A DNA stretch of 64,000 nt from Rubrobacter indicoceani (GTDB taxonomy: Bacteria; Actinomycetota; Rubrobacteria; Rubrobacterales; Rubrobacteraceae), in NCBI RefSeq assembly GCF_003568865.1, contig NZ_CP031116.1, forward strand, positions 62,001 to 126,000, in the 5' to 3' direction. How positions within the stretch are numbered: the stretch's first letter is position 1; every line of letters begins with the position of its first letter. Below the pieces are notes generated by a model. It ran no database searches. It worked only from the letters and a program-made list of their open reading frames with translations, and was not told the DNA's origin. This document shows positions 1 through 64,000 of this stretch, piece by piece. The position numbers and the translations under genes were made by a program.

Positions 1-1
1 T

Positions 2-1015
2 CGGGACTTCATCGCCGCCTGCGTCGCGGGTTACGAGGTCGGGATCAGGGTCGGGGAATTTCTCGGACGCAGCCACTACAGGGTCTTCCACACCACGGGG
101 ACGGCGGGGACGCCCGCATCGGCGGTGGCGGTCTCGCGCCTGCTCGACCTCTCAGAAGACGAGACGCTTCACGCCCTCGGTTCGGCGGGGACGCAGGCGG
201 CGGGGCTCTGGGAGTTTCTTGGAGACGCCGCCGACTCAAAGCAGCTCCACACCGCAAAGGCCGCCTCCGACGGGCTGCTTTCAGCGTACCTCGCCCGGGA
301 TGGTCTCACCGGGGCGAAGCGCATCCTCGAGGGCCGGCAGGGGATGGGTGCGGGGATGTCGACCGACGCCGATCCGTCACGCCTGTCAGAGGGGCTCGGG
401 GAGCGGTGGGCGGTCCTTGAAACCTCGTTCAAGTTCCACGCTTCGTGCAGGCATACGCACCCGGCGGCGGACGCGCTGCTCGCCGGGATGGAGGAGCACG
501 GCCTTGCGGCGGGCGACATCCGGCGTGTAACCGCGCGGGTACACCGTGGGGCGGTGGACGTGCTCGGCTCGGTCAGGGACCCGCAGACAGTCCACCAGTC
601 AAAGTTCTCTATGGGCTTCGTGCTGGCCCTGATCGCGGTTCGAGGGCGGGCGGGAATCACGGACTTCACCGAAGCCGCGCTGAAGGACGGGGAGCTGCGA
701 GCCTTTCACGACAAGGTCGGGATGGTCGTGGACCGGGAAGTGGATGCGGCGTATCCGAAGCGGTGGATCGGCCTCGTGGACATCGAGACTGCGGACGGTG
801 AAATCGTAACCGCCCGCGTGGACGAGCCTAAGGGCGACCCGCAGAACACGCTCTCCCGGGACGAGATCGAAGAAAAAACGAAAAGCCTCGCCGCCTTTGG
901 AAACGGGGCGGACAGAGAAGAGGTAAAGAGGATAATCGCCCGCGCGTGGAACCTCGAAAACGAAGTGAACGTCCGGGACATGCTCCCGGCGGGCGGATCA
1001 CCGACGACGGTCTGA
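2..1015 (+). CDS. MmgE/PrpD family protein (5' end outside window)
   Basis: The reading frame is open from base 2, so the gene starts before the window; about 337 codons are visible. The first visible residues (AACVAGYEVGIRVGEFLG, then HTTGTAGT) are typical of the MmgE/PrpD fold, which includes 2-methylcitrate dehydratase and cis-aconitate decarboxylase-like lyases. A later SFKFHASCRHTHPAADAL segment and a QSKFSMGFVLAL segment also match the family. It is followed closely by an acyl-CoA dehydrogenase, a zinc dehydrogenase and an aldehyde dehydrogenase on the same strand, so a role in degradation of an organic acid is likely. The substrate cannot be read from the sequence, because members of this family act on several acids. 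Confidence 0.85.
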   Translation, partial: RDFIAACVAGYEVGIRVGEFLGRSHYRVFHTTGTAGTPASAVAVSRLLDLSEDETLHALGSAGTQAAGLWEFLGDAADSKQLHTAKAASDGLLSAYLARDGLTGAKRILEGRQGMGAGMSTDADPSRLSEGLGERWAVLETSFKFHASCRHTHPAADALLAGMEEHGLAAGDIRRVTARVHRGAVDVLGSVRDPQTVHQSKFSMGFVLALIAVRGRAGITDFTEAALKDGELRAFHDKVGMVVDREVDAAYPKRWIGLVDIETADGEIVTARVDEPKGDPQNTLSRDEIEEKTKSLAAFGNGADREEVKRIIARAWNLENEVNVRDMLPAGGSPTTV

Positions 1016-1076
1016 AGACCGGGAAAGGACGGCCGTAATCTCGGAGACCACGGACATCGAGAAGCTTCGGCAGGGG

Positions 1077-2195
1077 GTGAGGCAGGTCTGCGACCGCTTC
1101 CCGAACGAGTACTGGCGCGACCTCGACGCGCGGCGCGAGTACCCGGAGGAGTGGGTTCGGGCGATGGTCGAGTCGAAGTACCTCTCGGCTTTGATCCCGC
1201 AGGAATACGGCGGCCTCGGCCTGAACCTCCTGCAGGCCTGCGCGATCATGGAGGAGGCCAACCGCAGCGGGGCGAACGCCAACCCGGCCCACGCCCAGAT
1301 GTACGTGATGGGCACGGTCCTGCGGCACGGAAGCGAAGAGCAGAAGCGCGACCTTCTGCCGAAGATAGCCTCCGGCGAGGTCCGGCTGCAGGCCTTCGGC
1401 GTCACCGAACCCGAGGCCGGAACCGAGACGACCGCCATAAAAACATTCGCGGAGCGCAAAGGCGACAAGTACATCGTAAACGGGCGGAAGATCTACATCT
1501 CCCGCGTCCAGTACTCGGACTTTATGGTCCTTCTTGCCCGCACCACGCCTATCGAGGAGGTCGAGAAGAAGTCCGCCGGGCTCTCGGTGTTTATAATCGA
1601 CCTGCGCGACATCAAGGGGAAGAACCTGACGGTCAGACGCCGCCGGGTGATGATGAACAACTTCACAAACGAACTGGAGTTCAGCAACGTCGAGGTCCCG
1701 GCAAAGAACCGCATCGGGGAGGAGGGGCGCGGCCTCAAGTACATCTTCGATGGCATGAACGCCGAGCGCATCCTTATCGCCGCCGAGTGCGTCGGCGACG
1801 GACGGTTCTTTCTTGAACGCGCCGTTTCCCGGGCAAACGAGCGGGAGGTCTTCGGACGCCCCATCGGCCGGAATCAGGGGGTGCAGTTCCCCATCTCCCG
1901 CGCCTACGTCAACCTCGAAGCCGCTAACCTGATGGTCGAGAAAGCCGCCCGGCTCTTCGACGCCGGCGAACCGTGCGGAGCCGAAGCGAACATGGCGAAG
2001 CTCCTCGCCGCCGATGCAAGCTGGGAATGTGGCAATGTCGCACTACAGACGCTCGGTGGTTACGGGGTGGACTCCGAGTACGACGTGGAGCGGAAGCTCC
2101 GGGAGACGCGGCTCTATCAGGTGGCGCCTGTTTCTACGAACCTGATCCTCTCTCACATCGGAGAGCGGGTTCTCGGGATGCCGAGGAGTTTCTAG
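1077..2195 (+). CDS. acyl-CoA dehydrogenase
   Basis: The 372-residue product has the acyl-CoA dehydrogenase layout: an N-terminal helical part (SALIPQEYGGLGL), the mid-domain signature (AFGVTEPEAGTET), and a C-terminal helical domain (FGRPIGRNQGVQFPIS; LQTLGGYGVDSEYDVERKLRE). It would oxidise an acyl-CoA to the enoyl-CoA with FAD as cofactor. GTG at 1077 is the first ordinary start, but similar-looking sequence (ISETTDIEKLRQ) continues in frame upstream to about 1038, where only GTA or ATC is available. The real N terminus may therefore be about 13 residues longer and use a rare start. It lies about 60 bp after the MmgE/PrpD gene and is probably co-transcribed with it. Confidence 0.85.
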   Translation: MRQVCDRFPNEYWRDLDARREYPEEWVRAMVESKYLSALIPQEYGGLGLNLLQACAIMEEANRSGANANPAHAQMYVMGTVLRHGSEEQKRDLLPKIASGEVRLQAFGVTEPEAGTETTAIKTFAERKGDKYIVNGRKIYISRVQYSDFMVLLARTTPIEEVEKKSAGLSVFIIDLRDIKGKNLTVRRRRVMMNNFTNELEFSNVEVPAKNRIGEEGRGLKYIFDGMNAERILIAAECVGDGRFFLERAVSRANEREVFGRPIGRNQGVQFPISRAYVNLEAANLMVEKAARLFDAGEPCGAEANMAKLLAADASWECGNVALQTLGGYGVDSEYDVERKLRETRLYQVAPVSTNLILSHIGERVLGMPRSF

Positions 2196-2522
2196 GTAGC
2201 CGCCGCGCCGGCTCGCAGGTCCCGGCTCGCGGACAAGTCAGGGTCGAGCGTCCCGGTGCAGGGGGCTTTACCCGCGGCCACGATGCGACGGTGAGCAGGT
2301 TTGCGGGTCACTCTGTCCGGCCTGAGCGCTCGAAGAAGCCAGCCGGGGTCTATCAGCACTAGGGTCAGGGGTGATAACGGGAGGGGGCCGTCGAGGCTGG
2401 TCGGTCGGGAAACAGGAGATCGGGTGCGGCCCCGGTCGTTCCCCGGGGAAAGGCGTATTTGTCTATACTTTCGGGCGGGAAAGGGCATCGCGCCGACATT
2501 GAGGCAGAAGGGGGCGACGGAC
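2196..2522. other. intergenic stretch, probable promoter region
   Basis: This 327-base gap between the acyl-CoA dehydrogenase and the zinc dehydrogenase holds no convincing gene in either direction. The only notable signal is TATACT at 2464-2469, a plausible -10 element about 54 bases before the downstream ATG. No good -35 is seen at normal spacing, so the call is weak. Confidence 0.3.
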
Positions 2523-3614
2523 ATGCAGGGGAAGGTCGCAGCGCTGGTCGGGCCGGAGACGGTCGAGATCAAATCATTCGAAGTCCCCGAACCGGAGCCG
2601 GGGGCGGTCGTTACAAAGGTCCGGCGGGCGAACACCTGCGGCTCCGAGGTCCACATCTACCATCACCATCACCCGCTGCTCCGGGAGTGCGTCCTCGGCC
2701 ACGAGTTCGTCGGGGAGGTCGCCGCGCTCGGAGAGGGCGTTACGACGGACTACGCGGGTCAGACGGTATCGGTCGGGGACCGGGTGATCGCGCCCTACTA
2801 CAGAACGTGCCGCAAGTGCATCGCCTGCCTCAAGGGGAACTTCAACCTGTGCCAGAAGGCGTACTCGTTCTGGTCGCAGCGGGCGGAGGACTTTCCGCAC
2901 TTCACCGGGGCTTTCGCAACCCACTACTACATCCAGCCCGACCAGTACTTCTACAAGGTTCCGGACTCCGTCCCGGACGAGGTCGTCGCCGGGGCGAACT
3001 GCGGGCTGTCGCAGGTTCTCTACGGGCTGCACCGGCTCGGGGTTTCGGCGGGGGAGAGCGTCGTTGTTCAGGGGGCGGGCGGCCTCGGGCTCTACGCGTG
3101 CGCCGTCGCGAAAGAGATGGGGGCGAAGGTCATAGTCGTCGAGGGGATACCGGAGCGCATCGAGCTCGCGAAACGGTTCGGGGCGGAGCATGTGGTGGAC
3201 ATGGGGGAGCTTGCGACCTCCGAAGACCGGCTCGAGCGGGTGCATGGGTTGACGGACGGCTACGGGGCCGACGTTGTGATGGAGCTTACGGGCGTTCCGG
3301 CGGCGTTTGTCGAGGCGATCGCGCTCGTCAGGCCGGGGGGCAGGGTCGGGGAGATCGGCAACGTCAGCATCGGGGCGGAGCATGAGATCCCGCTCGCGCC
3401 GGGCCTTATAACGCGCAAGGCCGTTACGGTTCAGGGCTTTGTGAGGTACCAGCCGTGGTACCTGTACCGGGCCATAAGGTTCCTTGAACGCCGCCACGCC
3501 GAACACCCCTTCGCGGAGCTTTCGGACCGGGAGTACGCGCTCGAAGAGGTGGGGGAGGCCATAGAGCGCGAGGAGGCCCGGCAGGTGGCACGTCCGGCGA
3601 TAGTCCCGGTTTAG
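2523..3614 (+). CDS. zinc-binding alcohol dehydrogenase (MDR family)
   Basis: The 363-residue medium-chain dehydrogenase/reductase has the catalytic-zinc region (NTCGSEVH ... LGHEFVGEV, near residues 36-70), a structural zinc four-cysteine loop (CRKCIACLKGNFNLC), and a Rossmann motif (GAGGLGLYACAVAKEMGA). It should oxidise an alcohol or polyol using NAD(P). The frame is open further upstream, but ATG 2523 is preceded by a purine-rich site (GAAGGGGG) and by the first conserved residues, so it is preferred. The aldehyde dehydrogenase follows 42 bases later, suggesting successive alcohol-to-aldehyde-to-acid oxidation. The substrate is unknown. Confidence 0.85.
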   Translation: MQGKVAALVGPETVEIKSFEVPEPEPGAVVTKVRRANTCGSEVHIYHHHHPLLRECVLGHEFVGEVAALGEGVTTDYAGQTVSVGDRVIAPYYRTCRKCIACLKGNFNLCQKAYSFWSQRAEDFPHFTGAFATHYYIQPDQYFYKVPDSVPDEVVAGANCGLSQVLYGLHRLGVSAGESVVVQGAGGLGLYACAVAKEMGAKVIVVEGIPERIELAKRFGAEHVVDMGELATSEDRLERVHGLTDGYGADVVMELTGVPAAFVEAIALVRPGGRVGEIGNVSIGAEHEIPLAPGLITRKAVTVQGFVRYQPWYLYRAIRFLERRHAEHPFAELSDREYALEEVGEAIEREEARQVARPAIVPV

Positions 3615-3656
3615 CAGGGGAAACAGGACAGGGAAAAGGGCAAGTAGGAGGCACAC

Positions 3657-5168
3657 ATGCAGATAGTCGAGCGTCCGACCTCGCAGGGGGTCCGGGAGTA
3701 CGAGATGCTGATCGGCGGCGAGTGGGTCGGGTCGCTCTCCGGGAAGACCCTCGATAGCACCAACCCGTTTACCGGAAAGGCCTGGGCGACGGTTCAGGAG
3801 GCCGCAGCCGAGGACGTAGACCGCGCCGTGAAGGCCGCCCGGTACGCTTTTGACGAAGGCCCCTGGGGGAAGATGACCGGGACCGAGCGGGCGCGGCTCC
3901 TTCGCAAATTCGCCGAACTGCTCGGGGAGAACGCCGAGGAGCTCGCCTACGTCGAGTCAACGGACAACGGCAAGCTTCTGCGCGAGATGGGGGCGCAGAT
4001 GAAGGGCCTGCCGGAGTGGTACTACTACTTTGCCGGGGCCGCGGACAAGGTGCAGGGGGCGACCATCCCCTCCGACAAGCCGAACTTCTTTGTCTACACG
4101 CGCAAGGAGCCGATCGGGGTCGTCGGGGCGATAACGCCCTGGAACTCGCCGCTGCTGCTGCTCTCGTTCAAGCTCGCCCCGGCCCTTGCGGCGGGCTGCA
4201 CCTTTGTCGTGAAGCCGGCGGAGCACACCTCGGCCTCGACGCTGGAGTTCGCGAAGCTCTTCGAGGAGGCGGGTTTCCCGCCCGGGGTCTTCAACGTCGT
4301 GACGGGCTACGGCGGCGACGCCGGGGCGGCGCTCACGGCCCATCCCGGCGTAGACAAGGTCGCGTTCACCGGCTCGACGGAGACGGGGAAGCTCGTGATG
4401 AAGAGCGCGGCGGATCACCTCGCGAAAGTAACCCTCGAACTCGGTGGCAAGTCCCCGAACATCGTCTTTGACGACGCCGACCTCGAAGCCGCGTCAAACG
4501 GGGTGGTCTCCGGGATCTTTGCGGCGACGGGGCAGACCTGCATCGCCGGCTCAAGGCTGCTCGTGCACAGAAAGGCGCACGACGAGGTGGTGGAGCGGCT
4601 CTCCGAGAGGGCGGCAACGATCAAGCTCGGCGACCCGCTGCAGACGGAGACGGAGATGGGGCCGTCGGCGTTCCGAGAGCAGATGGACAAGGTGCTGAAC
4701 TACATAGACATCGCGAAGGGCGAGGGGGCGGAGGTCGTCTCCGGCGGCGGGCGGCCCGCCGGAGACGAGGTAAAAGACGGGTTCTTTGTCGAGCCGACGA
4801 TCATCACCGGCGTGGACAACGAGATGCGCGTCGCGCGGGAGGAGATATTCGGCCCCGTGCTCTCCGTGATCCCGGTCGAGAGCGAGGAGGAGATAGTCCG
4901 CATCGCCAACGACACACAGTACGGCCTGGCCGCCGGGGTCTGGACAAAGGACATCCAGCGCGCCCACCGCGTCGCACACGCCCTCCGGGCCGGGACGGTC
5001 TGGGTGAATTCCTACCGCACCCTCTCGTTCAACACACCGTTCGGGGGCTACAAGACAAGCGGCCTCGGGCGAGAGAACGGCCTCGAAGCCGTCGAGGAAT
5101 ACTGTGAGACGAAGGCCGTCTGGGTCGAGCTCTCGGGGAACACCCGCGATCCGTTCACGCTCGGCTAG
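3657..5168 (+). CDS. aldehyde dehydrogenase
   Basis: The 503-residue NAD(P)-dependent aldehyde dehydrogenase is full length. The catalytic glutamate is E261 (VTLELGGKSPN) and the nucleophilic cysteine is C295 (GQTCIAGSR). The cofactor region ITPWNSPLLL and the substrate-side motif EEIFGPVL are also present. ATG 3657 has a strong ribosome site (GTAGGAGG) eight bases upstream. It is the last gene of the catabolic run that begins at the window edge and probably takes the product of the preceding dehydrogenase to a carboxylic acid. The overall sequence resembles betaine-aldehyde and hydroxymuconic-semialdehyde type enzymes, but the substrate cannot be fixed. Confidence 0.92.
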   Translation: MQIVERPTSQGVREYEMLIGGEWVGSLSGKTLDSTNPFTGKAWATVQEAAAEDVDRAVKAARYAFDEGPWGKMTGTERARLLRKFAELLGENAEELAYVESTDNGKLLREMGAQMKGLPEWYYYFAGAADKVQGATIPSDKPNFFVYTRKEPIGVVGAITPWNSPLLLLSFKLAPALAAGCTFVVKPAEHTSASTLEFAKLFEEAGFPPGVFNVVTGYGGDAGAALTAHPGVDKVAFTGSTETGKLVMKSAADHLAKVTLELGGKSPNIVFDDADLEAASNGVVSGIFAATGQTCIAGSRLLVHRKAHDEVVERLSERAATIKLGDPLQTETEMGPSAFREQMDKVLNYIDIAKGEGAEVVSGGGRPAGDEVKDGFFVEPTIITGVDNEMRVAREEIFGPVLSVIPVESEEEIVRIANDTQYGLAAGVWTKDIQRAHRVAHALRAGTVWVNSYRTLSFNTPFGGYKTSGLGRENGLEAVEEYCETKAVWVELSGNTRDPFTLG

Positions 5169-5309
5169 CGCCGCCCGGACAGCGGGTTCGCCTCGCGTTC
5201 GAGCCTCGCCCGGAACCGTCCGGAACACGGAGCACCGCCGGGCCTGTAACATGGGGCGAGCGCCGTTCCGGCGGTGTTCGGCGGCGTACTGTTCGAGGGA
5301 GGTCTTTCG

Positions 5310-6482
5310 TTGAAAGTAGCGGGGCGGATCGGGCGTCTTGGGACGGAGAGCGCGTTCAGCGTGCTCGCAAAGGCAAAGGCGCTGGAGGCCGCCGGACGCG
5401 ACATCATCCACCTCGAGATAGGCGAGCCGGATTTCGAGACGCCGCCTCACATAGTCGAGGCGGGCTGCCGGGCCCTTCGGGACGGACACACCCACTACAC
5501 CCCCGCGGCCGGGGTGACGGAGCTTCGGGAGGCGATAGCCGAGGACGTGTCGCGGAGCCGGGGCATCGAGGTGAACCCCGCGCAGGTCGTCGTTACGCCG
5601 GGCGGGAAGCCGATCATGTTCTTCGCGATGCTCGCGCTCGTTGAGCCGGGCGACGAGGTCGTTTTGCCGAACCCGGCGTTCCCGATCTACGAATCAATGG
5701 TCCGCTTCGCGGGCGGCGTCCCGGTCCTCGTGCCCCTGCGCCAGGAGAACGACTTCCGCTTCGACCTCGATGAGTTCCGGGCGGCCCTGTCGGAGAGGAC
5801 GCGGCTCGTTGTCCTGAACTCCCCGGCGAACCCGACGGGCGGCGTCCTGAGGCGGGAGGACTTCGCCGCCATAGCAGAGGCGCTTCGGGAGTACCCGGCG
5901 GCGACCGTTCTCTCGGACGAGATATATTCCCGGCTGCTCTTCGAGGGGGATTTCGCGAGCATCACCGCCGAGGAAGGGTTTTCGCCGTCGGAGCGGACGA
6001 TCGTCCTCGACGGTTTCTCGAAGACCTACGCGATGACGGGCTGGCGCATCGGCTACGGTGTGATGCCCGGGGGACTCGCCGTCCACGTTGACCGCCTTCA
6101 GGTCAACTCCAACTCCTGCACGAACGCCGCCGCCCAGCAGGCCGCCATCGCCGCTATAACGGGGCCGCAGGACGCGGTGGAGGCGATGCGCGAGGAGTTC
6201 CGCGTCCGGTGTGGCCTGATGGCCGACGGCCTGAACGGCCTGCCCGGCATAGAGTGCGCGGAGCCGAAGGGCGCGTTCTACGCCTTCCCGCGCATCACGG
6301 AGACCGGAAAGACCGCCGACGAGCTCGCCGACCGGCTGCTGCAGGAGGCCGGGGTCGCGTGTCTCTCGGGGACGGGCTTCGGGGAGTACGGCGAGGGGCA
6401 CCTCAGGTTCTCGTGCGCGAACTCGCGGGAGAACATCGCGGAGGCCGTGCAGAGGATCGGGGGCGTCCTCCAGCGGTTGTGA
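5310..6482 (+). CDS. class I/II pyridoxal-phosphate aminotransferase
   Basis: The 390-residue product is a fold-type I aminotransferase related to aspartate and aromatic aminotransferases. Visible landmarks are IHLEIGEPDFETP near residue 34, NSPANPTGG at 170-178, SDEIYS at 202-207, the PLP-binding lysine K238 in DGFSKTYAMTGWRIGY, and a C-terminal arginine region (LRFSCANS). The frame extends upstream, but TTG 5310 follows a GAGGGAGG ribosome site and gives a standard N terminus. It is separated by about 140 bases from the aldehyde dehydrogenase and may be an independent unit. Confidence 0.88.
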   Translation: MKVAGRIGRLGTESAFSVLAKAKALEAAGRDIIHLEIGEPDFETPPHIVEAGCRALRDGHTHYTPAAGVTELREAIAEDVSRSRGIEVNPAQVVVTPGGKPIMFFAMLALVEPGDEVVLPNPAFPIYESMVRFAGGVPVLVPLRQENDFRFDLDEFRAALSERTRLVVLNSPANPTGGVLRREDFAAIAEALREYPAATVLSDEIYSRLLFEGDFASITAEEGFSPSERTIVLDGFSKTYAMTGWRIGYGVMPGGLAVHVDRLQVNSNSCTNAAAQQAAIAAITGPQDAVEAMREEFRVRCGLMADGLNGLPGIECAEPKGAFYAFPRITETGKTADELADRLLQEAGVACLSGTGFGEYGEGHLRFSCANSRENIAEAVQRIGGVLQRL

Positions 6483-6509
6483 GCCGGGCAGACGCCGAGC
6501 GGAAGCTCG

Positions 6510-7601
6510 CTACTTCCGGGCGATGTAGTAGCTGTTCTGGGGGTCGTGCTCGAGCCGGTGGACTTCGACGTTCCGGAACCCGGCCTCGCCGAGCATCTCG
6601 GTGGCCTTCTCCTCGCCCCACATCGTGCCGAGCCCGAGGCCGCCCTCGCCGTAGAGCGAGACGGGCATGCAGTGCATGGTCGAGACGGTGTAGAGAAACG
6701 GTCCGAGGGGATGGTCGAGGTTTCCGTGGAGGTGGCTGTGCGCGGCGATGTCCTGCATCAGGTAGACGCCGTCGGGTTTCAGGGCGCGGTTTACGGCGGC
6801 GAGCACGATGTCGGGGCGGGCCTGATCGTGAACCGCGTCGAAAGTCGTCACGAGGCTGTAGGCCTCCGCCTCGTCGAGGGTCGCCGCGTCCAAGACGATA
6901 AAGCGAGTGTTCGCGAGGCCGTCTTTTTCTGACTGCTCCCTTGCCCGACCGACGGCCTCTTCGGAGAGGTCGTAGCCGGAGAAACGGCTGTTCGGGTACG
7001 ACCGGGCCAGCGCGTTCATGGCCCGCCCGCTTCCGCACCCGACGTCCAGAACGTCTATCCCGGCCTCCAGCCGCTCCGCCAGGCCGGGGACGAGGGGGAG
7101 GATGTGCTCGTGAAGGGCCGCCCCGACGGTCTGAGCGCTGTCCTCGGCCATGACGGCGTGGAAGCGCGGGTAGCTTGAGTACGGGACGCCGCCGCCCCCG
7201 TGAAAGCGGGCGACTATCTCGTCCTCGACCGCCCCGAGAAGCGGGACGTACTGGCAGAAGGCGGCGATGTTCTCCGGGGCGGCGGCGCGGGTCAGGCAGG
7301 CGGCGTGTTCGGGCGGCAGCGAGTATCTGTCTTTGTCCGGGTCGTGCTCGACTATCCGCCCGACGACCATCGCGCCGAGCCACTCCCGGACGTAGCGTTC
7401 GTTCAGGTTCGCGGCGGCGGCTATCCCTTCGCTCGTGGCGGGCGGCATCCCGCTTATCGTGTCGAAGAGGCCGGTGCGGTGACCGATGGAGGTCATCAGG
7501 GCAAGGGAGCCTTCGTTCAGGACGCTTATCATGCGCTCCGCGAAGGCTTCCGATCTCCCCCGGTCGAAGGCTTCCGTCCCGGTCGTGTTTCCCTGCGTCA
7601 T
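6510..7601 (-). CDS. class I SAM-dependent methyltransferase with N-terminal winged-helix domain
   Basis: The 363-residue product has an N-terminal helical/winged-helix segment (about residues 20-90, NEGSLALMTSIGHRTGLFD) as in small-molecule O-methyltransferases. A Rossmann methyltransferase domain follows, with the SAM motif VLDVGCGSGRA at 184-194 and an acidic cofactor-ribose site (SGYDLSEEAV). The late motif LKPDGVYLMQD is also present. It ends 28 bases from the convergent aminotransferase gene. The natural substrate is unknown; ubiE-like or rebM-like names would be over-calls. Confidence 0.85.
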   Translation of the reverse strand: MTQGNTTGTEAFDRGRSEAFAERMISVLNEGSLALMTSIGHRTGLFDTISGMPPATSEGIAAAANLNERYVREWLGAMVVGRIVEHDPDKDRYSLPPEHAACLTRAAAPENIAAFCQYVPLLGAVEDEIVARFHGGGGVPYSSYPRFHAVMAEDSAQTVGAALHEHILPLVPGLAERLEAGIDVLDVGCGSGRAMNALARSYPNSRFSGYDLSEEAVGRAREQSEKDGLANTRFIVLDAATLDEAEAYSLVTTFDAVHDQARPDIVLAAVNRALKPDGVYLMQDIAAHSHLHGNLDHPLGPFLYTVSTMHCMPVSLYGEGGLGLGTMWGEEKATEMLGEAGFRNVEVHRLEHDPQNSYYIARK

Positions 7602-7763
7602 CGTCGCTCCTCTCCGGTCCCCCGGCTTTCCGTCGCTACCGTCTCCGCCGAAGCCTGCGAGAAGGTCGGGCCCCGTCCGGGAAGGTTTCGTCCGTGCGCT
7701 CTGCTCTATCCCTGCATCCCGCCACCCGTCAGGGTTCTGCAGCTTTTATTCTACGCCGCCCGT

Positions 7764-9458
7764 CTAACTGAGTTGAAGGGTGAGCAGGCGGGTGAGGGTC
7801 GGTCTGTCGGAGGCGTCGAGGGCGGAGGCCTCGAAGGTCAGCCTCGCGGCGCGGCCTTCGAGGTCGAGGGTCGCTATCTGGTCGCAGAAGAAGAGTTCCG
7901 GGTGGAGGAGCCGCCAGGTGAGCGGGTCCGGTCCGGCGCCCGAGAGCCTCGCCGCCAGGCGACCGGCCAGCCTGTGGCGCTTTGTCCAGGCGTTTTTCTG
8001 CAGCCGGGACTTCTCTTCCGGCAGGGCGTTTCGCAGCGGCGACGAGACCGCCTGATACACCCGGCTCTGCGCCCCGTCGGAGGGCGCCGGGAACCCGGCC
8101 CCGGCGACGTAGCCGTGATGAACGTCCCCGGAGAGGACCGTTACCGTTGCGGGGGCTCGGCCCTTACGGGCCTTCTTACCGTTCGCCACGGCTTCTATCA
8201 GGCGGGTGAGCCGAAGGAACGACCCCCGGAACGACGGCCAGTGGTCGAGGTCCTGAGCCCGGCGCACCCTCTCGGCCCACCGGGCGAGCGCCCCTCCGAA
8301 GACGCCTTTTGCGAGGGCTTCGTCCCAGCTCTGGAGGTGGTGCATGCCCGGTCCGAGGAGCAGCGGCACGGAGGTTCCGAGCAGGAGGTGGTCGAAGTCC
8401 CCGGTGGTCTTACCGTCAAGCCAGCGCCACGTGGCCTCGTCGAGCATCGAGCGGTCGGGTTCTTCAAGAACGCGGCTCCCGCGGGAGTCGATCATGACGA
8501 GCCGCACGCCGCCGAAGTCCCGGTGGTAGCTCCACCTCACCCCTTCGGGGGTGCGGTGGGCGTGGTAGGCGAAGTCCCTCAGTACGGGCCAGGCGTCGCC
8601 CGACTCCCCGGCGGTCCTTATCTTGCGGTAGAGGTCGTCGCGGGCGAGCTCGTCGGGGGAGAGGTTGCCGAGGTGCTGGTAAAGCCAGTAGGAGGCGTAG
8701 CCGCCGATGATCTGCCTGTTCCACCAGGGCTTCAGGCGGGATTCGTCCACCCAGGACTCGGAGATGTTCCAGTCGTCGTCGAGCTCGTGGTCGTCGAAGA
8801 TCATGGCCGACGGAACGGTCGAGAAAAGCCAGCGCACGGCTTCGTCACCCCAAGAATCCCGGTAGAGGCGGGCGTACTCCTCGAAGTCCCGGACTACCTC
8901 GCCGGGTTCGTGCTCGGGGTTCCGGCGCGAGCGGATAAACTCCATGGTGTCGAAGGGGGGCTTGTGGGCGTAGATCTGATCCCCCAGCAGCACGAGCACG
9001 TCCGGCAGCTCCCCGGGCTCCCCGTCCCGGAGCCGCCTTGCGGCGGCGAGCGCGGTCGCGCGGAGCGCGTCCACCCCGAGGCCGCGCTCGTCGTCTTTGC
9101 GCGAAAGGTTGTACGGCGGCTCGTGCGGGGCCGAGATGCGGCACGAACCGAAGGTCAGCTTCAGCGCGCCGTTCTCCCTGAAGGTCCGGATCGCCGGGGG
9201 CGGAAACCCGGAGGCCGCGGAACCTGAGCCTCCCTCCGGCCAGACAGGCCGCCCGTCGAGCCGGACCTCGTACTCGTAGACGCCCCCGGCTTCGAGCCCC
9301 GTTACGTGGACAAGGGCGTAGTGGTGATCCCGAACGCAGAAAGTCCGGGACCGGCAGCCGAGTACCTCCACCTCGCAGGCGGCCGAGGTCTCAAGCCAGA
9401 CCGTCGCCTCCGACGCCCCGACGTAGCGAAGCATCGGCCCGAGAACAAGCTCAGACAC
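7764..9458 (-). CDS. PhoD-like metallophosphoesterase
   Basis: The 564-residue product resembles the PhoD / alkaline phosphatase D superfamily. It has an N-terminal beta domain (about residues 1-90) followed by metal-site motifs: TFGSCR, VLLGDQIYAH, FDDHELDDDWN, and VLSGDVHHGYVAGAG. These supply the Asp/Asn/His ligands of a binuclear centre. No signal peptide is seen, so the protein is probably cytoplasmic, unlike classic secreted PhoD. It would hydrolyse a phosphomonoester or phosphodiester. It is on the minus strand upstream of the methyltransferase gene (about 160 bases apart). Confidence 0.85.
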   Translation of the reverse strand: MSELVLGPMLRYVGASEATVWLETSAACEVEVLGCRSRTFCVRDHHYALVHVTGLEAGGVYEYEVRLDGRPVWPEGGSGSAASGFPPPAIRTFRENGALKLTFGSCRISAPHEPPYNLSRKDDERGLGVDALRATALAAARRLRDGEPGELPDVLVLLGDQIYAHKPPFDTMEFIRSRRNPEHEPGEVVRDFEEYARLYRDSWGDEAVRWLFSTVPSAMIFDDHELDDDWNISESWVDESRLKPWWNRQIIGGYASYWLYQHLGNLSPDELARDDLYRKIRTAGESGDAWPVLRDFAYHAHRTPEGVRWSYHRDFGGVRLVMIDSRGSRVLEEPDRSMLDEATWRWLDGKTTGDFDHLLLGTSVPLLLGPGMHHLQSWDEALAKGVFGGALARWAERVRRAQDLDHWPSFRGSFLRLTRLIEAVANGKKARKGRAPATVTVLSGDVHHGYVAGAGFPAPSDGAQSRVYQAVSSPLRNALPEEKSRLQKNAWTKRHRLAGRLAARLSGAGPDPLTWRLLHPELFFCDQIATLDLEGRAARLTFEASALDASDRPTLTRLLTLQLS

Positions 9459-9521
9459 CGCTTGCAGCCCGACTCAGCGGTACTTCGGTGGCGGTCATTG
9501 CGGCAGGATACACCAGACGCA

Positions 9522-9560
9522 GCAAAGAGGCCCGGACGATCACCAAAGATCCTCCGGGCC
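9522..9560 (-). terminator. hairpin terminator after manganese catalase gene
   Basis: On the minus strand GGCCCGGA (9560-9553) pairs with TCCGGGCC (9536-9529), with three further pairs (ATC/GAT) inside, followed by TCTTTGC. It lies about 55 bases beyond the stop of the minus-strand manganese catalase gene. It is a probable factor-independent terminator with a short U tract. Confidence 0.65.
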
Positions 9561-9615
9561 CGGATAAGTGCTTATTCGATTATCTGTTTACTTGTTTGCG
9601 AGCTGCCGGGGTTCC

Positions 9616-10506
9616 CTAGCCGTTCAGGAAGCGCTTGCCGAGTTCCTCGACGTCCGCCGGGTCGATGTTCGGGGCGAACATCTCCGGGACTTCGGTGAGG
9701 TCCGGGACCGGGCCGCCCTCGGGGATATCGTTGACGACCTCGCGGGGTTCGCCGGTCTCGGCCTGGCTGCCGTTCCAGATCTCCCCGAGCTGGTTGTAGT
9801 CGTTCGGGCTGAACTTGTAGAGGAAGCGGTGGTAACCCTTGTCCATGAACTTCTTGGCGTGCGGGAAGTCAGCGCTGTTTATGTCCGGCACCGGGAGGAG
9901 CTTGGTCACGTCCACGCCCGAGAGGTCGGAGAGGGCCTTGGCGTAGGCCTCCTGGTGGACGCCACCGCGGACGATGAGGTAGCCGATCATCTCGCGGGCC
10001 GTCTCGTTGTCGGTCATCTCGTAGGTCCGGATCTTACCCATCCGCGCGCCCGATTCTAGAAAGAAGTTGTGGAGCAGGTCGAGCTTGAGGTTGCCGGTGG
10101 AGAAAACGTAGTCGCCGCTCCACGGCGCGCCCCCGGCGTTTGCGGCCATCGTGCCGAGGCCGGTGTTCAGGAAATGGTCCGGGTACGGGCCGCCGAGGCC
10201 CATCCCGAGCGGGTTCACGCCGGAGCCGTCCGAGTTCTCGACCGTCTTGTCGAGCAGGAGGTTCACCGTGTTGGCGACAAGCTCGATGTGGCCCATCTCC
10301 TCGGCGGCGATGTTCGCCACAAGGTCATAGTACGGGCGGATCTTCGACTTGCCCCGGAAGTTGAACGACTGGTAGGTGTAGTTCATGAGCGTGGACATCT
10401 CGCCGAACTTTCCGCCCATCAACTCCTGCACGACCGCCGCCGAGTTCGGGTCGGCCTCGCTCGGGCGGGGCAGATCAACCTGGAGTTTGTCTATCCTTAG
10501 GAACAT
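9616..10506 (-). CDS. manganese catalase (copy 1)
   Basis: The 296-residue protein belongs to the non-haem dimanganese catalase family, which dismutates hydrogen peroxide in the cytoplasm. The ligands are visible at family spacing: E36 (FGEMS), E70 and H73 (AAEEMGHIE), E151 (FFLESGAR) and H184 (RGGVHQEA). Start ATG 10506 follows an AGGAGAA-type ribosome site. A terminator hairpin lies downstream. A second, diverged copy is present at 59805-60695, where the second Glu/His pair has the same 33-residue spacing. Confidence 0.95.
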   Translation of the reverse strand: MFLRIDKLQVDLPRPSEADPNSAAVVQELMGGKFGEMSTLMNYTYQSFNFRGKSKIRPYYDLVANIAAEEMGHIELVANTVNLLLDKTVENSDGSGVNPLGMGLGGPYPDHFLNTGLGTMAANAGGAPWSGDYVFSTGNLKLDLLHNFFLESGARMGKIRTYEMTDNETAREMIGYLIVRGGVHQEAYAKALSDLSGVDVTKLLPVPDINSADFPHAKKFMDKGYHRFLYKFSPNDYNQLGEIWNGSQAETGEPREVVNDIPEGGPVPDLTEVPEMFAPNIDPADVEELGKRFLNG

Positions 10507-10761
10507 CCGTTCTCCTGTTGTTGCTTCCGGTTTACGGGGCAGGATTACCCGCCGGATTTATCCGCTAAACGAGATGCGGATCACACCGCTACGGCCCCCG
10601 GGCCCGGGCGAACATACGGGTTTTGTGCCCCATGACACACCGCGGGGTTCGGCCGGTAAGACCGTTCACGGCGCAGGGGCTCCGGGGTTTAGGAGTTGTC
10701 CCGAGGAGGAAAGCACCTCAGTTAGAACGCTGCAAACGTTAGACCGAAGGAGAAGAGTGTT

Positions 10762-11418
10762 ATGGCTGACAAGATAGAGAGCACGCTGGAGATAAACGCC
10801 CCGGTCTCGGATGTCTACGATTACTGGGCGACGCTCGAGAACCTGCCTTCTTTCATGACAAACGTAGAAGAGGTACGTTCCACGGGCAGCAACGACGCCG
10901 GTGAGCCCATGACCCACTGGTCTGTCAAGGGGCCCTTTGGCAAGAGCATCGAGTTCGACGCCCGAACGACCCGCAACGAGAGCAACGAGGCCATCGCCTG
11001 GAACTCCACCGGCGGCGACCTCGAGACCTCCGGTCAGGTTGTCTTTGAAGAAGTCACGCCCAACCGCACTCGCCTGAAAGTGCAGATGAAGTACTGGGAC
11101 GTACCCGCCGGCAAGCTCGGCGAGGCCGCGTCGAAGATCACGGGCGGCCCGAAGACGATCCTCGAACAGGATCTCCGCAACTTCAAGGACATCATGGAGG
11201 GTACGGCGACCGCCGAAGAGGTGCAGCAGCGCAAGTCCGCGGCACCGCTCCACACGGCGGGCGTCGTCGGTTTCCTGACGAGCGGTGTCGGCCTCGCAAC
11301 GGTCGGCGGCGGTCTTCTTCTCTGGCTGCTCCTTCGCGGAGGCGGCGGCAAAGGCGGCGACGACGTGCGGAAGATCACCGGCTCCAAGCGCGGCATCCGG
11401 TTCACGATAGAACTCTAG
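10762..11418 (+). CDS. SRPBCC (START-like) family protein with C-terminal membrane segment
   Basis: The 218-residue product begins with a polyketide-cyclase/dehydrase-like SRPBCC fold (DKIESTLEINAPVSDVYDYWATLENLPSFM) covering about residues 1-150. A hydrophobic segment follows near 175-195 (VGFLTSGVGLATVGGGLLLWLLL), and the tail is basic. The fold usually binds a hydrophobic ligand; here the domain seems tethered to the membrane. ATG 10762 has a GAAGGAGA site upstream. It lies 46 bases before a VOC protein gene and opens the block of stress-type genes. Confidence 0.85.
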   Translation: MADKIESTLEINAPVSDVYDYWATLENLPSFMTNVEEVRSTGSNDAGEPMTHWSVKGPFGKSIEFDARTTRNESNEAIAWNSTGGDLETSGQVVFEEVTPNRTRLKVQMKYWDVPAGKLGEAASKITGGPKTILEQDLRNFKDIMEGTATAEEVQQRKSAAPLHTAGVVGFLTSGVGLATVGGGLLLWLLLRGGGGKGGDDVRKITGSKRGIRFTIEL

Positions 11419-11463
11419 CGAGACCGCGTCGTCAGCTTTACGACCACCAACGGGAGGTAACAG

Positions 11464-11817
11464 ATGATCAACTCCGTAGCCAACGTCTGGGTGCCGGTCG
11501 AGGATACAGACCGCGCCCTTGACTTCTACACGAACGTACTCGGTTTCAAGGTGCTGAAGCAGGACGGCGCGTGGGCCGAGGTGGACGCCGGCGGCCTGAA
11601 CCTCGGGCTCAACGGGCGGGAGTCCGGCGGGGCCGGGGTCTCGGGCGGACCGGTCGTGACCTTCCAGCCCGAGGGCGGCATCGAGTCGGCCAAGAGCGAG
11701 CTCGAATCGAAGGGCGTGACCTTCGCCGCCGATATCTCCGAGCACGAGTGGGGCAACATCGCCACCTTCCAAGACTCCGAGGGCAACGACCTGCAGCTTT
11801 ACGAGCCGCCCGCCTAG
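11464..11817 (+). CDS. VOC family (glyoxalase/bleomycin-resistance-like) protein
   Basis: The 117-residue single-domain vicinal-oxygen-chelate protein has the typical opening (VWVPVEDTDRALDFYTNVLGFKVL) and closing (IATFQDSEGNDLQLYEPP) strands. The final strand supplies a candidate metal-ligand glutamate. Such proteins range from isomerases to binding proteins, so the reaction is unknown. GGGAGG sits seven bases before ATG 11464. It follows the SRPBCC gene by 46 bases and is followed by a terminator-like hairpin. Confidence 0.85.
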   Translation: MINSVANVWVPVEDTDRALDFYTNVLGFKVLKQDGAWAEVDAGGLNLGLNGRESGGAGVSGGPVVTFQPEGGIESAKSELESKGVTFAADISEHEWGNIATFQDSEGNDLQLYEPPA

Positions 11818-11870
11818 CGCGGACCGCCGTAAGGACGCCGCGACGCGCGTCCTCAGATCGTTACACGGAT

Positions 11871-11916
11871 CGCCCGGATAGAGCGCGTCTGCGCGTTCCG
11901 TCCGGGCGGTTTCGTT
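11871..11916 (+). terminator. probable terminator after VOC gene
   Basis: CGCCCGGA (11871-11878) pairs with TCCGGGCG (11901-11908), and the stem is followed by the T-rich run GTTTCGTTGTTT. The loop of about 22 bases can form further GC pairs. It fits as the end of the SRPBCC-VOC unit. Confidence 0.55.
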
Positions 11917-12009
11917 GTTTGCGGAAGTTTCGGGTACGGGCAAAAAGAGCATCTTTGCATTTACTGGAGATACGGTCAAAGCCCGCATCTCCATAAAGCC
12001 GGAAGCGAG

Positions 12010-12723
12010 GTGAGTAAAGATGGTCGGTGCGGCGTGGAAATAGACGAAGGCCTGAAGACCCTGTCCTTTGTGGACATCTTCGAGCCGCTCACGGAAGAGG
12101 AACTCTCGCGCATAGACTGGGAGAGGATCAGCACCGACGTCAAGGCCGGCGAGACGTTTTTTACGCCGCTTGATCAGTGCGAGACGCTGTTCGTGCTTTT
12201 GACGGGGCGCGTCAGGGTCTTCCGGCGCGGGGTGAACGGTCGGGAGTTTACGCTCAACGTCTTCGGGGAGGGGACGGTCTTCGGGGAGATGGCCCTGACC
12301 GCCCAGAGCCTTCGCAACACCTATGCTCAGGCCGTGACCGACTCAAAGGTGGCGGCGATGTGCCGGGCCGACGTGGAGCGTCTGATGCTCGAAAAACCCC
12401 GCGTCGCGCTGCAGATGGTCTACCTGCTCTCCGACCGGCTCTTTGCCTACGAAAACCGGCTGGAAGACCTCGGGGTAAAGGAGGTTCCGGCGAGGCTCGC
12501 GGGGATGCTGCTGCTCCTTATAGAGACCGACGGCGTCCGGGAGAGTGATGGATACCGCCTCTCGGGCAAGTATACTCACCACCAGCTGGGGACCATGATC
12601 GGAGCAAACCGCGAAGCCGTAACGCGAGCCTTCAAAATGCTCAGAGAGACCGGAGCCGTGCAGATAGAACGAAGAAGCATAAAGGCCCGAAACCTCGACC
12701 TTCTTCGGGAGCTTGCCTCGTGA
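12010..12723 (+). CDS. Crp/Fnr family transcriptional regulator
   Basis: The 237-residue protein has an N-terminal cyclic-nucleotide-binding-like beta roll (about residues 20-130; ETLFVLLTGRVRVFRR, FGEGTVFGEMALT). A dimer helix and a C-terminal winged helix follow (GKYTHHQLGTMIGANREAVTRAFKMLRETGAV). The cAMP-contact residues of E. coli Crp are only partly recognisable and there is no Fnr-type N-terminal cysteine cluster, so the ligand is unknown. GTG 12010 overlaps a GAGGTG site. The unknown gene at 12720 overlaps its stop codon, so the two are translationally coupled. Confidence 0.88.
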   Translation: MSKDGRCGVEIDEGLKTLSFVDIFEPLTEEELSRIDWERISTDVKAGETFFTPLDQCETLFVLLTGRVRVFRRGVNGREFTLNVFGEGTVFGEMALTAQSLRNTYAQAVTDSKVAAMCRADVERLMLEKPRVALQMVYLLSDRLFAYENRLEDLGVKEVPARLAGMLLLLIETDGVRESDGYRLSGKYTHHQLGTMIGANREAVTRAFKMLRETGAVQIERRSIKARNLDLLRELAS

Positions 12724-13268
12724 GCGACCGGGGACGGGACCGGACCCTTATCCGGAACTTCCAGCGCGAGATCGAACGTCAGTGCCGCTTCGCCATGCTC
12801 TCTCTTCAGGACATCGAGCAGTCCCGGGAGGAGGGCGACGGCCTGTTCTTCTGGTACTCCGTCGAGAGCCTGCTGGTCGCGGTCGGGAGGATCACCCGCA
12901 TCCTCTGGCCCGAAGAAGAATCACGCTTCCCCGAGATGCGCAGGGAGCTCCGGGACACCCTCGGCCTCTCCGACGAATCACCGTTCTTGCCGCTCGGCAT
13001 CGTCGAGAAGTTCGAGAACTTCGACCGGGTGCTTGAGGACTGGTATGCCACCTCCGAGTCCCGGCGGTTCTTCGACCTCTACACCGAACCCCTCGACGTG
13101 CTCGCCGATACCACCACCAGCGACCGCTTCCGGGGCTACGATACGGAAAAGGATTCCATCCTCTTCAACGGCGTGAGTTACCCCACAGCCCCGGTCTCCA
13201 GGATCGTCGAGGACCTCGCCGCCCGCGCCGCCCGCGAACTCGCCAAGCCCCGCTTCGATACCGAGTAG
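12720..13268 (+). CDS. hypothetical protein coupled to the Crp/Fnr regulator
   Basis: The 182-residue soluble protein has no recognised domain. It is acidic, with an amphipathic N-terminal half (IRNFQREIERQCRFAMLSLQDIEQSREEGDG ends near residue 40) and a FFWYSVESLLVAVGRITRILWP segment that looks like a buried helix rather than a membrane span. GTG 12720 overlaps the preceding TGA in a GTGA arrangement. The tight linkage suggests it acts with the regulator or under the same control. No function is assigned. Confidence 0.7.
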   Translation: MSDRGRDRTLIRNFQREIERQCRFAMLSLQDIEQSREEGDGLFFWYSVESLLVAVGRITRILWPEEESRFPEMRRELRDTLGLSDESPFLPLGIVEKFENFDRVLEDWYATSESRRFFDLYTEPLDVLADTTTSDRFRGYDTEKDSILFNGVSYPTAPVSRIVEDLAARAARELAKPRFDTE

Positions 13269-13475
13269 CCGACACCGGCAAAGACAACCCCGCGACCCCG
13301 GTCCTCGAAACCATGACCTGCACGGCTTGCGGTATCCCAGCGTACATACTTCTATGCAAATAGCCCCACAGACGGCAAATATGTGCCTCAAAGCACCCGA
13401 AACGCTTTTGACCCGCATGGTCCGGGGGCAAGGCTGTTTCTGACGTAGCAAGCACACTTTAAAGGAGCACAAAGA

Positions 13476-14507
13476 ATGGCATCGCAGGAAAGCAGAAGCG
13501 ACGGTTTCACGGCGATCGAGGACCAGTACAGCGGTTACACGGTCTACGACCAGCAGTACGACAAGATAGGCAAGGTAGACGACCTTTTCGTAGACGAGAG
13601 CGACACCCCCGAGTACCTGGGTGTCAAGATGGGCTTTCTAGGGACGCGCTCGACGCTGATCCCGTTTGAGATGGTTCGTGTCAACGACGAGCGCGGCGTT
13701 ATCGAGGTCGCCTCGGACAAGGAGACCGTCAAGAACGGCCCGAGCTTCGACGACGATCGGGAGATCACCCCGGACTTCGAGCGCGAGGTTCACGCCTATT
13801 ACGGCCTCGACTACGCGGACGGTGAGCGCGGCGGCTACGGCGACTACAACGACCGCTACGCAGACGGGCAGGGCGACGGCAACGTGGACCTCCAGCCCGG
13901 TGAGCGGCAGGGGAGCGACTCGAGTGGCCTCGCCACCGGGGCGACCGCCGGGTACGTAGGCGGAAGCGATCAGGACCGCGACCAGGACGAGACCGGGAAC
14001 GTCGGGCCGGGGATGACCGAGGGGGACGTCGAAGGCGGCACATTCCGGGGCCACTCCGAGGACAACGAGGGCGTCCGGCAGCAGGGCGGCAGCGACCTCG
14101 AAGACAAGGACGAGCTTCGGGTGCAGCGTTCGGAGGAAGAGCTTCGGGCCGGGACCCGCGAGCGCGAGGCCGGGGCGATGCGCGTCAGGAAGCGCGTCAG
14201 GACCGACCGGGAGCGCATCGAGGTTCCGACGAAGCGCGAGGAAGTGAGCGTCGAGCGCGTCCCCGTCAACGAGGAAGCTTCGGGGGCCGAAATCGGCGAT
14301 GACGAGGTCGTCGTCCCGGTTACCGAGGAAGAGGTCGTCGTTGACAAGCGGGCGGTCGTGAAGGAAGAGATCCGCCTGAAGAAAGACGTCGTCGAGGACA
14401 CCCAGACCGTCGAGGAAGACGTCCGCAGGGAAGAAGTGGACATCGAGGACGGCACCGAGCACGGACACGGCCTCGACGAGAAAAACGACAACAGCCGGGG
14501 CGTCTAG
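13476..14507 (+). CDS. PRC-barrel and DUF2382 (YsnF/AvaK-type) stress protein
   Basis: The 343-residue protein has an N-terminal PRC-barrel (about residues 10-85; YSGYTVYDQQYDKIGKVDDLFVDE ends near 41). A low-complexity Gly/Asp/Gln linker follows (about 110-205), then a C-terminal charged DUF2382 domain (about 215-325), with the repeating pattern of Lys/Arg/Glu and Val seen in that family. DUF2382 proteins are associated with general stress. No membrane segment or signal is visible. TAAAGGAG stands 10 bases before ATG 13476. Confidence 0.85.
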   Translation: MASQESRSDGFTAIEDQYSGYTVYDQQYDKIGKVDDLFVDESDTPEYLGVKMGFLGTRSTLIPFEMVRVNDERGVIEVASDKETVKNGPSFDDDREITPDFEREVHAYYGLDYADGERGGYGDYNDRYADGQGDGNVDLQPGERQGSDSSGLATGATAGYVGGSDQDRDQDETGNVGPGMTEGDVEGGTFRGHSEDNEGVRQQGGSDLEDKDELRVQRSEEELRAGTREREAGAMRVRKRVRTDRERIEVPTKREEVSVERVPVNEEASGAEIGDDEVVVPVTEEEVVVDKRAVVKEEIRLKKDVVEDTQTVEEDVRREEVDIEDGTEHGHGLDEKNDNSRGV

Positions 14508-14540
14508 GCCGGAACGGCTCTTTGAAAGAGCAGTTGTTCG

Positions 14541-14578
14541 CGGGCGTTGGGTTGCGGAGGTTCGCAGCCCGACGCCCG
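14541..14578. other. strong hairpin after the DUF2382 gene
   Basis: Sixteen bases at 14541-14556 pair with 14563-14578 around the six-base loop GAGGTT, with only two G-U-type mismatches. No T run follows, so it may be a Rho-assisted terminator or an RNA-stabilising structure rather than a standard terminator. Confidence 0.5.
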
Positions 14579-14672
14579 TCCGCACCGGGGACGGACGGTT
14601 GGACCCCGGCGGTGGGACACGGCGAAACAGGCCCGGAACAGCGAGGCACCCGGGGGCGAGTTCTCCGGTCCC

Positions 14673-14700
14673 AAATAGGTCGCAAGAAATAGGTCGCAAG
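14673..14700. repeat. 14-bp tandem direct repeat
   Basis: AAATAGGTCGCAAG occurs twice without interruption at 14673-14686 and 14687-14700, about 90 bases upstream of the next gene. It could be a protein-binding site pair or slippage product. Confidence 0.7.
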
Positions 14701-14788
14701 CTCTCTTAAAGGCCGGACAAGACAGATCGGACGGGGAGGTTTTTACAACCCGCCCGGAGACCTCTAAAAAAACGGAAAGGTAAGGAAA

Positions 14789-15475
14789 TTGGGTACCAGA
14801 AGAAGCAGCGGTAACGAAGACGCCGACAAGCTCTCAAGGGAAGACGGGGGGAATTCGACGCGCTCGGACAACAGGACCGGCGGCGCGGACAACTCGGAAC
14901 GGGCGCGAGGCCCGTTGACCAACCGCTACGAAGAACGTTCGGACGATCGAAGCGGTTCGCGGCGAAGCGGCTCGGAGGAGCGCGGCACAAGCTGGGCGAG
15001 CGTCATACTCGGCTGGCTTACGGCTCTTGGTGCGGGTCTGATCCTGACCGGAATAGTCAGCGGCATCGTCGGGGGCATCCTCGCGGCCGTCGGGGTCGGT
15101 GCGGGGACGGCCGCCCTTATAGGTCTTCTCGTAACGCTCTTCCTCGCGTTTCTTATCGGTGGTTACGCAGCCGGGAGGATGGCGAGCCGTTCGGGGGTCA
15201 AGCACGGTCTGCTCGTGCCGCTTCTGTCGTTTCTCATCATTATCCTGCTGGCCATAGTCGGGGCAATCCTCGGGGCAAGCTTCCTTGACCAGCTCTCGGG
15301 AATAGCTCTGCCGCAGGTTCCGCAGGGCGCGGGGCAGCAGGCGCAGCAGGCGCTTCCGCAGCAGGGCCTCGACACCATCCTGACCGTCAGCGGCATCCTC
15401 GCCCTTCTCGTGCCGTTTCTCGGTGGCGCGCTCGGCGGCGCGTGGGGCGCAGCGCGGGGCAAGAACCGCCCGTAA
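14789..15475 (+). CDS. hypothetical membrane protein with hydrophilic N-terminal domain
   Basis: The 228-residue protein starts with about 68 Ser/Arg/Asp/Gly-rich residues likely to be disordered. Four hydrophobic segments follow: about 70-100, 108-132, 140-170, and 198-220. Glycine zipper-like patterns (GIVSGIVGGILAAVGVG; GGALGGAWGAARG) are prominent. It resembles the small multi-span proteins found beside stress genes in Rubrobacter-type genomes, but no function is known. TTG 14789 is preceded by AAAGGTAAGGA. A strong terminator follows directly. Confidence 0.75.
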   Translation: MGTRRSSGNEDADKLSREDGGNSTRSDNRTGGADNSERARGPLTNRYEERSDDRSGSRRSGSEERGTSWASVILGWLTALGAGLILTGIVSGIVGGILAAVGVGAGTAALIGLLVTLFLAFLIGGYAAGRMASRSGVKHGLLVPLLSFLIIILLAIVGAILGASFLDQLSGIALPQVPQGAGQQAQQALPQQGLDTILTVSGILALLVPFLGGALGGAWGAARGKNRP

Positions 15476-15494
15476 GGAAACACTCGTAAGGAAG

Positions 15495-15526
15495 GCCCGG
15501 CGCTCTGGCAGAGCGCCGGGCTTTTC
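15495..15526 (+). terminator. factor-independent terminator
   Basis: A perfect 11-bp stem, GCCCGGCGCTC (15495-15505) with GAGCGCCGGGC (15511-15521), closes the loop TGGCA and is followed by TTTT. It lies 20 bases after the membrane protein stop. Confidence 0.9.
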
Positions 15527-15591
15527 AGCATTAAATCAACGTCATAAAACAAAGAAACAACAAAACAAAGAACCAGGAAAGCAGGTAACAG

Positions 15592-16359
15592 ATGCAGGCT
15601 GTAACACGATCACTAACGGATGGTCTCAGTTCCCTTCTAGGCTTCCTGCCGACGCTTATCGGCGCGGTGCTTATCCTTATCATCGGCTTCATCATCGCAA
15701 AGGTCCTTCAGGGCCTCGTGACCAGAGTTCTGGATAGCATGGGCTTTCAGGGCTGGATGGAGAAGGGCGGCATAAAGCAGTTCTTTGACCGCAGCCAGAC
15801 AAATCAGACGCCGCTCTCCATCATCGGGAAGCTTGTCTTCTGGCTTATCTTCTTTATCGCCATCACGATGGCCGTTGACACTTTGGGCATCACCGCGATC
15901 TCGGACGTGCTGGCGCAGTTTATCGCCTACATACCGCAGATCATCGCCGCCATCCTCATACTGGTCCTCGCTACGCTTCTTGCGAACTTCGTGGCGGGGA
16001 TAGTGCGGGGCGCGACGGGTTCGAACGTCATGGGCAGCGTGGCCCAGTACGGCATCATCGTTTTTGCGGCGTTTGCGGCCCTGACGCAGCTCGGCATCGC
16101 GCCGGAGCTTATAGCCCCGACGTTCCTGATCCTCCTCGGCGGCGTCGCCCTTGCGGCGGCCATCGCCTTCGGACTGGGGGCGCAGGGTACGGCCCAGCGG
16201 CTCGTCGAGCAGGGCTACCAGAAGGGTGGCGAGGCCAAGCAGCAGGTAGAGCGGCAGCAGGCGCAGCAGCAGAGCCAGCCCTCCGGTTCCTCGAGCTCCT
16301 CGCGTGGCGGCCAGCAGCCCGAGCGCGGCGACGACCCGCAGCCCCGCAGGCGCCGGTAG
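15592..16359 (+). CDS. mechanosensitive-channel-type conserved TM helix protein
   Basis: The 255-residue integral membrane protein has the repeated TM-helix pattern of MscS-related CmpX-type proteins (FLPTLIGAVLILIIGFIIAKVLQGLVTRVL, YIPQIIAAILILVLATLLANFVAGIVRGA). A long hydrophobic region follows at about 155-195 and then a Gln/Ser-rich basic cytoplasmic tail. It lacks the full MscS beta domain, so gating as a channel is not proven. The GCAGGTAACAG sequence precedes ATG 15592. It stands alone after a terminator and 50 bases before the surface protein gene. Confidence 0.82.
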   Translation: MQAVTRSLTDGLSSLLGFLPTLIGAVLILIIGFIIAKVLQGLVTRVLDSMGFQGWMEKGGIKQFFDRSQTNQTPLSIIGKLVFWLIFFIAITMAVDTLGITAISDVLAQFIAYIPQIIAAILILVLATLLANFVAGIVRGATGSNVMGSVAQYGIIVFAAFAALTQLGIAPELIAPTFLILLGGVALAAAIAFGLGAQGTAQRLVEQGYQKGGEAKQQVERQQAQQQSQPSGSSSSSRGGQQPERGDDPQPRRRR

Positions 16360-16409
16360 AGACCAGGGAACACCGGACGCGGCGAAAGCCCCGAGAAGAA
16401 AGGAAAGAC

Positions 16410-17306
16410 GTGACAGACAGAGACCCGGGAAACGCCTCAAACGAGCAGGCCCCGCCCGTCAACGAAAACGGCGGTGGTGGAGGGGGCTCCAGATTCGGGC
16501 GGCTGGCGATAATCATCGTCGCCCTGATCCTCCTTCTTCTCGCCGTGCCGTTCGCCTGCCAGGCGATTCGCGGCGGCGGTGGTGGGGATACGGGCGGCGC
16601 CGATAACGGCTCGCCCGGCCAGGGTGAGTCCTCAAACGGTGCAGCCTCCGGCGACGGTTCTTCCGGCTCCTCGGGTGGCGGCTCGTCTGAGAGCACGATG
16701 TCCGGTACGACGATGATGGCTGACTCTTCCGAAGAGACCACCGCTCTCTCCGAAGCCGCCGAAACCGGATCGGGTGCGGTAAGCGCGGACCTCGCGCAGG
16801 TACCGGACATCGAGGGCGAAGCCACGGACGGCACGACCGTTACCGTGCCCTCGGTCGCCCTCTCCGGCGGCGAGGGCTGGCTTGCGGTGCGCGAAGACGA
16901 TGACGGCGAACCGGGAGAGGTGATCGGTTTCGCCCCGCTCTCTTCGGGCGAGAACGAAGATGTGAACGTCTCGCTCGACAGCCCGGTGAGCGGCTCCGGC
17001 GAACTGTACGTCTCCGTACACAGAGACGACCCGGCGGACGGCGCGTTCTCCTTCCCCGAGGGCGACCCGACCGTAGAGACCGAAGCCGGTGAAACCGCCG
17101 TCGCCCCCGTCTCCTACAGCCTCGGCGGCCCTGAACAGGCGGCCTCCCCGACGGAGACGACCTCCGGCAGCGGCCCGGAAACCGCACTCCCCGATACCGG
17201 CGGGCCCGGAGAAAACCCCGGCGCGGCCTACCTTGCCCCGGCCCTCGGAGCGGCCCTGCTGGCCCTGGGCCTGACGCTTCGCAGCGCGCTTCGCAGACGC
17301 CGGTAA
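16410..17306 (+). CDS. surface protein with DUF7282-like domain and LPDTG sorting signal
   Basis: The 298-residue protein has an N-terminal membrane segment (about 30-53, LAIIIVALILLLLAVPFACQ), a Gly/Ser/Thr-rich linker, and a beta-rich domain. That domain (about 145-225; VTVPSVALSGGEGWLAV, GEPGEVIGFAPL, ELYVSVHRDD) resembles DUF7282. The C terminus carries LPDTGG at 260-265, a hydrophobic stretch and RRRR, a complete sortase-type signal. It should be exported and linked to the cell wall. No sortase gene is in the window. GTG 16410 has GAAAGGAAAG upstream. Confidence 0.8.
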   Translation: MTDRDPGNASNEQAPPVNENGGGGGGSRFGRLAIIIVALILLLLAVPFACQAIRGGGGGDTGGADNGSPGQGESSNGAASGDGSSGSSGGGSSESTMSGTTMMADSSEETTALSEAAETGSGAVSADLAQVPDIEGEATDGTTVTVPSVALSGGEGWLAVREDDDGEPGEVIGFAPLSSGENEDVNVSLDSPVSGSGELYVSVHRDDPADGAFSFPEGDPTVETEAGETAVAPVSYSLGGPEQAASPTETTSGSGPETALPDTGGPGENPGAAYLAPALGAALLALGLTLRSALRRRR

Positions 17307-17418
17307 GAGCAGACACACATCTACTCGAACAGGTGTTTTCTGGTTTATAGATCGGGTAAGTGTAGAGAGACGTAAAAGCGGTAATCCCTGTTGTACGGGG
17401 ACTGGAAAGGAGACAAGC

Positions 17419-17679
17419 ATGGCGAGCAGCGGTGCTTCTGACGGGCGGATCAAGATCCGCAAGGTAACGGACATCCACTCAAACTGGAGCGATCAGGGCG
17501 AGCTCACGGACGGGAAGTTCTCGTTCCAGCTTATCCTTGACAACGGGGCTGAAGAGGCGGTAATCATGCCGACCAACGAGGACTCGGACGTTCTCATGGA
17601 CCTCTTCGAGCTCTCCGGTGACATCTACTTCGACACCGAGCGCAAGAACGTTATCTTCAACAGCCTGAAAATCGGCTAG
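17419..17679 (+). CDS. small conserved hypothetical protein (tandem paralogue A)
   Basis: The 86-residue acidic protein begins GRIKIRKVTDIHSNWSDQGE after a short Ser/Gly leader and continues KFSFQLILDNGAEEAVIMPT. A predicted beta-rich single domain ends in IYFDTERKNVIFNSLKIG. It has no signal peptide or membrane segment. AAAGGAG lies nine bases before ATG 17419. It is followed 14 bases later by a clear paralogue, so the two are co-transcribed products of a duplication. No function is recognised. Confidence 0.75.
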   Translation: MASSGASDGRIKIRKVTDIHSNWSDQGELTDGKFSFQLILDNGAEEAVIMPTNEDSDVLMDLFELSGDIYFDTERKNVIFNSLKIG

Positions 17680-17693
17680 GAAGCGAGAAGAAA

Positions 17694-17933
17694 GTGGCGA
17701 ATTCAGACGCGATCCAGGTAAGAAAAGTAACCGACCTCCACGCAAACTACAGCGTCCAGGGTGAGTACGAGGCCGGGAAGTTCTCGCTTCAGCTTATCCT
17801 CGACAACGGGGCGAAGGAGATGGTGGTCTTGCCGACCGCGCCGGACACGAAGGTGCTCGTAAAGCTCTTTAACAGCGGCGAGACCATCTACTTCGACACC
17901 GAGCGGGGCGCGCTCGTTTTCAACAACGTTTAA
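17694..17933 (+). CDS. small conserved hypothetical protein (tandem paralogue B)
   Basis: The 79-residue protein aligns along its whole length with the preceding gene: IQVRKVTDLHANYSVQGEYE, KFSLQLILDNGAKE, and IYFDTERGALVFNNV. Roughly half of the positions are identical by eye. GTG 17694 follows AAGCGAGAAGAAA. Conservation is strongest in the RKVTD, GKFS-QLILDNGA and IYFDTER blocks, which may form the core or a shared binding surface. The two could form a heterodimer. Function is unknown. Confidence 0.75.
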   Translation: MANSDAIQVRKVTDLHANYSVQGEYEAGKFSLQLILDNGAKEMVVLPTAPDTKVLVKLFNSGETIYFDTERGALVFNNV

Positions 17934-17942
17934 CGCGACCGG

Positions 17943-18815
17943 ATGCAGGGAAACTCCGAGGTCGGAAGCCGCACGAAAGCGGTCTCCGGCCTCTACCTTC
18001 GCCGGTGGAAACAGCAGCGTAAACTGAGCGTGCCGGTCGGAGAGGTCGGGTTGACGGAAGCGGGGGTCTGCACCTCGAAGGGGTACAACACAGAAGAAGA
18101 GCGGTACGGAGCGGTTGACCGCCGGACCCTGAAGCGGCCCGGGCGCGGGGCGCAATACGGCTCCGGCGCGGTCTACCTGACCTTCGACGACGGCCCCGAC
18201 CCGGTCTGGACGCCGCAGGTTCTGGACGCGCTCGACGCGGGGGGTGCGCGGGCCACCTTCTTTGTTATCACCCCGCTTGCCGGGCGGTACCCGCACCTTG
18301 TCGAGCGCATGATCTCCGGGGGACACGCGGTCGCGCTGCACTGCGTCCGGCACATCCGCCACACCGCACTCGACGCAGCGGAGATCCTTGCGGACGCCGA
18401 GAAAGGACTCGGGGATCTCGCCGCGCTTGGCGTGAAGACCCGGAACTGGAGGCCGCCCTGGGGCGTCGTTACGGAGGGCACCCGCGAGGCCGCCCGGACG
18501 CTCGGCCTCGAACTCCGGCTCTGGAGCGAGGACACGCACGACTGGCGCGGAGACCCCGCCGCCGGGATGCTCGAAAGCATAGCGCCGGGTCTTGCGGGCG
18601 GCTCCGTCGTCCTGATGCACGATGGCCTCGGACCGGGCGCGACCCGGCGGGGCTGCCCGGAGACCCTCGCGCTCATACCGGCGCTTCTGGAATCCATCCG
18701 GGAGCGCAGACTATCCCCGGCTGCGATGGGAGCGGCGGTCGGAGCGCAGGTCGGAGCGCAGGTCGGGCCGCACAGGGAAACCAGACGCGAGGGGGCCGGA
18801 CTATCCCCGGCCTGA
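17943..18815 (+). CDS. polysaccharide deacetylase (NodB domain)
   Basis: The product (290 residues from ATG 17943) has a NodB homology domain at about residues 77-255. The motifs are TFDDGPDP, GGHAVALHCVRH (in the place of the usual H-x3/4-H), RPPWG, EDTHDWRGD and VVLMHDG. It would remove acetyl groups from an amino sugar polymer or lipid-linked sugar. The first 60 residues are not typical and a start further downstream is possible. It lies 27 bases before the acyl-CoA dehydrogenase-like gene and may be the first member of that envelope cluster. Confidence 0.8.
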   Translation: MQGNSEVGSRTKAVSGLYLRRWKQQRKLSVPVGEVGLTEAGVCTSKGYNTEEERYGAVDRRTLKRPGRGAQYGSGAVYLTFDDGPDPVWTPQVLDALDAGGARATFFVITPLAGRYPHLVERMISGGHAVALHCVRHIRHTALDAAEILADAEKGLGDLAALGVKTRNWRPPWGVVTEGTREAARTLGLELRLWSEDTHDWRGDPAAGMLESIAPGLAGGSVVLMHDGLGPGATRRGCPETLALIPALLESIRERRLSPAAMGAAVGAQVGAQVGPHRETRREGAGLSPA

Positions 18816-18841
18816 GAGACAGTAAAAGCATCTCGGGGGAC

Positions 18842-19966
18842 GTGCGTCTCCGGGAGACGGTGCGGGAGATTTCTGCCGGGGCCGGGGCCCGCGACCGCGA
18901 CCCCGCCTTTCCGGAGGAGCCCTTCGGTCTTCTGGCCCGGGGCGGCTTTCTGGCCCTTCCGCTCCCGGGGGGTGCTTCTTCGAGCAACGGTCTGTCGGGG
19001 AACGGCCTCTTCGGGGACGGTCCGTCCTTTGCCGGGGAGTGGCGGGTGCTGAGGGAGGTCGCGCGGGCCGATGGATCTGTCGGTCGCGTTCTCGACGGAC
19101 ACTTAAACGGCGTCGAGCGGGTGTTGCTTCTAGCCCCGGAGCCGCTTCGAAGTCGGGAGATAGAAAGCATCGGAGCCGGGGAGCTCAGGCTCGGGGTGTG
19201 GGGGGCGGACCCGGTACCCGGCGAGGGCGAACCGGCCCGGCTTGTCCGGCGCTCGGGGGAGATCCGGCTCTCAGGGGTCAAGACCTTCTGTTCCGGGGCC
19301 GGGGGCCTCGACCGGGCCCTTGTAGCCGTGCGGGGCGAGGGCGGAAGACCGGGGCCGCCGCACCTGGCCTACGTGGACCTCACCGACCGCTCCGGCTATA
19401 AGGTAGACCGGACGTGGTACCGGAGCTCCGGGATGCGCTCTTCGGAGAGCCACCGGGTTGTCTTTGACGGGGCGCGGGTTCTGGCGGTGCTCGGGGAGCC
19501 GGGTGAACTGGTGCGCGAGCCGTACTTCAGCCGCGACGCCATAAGGACCGCCGCAAGCTGGGCGGGCATCTCCGACCTCGCCCGCGACGCCGCCCTTGAG
19601 ACGCTCGCCGCAAAGTCCGGCCCCGGCGGCCCCGACGACCTCGCCTCGCTCGCCGCCGGGCGCATGATCGCCCACTCCGAGACGATGGACCGCTGGCTCC
19701 AGGACGCCTCGGACCGGGCCGACAACGGACCCCGGCGGCTCGCCGGGGCCTACGCCGTCGCCCTGCGGCAGTCCGTCGCCTCGGCCTGCCGGGCCCTGCT
19801 CGACGAGGCGGTCCGGGCGTGCGGTTCGCACCCGTTTGCAACCGCCGGGCCGCTCGACCGGGCGAAGCGCGACCTCGAGCTTATCCTTCTGCAGCACCGG
19901 CTGGAGCCGGCCCTTGCAAAGACCGGGCGCCGGGCTATCGAGGAGACCGGAAGCGGGGGGCGGTGA
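18842..19966 (+). CDS. acyl-CoA dehydrogenase-like protein
   Basis: The 374-residue product is a diverged acyl-CoA dehydrogenase. It has a short N-terminal helical domain, a mid-domain with LRLGVWGADPV and IRLSGVKTFCSGAGGLDRALV, and a C-terminal four-helix region (REPYFSRDAIRTAASWAGIS onward). The usual catalytic-base segment near GGxG is not obvious, so FAD-dependent oxidation is likely but not certain. GTG 18842 starts it. Its stop overlaps the GTG of the methyltransferase, making it the head of a coupled cluster with sugar-transfer enzymes. This context points to modification of a carbohydrate or lipid rather than beta-oxidation. Confidence 0.75.
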   Translation: MRLRETVREISAGAGARDRDPAFPEEPFGLLARGGFLALPLPGGASSSNGLSGNGLFGDGPSFAGEWRVLREVARADGSVGRVLDGHLNGVERVLLLAPEPLRSREIESIGAGELRLGVWGADPVPGEGEPARLVRRSGEIRLSGVKTFCSGAGGLDRALVAVRGEGGRPGPPHLAYVDLTDRSGYKVDRTWYRSSGMRSSESHRVVFDGARVLAVLGEPGELVREPYFSRDAIRTAASWAGISDLARDAALETLAAKSGPGGPDDLASLAAGRMIAHSETMDRWLQDASDRADNGPRRLAGAYAVALRQSVASACRALLDEAVRACGSHPFATAGPLDRAKRDLELILLQHRLEPALAKTGRRAIEETGSGGR

Positions 19967-20553
19967 AGGCCGGAAGAAAGCGGCTGGAGCGCGAATACTT
20001 CGAGCGGCTCTACGAGAAAGACCCCGACCCCTGGGGCTTTGAGACAAGCGAGTACGAGCGGCGCAAGTACCGGGCGACGCTCGATGCGCTCGGGGAACGC
20101 AGGTTCGACAGCGGGCTGGAGGTCGGCTGTTCGATCGGGGTCTTCACCGGGCTTCTGGCGGACCGCTGCGGCTCGCTGCTTGCGGTGGACGCCTCGGAGC
20201 GGGCCGTGGCCGCCGCGCGGACGAGGCTCTCGGGCCGGGGGGGCGTCCGGGTGGAGCGCAGGACTATACCGGAGGAGACGCCGTCCGGCCTCTTTGACCT
20301 CGTGGTCGCCTCGGAGGTTCTCTACTACCTGCCGGAGGCCGTGATGCTCGACGCGCTTCGGAGGCTTGAAGCCGTTCTTTTGCCGGGGGGTATCTTTGTA
20401 GCGGTCCACTGGCGGCGCGAGACGCGGACCTATCCCCTGGGCGGGGACGACGTTCACCGGCTTATCCGCGAGCGGGAAGGCCCGCTCTCGCCGGTGCTCT
20501 CGAAAGAGGAGCCGGACTACCTGCTGGACGTGTACAGAAAAGACGGGGGTTGA
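19963..20553 (+). CDS. NodS-like SAM-dependent methyltransferase
   Basis: The 196-residue product starts with REYFERLYEKDPDPWGFETSEYE (about residues 8-30), typical of the NodS methyltransferase group. The SAM site LEVGCSIGVFTGLLA and the acidic motif LLAVDASERAV follow, then FDLVVASEVLYYL. NodS N-methylates a chitooligosaccharide amine after deacetylation; the present substrate may be an amino sugar but this is an inference. GTG 19963 overlaps the upstream TGA. It is coupled to the flanking genes. Confidence 0.85.
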   Translation: MKAGRKRLEREYFERLYEKDPDPWGFETSEYERRKYRATLDALGERRFDSGLEVGCSIGVFTGLLADRCGSLLAVDASERAVAAARTRLSGRGGVRVERRTIPEETPSGLFDLVVASEVLYYLPEAVMLDALRRLEAVLLPGGIFVAVHWRRETRTYPLGGDDVHRLIREREGPLSPVLSKEEPDYLLDVYRKDGG

Positions 20554-20558
20554 GGGAG

Positions 20559-21761
20559 ATGAGCGGGGGAGAGGGGATAGTCATCGTCGGGGGTGGCCCG
20601 GCGGGGCTGTCGGCGGCGCGGTCGTACAGGGAGGCGGGGGGTGAGGAGCGGGTGAGGCTCCTGTGCGCCGAGCGGCATCGGCCCTACGAGCGACCGCCGC
20701 TCACCAAGGAGTTTCTGCGGGGGGAGGGGTCTGTCGGGGATCTGCCTCTGGAAGACCCGGGCTGGTACAAAGAGAACGAGGTGGAGGTCTCGCTCGGCTC
20801 GGCCGTTGTCGCGCTTGACCGGGGGCTGCGCCGGGTGCGGCTCTCGGGCGGTGAGGAGATCGGCTACTCGCGGTGCGTCCTCTCACCGGGGGCGCGCCCC
20901 GCGCTGCCGCCCGTCCCCGGTGCGGACGGCCCCGGCGTGCGGGTGATAAGGAGGATCGAAGACGCCGAGCGGGTCCGAGAGGACTTCGCCGAAGGCAGAC
21001 GCCGGTTTGTCGTGATCGGGAGCGGCTTTATAGGCTGCGAGGCCGCCGCCTCGCTTGCGATGCTCGGGGGCGAGGTCGTCATGGTGACGATGGAGGAGGC
21101 GCCGCAGCTGGAGAGGCTCGGAGGGGACGTGTCGCGGGAGATATCCCTCTGGCTTTCCGGCCTCGGGATAGAGCTGCACGCGGGCGCGGAGGTCCGGGAG
21201 ATCCGCTCGTCCGGGGAGGAGCGGTCCGGGGACGGTTGCGAGGTCGCGGTCCGGGACGGCTCCGGTCGGGAGGGCGTGATCGGGGGTGATGCGGTCGTGC
21301 TCGGAGCGGGGATGCTGCCGAACGTGGGGCTTGCCGAGTCGGCCGGGCTTTCCGTGGACGGCGGCGTTGTCTGCGACGCTTCGATGCGGACCTCCGACGG
21401 GCGAATCTTCGCTGCGGGAGACGTGGCTTTCGCCATGAACGCGGCGGCGGGGCGCAGGCTCCGGGTCGAACACTGGGGCGACGCGCTCGGGCAAGGCCGG
21501 GTCTGCGGCGAGCGGCTCGCCGGGCGGGAGGCGGTCTGGGAGGCGGTACCGGGTTTCTGGTCCACTATCGGGGAGCGGACGATCAAGTACTCGGCCTGGG
21601 GCGACGGGTGGGACGAGGCCCGCTTCGACGGCGCTTCGGACGGGTTCACGGTCTGGTACGGGCTTGAGGGGCGGTGCGTCGGGGTGCTGACCCACGGGCG
21701 CGACGAGGACTACGGACGCGGCGGCGAACTGGTCGGGGCCGGGGCGAGGTTGGCGGGTTGA
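20559..21761 (+). CDS. FAD-dependent NAD(P) oxidoreductase (ferredoxin-reductase type)
   Basis: The 400-residue flavoprotein has an FAD Rossmann motif (IVIVGGGPAGLSAARSYREAG), the conserved ERPPLTKEFL loop of ferredoxin/rubredoxin reductases, and an NAD(P) motif (FVVIGSGFIGCEAAASLAMLG). It also has the TSDGRIFAAGDVA motif and the C-terminal reductase domain with HWGDALGQG. It should pass electrons from NAD(P)H to a small redox protein or oxygenase. No ferredoxin is encoded next to it. ATG 20559 is preceded by GAGGGAG; a TTG nine bases earlier is possible. Its stop overlaps the next gene. Confidence 0.85.
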   Translation: MSGGEGIVIVGGGPAGLSAARSYREAGGEERVRLLCAERHRPYERPPLTKEFLRGEGSVGDLPLEDPGWYKENEVEVSLGSAVVALDRGLRRVRLSGGEEIGYSRCVLSPGARPALPPVPGADGPGVRVIRRIEDAERVREDFAEGRRRFVVIGSGFIGCEAAASLAMLGGEVVMVTMEEAPQLERLGGDVSREISLWLSGLGIELHAGAEVREIRSSGEERSGDGCEVAVRDGSGREGVIGGDAVVLGAGMLPNVGLAESAGLSVDGGVVCDASMRTSDGRIFAAGDVAFAMNAAAGRRLRVEHWGDALGQGRVCGERLAGREAVWEAVPGFWSTIGERTIKYSAWGDGWDEARFDGASDGFTVWYGLEGRCVGVLTHGRDEDYGRGGELVGAGARLAG

Positions 21762-22594
21762 CGCTCCCCGCAGCGTCGCCGGAACTCAGGGTTGCGGTCG
21801 TCGTTCCGGCGAAGGACGAGGAGAGAAGGATCGGGGCCTGCCTCGACGCGCTCGCCGGACAGGTCGGGGTGGGGGCGTCGGAGTACGAGGTTCTGGTCGT
21901 GCTGGACGGCTGCTCGGACGCCACGGCGGAGGTTGTAGCCGGGCGGCGGGCGCGGCACCCGGACCTCGCGCTGCACGTTCTGGACGGACCGGACCGGGGC
22001 GTCGGGGCGGCGCGAAAGCTCGGCATGGACGTTGCCTGCCGAAGGCTTGCCTCGGTCTGCGGGCCGGGGGCTTTGATCGCCTCCACGGACGCCGACTCGG
22101 TGGTTGCGCCGGACTGGCTCTCCGCGCAGCTTCTGCTCGTCGAGGGCGGGGCCGGGGCGATAGGCGGCCGCATAGAGCTTGCCGGGGGCGGGTCGGACCT
22201 CCCGAAGCACGTACTCGACTGGTACGAAGAGCAGAGCCGGAGGCGGTACGCGAGGGTGATCTCGACCGGCCCGGAAACGCCTCAGGAACACTGGCAGTTC
22301 AGCGGGGCCTCGATGTCGGTTACGGTGGAGGTCTACCGCAGGGTCGGCGGTCTTCAAGGCGTCCGGTACCTCGAGGACGAGCACTTCGAGCAGACGCTGG
22401 AGGAGGCCGGGGTCGGGATCTTCCGGTCCTCATCCGTTCGTGTAACGACCTCGACGCGCACGACGGGACGGGCGGAGAGGGGTCTTGCGACCGACCTCTT
22501 CCGCGTCGTAAACGGGGCTGCCTGCGACGCGGGCGCGCCACCGGACGCCTCCCGGGAAGAGCCGGATGTGAAGACCCGGATACGGAGCGGGTAG
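21758..22594 (+). CDS. family 2 glycosyltransferase
   Basis: The 278-residue product has the GT-A fold opening (VAVVVPAKDEERRIGACLDAL), a nucleotide-sugar-binding region (VVLDGCSDATAE), the metal-binding DxD (STDADSVV) and an ASMSV ... EDEHFEQTLEEAG segment near the acceptor site. It should transfer a sugar from a nucleotide donor. TTG 21758 overlaps the TGA of the flavoprotein gene (TTGA). The membrane GT-C gene starts one base after its stop. The donor and acceptor are unknown. Confidence 0.85.
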   Translation: MTLPAASPELRVAVVVPAKDEERRIGACLDALAGQVGVGASEYEVLVVLDGCSDATAEVVAGRRARHPDLALHVLDGPDRGVGAARKLGMDVACRRLASVCGPGALIASTDADSVVAPDWLSAQLLLVEGGAGAIGGRIELAGGGSDLPKHVLDWYEEQSRRRYARVISTGPETPQEHWQFSGASMSVTVEVYRRVGGLQGVRYLEDEHFEQTLEEAGVGIFRSSSVRVTTSTRTTGRAERGLATDLFRVVNGAACDAGAPPDASREEPDVKTRIRSG

Positions 22595-22595
22595 G

Positions 22596-24236
22596 TTGCC
22601 GAAACTTCCGGCAGGAACGGTCCGAACCCCCGGGGGCGAAGGGTATCGTCTGGCGTTCGGGCGCGTCGTCTTCGCGTTCGTGGGGGCGATCGGCCTGGCG
22701 GCCCTTGTGTGGGGCTTTGTCGCGCGGGCGCGGGCGACAGGGGTGGTCAACGAGGACTCGTTTATCTCTTTTCGCTACGCCCGGAACCTTCTGGCGGGGG
22801 ACGGGCTGATCTTCAACCCCGGCGGCGAGCGGGTTGAGGGGATAACGAACCTGCTCTGGACGCTTGTGGTGGCCGGGGCCGGGCGCCTGCTGGACGTTCC
22901 CTTGCCCGAAGCCTCGGTCGCGCTCGGGCTGATCTGCGGCGCCCTGACGCTGGCGGTCGCGGTGGTGTGGGGTTACCGGGAGATATCCCGGTCGGCGGGC
23001 CGGTCGGCGGGCCGGGACCTCGGTTCCCTGGTCGCTTCGTTTATCGCCCCGGCTGTTCTGGTTCTGGCCCCCGGCTTCGCTTTCTACGCCGTCTCGGGGC
23101 TGGAGGTCGCGCTCTTCTCCCTGCTGCTCACGGCGGGTCTTTTCTGCGTGTGCCGGGACGGTTCGCTTCCGGTCGTGGTCCTGGGCAGCGTCCTGCTCGG
23201 CCTTGCGGCGATGACCCGGCCCGAGGGGGTGCTCGTCCTCGGCGTCGCGGCCCTTTGCTGCGCGTTTGCTCCGGGCGGGGGGCGGGAGAAGATCCTGCGC
23301 CTGCTCGCCGCCGGGGTCCCGGGCGGTCTTGTGGTCGCGGGGTTTACGGCCTGGCGGTTTTTCTACTACGGCTCGGTGCTGCCGAACACGGCCTACGCAA
23401 AGGCCGGCGGTATGGAGGTCGTCGAGCGGTGGGGGCTCCCGTATCTGATAAACGCGGCGAGCGGCAACTGGTTCGGAATCGCCTACCTCCTTGTACTCGG
23501 CGGCGCGCTTCTGGACCGCTCTTTTCTGCGCCGGAGCCTCGCTCTTCTCGTCATCACCCCGCTCTGGTGTGCCTACCTCGCCTACGCCGGGGGGGACTAC
23601 ATGCCGTTTCACCGGCTGCTTCTGCCGCTTCTGCCGGCCCTCTACGTGCTCGGGACGGCGGGCTTTGCGCGGGTCGCGGCCCTGCTCGTCTCGAACTCCG
23701 GCGGGTACGCAAGAGCCGCGGCGGTGGTCGGGGTTCTGGCCGCGGCCCTTGTAGCGCCCGTCTTTGTCCAGCTGCCGGACCTCTACGAGCGGGAGAAGGC
23801 CCGCCAGGAACACGACCTGCAGGACAACCGCGACCGCCGCGAGGTCGCCGCCTGGTTTCGTGAGAACGACCCGGAGGCCACCATAGCCAGAAACGGGGTC
23901 GGGGTCGTCGGCTACTACACGGAGCTTGAGATAGTGGACATGCTCGGCCTGAACGACAGGCACATCGCCCGCAACGGGCGCAAGGACCCGGCGACGCTCC
24001 CCGGACACCAGTCCTCGGACGCAGCCTACGTTCTTGACCGGGAGCCGGAGTACATCATGGTCGCGAGCCTCGGCCCGACCTACCGGTTCCCCGGCGACCG
24101 GGAACTCGTACGGTCCGACAGACTGCACGAAAAGTACGACCTCGTCAGCATAGAACTGGACTCGGGCCGGAAGATAAAGACCTTCCACCACGCCGACAGC
24201 CCCCTTGCCGCCTCGGTGGAGAGGATCAGCGGCTGA
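22596..24236 (+). CDS. GT-C type membrane glycosyltransferase (AftB-like)
   Basis: The 546-residue protein has about ten membrane segments from residue 20 to 405 and a soluble C-terminal part. The first loop NEDSFISFRYARNLLAGDGL, followed by NPGGERVEGITNLLW, matches the polyprenyl-phosphate-dependent GT-C glycosyltransferases, including actinobacterial arabinofuranosyltransferases. The loop ED pair is a candidate catalytic site. It would use a lipid-phosphate sugar on the outer face of the membrane. TTG 22596 is nearly fused to the preceding GT2 gene. The exact sugar is unknown. Confidence 0.8.
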   Translation: MPKLPAGTVRTPGGEGYRLAFGRVVFAFVGAIGLAALVWGFVARARATGVVNEDSFISFRYARNLLAGDGLIFNPGGERVEGITNLLWTLVVAGAGRLLDVPLPEASVALGLICGALTLAVAVVWGYREISRSAGRSAGRDLGSLVASFIAPAVLVLAPGFAFYAVSGLEVALFSLLLTAGLFCVCRDGSLPVVVLGSVLLGLAAMTRPEGVLVLGVAALCCAFAPGGGREKILRLLAAGVPGGLVVAGFTAWRFFYYGSVLPNTAYAKAGGMEVVERWGLPYLINAASGNWFGIAYLLVLGGALLDRSFLRRSLALLVITPLWCAYLAYAGGDYMPFHRLLLPLLPALYVLGTAGFARVAALLVSNSGGYARAAAVVGVLAAALVAPVFVQLPDLYEREKARQEHDLQDNRDRREVAAWFRENDPEATIARNGVGVVGYYTELEIVDMLGLNDRHIARNGRKDPATLPGHQSSDAAYVLDREPEYIMVASLGPTYRFPGDRELVRSDRLHEKYDLVSIELDSGRKIKTFHHADSPLAASVERISG

Positions 24237-24359
24237 CCCGACCCCTCATTCCCGACGATACGCAGGCCCTGTTTCCGGGGGTCTGTGTTCCGGGAGCGAT
24301 GAGTTCGGGTAAGCGTAGGGCAGGGAGAGACAGGGGACCTCAGAGAAAGGCGGCAGCGC

Positions 24360-24521
24360 ATGAACGGCAAGAGCATCTACCTGGCGGGGACCCTGGCGTC
24401 CATCGCCATCTCGGTCGTGCTGTACTTTCAGGACAAGCGGGAGAGCGCGATCTTCGTCGGCCTCTGGGCGCCGACGATCGTGAGCCTCGGCCAGACCTTC
24501 ACAGAGAACCGCGACGGTTAG
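24360..24521 (+). CDS. small membrane protein
   Basis: A 53-residue frame starts at ATG 24360 behind AGAGAAAGGCGGCAG. It encodes a short leader (MNGKSIYLAG), a hydrophobic segment (TLASIAISVVLYF), a charged turn (QDKRES) and a second hydrophobic segment (AIFVGLWAPTIVSLGQ), giving two probable membrane spans. It lies nine bases before the next gene. The codon use matches its neighbours. Function is unknown. Confidence 0.65.
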   Translation: MNGKSIYLAGTLASIAISVVLYFQDKRESAIFVGLWAPTIVSLGQTFTENRDG

Positions 24522-24530
24522 AAGCCCGCC

Positions 24531-25034
24531 TTGAACACCCCGACAAGGATTCTCTCGGGCGCGCTCGCCGGTTTCGGCGGGACGGTCGCCCTCTCGCTGC
24601 TCAGGGAGACCTCCCGCAAGGCGGGTATCATCTCCGACACCGCCCCCGCTCAGGTGATCGCCCGGGCAAAGGAGCTCGGCCTGCTCGACGGCCTCTCGGA
24701 TCACTCCGAAGAACTCATCACCCTTGCGGCTCACTACGCCTACGGTACCGCCGCCGGGGCCACCTTCGGCCTGCTCCGGCGAGACTACGGCGACCTCGCG
24801 GAGGAGATGGCGACCGGGGCGGCCCTCGGTATCCTCGCCTGGGCGGCGGGCTGGGCCGTCTGGCTTCCGCTCGCAGGTGTCCACTCCTCGCCCTGGAACC
24901 AGAGCACCCCCAAGGTCCTGCTCCCCGTGATAGACCACGCGGCCTTCGGAGCGGCCTTCGGGTTTCTCTACGTGATCCTGCGCGAAGACCCGGACGGAGA
25001 AGGCGGCCTGAACGATGATCCGACAGACGGGTAA
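24531..25034 (+). CDS. hypothetical membrane protein, DUF1440/YagU-like
   Basis: The 167-residue protein has four short hydrophobic segments rich in glycine (GALAGFGGTVALSLL, YAYGTAAGATFGLL, AALGILAWAAGWAVWL, AAFGAAFGFLYVIL), a pattern like YagU/DUF1440 inner membrane proteins. TTG 24531 follows the small membrane protein by nine bases, so they probably form a pair. The function is not known; the family link is by pattern only. Confidence 0.7.
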   Translation: MNTPTRILSGALAGFGGTVALSLLRETSRKAGIISDTAPAQVIARAKELGLLDGLSDHSEELITLAAHYAYGTAAGATFGLLRRDYGDLAEEMATGAALGILAWAAGWAVWLPLAGVHSSPWNQSTPKVLLPVIDHAAFGAAFGFLYVILREDPDGEGGLNDDPTDG

Positions 25035-25087
25035 CCCGACATAAAACCCCGTTACACGCTGTTACGTTCTGAAAGGACAGAGTTACA

Positions 25088-25768
25088 TTGGATAACAAAA
25101 AGGAACTCGGTGCGGTCAAGGCCGTGATACTGGACGTTGACGGCACGCTTATGGACACGAACTACCTGCACGTCGAAGCCTGGGCAAGAGCCTTCGACAA
25201 AGTAGGGGAGCGCCCGACGAGGGCGCACATCCACCGCGAAGTCGGTAAAGGATCTGACAAGCTGATCCCGACCCTCGTACAGAACGGCGACGTGACCGAC
25301 CATATCAACGACCTCTACAAGGAGATCTACTCCGAACTCCAGAAACAGGCCCACCCTCTCCCCGGTGCCGAAGACCTCCTCGCCCACCTCGCAGAGTCCG
25401 GCTACGCGGTCTGGCTCGCCACCAGCGCCGGACAGGAAGAGATGGAGTTCACGCTGGAAGAACTCGACGCCGAAGGCAGGATATCCGGCGTCGTCTCCTC
25501 AAGCGAAGCCGAAAGCTCCAAACCCGCCCCCGACATCTTCGACCTCACCCTCGAAAAAGCCGGCCTTTCGGCGCACGAAGCCGTAGCCGTAGGCGACTCC
25601 ATCTGGGACGTTCAGGCCGCCGGCGACGCCGGAATACAAACCATCGCCGTGATGACCGGCGGAGCATTCAGCCGTGCCGAGTTCGAGGAGGCCGGAGCCG
25701 CAGCCGTCTTTGAAGACTGCACCGAGCTTCTGGAATCCGGGATCTTCGAAGCCGCCGGTGGCTCCTGA
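25088..25768 (+). CDS. HAD family hydrolase
   Basis: The 226-residue product is a subclass I HAD phosphatase. The nucleophile motif is AVILDVDGTLMDTN (D16 and D18), motif II is WLATSAG, the motif III lysine is SSKPAPDIF, and motif IV is VAVGDSIWDVQAA. It resembles beta-phosphoglucomutase and phosphoglycolate phosphatase types, acting on a small phosphorylated metabolite. TTG 25088 has GAAAGGACAG upstream. It appears to be monocistronic. Confidence 0.88.
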   Translation: MDNKKELGAVKAVILDVDGTLMDTNYLHVEAWARAFDKVGERPTRAHIHREVGKGSDKLIPTLVQNGDVTDHINDLYKEIYSELQKQAHPLPGAEDLLAHLAESGYAVWLATSAGQEEMEFTLEELDAEGRISGVVSSSEAESSKPAPDIFDLTLEKAGLSAHEAVAVGDSIWDVQAAGDAGIQTIAVMTGGAFSRAEFEEAGAAAVFEDCTELLESGIFEAAGGS

Positions 25769-25823
25769 ACGTCCGCCGACGGGCGGGGACTAGAGGGGTT
25801 AGAGGATCACGAACAGGGAGCGC

Positions 25824-25862
25824 GTGCGGTGAGGGCGGCTTCGGTTGGCTTCCTCACCGCAC
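25824..25862. other. 11-bp inverted repeat
   Basis: GTGCGGTGAGG (25824-25834) and CCTCACCGCAC (25852-25862) are perfect inverted copies around 17 bases. It lies about 55 bases after the HAD gene and may help end transcription, though no T run follows. The remaining sequence up to 26038 shows no supported gene. Confidence 0.5.
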
Positions 25863-26038
25863 TCGTCCCGCACGATAGGGGAAACCGCCTCACCACCGCA
25901 ACCGAGGCCCGCTGCCAAAGACCGGGTCTTCCCGACCCGAAACCTTCCAACGAGCTTACGCCCGCTAGCGGCGCGGAGTCGCCGCGCCACCGAGACCCGA
26001 TGATTCTCACCGGGGACAGAGCACTCTTCCCGAACCCG

Positions 26039-26269
26039 CTACAGCGCCACCGGCGGCCTGCCTTCGCGCACCGCTGAATACACCCGCTCCCACCTCTCTT
26101 TCGTGCAGGAACGGGTCGGCAGGAAATTGCCGTCGAAGGCCGAACACCGCTCGACGCTCTCGACTATCCACCCTACCTCAACCAACTCCACCCGCGCCCG
26201 CCGCCTCGCAACCCCGAACTTCCTTGCAGCCTCGCTTGCCGCGCGCCACGCCAGCTCCACATCCTCCAC
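26039..26269 (-). CDS. small hypothetical protein next to the ars operon
   Basis: A 76-residue frame shows the G/C-rich third positions expected of coding DNA here. GTG 26269 has GGAAGG nine bases upstream. The same frame also has a TTG at 26314, but that would lie inside the ars promoter and has no ribosome site. The product is basic, with an AASEAARKFGVARRRARVELVEVGW segment (longest block near residues 8-32) and no recognised domain. It diverges from arsM. It could be a remnant gene. Confidence 0.45.
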   Translation of the reverse strand: MEDVELAWRAASEAARKFGVARRRARVELVEVGWIVESVERCSAFDGNFLPTRSCTKERWERVYSAVREGRPPVAL

Positions 26270-26302
26270 CGTCAAAATCCTTCCCCCGAACCAGTTTGAC
26301 GT

Positions 26303-26332
26303 TTGACAAATCAAATAAAGTTGATGTAATAT
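26303..26332 (+). promoter_or_regulatory. ars operon promoter
   Basis: A consensus -35, TTGACA at 26303-26308, and a -10, TAATAT at 26327-26332, are separated by 18 bases. The AT-rich stretch stands out from the surrounding high-GC DNA. The two ArsR boxes overlap the spacer and the region just after the -10, which is a standard repressor arrangement. Confidence 0.8.
26310..26325. promoter_or_regulatory. ArsR operator box 1
   Basis: ATCAAATAAAGTTGAT is an ATCAA-N6-TTGAT inverted repeat, the form expected for SmtB/ArsR repressors. It sits between the -35 and -10 of the ars promoter. The regulator is presumably the product of the arsR gene at 27139. Confidence 0.85.
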
Positions 26333-26348
26333 ATCAAATAAAGTTGAT
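26333..26348. promoter_or_regulatory. ArsR operator box 2
   Basis: An exact second copy of the 16-base box, 23 bases downstream of the first and directly after the -10 element. Two identical boxes in register allow cooperative binding of repressor dimers and tight repression. Confidence 0.85.
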
Positions 26349-26359
26349 CTATAAGGGAT

Positions 26360-27142
26360 ATGACTGCTATGGGCGATGGGATAAAGGGGCGGGTTCGGGA
26401 GCGGTATGCCGGGCTTGCGGAGACGAGTGGTTCGTGTTGCGAGGGGCAGGTCGGTGCCCTGACGGGCGGGGGTTATTCGGAGGCGGAGCCTGGTGAGGTC
26501 GGCGGGGCTTCAGCGACATCGCTTGGGTGCGGGAACCCGGTCGCGCTGGCGACGTTGTCTGCCGGGGAGGTTGTTCTGGATCTCGGGAGCGGCGGCGGCA
26601 TAGACGTTCTTCTCTCGGCGAGGCGGGTTCTGCCGGGCGGGAGGGCCTACGGTCTCGACATGACCGATGAGATGCTCGCTCTGGCGGAGAAGAACCGGGC
26701 GGAGTCCGGGCTTACGAACGTCGAGTTTCTGAAAGGTGAGATCGAAAGCATCCCACTCCCCGATTCGCACGTGGATGTGGTGATCTCGAACTGCGTGGTC
26801 AACCTCTCGACCGATAAGCCGAAGGTTCTCGCCGAGGCGCACCGCGTTCTGAAACCCGGCGGCAGGTTCGCCGTCTCGGACGTCGTGTTTCTCGGCAGGA
26901 AATCCGGGTTGCCGGAGCGCGTGCGCGAGAAAGTGGAGCTCTGGACGGGCTGCGTCGTCGGTGCGCTGGAGCGCGACGAGTATGTGCGGCTGCTCCTTGG
27001 GGCGGGGTTCACCGATGTCTCTGTCGAGGTGACAAACGAGTACGACGCGGGTTCAGTAGACGGCCTCACGACCGACGAGGAGAAGGACGTCTTCCGGCGG
27101 GTTCCGGCGGCGAGCGCGTTCGTGCGGGCGAGGAAGGCTTGA
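26360..27142 (+). CDS. arsM: arsenite S-adenosylmethionine methyltransferase
   Basis: The 260-residue product has the SAM site VVLDLGSGGGIDVLLSARRV and the cysteines that bind trivalent arsenic. C57 (SLGCGNP), C145 (ISNCVVNLS) and C198 (WTGCVVGAL) correspond to the three conserved ArsM cysteines, and an extra CC pair is at 26-27. It methylates As(III) to mono-, di- and trimethyl forms, which can be volatile. ATG 26360 lies just after the doubled ArsR operator; ATG 26369 is an alternative with better ribosome-site spacing. It is the first gene of the operon and overlaps arsR. Confidence 0.93.
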   Translation: MTAMGDGIKGRVRERYAGLAETSGSCCEGQVGALTGGGYSEAEPGEVGGASATSLGCGNPVALATLSAGEVVLDLGSGGGIDVLLSARRVLPGGRAYGLDMTDEMLALAEKNRAESGLTNVEFLKGEIESIPLPDSHVDVVISNCVVNLSTDKPKVLAEAHRVLKPGGRFAVSDVVFLGRKSGLPERVREKVELWTGCVVGALERDEYVRLLLGAGFTDVSVEVTNEYDAGSVDGLTTDEEKDVFRRVPAASAFVRARKA

Positions 27143-27513
27143 CGCTCAAGGGGGCCGGGGTGGAAGCTCCGTTCACGGGGGCGCGGGCAGAAGAACTCGC
27201 CGCGTTCGGACAGGCTCTGTCGGACCCGATACGGGTAAAGATGCTCGCCATGATGGCCTCCGGTCGCGAGCGCTGTTTGCTCCCCGGAGACCCTGTCCCG
27301 AACGCCGAAAGCTCATCCGGGTTGTGTGTCTGCGAGTTCGAGGAATACTTCGGGATGGCCCAGTCGAAGGTCTCGTATCACATGAAGAAGCTCAAGGAGG
27401 CGGGTCTGGTAAGCGAGGAGCGTCGCGGCCGGTGGAACTATTACTCCGTCAACCACGAAACCCTCGCCGGAGCGGCGGACGATCTGAAGGCGCTCGGGTG
27501 TCGCAGCGAGTGA
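27139..27513 (+). CDS. arsR: ArsR/SmtB family arsenic-responsive repressor
   Basis: The 124-residue winged-helix repressor has FGQALSDPIRVKMLAMMA, the metal-binding pair C63-x-C65 (GLCVCEFEEY) at the position of the ArsR LCVCDL motif, a third cysteine at C46, and the recognition region AQSKVSYHMKKLKEAGLV. Binding of As(III) should release it from the two boxes at 26310-26348. TTG 27139 overlaps the arsM stop, so repressor and methyltransferase are made together in an autoregulatory loop. Confidence 0.92.
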   Translation: MTLKGAGVEAPFTGARAEELAAFGQALSDPIRVKMLAMMASGRERCLLPGDPVPNAESSSGLCVCEFEEYFGMAQSKVSYHMKKLKEAGLVSEERRGRWNYYSVNHETLAGAADDLKALGCRSE

Positions 27514-27517
27514 TCCC

Positions 27518-27544
27518 GCAAAAGCAGAGAGACCCGGCTTTTGC
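27518..27544 (+). other. inverted repeat between arsR and arsH
   Basis: GCAAAAGC (27518-27525) and GCTTTTGC (27537-27544) form an 8-bp hairpin with an 11-base loop a few bases after the arsR stop. It may partly terminate transcription or protect the upstream message. Confidence 0.5.
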
Positions 27545-27595
27545 ACGATCACACCGAAGTGAAACCCACGCAAAGAGACCAGAACCGGAGGGTAA

Positions 27596-28318
27596 ATGAA
27601 CGGCTTTCCCGCGCTTTCACCGGAGTACCTCGACCCGCCCACGCATGAGAAGCTGGAGGTGCGGCGACCGTTTGCGCATCCGCCGCGCATACTCCTTCTG
27701 TACGGTTCGCTCAGGGAGCGGTCGTACAGTCGGCTGCTCGTCGAGGAGGCGGAGAGGCTGCTCACGAGCTTCGGGGCCGAGACCCGCATCTACGACCCTC
27801 GCGGTCTGCCGCAGCCGGACGATGCCGCGCCGGATCACCCCAAAGTCGCGGAGCTGCGGGCGGCCTCCCTCTGGTCGGAGGGACACGTCTGGTGCAGCCC
27901 CGAGCGGCACGGCGCCGTGACCGGCATCTTTAAATCGCAGATAGACTGGCTTCCGCTAAAGAGCGGCGGCGTGCGGCCGACGCAGGGGCGAACGCTCGCG
28001 GTGATGCAGGTCAACGCCGGGTCGCAGTCGTTCAATACCGTAAACGCCCTCCGGGTACTCGGACGCTGGATGCGGATGATCGCGATCCCCAACCAGTCGT
28101 CCGTTGCAAAGGCCTACGAAGAGTTCGACGAAGACGGTCGCATGAAACCATCGGCCTACTACGACCGGCTCGTAGACGTAATGGAGGAGCTGGTCAAGTT
28201 CACCCTCCTGACGCGGGAGAGATCAGACTACCTTGTAGACCGCTACAGCGAACGGAAAAGCGAAGGACGCCCGCCGCATGGTCAGCCTCACCTCGAGGAC
28301 GCCCGCGACGCCTCCTGA
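27596..28318 (+). CDS. arsH: arsenical resistance protein ArsH (NADPH FMN reductase)
   Basis: The 240-residue flavodoxin-like protein has the FMN phosphate loop [17 protein letters not shown], the [21 protein letters not shown] region, and the [24 protein letters not shown] region typical of ArsH (not of general NADPH quinone reductases). ArsH oxidises toxic trivalent methylarsenicals to the pentavalent form. It pairs logically with ArsM upstream. ATG 27596 follows CGGAGGG. It lies about 80 bases after arsR. Confidence 0.92.
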
Positions 28319-28393
28319 GCGCCGGTCGTCAGACCGCGGACATCCCGAAATCATTGTTTAACCGGCCTGAAACCCGGACCGGGCGAAGCTTAT

Positions 28394-28409
28394 ATAAACT
28401 GCCCTTGAT
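28394..28409. promoter_or_regulatory. possible degenerate ArsR box before arsC
   Basis: ATAAACTGCCCTTGAT matches the ATCAA-N6-TTGAT frame of the two operator boxes with one mismatch in the left half. It lies 25-40 bases before the first arsC start in an AT-rich patch (TTATATAAA), where a secondary promoter is plausible. Confidence 0.45.
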
Positions 28410-28433
28410 TTCGAACCCGGAAAGGAACCCCAG

Positions 28434-28865
28434 ATGGAGAAGCAGCGCGTTCTATTTCTCTGCACCCACAACTCCGCCCGCAGCCAGATGGCCGAGGGGC
28501 TGCTAAGAGAAGTCGCCGGAGAGCGCTTCGAGTCGCACAGCGCCGGTACGGAGAAGACGCACGTAAGGCCGCTCGCGATAGAGGCGATGCGCGAGGTCGG
28601 GGTGGACCTCTCCGGGCAGGAGTCCAAGACCCTGGATCGCTACATCAGGGAGCCGTTCGACTACGTCGTGACGGTCTGCGACTCGGCAAACGAGGCCTGT
28701 CCGTTTTTCCCGAACGCCCGGGAGAGGCTGCACTGGTCCTTTCCCGACCCGTCGAAGGCGGAGGGCTCGGAAAAGGAGAAGCTGGCGTTCTACGGGGAGG
28801 TCAGGGACGCCATCCGCAGGCGCATCGAAAGCGAGCTCGTAAACGTCGGGAGCGCAAGGAGTTAA
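28434..28865 (+). CDS. arsC: thioredoxin-type arsenate reductase (copy 1)
   Basis: The 143-residue low-molecular-weight phosphatase-fold reductase has the CX5R loop C10THNSAR16 and the two resolving cysteines C82 and C89 (VTVCDSANEACPFF). These are the same positions as in the staphylococcal pI258 ArsC. It reduces arsenate to arsenite and is recycled by thioredoxin. GAAAGGA precedes ATG 28434. It is followed 29 bases later by a second, diverged arsC. Confidence 0.93.
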   Translation: MEKQRVLFLCTHNSARSQMAEGLLREVAGERFESHSAGTEKTHVRPLAIEAMREVGVDLSGQESKTLDRYIREPFDYVVTVCDSANEACPFFPNARERLHWSFPDPSKAEGSEKEKLAFYGEVRDAIRRRIESELVNVGSARS

Positions 28866-28894
28866 ACCGGAGCCTTATCTTCGGAGAAAGGAAT

Positions 28895-29395
28895 ATGGTC
28901 GTGAAGGGGTCAAGAAAGCAGCGGGTTCTTTTCCTGTGTACCCAGAACTCGGCGCGCAGCCAGATGGCGGAGGCGCTTCTCAGGCATCACGCCGGGGACC
29001 GGTTCGAGGCGTACAGCGCGGGGGTGCACGCGGCAGATGAGATCCATCCCCACGTCGAGCGAGTGCTGTCCGAGGTAGGGGTCTCTATGGCCGGCCAGCG
29101 TCCGAAGCCGCTCGGGGAGTACTTCGGCAAGGTCGGGTTCAACTACCTCGTGATCGTCTGCGCAAGGGCGGAGAGGGAATGCCCGGTTAACTTCCCCGGC
29201 GTCGGGACGCGGTTTTCGTGGATCTTCGACGACCCGCGCGGCGCGTCGGTGGCCGAAGAAGACCGGCTGGAGAAGTTCCGCAAGGTGCGGGACGGCATAG
29301 AGCTGCGCATCCTTGACTGGCTTGACCGCCCCGAAACCGAGCTTGCAAAGCTCCGCAGGGAGCGCGAGGTGGAACGCGCCGAGCGGCTGGCTTAG
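28895..29395 (+). CDS. arsC: thioredoxin-type arsenate reductase (copy 2)
   Basis: The 166-residue product has the CX5R loop at C15TQNSAR21 and the resolving cysteines C89 and C96 (IVCARAERECPVNF), so it keeps the redox triad. It also carries a C-terminal charged extension (LRREREVERAERLA). The residues between motifs differ strongly from copy 1, suggesting separate acquisition rather than recent duplication. Such proteins are also called ArsC-type protein-tyrosine phosphatases. It lies 29 bases after copy 1. Confidence 0.9.
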   Translation: MVVKGSRKQRVLFLCTQNSARSQMAEALLRHHAGDRFEAYSAGVHAADEIHPHVERVLSEVGVSMAGQRPKPLGEYFGKVGFNYLVIVCARAERECPVNFPGVGTRFSWIFDDPRGASVAEEDRLEKFRKVRDGIELRILDWLDRPETELAKLRREREVERAERLA

Positions 29396-29502
29396 ATACT
29401 TCGTCTCAGGCTTCTCCGTCTTCTGGAAGTCTCCATACAACGCGAGCACCCCCTCCGGGTGGATAATCCCTTCAAGGACGTGTCGGCGGGACGGGAGCGT
29501 GT

Positions 29503-30969
29503 GTGGTGAGCGAGGTAGTGGTTCTCGGTGGCGGCCCGGCGGGGGTAACGGCGGCTCTTCGGGCGCGGGAGCTGGGCGCGTCCGTTGCGCTCGTCGAGCG
29601 GGGTCGGCTCGGCGGGACGTGCACAAACGACGGCTGCGTCCCGACCCGCGCTCTGGCAAAGGCCGCGAGGCTTGTGCGTGACGCGGAGCAGTTCGGCCTC
29701 TACGGTCTTTCGGGCTCCGTGCCGCAGGTTGACTTCGCGGGGGTCCTCGGCGCGGCCCGGCGGGTGGTCGAGGAAGTTCACGCAAAGAAATCCCTTGCCC
29801 GGCGGCTCCGGGAGGCCGGGGTCCGGGTCGTGGATGAGGCCGGAGCGGTCGCGTTCGCCTCACCCGAGACCGTGAGCCTCGAGTCGGGGGGTGAGCTCGG
29901 CGCCGACCGGTTTATCGTCTGCGCGGGCGGACATGCAAGGAGGCTCGGGTTTCCGGGGGCGGAGTACGCCCTGACCCACAGCGACGTCTGGGACATGGAG
30001 ACGCTCCCCAAAAAGGTAGCGGTCGTCGGCGCGGCCGCGACGGGCTGCCAGCTTGCCTCGGTCTTTGCGGCGTTCGGCTCCGGGGTAACCCTTCTGGACC
30101 TTGCCCCGAGGCTTCTCCCCGGCGAGGACGAGGCGGTCTCACGGGCGGTAACGGAGAGCTTTGCGAGGCGCGGCATCGGCGTGCGGACCGGGCTCGACGG
30201 CATAGATAAAATAGAGAAAATAGAGAAGCCGGAGAAGGGGGACGCCCGGTTCGTGGTCTCCTACACGCTCGGGGAGGAAAAGCGGACGCTCTCGGTCGGG
30301 GCGGTCGTGCTCTCGGTCGGGTGGCCGGGGAACGTGGATTCTCTGGGCCTGGAGCTTGCGGGGGTCGCGACGGAGCGGGGCTACGTGGTGGTGGACGACA
30401 CCCTGAAGACAAGCGTCCCGCACATCTACGCCGCCGGGGACATAACGGGGCGGATGATGCTGGTGCAGAGCGCGACGCAGGAGGGGCGGCTCGCGGCGGA
30501 AGGGGCGGTTCTAGGCGACGGGCGTCCGTGGCGGCACGAGATAGTCCCGCACGGCGGCTTCACCGACCCGGAGTACGCAAGCGTCGGCCTGACGGAGGCC
30601 GCTGCGCGCCGGATCACGGACTGCGTCGTCGCGAGCGTCCCGTACTCCGACCTCGACCGGGGCGTGATAGACGGCTACCGCGAGGGGGTGTGCAAGCTTG
30701 TCGTGGAGCGCGGCACGAGGCGCATCCTCGGGGCGCACATCGTCGGGGAACAGGCCGTCGAGGTCGTCCAGCTTGTAGCCACGGCGATGCGCGGGGTCAT
30801 GCGCGTCGACCAGCTCGCCGACCTCGAACTCGCCTACCCGACCTTTACTGCCGTCGTGGGGCTGGCCGCCCGCGCCGCAACCCGCCAGCTCGACGCGAAC
30901 GGGTCGGTCTCGAACGGCCGCAACCGCCCCGAAGCCGCCGAGTGGGAACTCGGACGCGACAGGCTCTAA
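29503..30969 (+). CDS. MerA/dihydrolipoamide-dehydrogenase-like FAD oxidoreductase
   Basis: The 488-residue flavoprotein disulfide reductase has the FAD motif (VVVLGGGPAGVTAALRARELGA), the redox pair C40 and C45 (GGTCTNDGCVPTRAL), and an NAD(P) site (VAVVGAAATGCQLASVFAAFG). The second FAD motif is IYAAGDIT and a C-terminal dimer domain follows. The C terminus reads AYPTFTAVVGLAA, without the His-Glu pair of lipoamide dehydrogenase or the vicinal cysteines of mercuric reductase. No N-terminal HMA domain is present. GTG at 29503 or 29506 starts it. It lies about 107 bases after arsC copy 2 and may act on arsenical or thiol substrates. Confidence 0.85.
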   Translation: MVSEVVVLGGGPAGVTAALRARELGASVALVERGRLGGTCTNDGCVPTRALAKAARLVRDAEQFGLYGLSGSVPQVDFAGVLGAARRVVEEVHAKKSLARRLREAGVRVVDEAGAVAFASPETVSLESGGELGADRFIVCAGGHARRLGFPGAEYALTHSDVWDMETLPKKVAVVGAAATGCQLASVFAAFGSGVTLLDLAPRLLPGEDEAVSRAVTESFARRGIGVRTGLDGIDKIEKIEKPEKGDARFVVSYTLGEEKRTLSVGAVVLSVGWPGNVDSLGLELAGVATERGYVVVDDTLKTSVPHIYAAGDITGRMMLVQSATQEGRLAAEGAVLGDGRPWRHEIVPHGGFTDPEYASVGLTEAAARRITDCVVASVPYSDLDRGVIDGYREGVCKLVVERGTRRILGAHIVGEQAVEVVQLVATAMRGVMRVDQLADLELAYPTFTAVVGLAARAATRQLDANGSVSNGRNRPEAAEWELGRDRL

Positions 30970-30976
30970 GTTTTCC

Positions 30977-31876
30977 CTAGCCGACGGGCTGACCGCCGGT
31001 TACGTCTATGGCCGAGCCGTTCAGGTAGCTCGACTCGTCGGAGGCGAGCAGGACAAAGACCGGGGAGAGCTCGACGGGCTGACCGGGACGGCCCATCGGG
31101 GACTGCTGCCCGAAGGCGGCGACGGTCTCCGGCGGCATCGAGGCCGGGATTATCGGCGTCCATACCGGCCCCGGTGCGACGATGTTGGCCCGAAGACCGT
31201 ACTGGACCACGTCCTGAGCCAGCCCCTCGGTGAAGGTCACTATCGCGCCCTTGGTTGCCGAGTACGGCAGAAGGGCCGGTGAGGGCTTGTACGCCTGAGC
31301 GGAGCCGACGTTGATGATCGAACCCCCCGGAGGCATGTGCGGGATGGCGGCCTTGACCAGCCAGAACATCGCGTAGATGTTGGTCTTGAACGTCCGGTCG
31401 AGCAGCTCCGTGGAGACGTCCATGACGCCCTCGACGGTCATCTGATGCGCGGCGTTGTTGACGAGTATGTCTATGTGGCCAAGTTCTTCGACGGCTTTTT
31501 CTATCAGGGCGGTGCAGTTGACCTCTTCGCTGAGGTCGCCGGGGACCTTGACGCACCGCTTGCCGGCCTCCTCGACGATGCGGGCGGTCTCGTCGGCGTC
31601 GGCGGATTCTGTGTCGAGGTAGCTTATTACCACGTCCGCGCCCTCGCGGGCGAACGCCAGGGCGACGGCCCGGCCGATGCCGGAGTCGCCACCGGTTACA
31701 ACGGCCCGCTTGCCTTCGAGCCTGCCGCTTCCCCGGTAGGTCTCGTAGCCGTAGTCCGGCTCCGGCTGCATGCGCGACTCAAGGCCGGGGTGCTGCTCTA
31801 TCTGGCTCTGCTCCGGGTACTCCGGAACCGGGTACTTTGTCCTCGGATCCTGGTGCGCGTCGGGGTTCTGGCTCAT
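30977..31876 (-). CDS. SDR family oxidoreductase (general stress type)
   Basis: The 299-residue short-chain dehydrogenase has a 50-residue Pro/Gln-rich N-terminal extension (YPVPEYPEQSQIEQHPGLE), the cofactor motif VVTGGDSGIGRAVA, NNAAHQ, the catalytic S ... Y-x3-K (NVGSAQAYKPSPALLPYSATKGA), and a PGPVWTP loop. The extension is typical of the Bacillus YdaD/YhxC/GspA39 stress group. It should reduce carbonyls with NAD(P)H. It converges with the ars flavoprotein gene, whose stop lies only seven bases away. Confidence 0.9.
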   Translation of the reverse strand: MSQNPDAHQDPRTKYPVPEYPEQSQIEQHPGLESRMQPEPDYGYETYRGSGRLEGKRAVVTGGDSGIGRAVALAFAREGADVVISYLDTESADADETARIVEEAGKRCVKVPGDLSEEVNCTALIEKAVEELGHIDILVNNAAHQMTVEGVMDVSTELLDRTFKTNIYAMFWLVKAAIPHMPPGGSIINVGSAQAYKPSPALLPYSATKGAIVTFTEGLAQDVVQYGLRANIVAPGPVWTPIIPASMPPETVAAFGQQSPMGRPGQPVELSPVFVLLASDESSYLNGSAIDVTGGQPVG

Positions 31877-31997
31877 CTTTTTCGGGCTCCTTGTGGCTGG
31901 CTGGTCTGCTCTTGCGGGGCTTTTCGCCTCCGTGGTACACGTGTACCCGAAAACCCGCCTCGTCTACCGGGTGCAGGTCGGCGTCTTCGGCGGCGGG

Positions 31998-33049
31998 CTA
32001 GCCGTAGAGGGCTTTGTAGCTGCCGGACTGGATCTCACCGTCCGAGACGATGACGTGGTCGCGCTCGAAGTCGTCGCCCGCGAAGTACGCCTCCAGGCAC
32101 AGGCGGGTGTCCTCAGCGTAGCGGACCTGACCTTCGAGGGTCGTGCCGGAGATGTGCGGGGTCAGGGCGTGACGGGGCATCGTGCGCCAGGGATGGTCTT
32201 CCGGGGCGGGCTGCGGATCCCACACGTCCCCGGCGTATCCGCCGAGCTGGCCGCTCTTCAGCGCCTCGACCACCGCGTCGCGCTCGACCTCGGCCCCGCG
32301 GGCGATGTTGACGATGTGCGCCCCGCGTTTCATCTTCGAGATGGTCTTTCGGTTAAAGAGGTTGCAGGTCTCTTCGGTCAGGGGTGAGGCTATGACGATC
32401 ACGTCGCACTCTTCGAGCATGTCGCTGAGCCTTGCGTAGCGGAAGCCCATCGTCACCTCCTCGGCGGTGCCGAGGAGGGTGCGCTTGTAGTAGCTCACGT
32501 CAACGGAGAACGGCTTGAGCCGGAGGGCGATAAGCTGCCCGATGCGCCCCGCGCCGTAGATGCCTACGGTTTTATTCTCAAGGTCGTGGCTTTTGGCGGC
32601 GATCTCACCGATGGACCACCCCCCGCTCACCACGTCGTTGTAGGCCGGGATAAAGTTTCTGACAAGGGCGAGTATCTGCATCACGGCGTGTTCGGCGACG
32701 CTCATGGTGTTTGAATCGGTCTGCTCGACAACGGTTGTGTTTCGCCCGGCGGCCTCGCCGAGGTCCACGTGATCGGAGCCGACCCCAGCGGTAAGGATAA
32801 GCTTGAGGTCCGGCGCGCCGTCGAGCATCTCAGAGTCCACGTAGACCGGCCAGAACGGGGTGGTTACAAGGACTTCGGCGTCCCTGAGGTGCCGCGAAGC
32901 TCTTGGCCCTCCCGGTCGGTGATCGAGACGAGCTCGTGTCCGGCGTCTTTGACAAAGTCTTTTATCCCGAGAGCGTTCTCGGCGCAGCCGAGCAACTCGG
33001 GGTTCTCCGCGGCGTCTCCGCCCGGATAGAGTACGGCTACTATCTTTAT
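31998..33049 (-). pseudogene. NAD-dependent formate dehydrogenase, damaged (ATA start and frameshift)
   Basis: The C-terminal 290 residues (32886 downward) are a clear FDH: TPFWPVYVDSEML, LTAGVGSDHVDL, the Rossmann motif GIYGAGRIGQLIA, GYAGDVWDPQPAPEDHPWR and the catalytic TPHISGTT. The N-terminal part reads KIVAVLYPGGDAAENPELLG, but in a different frame that ends at a TAA at 32864-32866. The two frames are joined by a one-base shift near 32886-32910. The codon at the expected Met is ATA (33049-33047). Two lesions suggest a broken gene. A sequencing error, or a rare ATA start with a single error, remains possible. Confidence 0.8.
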
Positions 33050-33184
33050 GCGATCTCAAACCTCTTCTGCGCTCTCCGCGTTTGAACCCCGGCTCGAGGC
33101 CCGGCGCGGACAGGCGATTTCTTTCCTGACCGTAGAACCTGCGTACCCGCTTTTCCGGCGTGGGACGCGTGAGACCGGTGTTCT

Positions 33185-33226
33185 GGATCACACCGCTCGG
33201 ATCACACCGCTCGGATCACACCGCTC
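33185..33226. repeat. 14-bp direct repeat, three copies
   Basis: GGATCACACCGCTC occurs three times without gaps at 33185-33198, 33199-33212 and 33213-33226, about 135 bases upstream of the formate dehydrogenase start. The 13-base core also occurs at 10578-10590, upstream of the manganese catalase gene. Confidence 0.8.
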
Positions 33227-33244
33227 TTGACGCGCGGCGCGACA

Positions 33245-33276
33245 AAGCCGGGCGACAAACCGGTGTCGCCCGGCTT
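33245..33276 (-). terminator. terminator after aldo/keto reductase gene
   Basis: AAGCCGGGCGACA (33245-33257) and TGTCGCCCGGCTT (33264-33276) form a perfect 13-bp stem with a 6-base loop, 19 bases beyond the stop of the minus-strand aldo/keto reductase. The T run is short, so Rho may assist. Confidence 0.75.
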
Positions 33277-33294
33277 CGTGTGTTCTCCGGTGGG

Positions 33295-34143
33295 TTATCC
33301 GGGGATGAAGTCGAAGGTGTCGGGGTGGGGGCCGGTCCTGCCGTCTTCACCTTTGTCGAGGGCGGAGATGGCATCCATATCGTTGCCATCGAGTTCGAAG
33401 TCGAAGATGTCGAAGTTCTGCTCGATGCGCTCGGGCGTCACGGACTTCGGGAAGATTATGTTGCTGTTCTGGATGTGCCACCGGAGAACGACCTGGGCCG
33501 CGCTCTTGTTTACTTTCTCCGCGATGCCCGTGATGATCTCGTCCTCAAGGACGCCGCCCTGGGCGATGGGCGACCAGGCCTCGGTTGCGATGCCGTGATC
33601 GCGCCCGTAGGTCCGCACCACTTCGTTGCCGAGGTAGGGGTGAACCTCTATCTGATTGACGGCCGGGACGACGTCACACTCCGAGGCGAGCCGGTCGAGG
33701 TGCTCCGGCTGGAAGTTCGAGACCCCGACGGACTTCGACCGCCCGCTCTGCTTGAACTCCTCCATGACCTTCCAGGTCGAGACGTAGTCGCCGTTGTACT
33801 GCGTCGGGAGCGGCCAGTGGATAAGGAAAAGGTCCACGTAATCCGTCCCGAGGTCTTCAAGGGTCCGGTCAAACGCGGCCCGCGCGTCGTCCGGCTCGTG
33901 AAAGGAGTTGTTGAGCTTGCTCGTCACAAAGATCTCCGACCGGTCTATCCCGGAGTTTTTTATAGCCTCGCCGACTTCTTTTTCGTTGCCGTACATCTCG
34001 GCGGTGTCTATGTGACGGTAGCCGACCTCCAGCGCGCGGCTCACGGCCTCGGCGGTGTCTCCGGGCTTTATCTGATAAACCCCGAAACCGAGCTGCGGGA
34101 TGGCGTTGCCGTCGTTTAACGTGATGTTCGGTACGGAACTCAA
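33295..34143 (-). CDS. aldo/keto reductase
   Basis: The 282-residue NADPH-dependent aldo/keto reductase has the barrel opening ITLNDGNAIPQLGFGVYQI, the catalytic Asp-Tyr (YRHIDTAEMYGNE), Lys (FVTSKLNN) and His (FLIHWPLP), and the cofactor motif IIFPKSVTPERIEQN. It resembles 2,5-diketo-D-gluconate reductase types and would detoxify aldehydes or ketones. TTG 34143 follows AGAGGAGAG; the frame is open upstream but without family similarity. The gene ends in a strong hairpin. Confidence 0.92.
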   Translation of the reverse strand: MSSVPNITLNDGNAIPQLGFGVYQIKPGDTAEAVSRALEVGYRHIDTAEMYGNEKEVGEAIKNSGIDRSEIFVTSKLNNSFHEPDDARAAFDRTLEDLGTDYVDLFLIHWPLPTQYNGDYVSTWKVMEEFKQSGRSKSVGVSNFQPEHLDRLASECDVVPAVNQIEVHPYLGNEVVRTYGRDHGIATEAWSPIAQGGVLEDEIITGIAEKVNKSAAQVVLRWHIQNSNIIFPKSVTPERIEQNFDIFDFELDGNDMDAISALDKGEDGRTGPHPDTFDFIPG

Positions 34144-34411
34144 GTTCTCTCCTCTGGTCTTTGTTACTTCTCGGGTCCTAGAAGACTTGTCTTTCGCGGT
34201 ATCTGTTGCGGTATCTGTTCCCGGGCCGCGTGCCCGGCGAACCCCCTCTCCGTTACCCCGACACCCGACCCGGCAAACTGAACGCCCGCCCGAACGCCCG
34301 CAGTGCGTCTTGCCCCGGCGTTCACGGGATGCGTTTAGTGCCATACGAAAAGCGGTATGGATGTTGATGCGGGTAGAAAAGATAACAGAATGTCAGAGCA
34401 GAGGAGCTTGC

Positions 34412-35245
34412 ATGCCATACACAACGGTGGGGCAGGACAACGGCACCCCGGTAGAGTTGTATTACGAGGATCAGGGATCGGGTCGTCCGGTGGTTCTGAT
34501 ACACGGCTGGCCGCTTTCGGGGCGTTCGTGGGAGGCTCAGGTTCCGGCTCTTGTCGAGGCCGGGTACCGGGTTATCGCTTATGACCGGCGTGGTTTCGGC
34601 AAGTCTTCGCAGCCGTGGGGCGGCTACGACTACGACACGTTCACACAGGACCTCGACGCGCTTCTGAACCACCTCGACGTTCAGAACGCCACGCTTGTCG
34701 GGTTCTCTATGGGTGGCGGCGAGGTTGTCCGCTACATCGGGCGCGGTTCGGCGCGGGTTGCGCAGGCGGTGCTCGCCGCGGCGGTTCCTCCGTACCTGTA
34801 CAAGAGCGACGACAACCCGGACGGCGGCCTCGACGACGCGACCATCGAACAGTTCGAGAGCGCCGTGAAGACCGACCGCCTTGCGTTTCTCGAGAGCTTC
34901 ACGACCAACTTCTTCGCTGCGGGCGAGAAGACCGACCTCGTCAGCGAGGATCAGCGGCTCTACGCCAAGCAGATAGCGGCCTTCGCCTCGCCGAAGGGTA
35001 CGCTCGACTGCATCGCGGCCTTTGGACGCACCGACTTCCGCGACGACGTCTCAAGGATAAGCGTCCCGACGCTCGTTATTCATGGCGACTCGGACGCCGT
35101 CGTCCCGTTCGAGGTCAGCGGCAAGCGCTCGCACGAAGCCATCGAGGGGAGCGAACTCGTCGTTATCGAGGGCGGCCCGCACGGCGTCAACGCCTCCCAC
35201 CCCGAAGAGTTCAACAAGGCTCTTATAGAGTTCCTCGGCAAGTAA
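34412..35245 (+). CDS. alpha/beta hydrolase (non-haem chloroperoxidase type)
   Basis: The 277-residue protein has HGWPLSGRSW (oxyanion hole), the nucleophile S99 in GFSMGGG, the catalytic Asp region (VIHGDSDAVVP) and His (GGPHGVNASHP). It closely matches the bromoperoxidase/chloroperoxidase and esterase group. It would hydrolyse an ester or, with peroxide, form peracids. ATG 34412 follows GAGGAG. It is divergent from the aldo/keto reductase and ends at a bidirectional terminator. It is not a convincing PcaD although a pca cluster lies nearby. Confidence 0.9.
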   Translation: MPYTTVGQDNGTPVELYYEDQGSGRPVVLIHGWPLSGRSWEAQVPALVEAGYRVIAYDRRGFGKSSQPWGGYDYDTFTQDLDALLNHLDVQNATLVGFSMGGGEVVRYIGRGSARVAQAVLAAAVPPYLYKSDDNPDGGLDDATIEQFESAVKTDRLAFLESFTTNFFAAGEKTDLVSEDQRLYAKQIAAFASPKGTLDCIAAFGRTDFRDDVSRISVPTLVIHGDSDAVVPFEVSGKRSHEAIEGSELVVIEGGPHGVNASHPEEFNKALIEFLGK

Positions 35246-35270
35246 AGCCGGAGAAATCTGACGCAATACC

Positions 35271-35315
35271 AGCCCGGCGGGCGCGGGTGTGATCCCCGCG
35301 CCCGCCGGGCTTTTT
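35271..35315. terminator. bidirectional terminator with 17-bp stem
   Basis: A perfect 17-bp inverted repeat, 35271-35287 with 35295-35311, has a 7-base loop (TGTGATC) and is followed by TTTT on the plus strand. On the minus strand the stem is followed by GGTATTGC with no long T run. It separates the hydrolase from the convergent LacI gene. Confidence 0.92.
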
Positions 35316-35335
35316 CGCGCTCTCTTTTCCCATTC

Positions 35336-36475
35336 TCAGCGCGGTTTCGCCGTCGAGTCGCGGACAACGAGGCGGGTGGGGAGAAGAAGGTCGTCTTCGG
35401 CAAGGTTGTCTTTAGCAGGGTCGTCCTCGCCGGTTTTCGCATCCCTGTCGAGCCGGGCTATAAGCCTGCGCCCGGCCATGAGTCCTTTTTCGGCGTGGGG
35501 CTGGTGAAGGGTCGTAAGGGTGGGGGTGGTGAGTTCGGCGGCGGGCACATCGTCGAAGCCGATGACCGAGAGGTCCTCGGGGAGGGAGAGGCCGAGGTCT
35601 TCGGCGGCCTCCATAGCCCCGAAGGCGAGCTGGTCAGAGAGGGCGATCATCGCGGTCGGCGGTCCCGAGGCCGAGAGCAGCCCGACCGCGGCGGCCTTGC
35701 CCTGATCCAGGGTGCTCTCCGAGCACTCGTAGACGACCACGTCCCCCCACGACAGCCCGGCCTCCTCCATAACCGCCGATATGCCTCCGAGCCGCTCCCG
35801 GCTCGGGCGGACGGTCGCGCTCTTCTGGCGCGCCGGCCCCGCCGGGCCGCTTCTTGCGTCCAGCGCAAGCCTCGTTGCGATAACCGCAATGCGCTCGTGT
35901 CCGAGTTCCAGCAGGTGCTCCGCCGCGAGCCTCCCGGCCTCCACGTCGTCCACGCTCACCGACGGCACACCGACGACGACGGGTTGATCCACAACGACCA
36001 CCGGCAGCCGCCGCTCCATCACCGCCGCTACAAGCGGGTCGTCGGAGGCCATGCTGTGTATCAGGACGCCGTCTATCGCCGCGCTCCTGACCATCGCCTC
36101 GTCCCCCCCGACCGCCGATACCCCCGGCAACATGACAAGCCCGAGCCCCGCCCCCTCGATGGCCTCCGAGAAACCCTCAAGAAACTGCATCGCCGCCGGG
36201 TCGGCGAAAACATAGGAGAGCCGGTCCCCGAACAGCACCCCGACCGCATCGGACCTCCTGCGCCGAAGGCTCCTCCCGAGCGGGTCCGGCCCCGCATAAC
36301 CCATCTCCCGAGCCACCTCGAAGACCCGCTCCCGAAGCTTCTTCGAGAGCTGATCCGGCCGGTTGTAAGCGTTCGATACCGTTGACGGCGATACCCCGAG
36401 AACCCGAGCCACATCCTTTACCGTGACCCGCAGACCGGAACCCGACCCTGCCCCGTAATATGAACTTTTTCGCAT
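35336..36475 (-). CDS. LacI family transcriptional regulator
   Basis: The 379-residue regulator has the N-terminal helix-turn-helix and hinge (VTVKDVARVLGVSPSTVSNAYNRPDQLS, residues 18-44 approximately) and a periplasmic-binding-protein-like ligand domain (VGVLFGDRLSYVFADP, VVVDQPVVVGVPSVSVDDVEAGRLAAEHLLELGH, IGFDDVPAAELTTPTLTTLHQP). It diverges from an MFS gene across a 31-bp palindrome that overlaps its own upstream region. It therefore probably represses both genes in response to a small ligand. The ligand is unknown; linkage to pca genes is suggestive only. A TTGGAGG site precedes ATG 36475. Confidence 0.92.
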   Translation of the reverse strand: MRKSSYYGAGSGSGLRVTVKDVARVLGVSPSTVSNAYNRPDQLSKKLRERVFEVAREMGYAGPDPLGRSLRRRRSDAVGVLFGDRLSYVFADPAAMQFLEGFSEAIEGAGLGLVMLPGVSAVGGDEAMVRSAAIDGVLIHSMASDDPLVAAVMERRLPVVVVDQPVVVGVPSVSVDDVEAGRLAAEHLLELGHERIAVIATRLALDARSGPAGPARQKSATVRPSRERLGGISAVMEEAGLSWGDVVVYECSESTLDQGKAAAVGLLSASGPPTAMIALSDQLAFGAMEAAEDLGLSLPEDLSVIGFDDVPAAELTTPTLTTLHQPHAEKGLMAGRRLIARLDRDAKTGEDDPAKDNLAEDDLLLPTRLVVRDSTAKPR

Positions 36476-36520
36476 TTTTCCTCCAACCGCCTTTGACTCC
36501 CGGATTCTACGTGATAACTT

Positions 36521-36551
36521 ACTGCATCGTTACAGACTGTAACGATGCAGT
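36521..36551. promoter_or_regulatory. perfect 31-bp palindromic operator (lacI-MFS)
   Basis: ACTGCATCGTTACAG (36521-36535) is mirrored exactly by CTGTAACGATGCAGT (36537-36551) around one central A. It stands 46 bases from the LacI start and 52 bases from the MFS start. On the plus strand a possible -35 TTGACT (36493-36498) and AT-rich -10 region come just before it, so binding would block MFS transcription. On the minus strand it overlaps the expected -35 region of lacI, with TAGAAT as the -10. Confidence 0.85.
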
Positions 36552-36602
36552 AGAAAAGTGAACTAGAAGAAGCTCCGACAAGAGTTTGAGGGGAGGTTGG
36601 TT

Positions 36603-37805
36603 ATGGATCAACCGAATATAAACGCGGTGAGGCGGGCGGTTACGGCCCTTTTTTTTGTAAACGGGATGGCGACGGCGACGTGGTTTGTGAGGATACCGGC
36701 GGTCAAGTCGAGGCTGGATATATCGGCGGGGGAGTTGAGCCTTGCGCTGCTTGCGGTCGCCCTCGGGTCAATCGTGATGATGCTCTTTGCGAGCGGTCTC
36801 GTGGAGCGGTTCGGGGCCGGCAGGAACCTGATCGCCGGCTCCGGGTTTCTGGCGGTCGGGCTGTCGTCTCTGGGTCTGTCTCCGAGCCTCTTTGCGCTGT
36901 GCGGGGCGGGGGTTCTGCTCGGGGTCGGCAACGGTTTGATGAACGTCGCGCTCAACGCGCGGGCGTCGGAGATCCAGGCCGAGTACGGGCGGGCGATAAT
37001 GCCTTCGTTTCACGCGTGGCTGAGCCTCGGCGGTTTTGTCGCGGCGACCATCGGCGGCCTCGTGGCGGCGGGCGGCGTCCCGGCCTCCGCACACCTGACG
37101 GCGACGGCGGCGGGCCTTGTGCTCTTCGGGGCCATCTTCTACCGCGTGCTGTTCCGGGATGCGAAGGCAGCGGTGATGTCCAAGAGGATCCGGACCTACC
37201 TGCTGATCGAGGAGGATTCCGGCGTCAGGCGGTTCGCGATGCCGGGTCCTCTCGTCGTTCTGCTCGGCCTCGTCGGGTTCTCGGTGCTCTTCGGTGAGGG
37301 TGCGATGGCCGACTGGAGCGCCGTATACCTGAGGAGCCTCGGAACGACGGAGGCCGTCGCGGCGGCGGGGTTCGCGCTCTTCTCCCTCACGATGGCCATG
37401 GGGCGACTCACCGGGGGCTGGCTCACAAACCGGCTCGGTCAGGCCACCATGATCCGGGCCGGGGGTACGCTCGGGGCCGTCGGGCTCTCCCTCGGCCTTA
37501 TCGGCGGCACCCCGACGCTTGCGCTCGTCGGGTTTACGATAGTGGGGCTCGGCTTCTCGACGGTCTTCCCGCTTGTCCTGAGCGCGGCGGGGGAGGCGAG
37601 CCGCGTCCCCTCGCGGGCCATCGCCTTTGTCTCCGTCTGCGGCTACGGCGGGCTGCTGCTCGGCCCGGCGGCGATCGGCCTCCTTGCGGAGCTGACCGCT
37701 ATCCGGCTCGCCCTTGTAACCGTTGTAGCCCTGAGCATCTTTGTCGCCGCAGCCGGTGGCCTCGTCGCCGCCCGCAAGCCCGAACCAGCCCTTGATTCGG
37801 CCTGA
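36603..37805 (+). CDS. MFS transporter
   Basis: The 400-residue protein has twelve hydrophobic segments with a central cytoplasmic loop (RDAKAAVMSKRIRTYLLIEEDSG) and MFS loop motifs such as LVERFGAGRNLIAGS and GWLTNRLGQATMIRAGG. It resembles the YbjJ/FucP-like inner-membrane MFS proteins. The substrate is unknown; control by the divergent LacI protein suggests a sugar or organic acid. ATG 36603 has GGGGAGG six bases upstream; TTG 36597 is an alternative. The pca genes follow after a gap of about 105 bases. Confidence 0.88.
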   Translation: MDQPNINAVRRAVTALFFVNGMATATWFVRIPAVKSRLDISAGELSLALLAVALGSIVMMLFASGLVERFGAGRNLIAGSGFLAVGLSSLGLSPSLFALCGAGVLLGVGNGLMNVALNARASEIQAEYGRAIMPSFHAWLSLGGFVAATIGGLVAAGGVPASAHLTATAAGLVLFGAIFYRVLFRDAKAAVMSKRIRTYLLIEEDSGVRRFAMPGPLVVLLGLVGFSVLFGEGAMADWSAVYLRSLGTTEAVAAAGFALFSLTMAMGRLTGGWLTNRLGQATMIRAGGTLGAVGLSLGLIGGTPTLALVGFTIVGLGFSTVFPLVLSAAGEASRVPSRAIAFVSVCGYGGLLLGPAAIGLLAELTAIRLALVTVVALSIFVAAAGGLVAARKPEPALDSA

Positions 37806-37911
37806 GGAACCCCCGGGTTTGTGCGGCCCGGTTGTATTGGACGTATCGGGTGCGGGGTCTCATAATCCGGTCTGCAGAAAATCTTGCGGGCGTCGGGGGA
37901 AAGGAGAGTTC

Positions 37912-38652
37912 GTGGCGCAAAACCACACCGGGAAAAACCACACCGGGAGCACCGGGAACTGCAAAGCTCCCGGCAGAACAGACCAGCCCGGTCCATACCT
38001 GTACGAGGACTACGCCTCGACGCGCCTGCGGGCTCCGAAAGAGCCGCTTATCATGCTCCCGAGGACGCTATCTGACGAGGGTGGTCCGGCGCACGGGCGC
38101 GGGCCTTTCGGGGCTCTGGATCACGACCTCACCCGCCAGCACGCGGGCGAGCCGCTCGGGGAGAGGATCATCGTAACGGGCCGCGTCCTTGACGGGGACG
38201 GTCGTCCCCTCAGGGGCGGTCTCGTCGAAGTCTGGCAGGCAAACGCCGCCGGGAGATACTCGCACGCCGAAGACTGCCACCCGGCCCCGCTCGACCCGAA
38301 CTTCAGCGGGGCGGGGCGGTGCGTGACCGACGGCGAGGGGAGATACCGGTTCGTGACCGTCAAGCCCGGCGCGTACCCGTGGAAAAACCACCACAACGCC
38401 TGGCGTCCGGCTCACATCCACTTCTCGCTCTTCGGACCGTCCTTCAGGACGCGGCTGATCACCCAGATGTACTTCCCCGGCGACCCGCTCTTTGAGTACG
38501 ACCCCATCTTCCGGTCAGTTAGGGACGAAAAAGCCCGGCGGCGCCTGATCTCGACCCTCGACCTCGACGTTACCGAGCCCGGACGGGCGCTCGGTTACCG
38601 CTTCGACATCGTTCTGGGGGGTAGGAACGCCACCCCGAAAGACCAGCACTGA
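37912..38652 (+). CDS. pcaH: protocatechuate 3,4-dioxygenase beta subunit
   Basis: The 246-residue product is an intradiol ring-cleavage dioxygenase subunit with all iron ligands. Y116 and Y155 (GRYSH and GAYPW) and H168, H170 (AHIHF) have the same 39- and 13-residue spacing as Y408/Y447/H460/H462 of the Pseudomonas enzyme, and R165 corresponds to R457. It opens protocatechuate to 3-carboxy-cis,cis-muconate in the beta-ketoadipate pathway, with PcaG. GTG 37912 follows AAAGGAGA. The N terminus contains a short duplicated GKNHTG motif. Confidence 0.95.
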   Translation: MAQNHTGKNHTGSTGNCKAPGRTDQPGPYLYEDYASTRLRAPKEPLIMLPRTLSDEGGPAHGRGPFGALDHDLTRQHAGEPLGERIIVTGRVLDGDGRPLRGGLVEVWQANAAGRYSHAEDCHPAPLDPNFSGAGRCVTDGEGRYRFVTVKPGAYPWKNHHNAWRPAHIHFSLFGPSFRTRLITQMYFPGDPLFEYDPIFRSVRDEKARRRLISTLDLDVTEPGRALGYRFDIVLGGRNATPKDQH

Positions 38653-39200
38653 TGCCCGGGGCAACGCCCGAGGCGACGCCGTCGCAGACGATAGGCCCGT
38701 TCTTCCACGACGCGCTTCTTGATCGCGACCTCTCAGAGCTTGCAGCCCCGGACCACCCGGGCACCGTAAGGATATCCGGCGGCGTCTACGACGGGGCGGG
38801 GGAGGCGGTAACGGACGCGATGGTCGAGGTCTGGCAGGCCGACCCGGCCGGGCGGTTCGACAGCGCCGGTTTCACCGGGTTCGGGCGCTCCGGCACCCGG
38901 GACGGGGAGTTCGCTTTCGTAACCCTCAAGCCCGGTCCGGCGCCGGGCGAGAGGCCCGGCGAGGTGCAGGCCCCGCACCTGAGCGTCTCCATCTTCGCCC
39001 GGGGGCTTCTCGACCGGGTCGTGACCCGCATCTACTTCCCCGACGAAGAGGCCCGAAACGCCTCTGACCCGGTGCTCTCGGCTATCGAGGATGCCCGGCT
39101 CAGGGAGACGCTCGTCGCAAAACGGTCGGAGGACGGCCTGCGCTTCGACGTGCATCTGCAGGGTCCGGACCAGACCGCCTTCTTCGGATTCCGGTGGTAG
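38652..39200 (+). CDS. pcaG: protocatechuate 3,4-dioxygenase alpha subunit
   Basis: The 182-residue subunit has the characteristic N terminus (TPSQTIGPFFHDALL), GGVYDGAGEAVTDAMVEVWQAD, and a C-terminal region with APHLSVSIFARGLLDRVVTRIYFPDE. It lacks the iron ligands of the beta subunit, as expected. It forms the (alpha-beta) dioxygenase with PcaH. ATG 38652 overlaps the pcaH stop by one base, giving equal synthesis of the two subunits. Confidence 0.95.
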   Translation: MPGATPEATPSQTIGPFFHDALLDRDLSELAAPDHPGTVRISGGVYDGAGEAVTDAMVEVWQADPAGRFDSAGFTGFGRSGTRDGEFAFVTLKPGPAPGERPGEVQAPHLSVSIFARGLLDRVVTRIYFPDEEARNASDPVLSAIEDARLRETLVAKRSEDGLRFDVHLQGPDQTAFFGFRW

Positions 39201-39305
39201 GGTCGGGAGAAGAAAACCGTATCGAAGCATTTGCAGCGTTCACCAGGCACCCGAGAACAGGAGCATCGGATTGAAAAAGTGGGAAACCCCGGGAGAGGCG
39301 GGGGG

Positions 39306-40172
39306 TTGAAGTCCGCCGGGATCACGACGCTCACGGAAGCGGTCGGAGAGCTCGTAAAAAATGGAGACGAGGTCGCGCTCGAAGGGTTCACACACCTTAT
39401 CCCGACGGCGGCGGCGCATGAGATCATCCGCCAGAGAAAGCGCGACCTGACCCTTGTCCGCATGACGCCGGACCTGATCTACGACCAGATGATAGGCTCG
39501 GGCTGCGCCCGAAAGCTTGTTTTTTCCTGGGGCGGGAACCCGGGCGTCGGCTCCCTCCACCGCTTCCGCGAAGCGGTCGAGAAAGACTACCCGCACGCCC
39601 TGGAGATCGAAGAACACTCCCACGCCGGGATGGCGAACCGCTACGTCGCCGGGGCGTCTGGGCTGCCGTTCGCCGTTCTGCGAGGTTACGTCGGCACCGA
39701 CCTGCCGAAGGTTACGCGGACCATCGCCCCCGTAACCTGCCCGTTCACCGGGGAGAGGCTCATGGCCGTCCCCGCGCTCAACCCGGATGTCGCGATCGTC
39801 CACGCCCAGCAGGCCGACGCCTCGGGGAACGTCCACCTCTGGGGGATCACGGGCATCCAGAAGGAGGCGGTCATGTCCGCAAAGCGGGCCATCGTAACGG
39901 TCGAGGAGGTAGTGGAATCCTTTGAGCCGCGACCGTTCGGCATCGTCCTTCCCTCCGTGGTCGTTGACGCGGTCTGCGAGGTTCCGAAGGGCGCCCACCC
40001 CTCCTACGCCCACGGCTACTACAACCGCGACAACGCCTTCTACGAGGCGTGGGACCCCGTCGGACGCGACCGGCAGAGGTTCTCCAGCTGGATGCAGAGA
40101 TACGTCCACAGCACAAAAGACTACGCCGAATACCTGGATCTCATCGCCTCCGAAGGGCAGGTTCGGACATGA
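39306..40172 (+). CDS. pcaI: 3-oxoadipate CoA-transferase-like subunit A
   Basis: The 288-residue protein is a family I CoA-transferase alpha subunit: LTEAVGELVKNGDEVALEGF (CoA-site start), the GFTHLIPTAAAHEIIRQ segment, and NPDVAIVHAQQADASGNVHLWG. It is longer than typical PcaI (about 230 residues) and close in type to the GctA/CatI-like and glutaconate CoA-transferase subunits. In this pca context transfer of CoA from succinyl-CoA to 3-oxoadipate is the best guess. TTG 39306 follows GAGGCGGGG. The last base pairs overlap subunit B. Confidence 0.82.
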   Translation: MKSAGITTLTEAVGELVKNGDEVALEGFTHLIPTAAAHEIIRQRKRDLTLVRMTPDLIYDQMIGSGCARKLVFSWGGNPGVGSLHRFREAVEKDYPHALEIEEHSHAGMANRYVAGASGLPFAVLRGYVGTDLPKVTRTIAPVTCPFTGERLMAVPALNPDVAIVHAQQADASGNVHLWGITGIQKEAVMSAKRAIVTVEEVVESFEPRPFGIVLPSVVVDAVCEVPKGAHPSYAHGYYNRDNAFYEAWDPVGRDRQRFSSWMQRYVHSTKDYAEYLDLIASEGQVRT

Positions 40173-40963
40173 ACCGGGACAGAAGCTACACCCCGGAGGA
40201 CGAGTACACCCCGGACGAGATGATGGCGGTCGCCGCTTCAAGGGAGATTTCGGACGGGGTCGTGTGCTTTGTCGGGATCGGTCTGCCGAGCGAGGCGGCG
40301 AACCTGGCGAGGCTGACGCACGCGCCGGGGGCTACCCTGATCTACGAATCCGGCACCGTCGGCGCGAAGCCTGCGGTTCTGCCGCTATCTATCGGGGACG
40401 GGGAACTCGCCGAGCATGCCGACTCCGTTGTAAGCGTCCCGGAGATCTTCAACTACTGGCTGCAGGCCGGACGCGTGGACGTGGGCTTTCTCGGGGCGGC
40501 TCAGATAGACCGCTACGCCAACCTCAACAGCACCGTTATCGGCGACGACTACGGACACCCGAAGGTCCGGCTCCCCGGCGCGGGCGGCGCGCCCGAGATC
40601 GCCGCCTCGGCCCACGAGGTTATCGTGATGCTCCGTCAGTCGCCGCGCTCTTTTGTCGGGCAGCTCGGTTTCGTGACCTCCGTCGGCCACGCCGCGGGCG
40701 GCGACTCCCGACAGAAGCTCGGCTACCCCGGTGGCGGCCCGGGCGTCGTAATCACGGACCGGGGGGTTCTCCGCCCCGACCCGGATACAAAGGAGCTCAC
40801 CCTTGTCGCCCTCCACCCCGGTGTTACGCTGGACAAAGCAAAAGAGGCCACGGGCTGGAACCTCGCGGTAGCAGACGACCTTCAAAGAACAAGGCCGCCG
40901 ACGGAGACCGAGCTTTCGGTTCTGCGCGACCTCCGCAGACGCACCGGAGCCCGAAACGGATAA
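40169..40963 (+). CDS. pcaJ: 3-oxoadipate CoA-transferase-like subunit B
   Basis: The 264-residue beta subunit has SREISDGVVCFVGIGLPSEAANLA and the catalytic glutamate region LIYESGTVGAKP (the ESG motif of family I CoA transferases). A GFVTSVGHAAGGDSRQKLGY loop and VITDRGVLRPDPDTKELTLVALHPGV follow. ATG 40169 overlaps the subunit A stop (ATGA). It lies 42 bases before the thiolase gene, which fits the last two steps of the beta-ketoadipate pathway. Confidence 0.88.
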   Translation: MNRDRSYTPEDEYTPDEMMAVAASREISDGVVCFVGIGLPSEAANLARLTHAPGATLIYESGTVGAKPAVLPLSIGDGELAEHADSVVSVPEIFNYWLQAGRVDVGFLGAAQIDRYANLNSTVIGDDYGHPKVRLPGAGGAPEIAASAHEVIVMLRQSPRSFVGQLGFVTSVGHAAGGDSRQKLGYPGGGPGVVITDRGVLRPDPDTKELTLVALHPGVTLDKAKEATGWNLAVADDLQRTRPPTETELSVLRDLRRRTGARNG

Positions 40964-41005
40964 TCGCCTGAACCCCGGGCAAACATCATGGAACAGGGAG
41001 GGAAC

Positions 41006-42226
41006 ATGCCGTACAGCAGCGTAACGGAAGCCTGGATCGTCGAGGCCGTCAGAACCCCGGTCGGCAGGCACGGCGGCGCCCTCGCCTCCGTCCGCCCCGA
41101 CGACCTCGGCGCGATGGTCCTCGAAGAGCTGATGTCCCGCGCCGGAATAGACCGCTCCGAGGTCGAGGACGTCTATTTCGGCTGCACGAACGGCGTCGGG
41201 GAGGACTCGCGCAACGTCGCCCGCATGTCCGCCCTGCTCGCGGGCTTCCCCGAGAAGGTCTCCGGCGTCACGGTGAACCGGCTGTGCGGCTCGGGGCTTC
41301 AGGCCGTCTCCGACGCCTCGCGCGCCCTGATGCTCGGCGAGGCCGAGGTCTATGTGGCGGGCGGCGTGGAGACCATGAGCCGCGCCCCCTGGGCGATGCC
41401 CAAGCCGGAGAGAGGCTACCCGGTCGGGGCTTTCAAGGCCGAGGACACCGCCCTCGGCTGGCGGTTCGTCAACCCGAAGATGGAGGCGATGGGCCACACG
41501 GACTCCCTCGGTCAGACCGCCGAGAACCTCGCCGAAGAGATGAACCTAACCCGCGAAGAACAGGACGAGTTCGCCCTCCGCAGCCACGAAAAAGCCGTCG
41601 CTGCCACAAAGTCCGGCAGGCTGAAGTCCCGGATAGTCCCCGTCAAGGTCAACTCCGGAAAGACCGAGACCACAGTTGAATCCGACGAGGGACCGCGCCC
41701 GGACTCCACGATGGAGAAGCTCTCAAAGCTGCGCCCGGCCTTCAGAAAGGGCGGCTCGGTGACCGCCGGAAACTCCAGCCCCCTGAACGACGGGGCCGCT
41801 GCGCTCCTGATCGTCTCAAAAGGCTACGCCGAGAGAAACGGCCTCGCCCCGCTTGCAAGGATAAAGAGCCTTGCGGTCGCCGGGGTCCCGCCGAGAACGA
41901 TGGGCATCGGCCCGGTCCCGGCGACCGCAAAGGCCCTCGACCGGGCCGGGCTCACCCTTGACGACATAGGCCTTATCGAGTTGAACGAGGCCTTCGCCGC
42001 CCAGTCGCTCGCCGTTCTCCGGGAGTGGGGGGTAGACCCCGCAGACAGACGCCTGAACCCGAACGGCGGGGCCATCGCTATAGGCCACCCCCTCGGGTGC
42101 TCCGGAGCGCGCATCCTGACAGACCTCCTGCACGAGATGAAGCTCCGCGAAGACGTGCGCTACGGCCTCGCAACCATGTGCATCGGGGTTGGACAGGGTA
42201 TCTCCGTGATCGTCGAAAAAGCGTAA
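41006..42226 (+). CDS. pcaF: thiolase, probable 3-oxoadipyl-CoA thiolase
   Basis: The 406-residue thiolase has the nucleophile C94 ([12 protein letters not shown]), the [12 protein letters not shown] loop, H361 ([10 protein letters not shown]) and the general-base C392 (TMCIGVGQG). It should cleave 3-oxoadipyl-CoA to succinyl-CoA and acetyl-CoA, given its place after the CoA-transferase genes. Acetyl-CoA acetyltransferase activity cannot be excluded from sequence. ATG 41006 follows AGGGAGGG. It is the last gene before the plasmid origin. Confidence 0.9.
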
Positions 42227-42272
42227 CCTCCCCTCCGTTTCCTCCCGAACGCCCGACCGCAACCCCGACCGT

Positions 42273-42316
42273 ACTATCGGGCTTTGGGGGAAGAACTATC
42301 GGGCTTCGGGGGAAGC
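42273..42316 (+). repeat. outlying iteron pair of the replication origin
   Basis: Two copies of the ACTATCGGGCT iteron type begin at 42273 and 42295, exactly 22 bases apart, 47 bases after the thiolase stop. Their tails are TTGGGGGAAG and TCGGGGGAAG. They lie about 550 bases from the main array. Confidence 0.85.
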
Positions 42317-42371
42317 CTGACCGGCACAGCCCCCGAAAACCCGACCTTCCAGAACCCCCGCTCTCTCACTG

Positions 42372-42393
42372 ACTATCGGGCTTTGAGGGAAAT
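42372..42393 (+). repeat. single iteron
   Basis: ACTATCGGGCTTTGAGGGAA begins at 42372. It is the same 22-base unit as in the main array, in the same orientation. Confidence 0.8.
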
Positions 42394-42772
42394 TTCCTTA
42401 ACGCTCCAGTGAAAAACACCGGCTCCCCCCGATACAGCTGCACCCCCCGCGCCAACCGCGGCATAAAAACCTTCTGCCCTGTACCCTTACCCAGCACCTG
42501 AGACACTACATAACCCTCTACTCAAGGTTTACTTCGGGCTTTACCCGGGATCCCCAGAAGGCAAATCGCCATTCCAGTCGGATTTTCCGGCTTTGCTTCG
42601 GTCTTCCAGACCGCCTTGTTCTCCTGCAAGGCGCTGCTTTTCGGCCGTCTCTCCACCGCCCGGCCTTTGCCCCCGAAGCCCTTGATGCGTCTCTACCTGT
42701 GCTCGAGGTTCATTCTTTTCCACAAAGACCGGTCTCGGGGGCTCTGGAGCTTGCAACTGCTTGCTATCGGGC
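42394..42772. other. non-coding interior of the origin region
   Basis: No supported gene lies in these 379 bases. A 71-codon minus-strand frame (42541-42756) has an unlikely composition and no ribosome site. The stretch is slightly less GC-rich than its surroundings and contains a DnaA-box-like site. It probably forms part of the replication origin or a former gene. Confidence 0.5.
42716..42724 (+). promoter_or_regulatory. DnaA box-like site in the origin
   Basis: TTTTCCACA fits the relaxed TTWTNCACA DnaA consensus. It lies about 150 bases before the main iteron array, where a host DnaA site is expected in many iteron plasmids. Confidence 0.55.
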
Positions 42773-42794
42773 TTTGAGGGAAGCTTACTATGCC
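42773..42794 (+). repeat. single iteron
   Basis: GCTATCGGGCTTTGAGGGAA begins at 42773 and differs from its fellows only in the first base. Same orientation as the others. Confidence 0.8.
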
Positions 42795-42869
42795 AGATCC
42801 GGGTCCTGGCGCCGCGTGCGGGTCCGGTCTGGGTCAGGTGAGGGTCGTTGACCGTCCGGACTTTGCAGG

Positions 42870-43001
42870 ACTATCGGGCTCCGGGGGAAGGACTATCGGG
42901 CTCCGGGGGAAGGACTATCGGGCTCCGGGGGAAGGACTATCGGGCTCCGGGGGAAGGACTATCGGGCTTTGAGGGAAATGGTATCGGGCTCCCAGGGAAG
43001 T
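42870..43001 (+). repeat. main iteron array, six tandem 22-bp repeats (oriV)
   Basis: Copies begin at 42870, 42892, 42914, 42936, 42958 and 42980, a perfect 22-base phase of two helical turns. The first four are identical (ACTATCGGGCTCCGGGGGAA), the fifth reads TTTGAGGGAA and the sixth starts GGTATCGGGCTCCCAGGGAA. The repeats lie on one face of the helix, as expected for binding sites of a Rep protein. An AT-rich tract and the rep gene follow directly. Confidence 0.93.
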
Positions 43002-43110
43002 TTTCGACACAAATCACCTGCAAAACAGTGTTTTTCAAAAAAAGTGGTCTCGCGCATGCTTTTAATGCCGTTAATGCTGTGTTTATGCTTTGTTTGCCTT
43101 TTGATGGGAA
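43002..43110 (+). other. AT-rich tract of the origin / rep promoter region
   Basis: This stretch between the iterons and rep is the most AT-rich in the window, with runs such as GTTTTTCAAAAAAAG and repeated TTAATGC/TTTATGC-like words near 43060-43095. It is the likely site of strand opening and also holds the rep promoter. A specific -35/-10 pair is not certain. Confidence 0.65.
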
Positions 43111-43151
43111 ACGGACGGATTTCAGGAGCTTAAAGGATGGGAGGAGGGGGG

Positions 43152-44585
43152 ATGACAAAGCAGAGGGCGGAGACGCGGCACATCGTCAAGGCGGAGGGGA
43201 ACTTCGAGGATCTCCCGTACTTCACCGTCGGCAACCAGAGCAACAGCGAGGGGGTTCTGGAGTACCGGGCTGAGATCAAAGCCGCAGACGGGAAGGTGTT
43301 GAAGCAGATCTGGACGGTCAGGGCACCGAGCGGGCTTGGGCTTCCGGGGTCTCTGGATCAGGATGTCTACGTTGCTCTTCTGCAGATCATAGACCGCCAG
43401 GGCGGCATCCCCGAGGGCGGGGTTCTCTCGTTTTCGATGTACGAGTTGATGCAGCTTCTCGGTAGGACGGTCGGGGGTCGGGACTATCAGCAGGTCAAGC
43501 GGTCCCTGGAGCGTCTGAACGGGACCATGATCCACAGCAAGAACGCTTTCTACGTCAAGCGGACCCAGTCTTTTCTGAACGACAAGACCTTCAAGCTCCT
43601 TGACTACGCCGAGTACTCCGAGGCTACCGACGCTTCGGGCCGGAGCGTCGAGCGGATGCACGTAAAGCTCTCGGATTACTTTATCGAGTCCTACAACTCG
43701 GATTACCTGAAGGGTCTGGATACGGATTTCTACTACTCCCTGAACTCCGCCGTCGCTAAAAGGCTCTACCGCTTTATAGACAAAAAGCGGAACAACCGGT
43801 TCCAGTGGGAGGTGGATCTCTTCTCCCTGAGAGATCGCATCCCCCTCAGCAGCAACTACAGGTACCCGTCGAAGATCAAGGAAAAGCTCGACCCGGCCCA
43901 CGATGAACTTATAGACAAGGGATTTCTCGAGAGCGTCAGCATAAACGTCATGCCCGACAAGTCCCGGATGGTCTGCTATCGCCTCTCCGAGGGTTTCTCC
44001 CAGAGAAGGCCGGCCCTACAGTTCGAGCGAACCCCGGAGAACACGATCGCCCTCGAGAGGCTCAAGGTCGAGGGGGTCTGGGGACACGTCGCCGAGGAGC
44101 TCGTCTCCCTCTACGGTGCCGACTGGTGCTCTTTCTGTGCCGAGAAGGTCTCCTTCAGAAAAGGTATCCGGGACCGGGGACCCTACCTCAAACGCGTCAT
44201 AGAGGGCCACCAGGACCGTGAACTCCAGCCCGATCCCGCATCCCGGAGCACAACCGACCCCCAGACCCCCATCCTTCTCGACCCCCCCGAACCGTCCTCT
44301 CCGAAAGCGGACCCCGAAGCACAGAGAATATGGAACATAATACTCGAGTCTTTTCTGACCGAAGAGGGCTCCCGCTCCCACGGGGTCTGGTTTGAAGATA
44401 CCGCCGCCGTCTCCTACAGGGACAACACGCTAACCGTACTCGCCCCCAACGACGTTGCTCGTGACTACCTTATCGAGCGTTTCTCCCTGTCTCTCACCTC
44501 CGCCGGTCAGTCCCTCATTGCCTCCGAATTTTCTATCCTTATACTTCCTTCCAGAATCCCTTTCGTCTTCACCTCTGGCTCCTGA
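43152..44585 (+). CDS. repA: plasmid replication initiator protein A with DnaA-N-like C terminus
   Basis: The 477-residue protein has the replication-initiator-A core at about residues 12-285 (EGNFEDLPYFTVGNQSN, FSMYELMQLLGRTVGG, DTDFYYSLNSAVAKRLYRFIDKKR, the last two within winged-helix folds). A hydrophilic Pro/Ser linker (about 350-388) follows. Residues 390-460 (RIWNIILESFL, WFEDTAAVSYRDNTLTVLAPN, DYLIERF) resemble DnaA domain I, which recruits helicase. It should bind the iterons next to it and start theta replication. ATG 43152 has a GGAGGAGGGGGG site. The frame opens 15 bases earlier but without spacing to a ribosome site. Confidence 0.88.
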   Translation: MTKQRAETRHIVKAEGNFEDLPYFTVGNQSNSEGVLEYRAEIKAADGKVLKQIWTVRAPSGLGLPGSLDQDVYVALLQIIDRQGGIPEGGVLSFSMYELMQLLGRTVGGRDYQQVKRSLERLNGTMIHSKNAFYVKRTQSFLNDKTFKLLDYAEYSEATDASGRSVERMHVKLSDYFIESYNSDYLKGLDTDFYYSLNSAVAKRLYRFIDKKRNNRFQWEVDLFSLRDRIPLSSNYRYPSKIKEKLDPAHDELIDKGFLESVSINVMPDKSRMVCYRLSEGFSQRRPALQFERTPENTIALERLKVEGVWGHVAEELVSLYGADWCSFCAEKVSFRKGIRDRGPYLKRVIEGHQDRELQPDPASRSTTDPQTPILLDPPEPSSPKADPEAQRIWNIILESFLTEEGSRSHGVWFEDTAAVSYRDNTLTVLAPNDVARDYLIERFSLSLTSAGQSLIASEFSILILPSRIPFVFTSGS

Positions 44586-44781
44586 TACCGCTATCACTCA
44601 CCAATACTTTGGCTACTCTGCTTTAAGTATTATGTTGTTTTTACTGTGGAGAGGTCGGGATGGGGCGTTTGGGCCATTGTCTTTTGCGGGGGCTTTGCGA
44701 GGGAGCCGGTGTGGGTAAGAGGCTTAAGGTGCGGTTGTAGCCGGAGGTTCGCGGTGGTCTTTCGAGCGTAGAGGAGAGAAG

Positions 44782-45837
44782 TTGAAGGTAGCGGTGCTGG
44801 GGGCGACGGGGAACGTCGGAACGAGCGTGTTGCGGGTGCTTTCGAGGGACTCGCGGGTGGAGTCCATTACGGGGGCGGCGAGGCGAAGGCCGGGGCTTGA
44901 GTTTCCGAAGACGGAGTGGGTTGTCGCGGACGCCGTTCGGGGTGATCTCGAGCCCGTCTTTCGAGGGGCGGACGCAGCGGTGGTGCTCTTGTGGCTTATA
45001 CAGCCTTCGCGGGACCTCAACAAGCTCTGGACCGTTAACGTGGAGGGTACGATGCGAGCCGTCCGGGCCGCCGCCGACGCGGGGGTGAGGACCATCGCCT
45101 ACGCTTCCTCGGTGGGGGCATACTCTCCGGGACCGAAGGAGAGCGCCGTTGACGAGTCGTGGCCCGTCGGCGGGGTAGAGGGTTCGTACTATGCCCGGCA
45201 GAAGGCCGAGGTGGAGAGGCGCCTCGACTACTTTGAGGCGCAGAACCCCGGGGTAAGGCTTCTCAGGATGCGCCCGGGCCTTGTGTTCAAGCGCGAGGCG
45301 TCTCAGGGGATACGGCGGCTCTTCGGCGGGCCGCTCTTTCCGGGGGGGCTTGCAGATGAGCGGCTTCTGAAGGTGATACCGGAGCTGGAGGGTTTAAGGT
45401 CTCAGGTCGTTCACTCCTACGACGTGGGGGAGGCGTTCCGGTTGGCGCTTTTCAACGAGGAGGCTCGCGGTGCGTTCAACCTCGCGACGGAGCCGCCGCT
45501 CGACGCCGGGGAACTCTCACGCATGCTCGGGGCGCGTCCGGTGCGGGTATCGAGAAGGCTGGCGCGGGCCGGGGTGGACATCACCTGGCGCCTCGGGCTA
45601 CACCCGGTGCCGGCGGGCTGGTTGGACCTCTCGCTCGGTGTCCCGGTGATGTCCACCCGGAGGGCGAGGGACGTGCTCGGCTGGCGGCCGGAGCATTCGG
45701 CGGAGGAGACGGTCCGGGAGATCCTCGCCGGGCTCAGAGAGGGCGCCGACCTCGACACACCGCCGCTCTCGAAAGAGACCAGCGGGTTTATGAGGAAAAA
45801 CGAAATACTAAGCGGAATAGGAAAGAGGGAGCCATGA
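44782..45837 (+). CDS. NAD-dependent epimerase/dehydratase family protein
   Basis: The 351-residue extended SDR protein has the N-terminal cofactor motif VAVLGATGNVGTSVLRVL, an IAYASSVGAYSPGP stretch containing the catalytic serine, and Y-x3-K (GSYYARQKAEVER). A C-terminal substrate domain follows. It would act on a sugar nucleotide or other hydroxyl compound. TTG 44782 follows GGAGAGAAG. Its stop overlaps the ATG of the zinc dehydrogenase, so they form a two-gene unit just downstream of rep. Confidence 0.88.
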   Translation: MKVAVLGATGNVGTSVLRVLSRDSRVESITGAARRRPGLEFPKTEWVVADAVRGDLEPVFRGADAAVVLLWLIQPSRDLNKLWTVNVEGTMRAVRAAADAGVRTIAYASSVGAYSPGPKESAVDESWPVGGVEGSYYARQKAEVERRLDYFEAQNPGVRLLRMRPGLVFKREASQGIRRLFGGPLFPGGLADERLLKVIPELEGLRSQVVHSYDVGEAFRLALFNEEARGAFNLATEPPLDAGELSRMLGARPVRVSRRLARAGVDITWRLGLHPVPAGWLDLSLGVPVMSTRRARDVLGWRPEHSAEETVREILAGLREGADLDTPPLSKETSGFMRKNEILSGIGKREP

Positions 45838-47021
45838 AAGCCGTAGTCTGGCACGGCAAGGAAGACGTTCGGGTGGACAACGTGCCCGATCCTGAAATAC
45901 AGGAGCCGACGGACGCCGTTGTGAGGATCACCTCGACCGCCGTCTGCGGGTCGGACCTGCACCTCTACGCAAAGCTCTCGCCGCTTATGCGCAAGGGGGA
46001 CATCATCGGCCACGAGCCGATGGGGATAGTCGAGGAAGTCGGGCCGGAGGTGCACCACATAAAGCCCGGCGACCGGGTCGTGGTGCCGTTCAACGTCTCT
46101 TGCGGGCGCTGTTACTTCTGCGATACCGGGCTGCAGTCGCAGTGCGAGAACACCCGCGACCGGGGGGCGCTGGCCCGGAACTCGAACCTGCTCGGCAGGC
46201 GCGGCAAGGGGGCGTCGCTCTTCGGCTACACCCACGCCTACGGCGCCGTCCCCGGCGGGCAGGCCGAGTACCTGCGCGTACCGCAGGCCCACTACGGACC
46301 GATCAGGATCCCCGAAGAGGCCGCCGACCTCACCGACGAACGCTTCCTATACCTCTCGGACGTGCTGCCGACGGCGTGGCAGGCCGTCGAGTACGCAGAC
46401 ATCCCCGAGGGCGGGACGGTCGTTGTCTTCGGCCTCGGGCCTATAGGGCAGATGTGCGCCCGCATCGCGCTGCACCGGGGAGCGGGCCGAGTCTTCGGGG
46501 TGGACCGGGTCGCGGAGAGGCTCTCGATGGCCTCGAAATGGGGCGTACAGACGGTAGACTTCTCGGTCGTCGACTCGGTGAAGGATATCATCCTCGACCT
46601 GACGGACGGTCGCGGGGCCGACTGCGGGATAGACGCCGTCGGGATGGAGGCCTCGGGGTCCAGGGTTGGCTCCGTTCTTCAGGCGACAAAGCTGCAGCTC
46701 GACAAGGCGACCGCGCTCAGGGAGTGTGCGGCCTCCATCCGGCGCGGCGGGACGCTCTCGTTGAGCGGGGTGTACGTCGGCCCGATACAGGCCTTCCCGC
46801 TCGGGGACCTCTTTGACATGCAGCTCCAGATCCGGATGGGACAGGCAAACGTCCGGCGCTGGGTGGACGACATCCTGCCGCTTCTGACCGACACCGACGG
46901 AGACCCGCTCGGCACCGAGAGCCTCAAGACCCACACCCTGCCCCTCACCGACGCGCCGCACGCCTACGAGATCTTCCAGAAAAAGCAGGACGGGGCGATA
47001 AAGTGCGTCCTCAAGCCGTGA
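45834..47021 (+). CDS. zinc-dependent alcohol dehydrogenase (formaldehyde dehydrogenase-like)
   Basis: The 395-residue enzyme has the catalytic-zinc motifs VCGSDLHLY and GHEPMGIVEEVG and the structural-zinc cysteines CGRCYFCDTGLQSQC. A long insertion typical of glutathione-independent formaldehyde dehydrogenases follows (NSNLLGRRGKGASLFGYTHAYG, residues 118-139 approx.). The NAD site is VVVFGLGPIGQMCARIA. Formaldehyde, or another aldehyde by dismutation, is a likely substrate. ATG 45834 overlaps the epimerase stop. Confidence 0.88.
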   Translation: MKAVVWHGKEDVRVDNVPDPEIQEPTDAVVRITSTAVCGSDLHLYAKLSPLMRKGDIIGHEPMGIVEEVGPEVHHIKPGDRVVVPFNVSCGRCYFCDTGLQSQCENTRDRGALARNSNLLGRRGKGASLFGYTHAYGAVPGGQAEYLRVPQAHYGPIRIPEEAADLTDERFLYLSDVLPTAWQAVEYADIPEGGTVVVFGLGPIGQMCARIALHRGAGRVFGVDRVAERLSMASKWGVQTVDFSVVDSVKDIILDLTDGRGADCGIDAVGMEASGSRVGSVLQATKLQLDKATALRECAASIRRGGTLSLSGVYVGPIQAFPLGDLFDMQLQIRMGQANVRRWVDDILPLLTDTDGDPLGTESLKTHTLPLTDAPHAYEIFQKKQDGAIKCVLKP

Positions 47022-47124
47022 TGGTGAACACCGCAGGCCGGCAGGGGCTCTATATGCTCTACACAACTCACGAAGTCCATCCACGATAGTCCGGCAGAAC
47101 CGCCGGAAGAACGGAGGTAGAAAC

Positions 47125-47535
47125 ATGAGCTACGCAAAAGAGATGCTCGAGAACTCACCGGGAAAGGTGCCGGTGGACGGGGAGCTCGTGGCGGCGTGCA
47201 TCGAGGCGTGCATGGAGTGTTCTCAGGCGTGCGTAGCCTGCGCCGACGCGTGCGTCGGGGAGCGGGACCAGGCCGAGATGGTCGCCTGCATCCGGCTCGA
47301 CCTCGCCTGCTCGGACATCTGCACCGCCACGGAGAGGATCATGTCGAGGGAGCTCGCCGGGGACCCGGGTATGGGGCCGGTGGTCCTCGAAGCCTGCATA
47401 AAGGCCTGCGGTCTCTGCCGGGCGGAGTGTGAAAAGCACGCCGAGGCCATGCAGCACTGCAAAATCTGCGCCGAAGCCTGTCAGCGCTGTGAGGATGCCT
47501 GCCAGAAGCTGCTGGACGCCCTTCAGGGCGGGTGA
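47125..47535 (+). CDS. four-helix bundle copper-binding protein (Csp/DUF326)
   Basis: The 136-residue cysteine-rich protein has around 18 Cys, mostly spaced C-x3-C or C-x2-C along four amphipathic helices (AACIEACMECSQACVACADACV, ACIRLDLACSDICTA, ACIKACGLCRAECEKHA, CKICAEACQRCEDACQ). This is the pattern of the copper storage proteins that hold many Cu(I) ions. No signal peptide is present, so storage would be cytosolic. GGAGG is seven bases before ATG 47125. Regulation is not visible. Confidence 0.92.
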   Translation: MSYAKEMLENSPGKVPVDGELVAACIEACMECSQACVACADACVGERDQAEMVACIRLDLACSDICTATERIMSRELAGDPGMGPVVLEACIKACGLCRAECEKHAEAMQHCKICAEACQRCEDACQKLLDALQGG

Positions 47536-47940
47536 TCAACCCGTAAAAAAACGCAGGACCAGAGCAAGGAAGAGCCCCCCGAGGGCGATAAGACCAACCG
47601 CAACGGCGGTTCTCTGCCCCCGGGGGGCCCTTCCCCAGAAGCGACCGAACGCCCGAAGCACGACGCGAAGGCCAACCTCCGACCGATCCATGAGCCGGGC
47701 GGCGGGGTAGAGTTCCCCGGCGATAAGCCAGAGGCAGAGAAAGAAGGTGAGCATACCCGGTCCCGGCGCCCAGCCGAGCGAGAGGCTGACGAGCGCTATA
47801 ACAGCCCCGAGAACGACGTTCAGGGGGCTGCGCCAGCGCGAACCGTCCTCCCGCTGCCTTCTTTGATACCTCTCCGAGAATCGCAGGCCCGGATCGCTGG
47901 CCCGAAACAGGCGCCAGCTCTTTTTTACCCGTACTATCAT
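47536..47940 (-). CDS. hypothetical membrane protein
   Basis: The 134-residue protein has three hydrophobic segments (about 41-60, 62-80, 110-131; NVVLGAVIALVSLSLGW, MLTFFLCLWLIAGELYP, TAVAVGLIALGGLFLALVLRFF) and a basic N terminus (RVKKSWRLFRASDPGLRFSERYQRRQ). No family is recognised. It converges with the copper protein gene with no gap, and its start is only a few bases from the left end of the insertion sequence, so its promoter may have been affected by the insertion. Confidence 0.7.
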   Translation of the reverse strand: MIVRVKKSWRLFRASDPGLRFSERYQRRQREDGSRWRSPLNVVLGAVIALVSLSLGWAPGPGMLTFFLCLWLIAGELYPAARLMDRSEVGLRVVLRAFGRFWGRAPRGQRTAVAVGLIALGGLFLALVLRFFTG

Positions 47941-47947
47941 GTTTCTC

Positions 47948-49924
47948 TGTCAGAGACCTCGCCATAGTCGCGCTACACATATCTGTACCGTCCACGGCGG
48001 GTTCTCCGCTACATGGCTTCCGTGTGGGCGAAAAGCACCTGCTGTAGAGACTGAGGTTTCCGGGGCCTGCGGGGCGCGTAATCCTTTTGCCTCACGGCCT
48101 TCAGCCATCCGCCCTCGCCGAGGGCGACGAGTTCGAACAGTCTCGGCTGCACCGGGGACCGCCGGTGGATGGTTTCGAAAAGGCGGGGCTTTCTTACCTT
48201 TCGCAATTCGTCCGTCCGTGCGGAGTATTCGACCTCGTAGCGGGCAAGGGTGTCCCCGGCGTACTCAACGGCGAGGCTCTCGGCTCCCAACCACAGGGCT
48301 ACCTCGCGCCTGGCGAGTCCTTCCTCACCGTAAACCTTCCAGTGTTTCAGCCTGGCGTAGCCCGAGGCGGCTTGTGGCGGACGCCGGTGAGGAAGCCCAG
48401 CACTTCGGCGGGGCTGCGGCGTAGGTCTTTCCTCTCCCGGTGCGCCCAGTGTTTCTGTACGTTGTACTCTTCGACCCATCCGTCGTGCGCGGCGACGATC
48501 TCCTCCCAGCTTTGGGCCTTCGCGAAGTGAAAATCCGCCATTCGGCGCTGAATGTTGAATGTAGTTTCGATGAAATTTTGCCACGGCCTCCGGCGTTCGA
48601 TCTCCTCCTTGGTTATGCCGAGGGAACGGTAGACGGCCTTCGCCTGGCTGGAGCGGAAGACGGCACCCCCGTCGCTGACCAGAACCTCCGGCGAGCCGTA
48701 CCTCTCGACGGCGGTGTAGAGAACAGAGAGATAGGCGGTCGCGTCCTGGACGGTGGTGATCGCGCTCGCCAGTATCGCTCTCGAATGGTTCTCGAGGATG
48801 CTGATCGCGTAGACCTTGTCCGCTCCGGCGGGAAGCTCCTCCGGCGGGAGATGGTGGTCTATGTAGCGGACGTCCACGCTCCAGATCTCATGTCTGCGCG
48901 AGGACTGGAAGGGCATCTCCTTCTTCTCCTTGGATCCTCTTTTCGGCTTCTTGAGTCCGTAGAGCTGGCGGTTTAAGGCGAGGATGCGTCCGCAGGTGCG
49001 GGGGCTCAGGCGGATGCCCAATCGCTCCAGCGCCGCCGAGACGCGGAACTCCCCGAGCTCGGGGTTCTCCTGAAGCTTCCTCACCTCGTTCATCGCCCTC
49101 AGGTCCACTTTGCGCACCCCGCCGCGCGGCTTGTCCTCGAGGCCGTACACGCCCTCGGCGATCCACTTCTTCAGGGTCCTGTAGACCGTGGAGCGGTAAG
49201 TTCCGAGGTAGCCGGCGATGCTTTTGACGTTCCAGCCCTCCGAGTGGAGCGTCACTATGGCCCGACGGCGATCAGCGGCGCCTTCGATCTCGTGGTAGGT
49301 CTCGAAGCGGCGGAACATCCTTATGGAGGCGGGGTTCTCCCGGAGGACGCGCTCCACCGTCCTGCCGTGGGGCCTCCTTCCGAAGCGGACGTGGCAGATG
49401 GTGGCTATCTCGTTGTTGCGCATCGGCGGGTGCTCGCTCCCCAGGTCGAGGATGAACCTGCGGATCTCCGGATCGAGCGAGGCTCCGGCGCGGGGCTCGA
49501 CCCGCTCGGGGTCGAACAGGCTCCGCATCCCGTCCTTCTCGAATCCGGCGATCCTGCGGCGGAGCGTGCTCTCCGGAGTCCCGGTCTGGCGAGACCTCTC
49601 GGCGATCGAGCTTCCAAATACCACCGGAGGGCGGATGCGCTCGTAGGCGACCTGCTCGGGGAACTTCAACAGCAGCTCGAGCTGTCCCCAATCCTCGGTG
49701 GGTTCGACCTTGGCGCCTCTGGCCATGCGCCACTCCTCTCCAGCGACACCCGGCCTTCCTCTCCCGCCTGTTCCCCAAGCAGACGTCGCATCGTTTCCCC
49801 TATGCGGCTTTTCAGCGTTCCTCACTTCCAGGCCGCACAGCATGCCACGCTACGGGATGGAAGTAAATCCTCCGGAGGAGGTACGGATATGTGTAGCGTT
49901 GCTATGGCGAGGTTTCCTCTGTCA
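47948..49924. mobile_element. insertion sequence with about 42-bp imperfect terminal inverted repeats
   Basis: Left end 47948-47989 and right end 49880-49924 are inverted copies. Both contain CCTCGCCATAG, then CGCTACACATAT and GTACC, and both start 5' TG(T/A)CAGAG on the outer edge; a two-base gap separates the blocks in one copy. The unit spans about 1977 bp and holds one transposase gene on the minus strand. The transposase type suggests an IS481-related or DDE integrase-type element. No clear target duplication is seen in the flanks. Confidence 0.85.
48009..49726 (-). pseudogene. DDE transposase with helix-turn-helix, frameshifted near the C terminus
   Basis: From ATG 49726 (AGAGGAG upstream) the frame carries two HTH domains (RQTGTPESTLRRRIAGFE; EGWNVKSIAGYLGTYRSTVYRTLKKW) and an rve-type catalytic core with DDE motifs (IWSVDVRYID, LVSDGGAVF, WQNFIETTF). 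That frame stops at 48347. The typical C-terminal beta segment (GYARLKHWKVYGEEGLARRE, then WLGAESLAVEYAGD) continues in another frame from about 48370 to the stop at 48009. A -1 shift or a small deletion joins them. No slippery heptamer is obvious, so it is probably inactive, although a programmed shift is not excluded. Confidence 0.82.
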
Positions 49925-49968
49925 CCCTCTGAAGACCTGCCTCACGCCGACCGCAGCCCGGCCGATTC

Positions 49969-50949
49969 TCAGAGACGGGGCGCCGGGAGCGGTCTGGGAG
50001 AGGCACCGAGAAGCTTCGAGAAAGATCCCAGGGATCGGAGGACCTCTTGTGCCTCGAGACCCCGCGTTATAAAGACGAGGCGTGAGGTGCGGTCTTTTTC
50101 CGGCCACCCGTCGAGGTGTCGGGGCGGGTGGATTGTGTGCTGCACCCCGTTCAGTATCACCGGCCCGGCTTCTCCGACGTCGAGCATTCCCTTGACCCGC
50201 AATACCTCTTCGCCGCGGGCGTTCAGCAGCATGCTCAGCCACACCCCGAACGCGGCCCAGTCCACCGGCCCGTCGAAGGTCAGCGAGACGGAGTCCGTCG
50301 CGGAGGTCTCCCCGCCGTGGGCCACTCCGGCGGGCGGAGCGGGGTTTCGTGTTCCTACGCCGGGGGCGCTCAAGAGGTCGGGGGCGTCGGGGTCGGCAAA
50401 CCCGGCGGTGGGGTTGATAGCGCGAAGCCTCAGGACAAGAGCCTCTACGTCGTTTTTCGCCGCGAGATCCTGCTTGGTTACGACCAGGCGGTCGGCGGCG
50501 GTTATCTGCCCGGTGGACTCGGGGTTGGCGTCGAGGTGCAGGTGCCCGTTCACGGCGTCTACCGTAGTCACGACGGCGTCTATCCCGAAGTGATGGCACA
50601 GTACGGGATGCTCGAAGACGGTGAAGAGTATCGGGGCCGGGTCCGCAAGCCCGGTGGTCTCCACGACCACGCGACCGAGGCGCGGTATCTGACCTCTGCT
50701 CTCCAGCGCGAGCAGCTCCAGAAGGCTCTCCACGAGGTCTTCGCGCCGCGAACAGCAGACACACCCGCTCCCCAGCAGTACCGTTCTCTCGTTTACCCGG
50801 CGAAGGAGGTGGTGATCCAGGCCAACCTCCCCGAACTCGTTGACAAGGACCGCGACGTCCTGCGTATCGGCTTCGGACAGCAGCCGCGAGAGCAGCGTCG
50901 TCTTGCCGCTCCCGAGAAAACCGGTGACTATGGTTACGGGCCGCTTCAC
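49969..50949 (-). CDS. CobW/COG0523 family GTPase metallochaperone
   Basis: The 326-residue G3E GTPase has the Walker A loop GFLGSGKTT (residues 10-18), a metal-binding C63-V-C65-C66 (GSGCVCCSRRED), the Walker B-like VVVETTGLADP, and TKQDL, the guanine-specificity loop (normally NKxD). A C-terminal CobW domain ends in GCxSH-like residues replaced by LNGVQHTIHPPRHLDGWP. It probably delivers zinc or another metal. GTG 50949 overlaps the stop of the small upstream gene (GTGA). Confidence 0.88.
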   Translation of the reverse strand: MKRPVTIVTGFLGSGKTTLLSRLLSEADTQDVAVLVNEFGEVGLDHHLLRRVNERTVLLGSGCVCCSRREDLVESLLELLALESRGQIPRLGRVVVETTGLADPAPILFTVFEHPVLCHHFGIDAVVTTVDAVNGHLHLDANPESTGQITAADRLVVTKQDLAAKNDVEALVLRLRAINPTAGFADPDAPDLLSAPGVGTRNPAPPAGVAHGGETSATDSVSLTFDGPVDWAAFGVWLSMLLNARGEEVLRVKGMLDVGEAGPVILNGVQHTIHPPRHLDGWPEKDRTSRLVFITRGLEAQEVLRSLGSFSKLLGASPRPLPAPRL

Positions 50950-51284
50950 CGGCCCCCGCCGAGCCGTTCGAGAAACGCCGGGTCGAGCGGGTCCGGCGCG
51001 CGCCCGAGCAGCTTCTCCGCAGCGACCCACACCCCACCGAGGTCGCCCACTATCTCCGAGCGGCCTTTGCCGTCCCTGAGGATGTACCGGGCCCCGCTCC
51101 ACTCGTCGAGCCGGAGACCGTAATGCCCGAGCACGGCGCTTACGACCCGCGCCCGCGCTATGCGCCCGCGCCGGCGGAGCGTCTGGTACTCGCCCTCGGA
51201 GATGCGCCCTTCGCGCACGGCGTCCTCGTGCTTGCGGTCGGTCCAGTGGGGGCCTGCGACGAACTCGCCGCAGAGTACGCACAC
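50946..51284 (-). CDS. small zinc-ribbon-like protein coupled to CobW GTPase
   Basis: The 112-residue protein starts MCVLCGEFVAGPHWTDRKHED, a CxxC ... H-x5-H potential metal site, and continues with a helical RISEGEYQTLRRRGRIARARVVSAVLGHYGL region. The C-terminal region (WSGARYILRDGKGRSEIVGDLGGVW) looks like a small beta domain. It is upstream of and overlaps CobW, so the two proteins are made together and may be donor and acceptor, or co-sensors, of the metal. The family is not recognised beyond that. Confidence 0.72.
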   Translation of the reverse strand: MCVLCGEFVAGPHWTDRKHEDAVREGRISEGEYQTLRRRGRIARARVVSAVLGHYGLRLDEWSGARYILRDGKGRSEIVGDLGGVWVAAEKLLGRAPDPLDPAFLERLGGGR

Positions 51285-51303
51285 GGTCCCCGCCCCCGGC
51301 TTA

Positions 51304-52200
51304 CTAGATCGGCCGCTCGGGCTGATCCATCGGGAAGCGACTTCGGAAATCGTCGGCTATCTCCTCCATCGTCACCCACCGGACGCCGTCGTGCCCGTTT
51401 ATGTACTCGATGAGGCGCTCGTGCATCAGGAGCACCTGCGGCCGGCCGCTCACGTCGGGGTGGATGGTGAGGGGGAAGACGGCGTAGTCCTGCTCGCGGT
51501 AGACCCAGTCGAACTGATCTCGCCAGAGCTGCTCTATATCCCGCGGGCTTACGAAGCCGTGCGTCGCCGGGGAGGTCTTTATGAACATCATCGGCGGCAG
51601 GTCGTCCACGTACCAGTTGCCCGCAATCTTCACGAGGTCTATCTCCTCGCCGCGAACAAGCGGCTTCATCCACTCCGAGGCGGGCTTGCCGTAGTCTATC
51701 TTTGTCCAGGTGTCCCCGACGCGGGCGTAGTACGGCACGAAGTCGCGGTGCTGAAGGGAGTGGTCGTACTTGTAGCCGTACTTTATCAGGAGGTCGTTCG
51801 AGACGGCGGAAGCCTCCCACCAGGGCGCGACGTTCCCGACCGGCTTCCGGCCCGAGACGTCCTCTATAAGCTCGATGGCCTTTACAAGGACCTCTTCTTC
51901 CTGCTCGGGGGTCATGGCGACCGGGTTCTCGTGCGAGTAACCATGCGAGCCTATCTCGTGGCCGCCCGCAACGACCATCTCCGTCTCCTTCGGGAAGGTC
52001 TCGATGGAGTGGCCGGGGATAAACCAGGTGGTCTTCATATCGTACTTCTCGAAGAGCTTCAATAATCTCGGCGTGCCGACCTCACCGGCGAACATGCCGC
52101 GCGAGATGTCGTCGGGCGAGTCCTCGCCGCCGTAGGAACCGAGCCAGCCTGCCACCGCGTCGATATCCACCCCGTAGGAGCAGAGGATCTCCTTTGCCAT
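51304..52200 (-). CDS. polysaccharide deacetylase (PgdA/PuuE-like)
   Basis: The 298-residue protein has the NodB-type motifs [10 protein letters not shown] (the Asp pair), [15 protein letters not shown], the metal-binding [12 protein letters not shown], the VAPWWEAS region, and a late [13 protein letters not shown] histidine motif. This order matches the HpPgdA/allantoinase-like deacetylases with a GYSHENP loop, which act on peptidoglycan or on small cyclic ureides. No signal peptide is present, which argues against a wall substrate. ATG 52200 has AAAGGAGAG upstream. It ends 20 bases before the small zinc-ribbon gene's ATG. Confidence 0.85.
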
Positions 52201-52448
52201 AAAGCCTCTCCTTTTTCGCACGCCCGACGGTGCTTATCGTACAGCAGAAGCCGGGCCCGAGGCGATGCCGGGCTCTTTGCCGACGCGGCGAAAAGGTTTT
52301 GCGGAGGGGATCACCTCGACCGGGACCTTGAAGCGCCCGGAGCAAGTTGACCACGCTTCAAGCGGTCGGGGGCCGTTTTCGGAGGTGGAAGTATCAGAAG
52401 GGATCGTCTAGCATCTTCCGGGTTGCCGGCGGAGACTACGGGGGGATC

Positions 52449-53441
52449 TTGGGTTTATCGAAACGGGTTGCGGTGTTTTCGCTGGGCGGGACCATCTCCT
52501 CGACCGGGGATTCCGCCGCCGGCGTGACGCCGACGCTGACGGGTGAGGACCTTGTCCGGGATGTGCCGCAGATATCCGGTGTCGCCGAAGTATCCGCGAC
52601 TTCGTTCCGGCAGATGTCGTCCGGGGAGTTGACGCTCGACGACCTTGTAGAGCTTGCGGCGGAGATAGAGGCCGCCTTTGCATCCGGGGCGTCCGGCGCG
52701 GTCGTGACGCAGGGTACGGATACGATCGAGGAGACAGGCTTCGCTCTTGACCTACTGCTTGACCGCGAGGAACCCGTCGTCGTAACGGGGGCGATGCGAA
52801 ATCCGACCCTGCCCGGCGCGGACGGCCCGGCGAACCTGCTGGCGGCGGTGCAGGTCGCCGTGAGCGGGGCCGCCCGGGGCCTCGGCGCGCTCGTGGTGAT
52901 AAACGACGAGGTGCACGCCGCCCGGTTTGTCAGAAAGACCCACACCCAGAGCCCGGCGACGTTCCGCTCCGAACCGGCAGGCCCGGTCGGGTGGTTGGCG
53001 GAGGGAAGGGTACGGATCGTACAACGCCCGGTCGGGCGGCGGCATATCCCCGTTTCGGTCGAGTACACCGCCCGCCCCGTCGCGCTCTACACGGCCTCGC
53101 TCGGGGATGACGGGCGGGTGTTGCCGGAGTTGCCCGGCCTCGGCTACGGGGGGCTCGTCGTGGAGGCCATGGGCGGCGGCCACGTTCCGGAGGCGGTCGC
53201 CGACAGGCTGGAACTGCTTGCAGCGCAGATGCCCGTCGTACTCTCCTCGCGCACCGGCAGCGGCGACGTTCTGAGAAAAACCTACGGCTTCCCCGGCTCG
53301 GAGATAGACCTTATCGGTCGGGGTCTGATCCCGTCCGGAACGCTCGACGGTCTGAAAGCCCGGATGCTCCTGAGCCTGCTCCTGAGAGCCGGAACCGGCC
53401 CGGACGAGATCCGGAGCGCGTTCTGCGAAGGGTTCGGATAG
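52449..53441 (+). CDS. asparaginase
   Basis: The 330-residue enzyme has the first threonine motif VAVFSLGGTISST (T near residue 14), the second catalytic region VVTQGTDTIEETGFAL, and VVTGAMRNPTLPGADGPANL and GGLVVEAMGGGHVP. It should hydrolyse L-asparagine to aspartate and ammonia. TTG 52449 follows CGGGGGGATC; the frame opens upstream but without homology. It diverges from the deacetylase gene. No export signal is seen, so it is a cytoplasmic type. Confidence 0.9.
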   Translation: MGLSKRVAVFSLGGTISSTGDSAAGVTPTLTGEDLVRDVPQISGVAEVSATSFRQMSSGELTLDDLVELAAEIEAAFASGASGAVVTQGTDTIEETGFALDLLLDREEPVVVTGAMRNPTLPGADGPANLLAAVQVAVSGAARGLGALVVINDEVHAARFVRKTHTQSPATFRSEPAGPVGWLAEGRVRIVQRPVGRRHIPVSVEYTARPVALYTASLGDDGRVLPELPGLGYGGLVVEAMGGGHVPEAVADRLELLAAQMPVVLSSRTGSGDVLRKTYGFPGSEIDLIGRGLIPSGTLDGLKARMLLSLLLRAGTGPDEIRSAFCEGFG

Positions 53442-53662
53442 CTTTATCCTCGATGCCCCGTGAGGCTACCCCGCGCCGAGCGGTTCGTCATGCCGGAGGC
53501 CGCCTGCCCCGAAGCGCCGCAACGTCCGGAAGGTAGCGGGCCTCTTCGCAGAACGCGAAAGCCGAGCGAACCGGCACATGGGCCGCAGCGGCCACCGCAC
53601 GCAGCTTGAAGGCAGTGAACCCGCCCCGAAAATAGCTTATGTAAATGACACTTTTCGCAAGC

Positions 53663-53668
53663 TATAAT
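53663..53668 (+). promoter_or_regulatory. -10 element of the recombinase promoter
   Basis: A perfect TATAAT (53663-53668) sits in an AT-rich pocket (53630-53670) upstream of the recombinase ATG 53729. A clear -35 is not found at 17 bases. Downstream, TAGCGAAAC and GTTTCG halves around ACCGGCGGTAGC (near 53690-53716) form an inverted repeat that could be a regulator or recombination site. Confidence 0.5.
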
Positions 53669-53728
53669 AACCGGCGTTAGTCCTGCGGTAGCGAAACACC
53701 GGCGGTAGCGTTTCGGGAGGTGGTTTTC

Positions 53729-54859
53729 ATGGGCGGGGATGGCTCTGTGGAGGGGCAGCGGCACGAGGTTTCGGGGGGTTCTGCGTTCTCTGGGGCAAAG
53801 GCGGAGAAGAAAGGGCCGGAGGACATCCGGGCCGCTTCGGGCGGGGTCGGGAAGATCGGGGGTCTTGTCGCGGAGGGGGTGCTTCTGGAGGCGGAGCCGC
53901 TGCCGGTTCGGGCGAACCCCGTGTCGGCGTACCTGGCGGGTCTCTCCGAGAGTTCGCGGCGTCCGATGCGCACGAACCTCGAGACGGTGGCGCGGCTGGT
54001 GTCGGGCGGGAGCGTCTGCGCGATGGAGCTTGCCTGGTGGAGACTCCGCTACGAGCACACCTCCCTTATCCGCTCGACGCTCGCCGCGTCCTACGCGCCG
54101 GCCACCGCCAACCTTATGCTCTCCGCCATGCGCGGGGTGCTCAAGGCGTGCTTCAGGCTCGGCTACATCTCGGCCGACGATCTGCAGCGGGCCGCGGACA
54201 TCCCCCCCGCCCGCGGCAGCCGCCTTCCCCCCGGCAGAGCCGTGGACCGGGGCGAACTCTACGCCCTTTTCCGGCTGTGCTACAGAGACATCAAAAAAGC
54301 CCGGGGGGCCCGGGACGCGGCGCTCTTCGCCCTTCTTTACGCCTGTGGTCTTCGAAGAAGCGAGGCGGTCTCTCTGGATCTCGTGGACTACAACCCCGAG
54401 ACCCTTGAGGTCCGGGTGAGAGGCAAGGGCAACAGGGAGCGGATGGTCTACGCTGAAGGCGGGGCCGACAGGGCGGTGAACCTGTGGGTCGGCGTAAGGG
54501 GCGGGGAGCCCGGGGCTCTTTTCCTGCCCGTGAACAAGGGCGGGACCGTGGTGCGGGCCAGAACCGACCCCGACGGGGAGGTTGCGGCGGCGAGGCTGAG
54601 CGATCAGGCCGTCTACGACATCGTAAAGAGGCGTCACAGGGAGGCCGGGGTGAAGAAGCTCTCCCCCCACGACTTCAGAAAGACCTTTGTCGGGGACCTG
54701 CTCGACGCGGTGGGCGACCTCTCGGTGGCCCAGCAGCTCGCCGGACACGCCGATCCGGGAACGACGGCGCGCTACGATCGGCGCGGGGAGCGGGCCAAAA
54801 AAAAGGCGGCCGGCCACCTGCACGTCCCGTACTTCGGGGACGACACCGGGCAGCCGTAG
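53729..54859 (+). CDS. tyrosine recombinase (XerC/D-type)
   Basis: The 376-residue recombinase has a long variable N-terminal region (about 1-60), a SAM-like core-binding domain (60-160), and a catalytic domain with R209 (CGLRRSEAVSL), K233 (GKGNRER), H314-x-x-R317 (SPHDFRKTF), H340 (AGHADPGTTARY) and Y349. All six active-site residues are present. It probably resolves plasmid multimers or integrates an element. GGGAGG lies eight bases before ATG 53729; a start three codons upstream is possible. Confidence 0.92.
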   Translation: MGGDGSVEGQRHEVSGGSAFSGAKAEKKGPEDIRAASGGVGKIGGLVAEGVLLEAEPLPVRANPVSAYLAGLSESSRRPMRTNLETVARLVSGGSVCAMELAWWRLRYEHTSLIRSTLAASYAPATANLMLSAMRGVLKACFRLGYISADDLQRAADIPPARGSRLPPGRAVDRGELYALFRLCYRDIKKARGARDAALFALLYACGLRRSEAVSLDLVDYNPETLEVRVRGKGNRERMVYAEGGADRAVNLWVGVRGGEPGALFLPVNKGGTVVRARTDPDGEVAAARLSDQAVYDIVKRRHREAGVKKLSPHDFRKTFVGDLLDAVGDLSVAQQLAGHADPGTTARYDRRGERAKKKAAGHLHVPYFGDDTGQP

Positions 54860-54926
54860 ACGTGCCGGCCCGGTTCTGGCCCCCGGTCGGGTTACGCCTC
54901 TGAACAAACGGAGCCGTCGACGGAGG

Positions 54927-56408
54927 CTAGCTTGTCTTTCGGGCGTCCGGCAGAACCGTCACGTTAAAGGCCGTTCCCTCGGACATATCAGCCCGGTCCT
55001 GGTTGAAGATCGCCCACCTCCCGGCGCCGGAGTCGTACCAGACGCCCACCGCGCGGTCGTTGTACGTGCCGTTGTCGTTGCCCGGGTTCCAGTTCTGCGT
55101 TACAGAGATAATGGCGTCGGGGTTGCCGTTTACCCGGCTGTTGTCTATGTAGGTGCTGTTGCCCGAGATGTTGCCTGGAGCGGCGCGGTGAACGGAGGCG
55201 AAGACAACCGGCTCCGGAGCTTCTGCAGCGGGCAAGGCCGCCGGTCCGGTCGGTGCGGGGGCCGCTTCGGACCGCTCGTTAGCGCCCCCCGTGAAGTTGC
55301 GGAGGACCTCACCTGCGCCGGCCTCCGCAAGACCGAGAACACCCGCCGCTCCGAGCAGCGCGGCGACGGACAGCGCGGCGGCCCCGGCAAGGTACCCGCT
55401 CAGGCGTTTTCTGCTTCTTCTTTTCCGGGCCGCAACGCCCACCACGGTGTCGGCCTCGGCTCTATCTCCCGCCCGGGCCCCGCCGGGCCGCAGGCCGGGC
55501 GAACCCGCCCGTCGGTTCACCGCATACTCTCTGGCAAAGCCGCGCCCGGGGCTTTCGGCCTGTGTCAGTCTGTCCCCGACGAGCTCGAGGTCCGCTATGA
55601 GTTCAGAGGCAGTATCGTAGCGCTCGGCCTGGTTTTTGGCCAGCAGCCTCCCCACCACGACCTCCATCCCGCCCGGAAAGTGGGAGTCACCGACCTTAAG
55701 AGCGTAGAGCCTCGGGGGCAACTCGTTTATGTGCTTTATGGCCGTGGCGAGCGGGCTGTCGGCCTCGAAGGGCCGCTCGCCGGTGAGCATCTGGTAGAGG
55801 ACAACGCCCAGGGAGTACAGGTCGCTCGCCGGCCCAACCTCCTCCCCCATGGCCTGCTCGGGGGACATGTAGTCAGCGGTGCCGAGCGCAAACCCCGTCC
55901 GGGTCATGCAGGGCGCCGAAGCGGCGCGGGCGATGCCGAAATCCGTCAGCTTCGCCTCGCCCGAGACGGTGAAGAGAACGTTCTGGGGCTTCACGTCCCG
56001 GTGTATGACCCCGCCGTCGTGGGCGGCGCCGAGGGCCCTTGCCACCTGGTGTGAGATCTTCACGGCCGCACGGGCTTCAAGAGGTCCTTCCCGAAGGATA
56101 AGTTCCTTCAGCGTGCCGCCCGATACGTACTCCATCACGATAAACTGGGCGCCGTCGTCGGTCTCGCCCAGATCGTAGACCGGGACTATGTTCGGATGGG
56201 AGAGCGCGGCGGCACTTCTTGCCTCGCGCCTGAAGCGCTCGACGGACTCCTCGTCGTCAGCGAACGGCCGGGCGAGTATCTTTACCGCCACATCTCGATA
56301 AAGAACCTCGTCACGGGCCAGATACACCTCGCCCATACCGCCCCGACCGACAAGGTCCGACGGACGATAACGGTTGTCTATCAAGGACGGTGACGCGCCG
56401 TCGATCAT
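54927..56408 (-). CDS. membrane Ser/Thr protein kinase with DUF7452-like extracellular domain
   Basis: The 493-residue protein starts with a PknB-like kinase domain (about 14-280): LVGRGGMGEVYLARD, AVKIL (ATP lysine), HRDVKPQN (catalytic loop), TDFGIAR and SPEQAMGEEVGPASDLYSLG. A basic linker and one membrane span follow at about 336-361. The outside part, from about 402, is a VHRAAPGNISGNSTYIDN ... VTQNWNPG ... GVWYD ... WAIFNQD domain that matches DUF7452-type secreted modules. Binding to that domain may control the kinase. ATG 56408 starts it; it converges with the recombinase gene. Confidence 0.9.
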   Translation of the reverse strand: MIDGASPSLIDNRYRPSDLVGRGGMGEVYLARDEVLYRDVAVKILARPFADDEESVERFRREARSAAALSHPNIVPVYDLGETDDGAQFIVMEYVSGGTLKELILREGPLEARAAVKISHQVARALGAAHDGGVIHRDVKPQNVLFTVSGEAKLTDFGIARAASAPCMTRTGFALGTADYMSPEQAMGEEVGPASDLYSLGVVLYQMLTGERPFEADSPLATAIKHINELPPRLYALKVGDSHFPGGMEVVVGRLLAKNQAERYDTASELIADLELVGDRLTQAESPGRGFAREYAVNRRAGSPGLRPGGARAGDRAEADTVVGVAARKRRSRKRLSGYLAGAAALSVAALLGAAGVLGLAEAGAGEVLRNFTGGANERSEAAPAPTGPAALPAAEAPEPVVFASVHRAAPGNISGNSTYIDNSRVNGNPDAIISVTQNWNPGNDNGTYNDRAVGVWYDSGAGRWAIFNQDRADMSEGTAFNVTVLPDARKTS

Positions 56409-56597
56409 CTCTCACTCCGCTGCTAATCGTAATGGTCTGTTGATTGTCATTACGGGGGAACGGATAGGACCGGATCACTCCAGACCGCCGGAACGGCGAC
56501 CCCCGCTGACAGCTACCGGGCGGAAAACAGCCTGAAGCGCCGTCGCAGGCCGGTGCTTCGACCCGGGGTCGGGGCAAACCGCACCGGTGGCCCCGGG

Positions 56598-58601
56598 TCA
56601 TCCAAAGAAAACGCGGACCTCACTCCGGAGGGTCGTTGTCGGGGCGTCCGGCAGGGCGCGCACAACGGAACTCCCCCATCCCTTCCGGCTCACCCTCGGG
56701 TCGAGTATCGCGATAACGCCCCGGTCTTCGGCGCGACGCATAAGCCGACCGGCCCCCTGCCTGAGGGAGATCTGCGCCCTCGGGAGCGAGACGTCCGGAA
56801 ACCATCCCCGGCCTTCGAGGTCGGCCTTCTCCGAGAGCTTCCGTATAACCGGGTCGTTCGGCGGCGGGAACGGGACCCGGTCCATCACGACGAGCGATAC
56901 CGCTTCGCCGGGTACGTCTATCCCCTCCCAGAACGTTCTTGTCCCGACAAGCACCCCGCCCTCGCTCCCCTTAAGCCAGGAGACAAGCCGCCCGGAGGAG
57001 TCGTCCCCCTGAAAGCGCACCGGGTATTCGGCCGTGTCGAGGTCCTCCCGAAACGCATCGAGGGCGCGCTTTGTCGAGAGCAGCACAAGGGTCCGGCCCT
57101 CTGCAAGCGAGATCAACTCCTCCGTCCGGCGAATGGCGGCGGGCGTGAAACGGTCGGCTTCGCCGTAGCCGGGGGTCGGCAGGTCGTCCGCAAGGTATAT
57201 AAGGCACCGCCCGGCGTAGTCGAAGATGTCGCCGCCCGCGTGCTCCTCGACCTTTTTCTCGGTGGCCTTTGTCCGGCGGTCCTTCCCGACGGCCGGCACC
57301 GGGACAAGAGGTCCGTCCCCGAGCCCGAGACGACCCCGGGCGTAGGAGAAAGTCGCTCCGCCCGGCCCCTCACCGCTGCCGCGACCGTTGGCCAGGGTTG
57401 CGCTTGCAAGCACCACACCCCGCCCGTTGAACATCGGAAGTACTACCTCCCGGAAGGCGGCCTCCGTGTCTACCAGCCAGCTTCTGAGCTCGGGGTAGGG
57501 CTTGCGACTCCGGACGCGGCTCCGACCGGCGGTTACGGAGTAGGCGTGAGATTCCTCCTGCGGCGCGTAGAAGGACTCGAGGTCGCTCTTCAGCCGTCCG
57601 ACCATCCCGGCGAGGTTGTTCGCCTCTTCCCTCGGGTCGTTTGCAAGCGACCGCTTTACGGAGCCGAGGGCCTCCGTGAGGCTCCCGTAGCCGCCCGGCG
57701 CCCCGGATCTCCCGCCCAGCTCGGGGTTGTTCTGCAGGCTCTCGAAGAACCGCTCGGCGGCAAGGGCCGCGCCGTCGGCGGCGTCGGTCGCGCCCACGCT
57801 TTTTTTCTTTGCCTGGCGCATGGCGTAGAGGACGCGACCGTAGCTGACCCGGGCTCCGAAAGCCTCGGCCATCACGTTCTCAAGACGGTGGGCCTCATCT
57901 ATAACGAGATGTCGGCCCTCAAGGTCGAAGATAGCACCCCCCGTCGCGGCGTTTGCAAGGAGCAGCGCGTGGTTTACAACGATGATGTCGGCCTCTGCGG
58001 CCCGGTCGCGGTGGGCGTAGTAGAAGCACCCCTCGCGAAAGGGGCAGCCCGCCGGAGCGCAGTCCTCGCCGTCCGAGGCGATCTCGGCCCAGGTCCCGGC
58101 GGGCACCGGGAAATAGAGGTCTTCGCGGTCGCCCGTCGCGGTCTCCGAGGCCCAGAGGTCAAGGTTTCTGACCACGCCCTCATCGAAGATGGACCCCGCC
58201 CGGAGCGTCTCCTGGTGTCGCTGAATGCACAAAAAGTTTCTCCGACCCTTCATCACCGCATACGAGAAACCCTCGTCCTCCGGATAGCCGAGCTGCTCAG
58301 ATACGGCCTTTCTGAGCGGCGGGATGTCCTTTTCGAGAAGCTGGTGCTGAAGGGCGATGGTGGCGGTCGAGACTATGACTTTCTCCCCGGCCAGGGCGGC
58401 GGGTGCAAGGTACGCAAGGCTCTTCCCCGTCCCGGTCGGGGCGTCGGCCAGAAGGATGCCTGCGGAGTTGAAGGCGCCGGCGACCCGGTGCGCGAGCGCA
58501 ACCTGCTGCCCGCGCCTGACGTAGCCGGGCTTCCTTGAGAAAAGCGTCCCGTCGCTTGCAAAGAGCCGCTCCACCCGGCGGTCGCTTTCGGTCCGGCTCA
58601 T
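56598..58601 (-). CDS. dinG: DinG-family ATP-dependent DNA helicase
   Basis: The 667-residue superfamily 2 helicase has Walker A at 54-61 (APTGTGKS), the iron-sulfur cysteines C125, C181, C186 and C192 (FLCIQRH; EDCAPAGCPFREGCFYY), and DEAH at 235-238. Later motifs are FWEGIDVPGEAV and LRQGAGRLMRR. This XPD/DinG arrangement unwinds DNA 5' to 3' and can resolve R-loops and other structures during repair. ATG 58601 is the first start. It is far from the rep genes, so it need not be a plasmid function. Confidence 0.92.
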   Translation of the reverse strand: MSRTESDRRVERLFASDGTLFSRKPGYVRRGQQVALAHRVAGAFNSAGILLADAPTGTGKSLAYLAPAALAGEKVIVSTATIALQHQLLEKDIPPLRKAVSEQLGYPEDEGFSYAVMKGRRNFLCIQRHQETLRAGSIFDEGVVRNLDLWASETATGDREDLYFPVPAGTWAEIASDGEDCAPAGCPFREGCFYYAHRDRAAEADIIVVNHALLLANAATGGAIFDLEGRHLVIDEAHRLENVMAEAFGARVSYGRVLYAMRQAKKKSVGATDAADGAALAAERFFESLQNNPELGGRSGAPGGYGSLTEALGSVKRSLANDPREEANNLAGMVGRLKSDLESFYAPQEESHAYSVTAGRSRVRSRKPYPELRSWLVDTEAAFREVVLPMFNGRGVVLASATLANGRGSGEGPGGATFSYARGRLGLGDGPLVPVPAVGKDRRTKATEKKVEEHAGGDIFDYAGRCLIYLADDLPTPGYGEADRFTPAAIRRTEELISLAEGRTLVLLSTKRALDAFREDLDTAEYPVRFQGDDSSGRLVSWLKGSEGGVLVGTRTFWEGIDVPGEAVSLVVMDRVPFPPPNDPVIRKLSEKADLEGRGWFPDVSLPRAQISLRQGAGRLMRRAEDRGVIAILDPRVSRKGWGSSVVRALPDAPTTTLRSEVRVFFG

Positions 58602-58736
58602 GCGTCGCGACCGTTGTTCGGGCCGGGTGTGATGAACGTAGAGGTCACCACCTTATTCTATCCGCCCGCGCGGAACTCTTCCCCGGCGGCCCCGGTGGGC
58701 TTCGGGGTGCGTTTCGCCTGTCGCTCTCTGACCGGC

Positions 58737-59486
58737 CTACGAAACCCCCGCCCGCCGGGCCTCTTCGGCGGCCCGCTCCGCGCCCGCCTGCCACGGTTCG
58801 CCGTGCCCGGTGAGCACGGTCCTCGCCCCGGTGCGCGCCAGGGCTTCAAGCGAAGCGAGGGCCCGCTCGCTGTCGGCGGTGGCCGCCCGGGCGACGATAC
58901 GCGGTCCCCTGAGCGCGGTATAGGGGTCCAGCATCACAACGGCGTCCCCCGCGATAACGCAGTCCCGGTCCGGGAAGTGAAGCGCCGAGTGCCCCAGGGT
59001 GTGGCCCGGGGTAAAGACAACCCGCGGGGAACCGGGGACCGGGAGGATGCCGGGTTCTGATCCGTAGCGCACGACCTCTTTTACCGGCTCGGGCCACCAC
59101 GCCCGGTTGCGCAGAAAGGAGGCAACCATCGGCGCGGCCCGAAACTGCGTAGCGACGTACAGCAGCCGGGCGCGCTCGTGAGCGTACTGGCGCGGCTGTC
59201 CGGTTAGCGGAACGTCGTTTTCGTGTACAAAGACCGGAACCCCGAGCTCCCTCCGTGCCCGCTCGGCAAAGCCGAGGTGGTCGAAGTGGGCGTGGGTCAG
59301 AACAACGGCGGCGACGTCGGAGAGACCGCGCCCCAGCCTCCCGAGCGCCGCTTCGAAAAAGGGCCACGAGGTTGGCAAACCCGTGTCAACCACGGTAACG
59401 CCGCCATCATCCCCTTCGACAAGGTAGAAGTTGGTATACGAGTTCTCGACGCGGTGAACTCCCTCGGCCACGCTTCGCTGCAACAT
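58737..59486 (-). CDS. MBL fold metallo-hydrolase
   Basis: The 249-residue protein has the metallo-beta-lactamase metal motif THAHFDHLG, the following histidine (FTPGHTLGHSALHFP), and the Asp (VIAGDAVVML), with a late LTGHGEPW histidine, so the binuclear zinc site is complete. It is a glyoxalase II/quinolone-like hydrolase of unknown substrate. ATG 59486 begins LQRSVAEGVHRVENSYTNFYLVE, the usual family start; the frame runs further upstream through the tandem CTCTGTCCTGCAT repeats, which is not likely to be coding. Confidence 0.85.
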   Translation of the reverse strand: MLQRSVAEGVHRVENSYTNFYLVEGDDGGVTVVDTGLPTSWPFFEAALGRLGRGLSDVAAVVLTHAHFDHLGFAERARRELGVPVFVHENDVPLTGQPRQYAHERARLLYVATQFRAAPMVASFLRNRAWWPEPVKEVVRYGSEPGILPVPGSPRVVFTPGHTLGHSALHFPDRDCVIAGDAVVMLDPYTALRGPRIVARAATADSERALASLEALARTGARTVLTGHGEPWQAGAERAAEEARRAGVS

Positions 59487-59557
59487 TTCAGCCGCCCGCC
59501 TCCCGGTGAAAATCCTCAGGCTCCGGTGCCCGGTAGCCTGGATCGTTCTTCCTGTAC

Positions 59558-59596
59558 CTCTGTCCTGCATCTCTGTCCTGCATCTCTGTCCTGCAT
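59558..59596. repeat. 13-bp tandem repeat, three copies
   Basis: CTCTGTCCTGCAT is repeated at 59558-59570, 59571-59583 and 59584-59596, then decays (CTCTGCC). It lies upstream of the MBL hydrolase and downstream of the second manganese catalase. A slippage-prone array without spacers. Confidence 0.8.
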
Positions 59597-59804
59597 CTCT
59601 GCCGAACGGCCTCCACGCCGACCCCACGCGGTGCGCAGGGTGCGGCTCCCTTCGCCGCCCTCTCTTCGGGGAACCGTCCGGGCCGCGGCAGGGCGCCGCG
59701 TTCTCCTCTTTGCCGGGCTCTTCGGGCGGCCTCGGAGTGAAAGAGGGGCCCTGACCCGAGGCGGGCCCCGGAGATTCCAGAGCCCGCCCCTGATCGTCGG
59801 CCGG

Positions 59805-60695
59805 CTAGGAGGAGGCCGGGGACTTTGGCTGCTTGGGCGTGCCGTAGAGCCTCGGGTCGACCTCGGAGAGTTCCCCGAACTCCGGCGCAAGCGCCTCCGG
59901 GCTTGCCACGTACTCGAACTTGCCCTTGCCGTCCTTCGACGGGCCGTTCGCCCAGCGGCCCTCGGCGCTCTCCTCACCCTCAGAGAAGTTCATGAACTGG
60001 TAAGCGACCCCGCTCATCTCCCGCTCCTGGGGGAAGTTCGACGGCACGGGGGTGTCCTCAAGACCATCCGCCTCCAGTTCCTCTATCGCCGCAAGCCACT
60101 GGTTCTGATGCATGGTGTCCCGGGCAAGCAGAAACGAGAACATATCCCTTACGCCCGGGTCTTCGGTGAGCTGGTAGAGCCGCGCAACCTGCAACCGCCC
60201 CTGGCTTTCGGCGGTTACGTTGAAGCGCATGTCGGCCAGCAGGTTGCCGCTTGCAACGATGTAGCCCGTGTTCCAGGGGTTGCCCATGCTGTCCCTCGGG
60301 GTCGCGCCCATGCCGCTCACCACGGCGTGCTGCGGGTTCATCGCCGCGTTGATTATCGCCGACTGCGTGTCTCCACCGCCGAGCACCGAGGCGACGATGC
60401 CGCCGTCCGATGCCCCGTTTGCAGCCTCCTCGGCCTCCACGGGGCTTGTCTCAAGAAGCCGGGCGACCATCGTCGCAAGCATCTCGACGTGGCCTATCTC
60501 CTCCGTCGCCGTGTCCATGAGCATGTCCTTGTACTTCGCCGGTCCGCGGCAGTTCCAGCCCTGGAAGAGGTAGCCGATCATAACGCTCATCTCGCCCCAC
60601 TGACCGCCTATAAGCTCCTGCATCTGCTTGGCGAATATGGGGTCTGCCTTTTCGGGCTTTGCATGGTACTGATACTGCTTTACGTGTCTGAACAC
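59805..60695 (-). CDS. manganese catalase (copy 2)
   Basis: The 296-residue protein keeps the dimanganese ligands: E35 (WGEMSVM), E66 and H69 (TATEEIGHVEML), E163 (TAESQGR) and H196 (RDTMHQNQW). It differs strongly from copy 1 outside these sites and carries an extra loop (about 83-100, PVEAEEAANGASDGG) and another C terminus. It breaks down hydrogen peroxide. The 33-residue spacing between the last two ligands is the same in both copies. ATG 60695 follows GGAAGGATC. Confidence 0.95.
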   Translation of the reverse strand: MFRHVKQYQYHAKPEKADPIFAKQMQELIGGQWGEMSVMIGYLFQGWNCRGPAKYKDMLMDTATEEIGHVEMLATMVARLLETSPVEAEEAANGASDGGIVASVLGGGDTQSAIINAAMNPQHAVVSGMGATPRDSMGNPWNTGYIVASGNLLADMRFNVTAESQGRLQVARLYQLTEDPGVRDMFSFLLARDTMHQNQWLAAIEELEADGLEDTPVPSNFPQEREMSGVAYQFMNFSEGEESAEGRWANGPSKDGKGKFEYVASPEALAPEFGELSEVDPRLYGTPKQPKSPASS

Positions 60696-61390
60696 GCCGA
60701 TCCTTCCGTCTGCTCTCTGGTTTCCCTGAGGCCTTACCCCCCGCTTCAGGCAACCGAAACGTTCTTCAGCCGCACCCGAACGATAATGGCTCTAAAGGTG
60801 TAACGCCCCGAAACCTCCGACCGGAGCAGCCCCGAAACCCCCACGCCGGCCCGAACAAAGGCTTCTGTACAAGCTCTGAACCTTTCAAGCAACACAAGGT
60901 TACTTTGGTTCGGCAAACGCTGGTTCTCTGCCGGGTTATGCCTGGTCTGGGTCGGGTTTTCGTCGGCTGGAAGTCGAAGCGTTTCCGGCCCTCCCGCACA
61001 GACCCGGGGACGCCGAGAGGTGTTCGGGGGCTGTCTGCGCCGGTTCGGGCTCGGACCTTCGGGCCCGGATCTTCTGGGCCGGTAGTCCGTTCGGGGTCTG
61101 TCTGAGATCCGTTACACACTTCGGATCATTCCCCGCCGGGCGGGCCGCCACGGGCGGGAGAACACGGTCGCATGCGGGTAAAGGTATGTTTTAGCCGTGA
61201 TCTCTCAGAGAGGCCCCGAAAGCCCGAAAAGAGTCGCGAAGACCCGGCCGGAGGTCAGGGAAAGTTCGCCCGCCTTCGGGGTGCGAAAGCGGCCGGTGGT
61301 GCGGCTGCCTCGAGGTGACGGGTGGGAGGTTCCGGCCTTCGTAGAAGCGTGGATGATGCAGCCCGGCAACCGGAGAAGAGGGAGAGGCCG
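60696..61390. other. long intergenic region between Mn-catalase 2 and a hypothetical gene
   Basis: No convincing gene is seen in these 695 bases; frames present have unlikely composition. A short inverted repeat, GATCCG (61106-61111) with CGGATC (61122-61127), is the only clear structure. The region probably carries the divergent promoters of the catalase and the downstream gene. Confidence 0.45.
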
Positions 61391-61729
61391 ATGGTCATAA
61401 AGAAAACCCCGGAGAAGAACCCGCAGAGCGAGATCCCCGGGGCCCGGACAACAGGCTCGCTTACGGCGACAAAGGCGCGGTGGACGGGTTTTCCGGGCGA
61501 GGGGATGTGGTCCCCTTCGGAGCAGACCGGCTGGTGGCTGACCTTCGGGGGGGACCGCTCGTCCTCCCGAGCCCAGGCCTACGGTCCGTTTCCGGCGGAG
61601 TCCGACGCTCACGGGTACCTCTCGTGGGTCCGCACGGAGGCCACGGTCAACCGGCACGGGCACCCGGCGATAGTGGTGGCGCTCAAGGCCGCCACGTTTG
61701 TGCGGGTCGTCGAGGTCGTCGGGGTCTAA
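61391..61729 (+). CDS. hypothetical protein
   Basis: The 112-residue protein starts with a Lys/Pro-rich leader (MVIKKTPEKNPQSEIPGARTT ends near 20), followed by tryptophan-rich segments (ARWTGFPGEGMWSPSEQTGWWLTFGG) and a beta-like tail (AIVVALKAATFVRVVEVVGV). No signal or membrane segment is present and no family is recognised. GAGGGAGAGG precedes ATG 61391. Its last four bases overlap the stop of the convergent hydrolase gene. Confidence 0.65.
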   Translation: MVIKKTPEKNPQSEIPGARTTGSLTATKARWTGFPGEGMWSPSEQTGWWLTFGGDRSSSRAQAYGPFPAESDAHGYLSWVRTEATVNRHGHPAIVVALKAATFVRVVEVVGV

Positions 61730-62358
61730 ACGCTTCGGGGCAATCTCAATCTGTTCAGGTAGAGCAGGCACTCCTCGGTCGGGACCACATCCCCGTACTT
61801 GGCGTCCATGTCGTAGAGGTTTGCGGCGTGGGCCTCCGGGTTTCTGTCCCCCACCGCGTCGCGGGGGATCACGGGACGAAAGCCGTACTGCAGGGCGTCC
61901 ACCACCGTGGCCCGGACGCAGCCGCTCGTCGAGGCTCCGGCTACGATAAGCGTGTCCACCCCCGCCGCCGTCAGCGCGCTCGAGAGCCCCGTGCCGAAGA
62001 AGCCCGAGGCGAAGAGCTTGTTCAGAACGGGTTCGGCCGGTTTCGGCTCGAGGCGCGGGTCGATCCCCGCCCAGCGGCTCCCGGCCCTGAGCGCGAGCAG
62101 CGCGGGGACCTTCTCTATAAACGTCCGGGCCGTTGTCCGGTCGCCCTCGGAGTAGGCGATGGTCGTGAAAAAGACCGGTATCCCGGCCTCCCTCGCCGAT
62201 TCAAGGAGCCTGCGGACATTCTCGACGCATCCTTCAAGGTCGCAGGCCAGCGGCGACCCGGGGTCGGTGAAGCCGAGGGTCATGTCTATAACGACAAGCG
62301 CGGGGCGGCGGCCGAAGCCGCCCCGGCCGCCGAAGCCCGAGAGATGTCCGTCGCTCAA
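61726..62358 (-). CDS. isochorismatase-fold cysteine hydrolase (N-carbamoylsarcosine-amidase-like)
   Basis: The 210-residue hydrolase has ALVVIDMTLGFTDPGSPLACDL (Asp near residue 22), the cis-peptide and lysine region (PAEPVLNKLFASGFFGT) and the nucleophile cysteine in VAGASTSGCVRATVVDAL. The DPGSPLACD stretch is typical of N-carbamoylsarcosine amidase. TTG 62358 overlaps the stop of the hydantoinase B gene (TTGA). Together they fit N-methylhydantoin to N-carbamoylsarcosine to sarcosine plus ammonia and CO2, but other carbamoyl amino acids are possible. Confidence 0.82.
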   Translation of the reverse strand: MSDGHLSGFGGRGGFGRRPALVVIDMTLGFTDPGSPLACDLEGCVENVRRLLESAREAGIPVFFTTIAYSEGDRTTARTFIEKVPALLALRAGSRWAGIDPRLEPKPAEPVLNKLFASGFFGTGLSSALTAAGVDTLIVAGASTSGCVRATVVDALQYGFRPVIPRDAVGDRNPEAHAANLYDMDAKYGDVVPTEECLLYLNRLRLPRSV

Positions 62359-64000
62359 GGCTTCGCCCCCGACCCGACGCCGCCCAGCTCGCCGGAGAGC
62401 CACTCGTTGAACTCGCGGCGGGTCGTTGCGATGATGCGCCGCTGCTCTTCGAGGTCGGGGAGCCGACCCCGGTCAAACTGCGGGAGCTCTCCGGCTCTCC
62501 CGGCAAAAAGCGTCTCTCGCCTTGTCTCGGTGGCCGCAGGGTCAACCGATCCACCCGCGTCGAGAACGACGCCGTACTCCGCCTCGGCGGCCTCGCGGCT
62601 CACCAGGTTCCAGCGCACGTCCTTTGCAACGGCCTCCGGGTCGCGCCCGAGAGGGTCTCCCACGCCCCCGGCTCCGGCGGTCTCGAAGACAAGACGATCG
62701 CCCGCGTAGACCGGTACGTCGCGCACCTTCGACGGAAGCTCTTTCTCCTCGCCGGAGCTGCGGACAAGGGTTTTCCGCGAAGGTGCGCCGTGCTTTCCGC
62801 CGTTCACACCGTAGGGAAAAGTGTGATGTCGGTCGTCCTGGTAGGTTATGCGGCCATCCGCCAGGAAAAGGTAGACCTTTTTTATGCCGCAGCCGCCACG
62901 GGAGGTCCCCGCCCCGCAGGAGTCCGTTCTGGCGGAGTACTCGTCCACGAGCATCGGGTAGTACGTCTCCATGTACTCCGTCGGAACGGCAAGAAACTCC
63001 GGCCACCACGAATGCCCGTCGAGGCCGTCCTTGCCCGGAATCGCCGGGATGCCGCCGTAGAGGATCTCCATCGTCTGAAACGCCTCGCCGCCGTCCTTGA
63101 CGCCCGAGTAGACAAAGTTCGGGCTTGTTCCGTAAGACCCCGAGACGTGGAAACCGATGGCCTTGGCGTACACCGCGCCCAGCACGTCAAAGAGCCGGGC
63201 CATCACGACCAGCCGGTTCGAGAGCGGAGCCGGTTCCTTCGGGCGCAGAACGGAACCGTCGGGGATGTTCACCTTTATAACGTCGGCGTAGCCATCGTTG
63301 AAGAGAATGGTCGGGTCGACGGCGGAGATAAGAAAGACCCCGGCGAACATCTGAAACATCTCCCTGTTCAGAAGAAAGTTCACCGGCCCGGGGACCTCGG
63401 CGCTCGTCCCCTCCCAGTCAAGGTTCAGCGTATCGCCCTCGCGCCACATCGCAAGCTTGAGGTTTATGGGGCCGTTTCCGAGGCCGTCGTCGTCGGTGTA
63501 GTCCTCGAACTCGAACCGCTCGCCCTCCGGTATCAGCTGCCTTATAAGCCCGATGATGCTTGTACGCGTCCGGTCGAGAAGGGCGTCGCAGGCCTCAAGG
63601 TAGGTATCCTTGCCGAAGCGGTCGCAGATGTCCTTTACCCTCTGCGCCCCGGCGGCGGTCCCGGCGCTTATCGCCATCACGTCTGCGCGGGTCTCGCGCG
63701 GGGTCCTTGAGTTGTGGCAAAAAAAGCGCAGGACTTCCTCGTTCAGCTTCCCCTCGCTGTAGAGCTTCACCGGGGGCATCCGGACGCCTTCTTCGTAGAT
63801 AGAGCGCGCGTCTATCGGGATGGAGCCGGCGGTCGAGCCGCCCACGTCCATCAGGTTCCCCCACTGAAGGGCGTAGCCGATGTGGGTTCCGGTGTGGAAG
63901 ATCGGCCTGACGAGCAGGATGTCCGGCAGGTGAGAGGTCGAACCCTCCATCATGTACGGATCGTTCAGGGCGATCACATCGCCCTCCCGGAGGCTCTCGA
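62355..64000 (-). CDS. hydantoinase B / oxoprolinase family protein (5' end outside window)
   Basis: The frame is open to the window edge; about 548 codons are visible. The start of the visible part (SLREGDVIALNDPYMMEGSTSHLPDILLVRPIF) is internal to HyuB, since full proteins have about 80-100 residues before it. RDAEAVAKDVR-like and GGCGIKKVYLFLADGRI, and VFETAGAGGVGDPLGRDPEAV, are also family features. It forms the ATP-dependent hydantoinase with HyuA, which is not in the window and is expected upstream (above 64000). Coupled to the amidase-like gene. Confidence 0.88.
   Translation of the reverse strand, partial: ESLREGDVIALNDPYMMEGSTSHLPDILLVRPIFHTGTHIGYALQWGNLMDVGGSTAGSIPIDARSIYEEGVRMPPVKLYSEGKLNEEVLRFFCHNSRTPRETRADVMAISAGTAAGAQRVKDICDRFGKDTYLEACDALLDRTRTSIIGLIRQLIPEGERFEFEDYTDDDGLGNGPINLKLAMWREGDTLNLDWEGTSAEVPGPVNFLLNREMFQMFAGVFLISAVDPTILFNDGYADVIKVNIPDGSVLRPKEPAPLSNRLVVMARLFDVLGAVYAKAIGFHVSGSYGTSPNFVYSGVKDGGEAFQTMEILYGGIPAIPGKDGLDGHSWWPEFLAVPTEYMETYYPMLVDEYSARTDSCGAGTSRGGCGIKKVYLFLADGRITYQDDRHHTFPYGVNGGKHGAPSRKTLVRSSGEEKELPSKVRDVPVYAGDRLVFETAGAGGVGDPLGRDPEAVAKDVRWNLVSREAAEAEYGVVLDAGGSVDPAATETRRETLFAGRAGELPQFDRGRLPDLEEQRRIIATTRREFNEWLSGELGGVGSGAKP

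Follow-up and report, generated by a model that had tools for sequence, protein, structure and literature searches.

A NodB-bearing variant of a recurrent cross-phylum gene module in Rubrobacter indicoceani, probably building a modified amino-sugar compound

In Nod factor synthesis, the deacetylase NodB and then the methyltransferase NodS act on one and the same amino sugar. A separate chemistry is represented by the group D flavin-dependent monooxygenases, which adopt the acyl-CoA dehydrogenase (ACAD) fold and are chiefly C-hydroxylases, with N-hydroxylases among them (PMC6165268). In a reference cited in that work, KijD3 is described as a sugar N-oxygenase with the ACAD fold. In DszC, another member of this group, His391 assists the formation of the C4a-hydroperoxyflavin (PMC11134501).

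The stretch of Rubrobacter indicoceani DNA analyzed here (64,000 nucleotides, hereafter the window) contains a conserved unit of five genes at 17943-22594, which encode a NodB-family deacetylase, an ACAD-like flavoenzyme, a NodS-like methyltransferase (MT), an FAD/NAD(P)-dependent reductase (FADR), and a family 2 glycosyltransferase (GT2) (Table 1). This block probably builds a modified amino-sugar compound. With a probability of about one half, it represents a single operon-like biosynthetic module, the NodB-type variant of a cross-phylum gene set, serving a pathway to a glycoside or glycolipid in which an amino sugar is de-N-acetylated, N-methylated, and oxidized with flavin. The original prediction had drawn the five-gene unit from the ACAD-like gene through a downstream GT-C-like gene; its reading frames and junctions agree with the sequence, its NodB, NodS, FAD reductase, and GT2 assignments are backed by Pfam matches, and the cluster itself is real, but NodB belongs to it and GT-C does not. 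The ACAD-like stop and the MT start share a GTGA overlap (19963-19966), and FADR and GT2 a TTGA overlap (21758-21761), while MT and FADR either overlap by TTGA (20550-20553) with a TTG start or lie five bases apart with the ATG at 20559. NodB adjoins the ACAD-like gene as described, at a distance of 26 bases (18815 to 18842) rather than the 27 given.

Table 1. Genes of the conserved unit and the adjacent GT-C-like gene, in coordinates of the window
Feature	Coordinates	Strand	Remarks
NodB-family (CE4) polysaccharide/N-acetyl-sugar deacetylase	17943..18815	+	first gene of conserved unit; start codon uncertain; domain ~18162-18512
ACAD-fold flavoenzyme, probably a group D flavin-dependent monooxygenase	18842..19966	+	profile and fold matches; Q351
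NodS-like class I SAM-dependent methyltransferase (MT)	19963..20553	+	Pfam NodS and PDB matches
FAD/NAD(P)-dependent reductase (FADR), rubredoxin/putidaredoxin/BphA4-type ferredoxin reductase family	20559..21761	+	possible alternative TTG start, 20550
GT2 glycosyltransferase, single-domain form, 278 aa	21758..22594	+	Glycos_transf_2
GT-C-like membrane glycosyltransferase	22596..24236	+	local neighbor, outside conserved unit

Homologs of the ACAD-like protein are present in 23 of 35 other Rubrobacteraceae genomes, and the order and orientation NodB-ACAD-MT-FADR-GT2 are kept in every non-decayed cluster whose contig extends far enough, with NodB adjoining the ACAD-like gene in all intact loci; this conservation far exceeds chance. 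The ACAD-like gene and a close MT are jointly missing in several relatives (four genomes serve as examples). The copy in the window lies on a plasmid, a 169.6-kb contig with a RepA/TrfA-like initiator, and no close plasmid relative of the cluster DNA was found in PLSDB. Many copies in relatives are chromosomal and located beside aspS, and the NodB-to-GT2 block therefore moves as a unit. Scattering in related genomes is seen for GT-C only. This gene is rejected as a module member because it was found in none of the relatives' clusters among the Rubrobacteraceae loci examined and its homologs are located elsewhere, ~375 kb off in one relative and on other contigs in two more. GT-C has a weak AftB-like NCBIfam match (7.6e-09) and no Pfam match, and its homology starts only at residue ~22-25, so that its start codon, and hence the one-base gap after GT2 (22594/22596), is uncertain.

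In other phyla, the same flavoenzyme, MT, and GT2 are grouped with a PIG-L deacetylase, a recurrence that the original prediction had pointed to and that is now documented across more than 100 loci. Among 80 contigs gathered with the MT alignment as query, NodB occurs in 21, PIG-L in 52, and both in none; a second, separate draw of Actinomycetota yielded PIG-L in 21, NodB in one, and both in none of 25 non-Rubrobacteraceae matches, and PIG-L was absent from every NodB-type locus in either sample. Five loci combine the monooxygenase and MT with no deacetylase call nearby. In the 80 contigs, NodB-type loci are confined to Rubrobacteria and Thermoleophilia, and their monooxygenases form one clade (SH-aLRT 100), save one row without a deacetylase call. 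Of 396 Actinomycetota genomes sampled, members of the window's own family among them, 49 contain the module, which also occurs in Bacteroidota, Cyanobacteriota, and Alphaproteobacteria and on Deinococcus plasmids, one of them from D. radiodurans. Fifteen loci, distributed over Actinomycetes and Bacteroidota, carry a PIG-L-MT fusion, and one Acidobacteriota contig carries a monooxygenase-MT fusion; these fusions suggest which enzymes work consecutively. At the locus itself, the predicted absence of PIG-L next to an adjacent NodB is confirmed; the single PIG-L of this genome is remote, has diverged (it scores 34 bits against the profile of the cluster PIG-Ls), and is unlikely to serve the cluster. 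The exchange of NodB for PIG-L amounts to natural evidence for obligatory de-N-acetylation, a step that looks essential because an unrelated deacetylase is used in an otherwise shared gene set. A search of the open-access literature returned no named product for the module. The locus is a NodB-bearing version of a recurrent, uncharacterized module.

NodB matches Pfam Polysacc_deac_1 above the cut-off (3.6e-26), and the five CE4 motifs, including the D-D and H-x3-H metal/base residues, are kept in 32-33 of 33 aligned cluster NodBs, one of which is a fragment lacking motifs 1-2. Its score against the NodB equivalog (chitooligosaccharide deacetylase, TIGR04243) is 113.4 bits, far under the cut-off of 240. 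The MT likewise matches Pfam NodS above the gathering score (8.9e-19) and resembles PDB entries 3ofj (NodS, 3.8e-16) and 4isc (4.4e-26), and it scores 74.6 bits against the NodS equivalog NF041650, far under the cut-off of 300.

The protein originally called an acyl-CoA dehydrogenase is, on its sequence, probably a flavin monooxygenase instead, because an invariant Gln occupies the position of the catalytic Glu and the best profile matches are flavin monooxygenases. This residue, Q351 (19892-19894), falls at the YEGT loop position of ACADs, is invariant in 38-43 aligned homologs, and lines up with the Glu in a bona fide ACAD of the same genome; R82 (19085-19087) and H87 (19100-19102) are invariant as well. 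At the helix-G site, the Glu position of the IVD type, the homologs carry Ile, Val, or Trp and no Glu. The only Pfam match is Acyl-CoA_dh_M (7e-07), below the gathering score (29.7 bits versus 33.3), and neither Acyl-CoA_dh_N nor Acyl-CoA_dh_1 is matched. A bona fide ACAD encoded at 1077-2195 of the window served as a control and matches all three domains. On these residues and domains, an acyl-CoA dehydrogenase function is rejected. The best PDB matches in profile searches are DszC (1.3e-36), MsuC (3.6e-33), and nitrososynthases (~2e-25), and Foldseek ranked the same group first with the AlphaFold model (pLDDT 93). A fold search confirmed the ACAD fold of this model (Z ~37 to ACADs), with whole-fold Z-scores equally near true ACADs and monooxygenases and giving no separation. 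In the profile alignment, DszC His391 and His92 correspond to Gln351 and Arg82 in this family.

FADR belongs to the ferredoxin-reductase family (Pyr_redox_2, 2.4e-55; PDB 3fg2, 1.2e-51; 1q1r, 1.3e-47) and not to the HpaC/DszD flavin-reductase type that usually partners group D enzymes; four generic Flavin_Reduct proteins are encoded elsewhere in this genome. Within the 80 contigs, it is found solely in NodB-type loci, of which only one lacks it, and in two related loci where no NodB was called, and it is absent from every PIG-L-type locus. The suggestion that this flavoprotein replaces PIG-L is rejected, since NodB fills that role and FADR is an added gene of NodB-type loci.

In the proposed pathway, GT2 would transfer an N-acetylated amino sugar to an acceptor, NodB would strip the N-acetyl group, as PIG-L would elsewhere, and the NodS-like MT would methylate the freed amine. 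The NAD(P)H-dependent FADR may then supply reduced flavin to the ACAD-fold enzyme, which would add oxygen to the amine or an adjacent atom. We infer the amino-sugar substrate, the order of steps, modification at N rather than at O or C, and the service of FADR to the monooxygenase. Several observations weigh against this pathway: the five loci with no deacetylase call, the Gln and Arg in place of the two DszC His residues, the family to which FADR belongs and the one NodB-type locus lacking it, the low equivalog scores of MT and NodB, and the whole-fold Z-scores. The sequence does not fix which atom is oxidized or methylated, and since group D enzymes mostly hydroxylate carbon (PMC6165268), the same module might tentatively be read as containing an O-methyltransferase and a flavoenzyme that oxidizes or hydroxylates a carbon of the sugar or lipid aglycone, the deacetylase merely unmasking an amine for charge; the PIG-L-MT fusions and the NodS homology nevertheless favor the amine as methyl acceptor.

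GT2 matches Glycos_transf_2 (1.5e-14) and contains a DADS motif. Its Thermoleophilia homologs are fused at the C-terminus to a glucosyl-3-phosphoglycerate synthase (GpgS) domain that exceeds the NCBIfam equivalog cut-off (321-377 bits versus 262) with its DxD motif intact. Because of this fusion, glucosyl(phospho)glycerate has been considered as the acceptor, so that the NodB-type module would modify a glucosylglycerate-type compound (a compatible solute or a relative of methylglucose polysaccharides), and this genome does keep a separate GpgS homolog (53% identical). This reading seems unlikely, however, as the fused domain is decayed in many Rubrobacteraceae, lacks DxD in most fused copies of this family, has been lost from other GT2s including the window copy, and is absent from the window's genus and from the PIG-L-type GT2s tested. 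A broader proposal is equally doubtful: that the module makes undescribed, widespread N-methylated, N-oxidized amino-sugar glycosides (perhaps on glucosylglycerate in the NodB type), that different lineages drew on two unrelated deacetylase folds for one step, and that the compound aids the survival of surface-exposed, stress-tolerant bacteria. It is the names of the genera that suggest a connection with desiccation or UV tolerance.

The product first envisaged, an N-acyl-amino-sugar glycolipid, is unsupported because the gene set has no acyltransferase. No NodA N-acyltransferase is linked to the cluster; the one NodA-family match in this genome lies far from it (C1:1.31 Mb), was not found in two relatives carrying the cluster, and by eye resembles a GNAT protein beside purine-catabolism-like genes, and Nod-factor-type acylation is rejected on these grounds. 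That a true acyl-CoA dehydrogenase makes an unsaturated acyl chain for such a glycolipid is very improbable, its overall fold notwithstanding, given the Gln in 43 aligned homologs, the domains that the control ACAD has and this protein lacks, and the missing acyltransferase in every module variant. Reassignment as a probable monooxygenase shifts the chemical search from an acyl chain to an oxidized, methylated amino sugar.

Several described systems resemble the preferred amino-sugar module in part. The ACAD-like/PIG-L/NodS-like MT/GT2 set of Deinococcus, Hymenobacter, Spirosoma, Methylobacterium, Nostoc, Kitasatospora, and others shares a homologous flavoenzyme (25-34% identity), MT (35-49%), and GT2, as well as tight linkage and one deacetylase each; unlike it, the NodB-type set uses a CE4 enzyme rather than one of the LmbE fold, includes FADR, has a fixed gene order, and carries the GT2-GpgS fusion in Thermoleophilia. 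GpgS itself is paralleled by that fused domain. Group D two-component monooxygenases (DszC/TdsC, MsuC, and the sugar nitrososynthases ORF36, KijD3, and DnmZ) share the ACAD fold without catalytic Glu and give the best profile and Foldseek matches, but differ at the positions of Gln351 and Arg82 and in the family of the neighboring reductase. Nod factor synthesis likewise combines a CE4 deacetylase, a NodS-like MT, and a GT2 in one operon, with a parallel passage from de-N-acetylation to N-methylation; the present cluster, however, lacks NodA and NodC and falls short of the NodB and NodS equivalog cut-offs, and the Nod system has no counterpart of its flavoenzyme and reductase.

The heritable unit extends from the gene for the NodB (CE4-family) deacetylase through that for the GT2 glycosyltransferase. 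On re-examination of the window, the five open reading frames and junctions of the original prediction were recovered, and the gene families of the cluster were confirmed against Pfam and NCBIfam. The membership of the fifth gene, GT-C, does not hold: it occurs in none of the relatives' loci, and its homologues lie about 375 kb away in one genome (G001) and on separate contigs in two others (G004 and G016). Homologues of the ACAD-like flavoenzyme are present in 23 of the 35 other Rubrobacteraceae genomes, and the family loci keep the one-strand order NodB, flavoenzyme, NodS-like methyltransferase, FAD reductase (FADR), GT2 in all cases in which the contig reaches far enough and no decay has set in. 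Genomes without the flavoenzyme gene either lack a close methyltransferase as well (G002, G008, G011 and G022) or give weak matches only (G010 and G012). The block adjoins aspS on the chromosome in many relatives and lies elsewhere in the window and in G001. Conserved order, the separate location of GT-C, the joint absence of two genes and the differing location of the block together set these boundaries. In L052/L077 (Rubrobacter marinus) and in L053 a stop or a disrupted reading frame breaks the flavoenzyme gene, which in L057/L074 is reduced to a fragment.

Positions of cluster genes and other features in the window
Feature	Position	Remark
Genuine acyl-CoA dehydrogenase	1077-2195	all three ACAD domains matched
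NodB deacetylase	end at 18815	
ACAD-like flavoenzyme	18842-19966	
NodS-like methyltransferase	19963-20553	
FADR	20559-21761	alternative TTG start 20550
GT2 glycosyltransferase	21758-22594	
GT-C	22596-24236	
Arsenic island	26360-30969	ArsM, ArsR, ArsH (401.7 bits, above cut-off), two LMW-phosphatase ArsC-like proteins, MerA/Lpd-like flavoprotein
RepA/TrfA-like replication initiator	43137-44585	
Ser/Thr protein kinase	54927-56408	DUF7452 domain at C-terminal end

The window's contig, 169,605 bases of a Rubrobacteraceae-type genome, is probably a plasmid, as it encodes a RepA/TrfA-like initiator; the cluster would thus be plasmid-borne in this strain and chromosomal in several relatives.

A search with the methyltransferase family, in which the open reading frames of 80 contigs were scored by HMM, answered across phyla whether the gene set is accompanied by NodB or by PIG-L (LmbE-fold deacetylase): in most contigs one or the other, never both (NodB 21, PIG-L 52). 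Neither was found in seven contigs, of which one has a locus truncated by the contig's end, another carries an isolated methyltransferase and five lack a deacetylase call. Type A (NodB, flavoenzyme, methyltransferase, FADR and GT2) occurs in Rubrobacteria and Thermoleophilia. Type B (flavoenzyme, PIG-L, methyltransferase and GT2) occurs in Actinomycetes, Bacteroidota, Cyanobacteriota and Alphaproteobacteria, and also on annotated plasmids of Kitasatospora, Roseivivax, Sphingomonas, Deinococcus (including D. radiodurans), Roseomonas and Novosphingobium. Strong FADR scores are confined to type A and two related loci in which no NodB was called (the contig-end locus and L079). In a second sample, 396 genomes drawn evenly from Actinomycetota, 49 encode the flavoenzyme; the 25 outside Rubrobacteraceae comprise 21 with PIG-L, three with neither deacetylase, none with both and one with NodB and FADR, a member of Thermoleophilia already among the 80 contigs. 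Type B order varies (PIG-L-MT-GT2-ACAD, GT2-PIG-L-ACAD-MT and others, MT being the methyltransferase) yet linkage is kept, which favours a common pathway over frozen synteny. The surroundings of type B clusters in several phyla contain UDP-galactopyranose mutase, GT1/GT4 and GH1-like genes. In the flavoenzyme tree every NodB-type row falls inside one clade (SH-aLRT 100), so the deacetylase was switched once, or very few times. The cluster is of a recurrent kind, and its NodB-plus-reductase form is a defined variant; no paper naming the gene set or a product was found in the open-access library searched.

Several of these genes are fused. In 15 loci, those of Agreia, Pedobacter and Lewinella among them, PIG-L and the methyltransferase form a single protein, as do flavoenzyme and methyltransferase in one Acidobacteriota contig. 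Two Deinococcus flavoenzyme genes (L032 and L059) are far longer than the rest, with an additional N-terminal region that resembles a GH1-type glycosidase on visual inspection and when compared with a GH1-like neighbour in L138. In Thermoleophilia, the type A GT2 is fused to an intact glucosyl-3-phosphoglycerate synthase (GpgS) domain (L080, L081, L082, L089 and L117; 321-377 bits against an equivalog cut-off of 262, DxD intact). This domain is degraded in many Rubrobacteraceae (165-209 bits in two tested, DxD mostly missing) and has been lost from others, the window and G001 among them; a separate GpgS homologue is retained in the window genome.

The flavoenzyme, initially labelled an acyl-CoA dehydrogenase, is probably not one. 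Its only Pfam match, the ACAD middle domain, falls under the gathering score. Residue 351 aligns with the catalytic Glu of a true ACAD encoded in the same genome, yet all aligned homologues have Gln there, and the alternative helix-G site likewise lacks Glu. Family profile matches are led by the monooxygenases DszC (1.3e-36) and MsuC, followed by ACADs mixed with amino-sugar nitrososynthases. The AlphaFold model (pLDDT 93) has TdsC, DnmZ and DszC as top Foldseek matches; by whole-fold Z-score it is as close to dehydrogenases as to monooxygenases. Nor is it DszC itself, since Gln351 and Arg82 replace DszC His391 and His92 in the profile alignment.

FADR resembles rubredoxin and putidaredoxin reductases and may supply reduced flavin to the adjacent flavoenzyme. 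Generic flavin reductases, encoded in all six genomes tested across both types, could explain why type B lacks FADR.

Nod factor synthesis offers a parallel: there the amine exposed by NodB is methylated by NodS. The cluster NodB retains all five CE4 motifs, and relatives of the methyltransferase include NodS (3ofj) and the structural-genomics protein 4isc. One protein of the window's genome exceeds the Pfam NodA cut-off (L216, 5876-6460; C1, 1.309 Mb) and looks like a GNAT enzyme, with genes around it that resemble those of purine catabolism; two relatives checked have no NodA-type protein. As deacetylase and NodS-like methyltransferase are adjacent or fused here, the most economical reading is that the deacetylase would remove an N-acetyl group and the methyltransferase would then methylate the amine. 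GT2 would form the glycosidic bond. KijD3, a flavin oxygenase of the sugar type that a reference listed in PMC6165268 describes as a sugar N-oxygenase, suggests by analogy that the flavoenzyme may oxidise this amine too, or else a neighbouring position.
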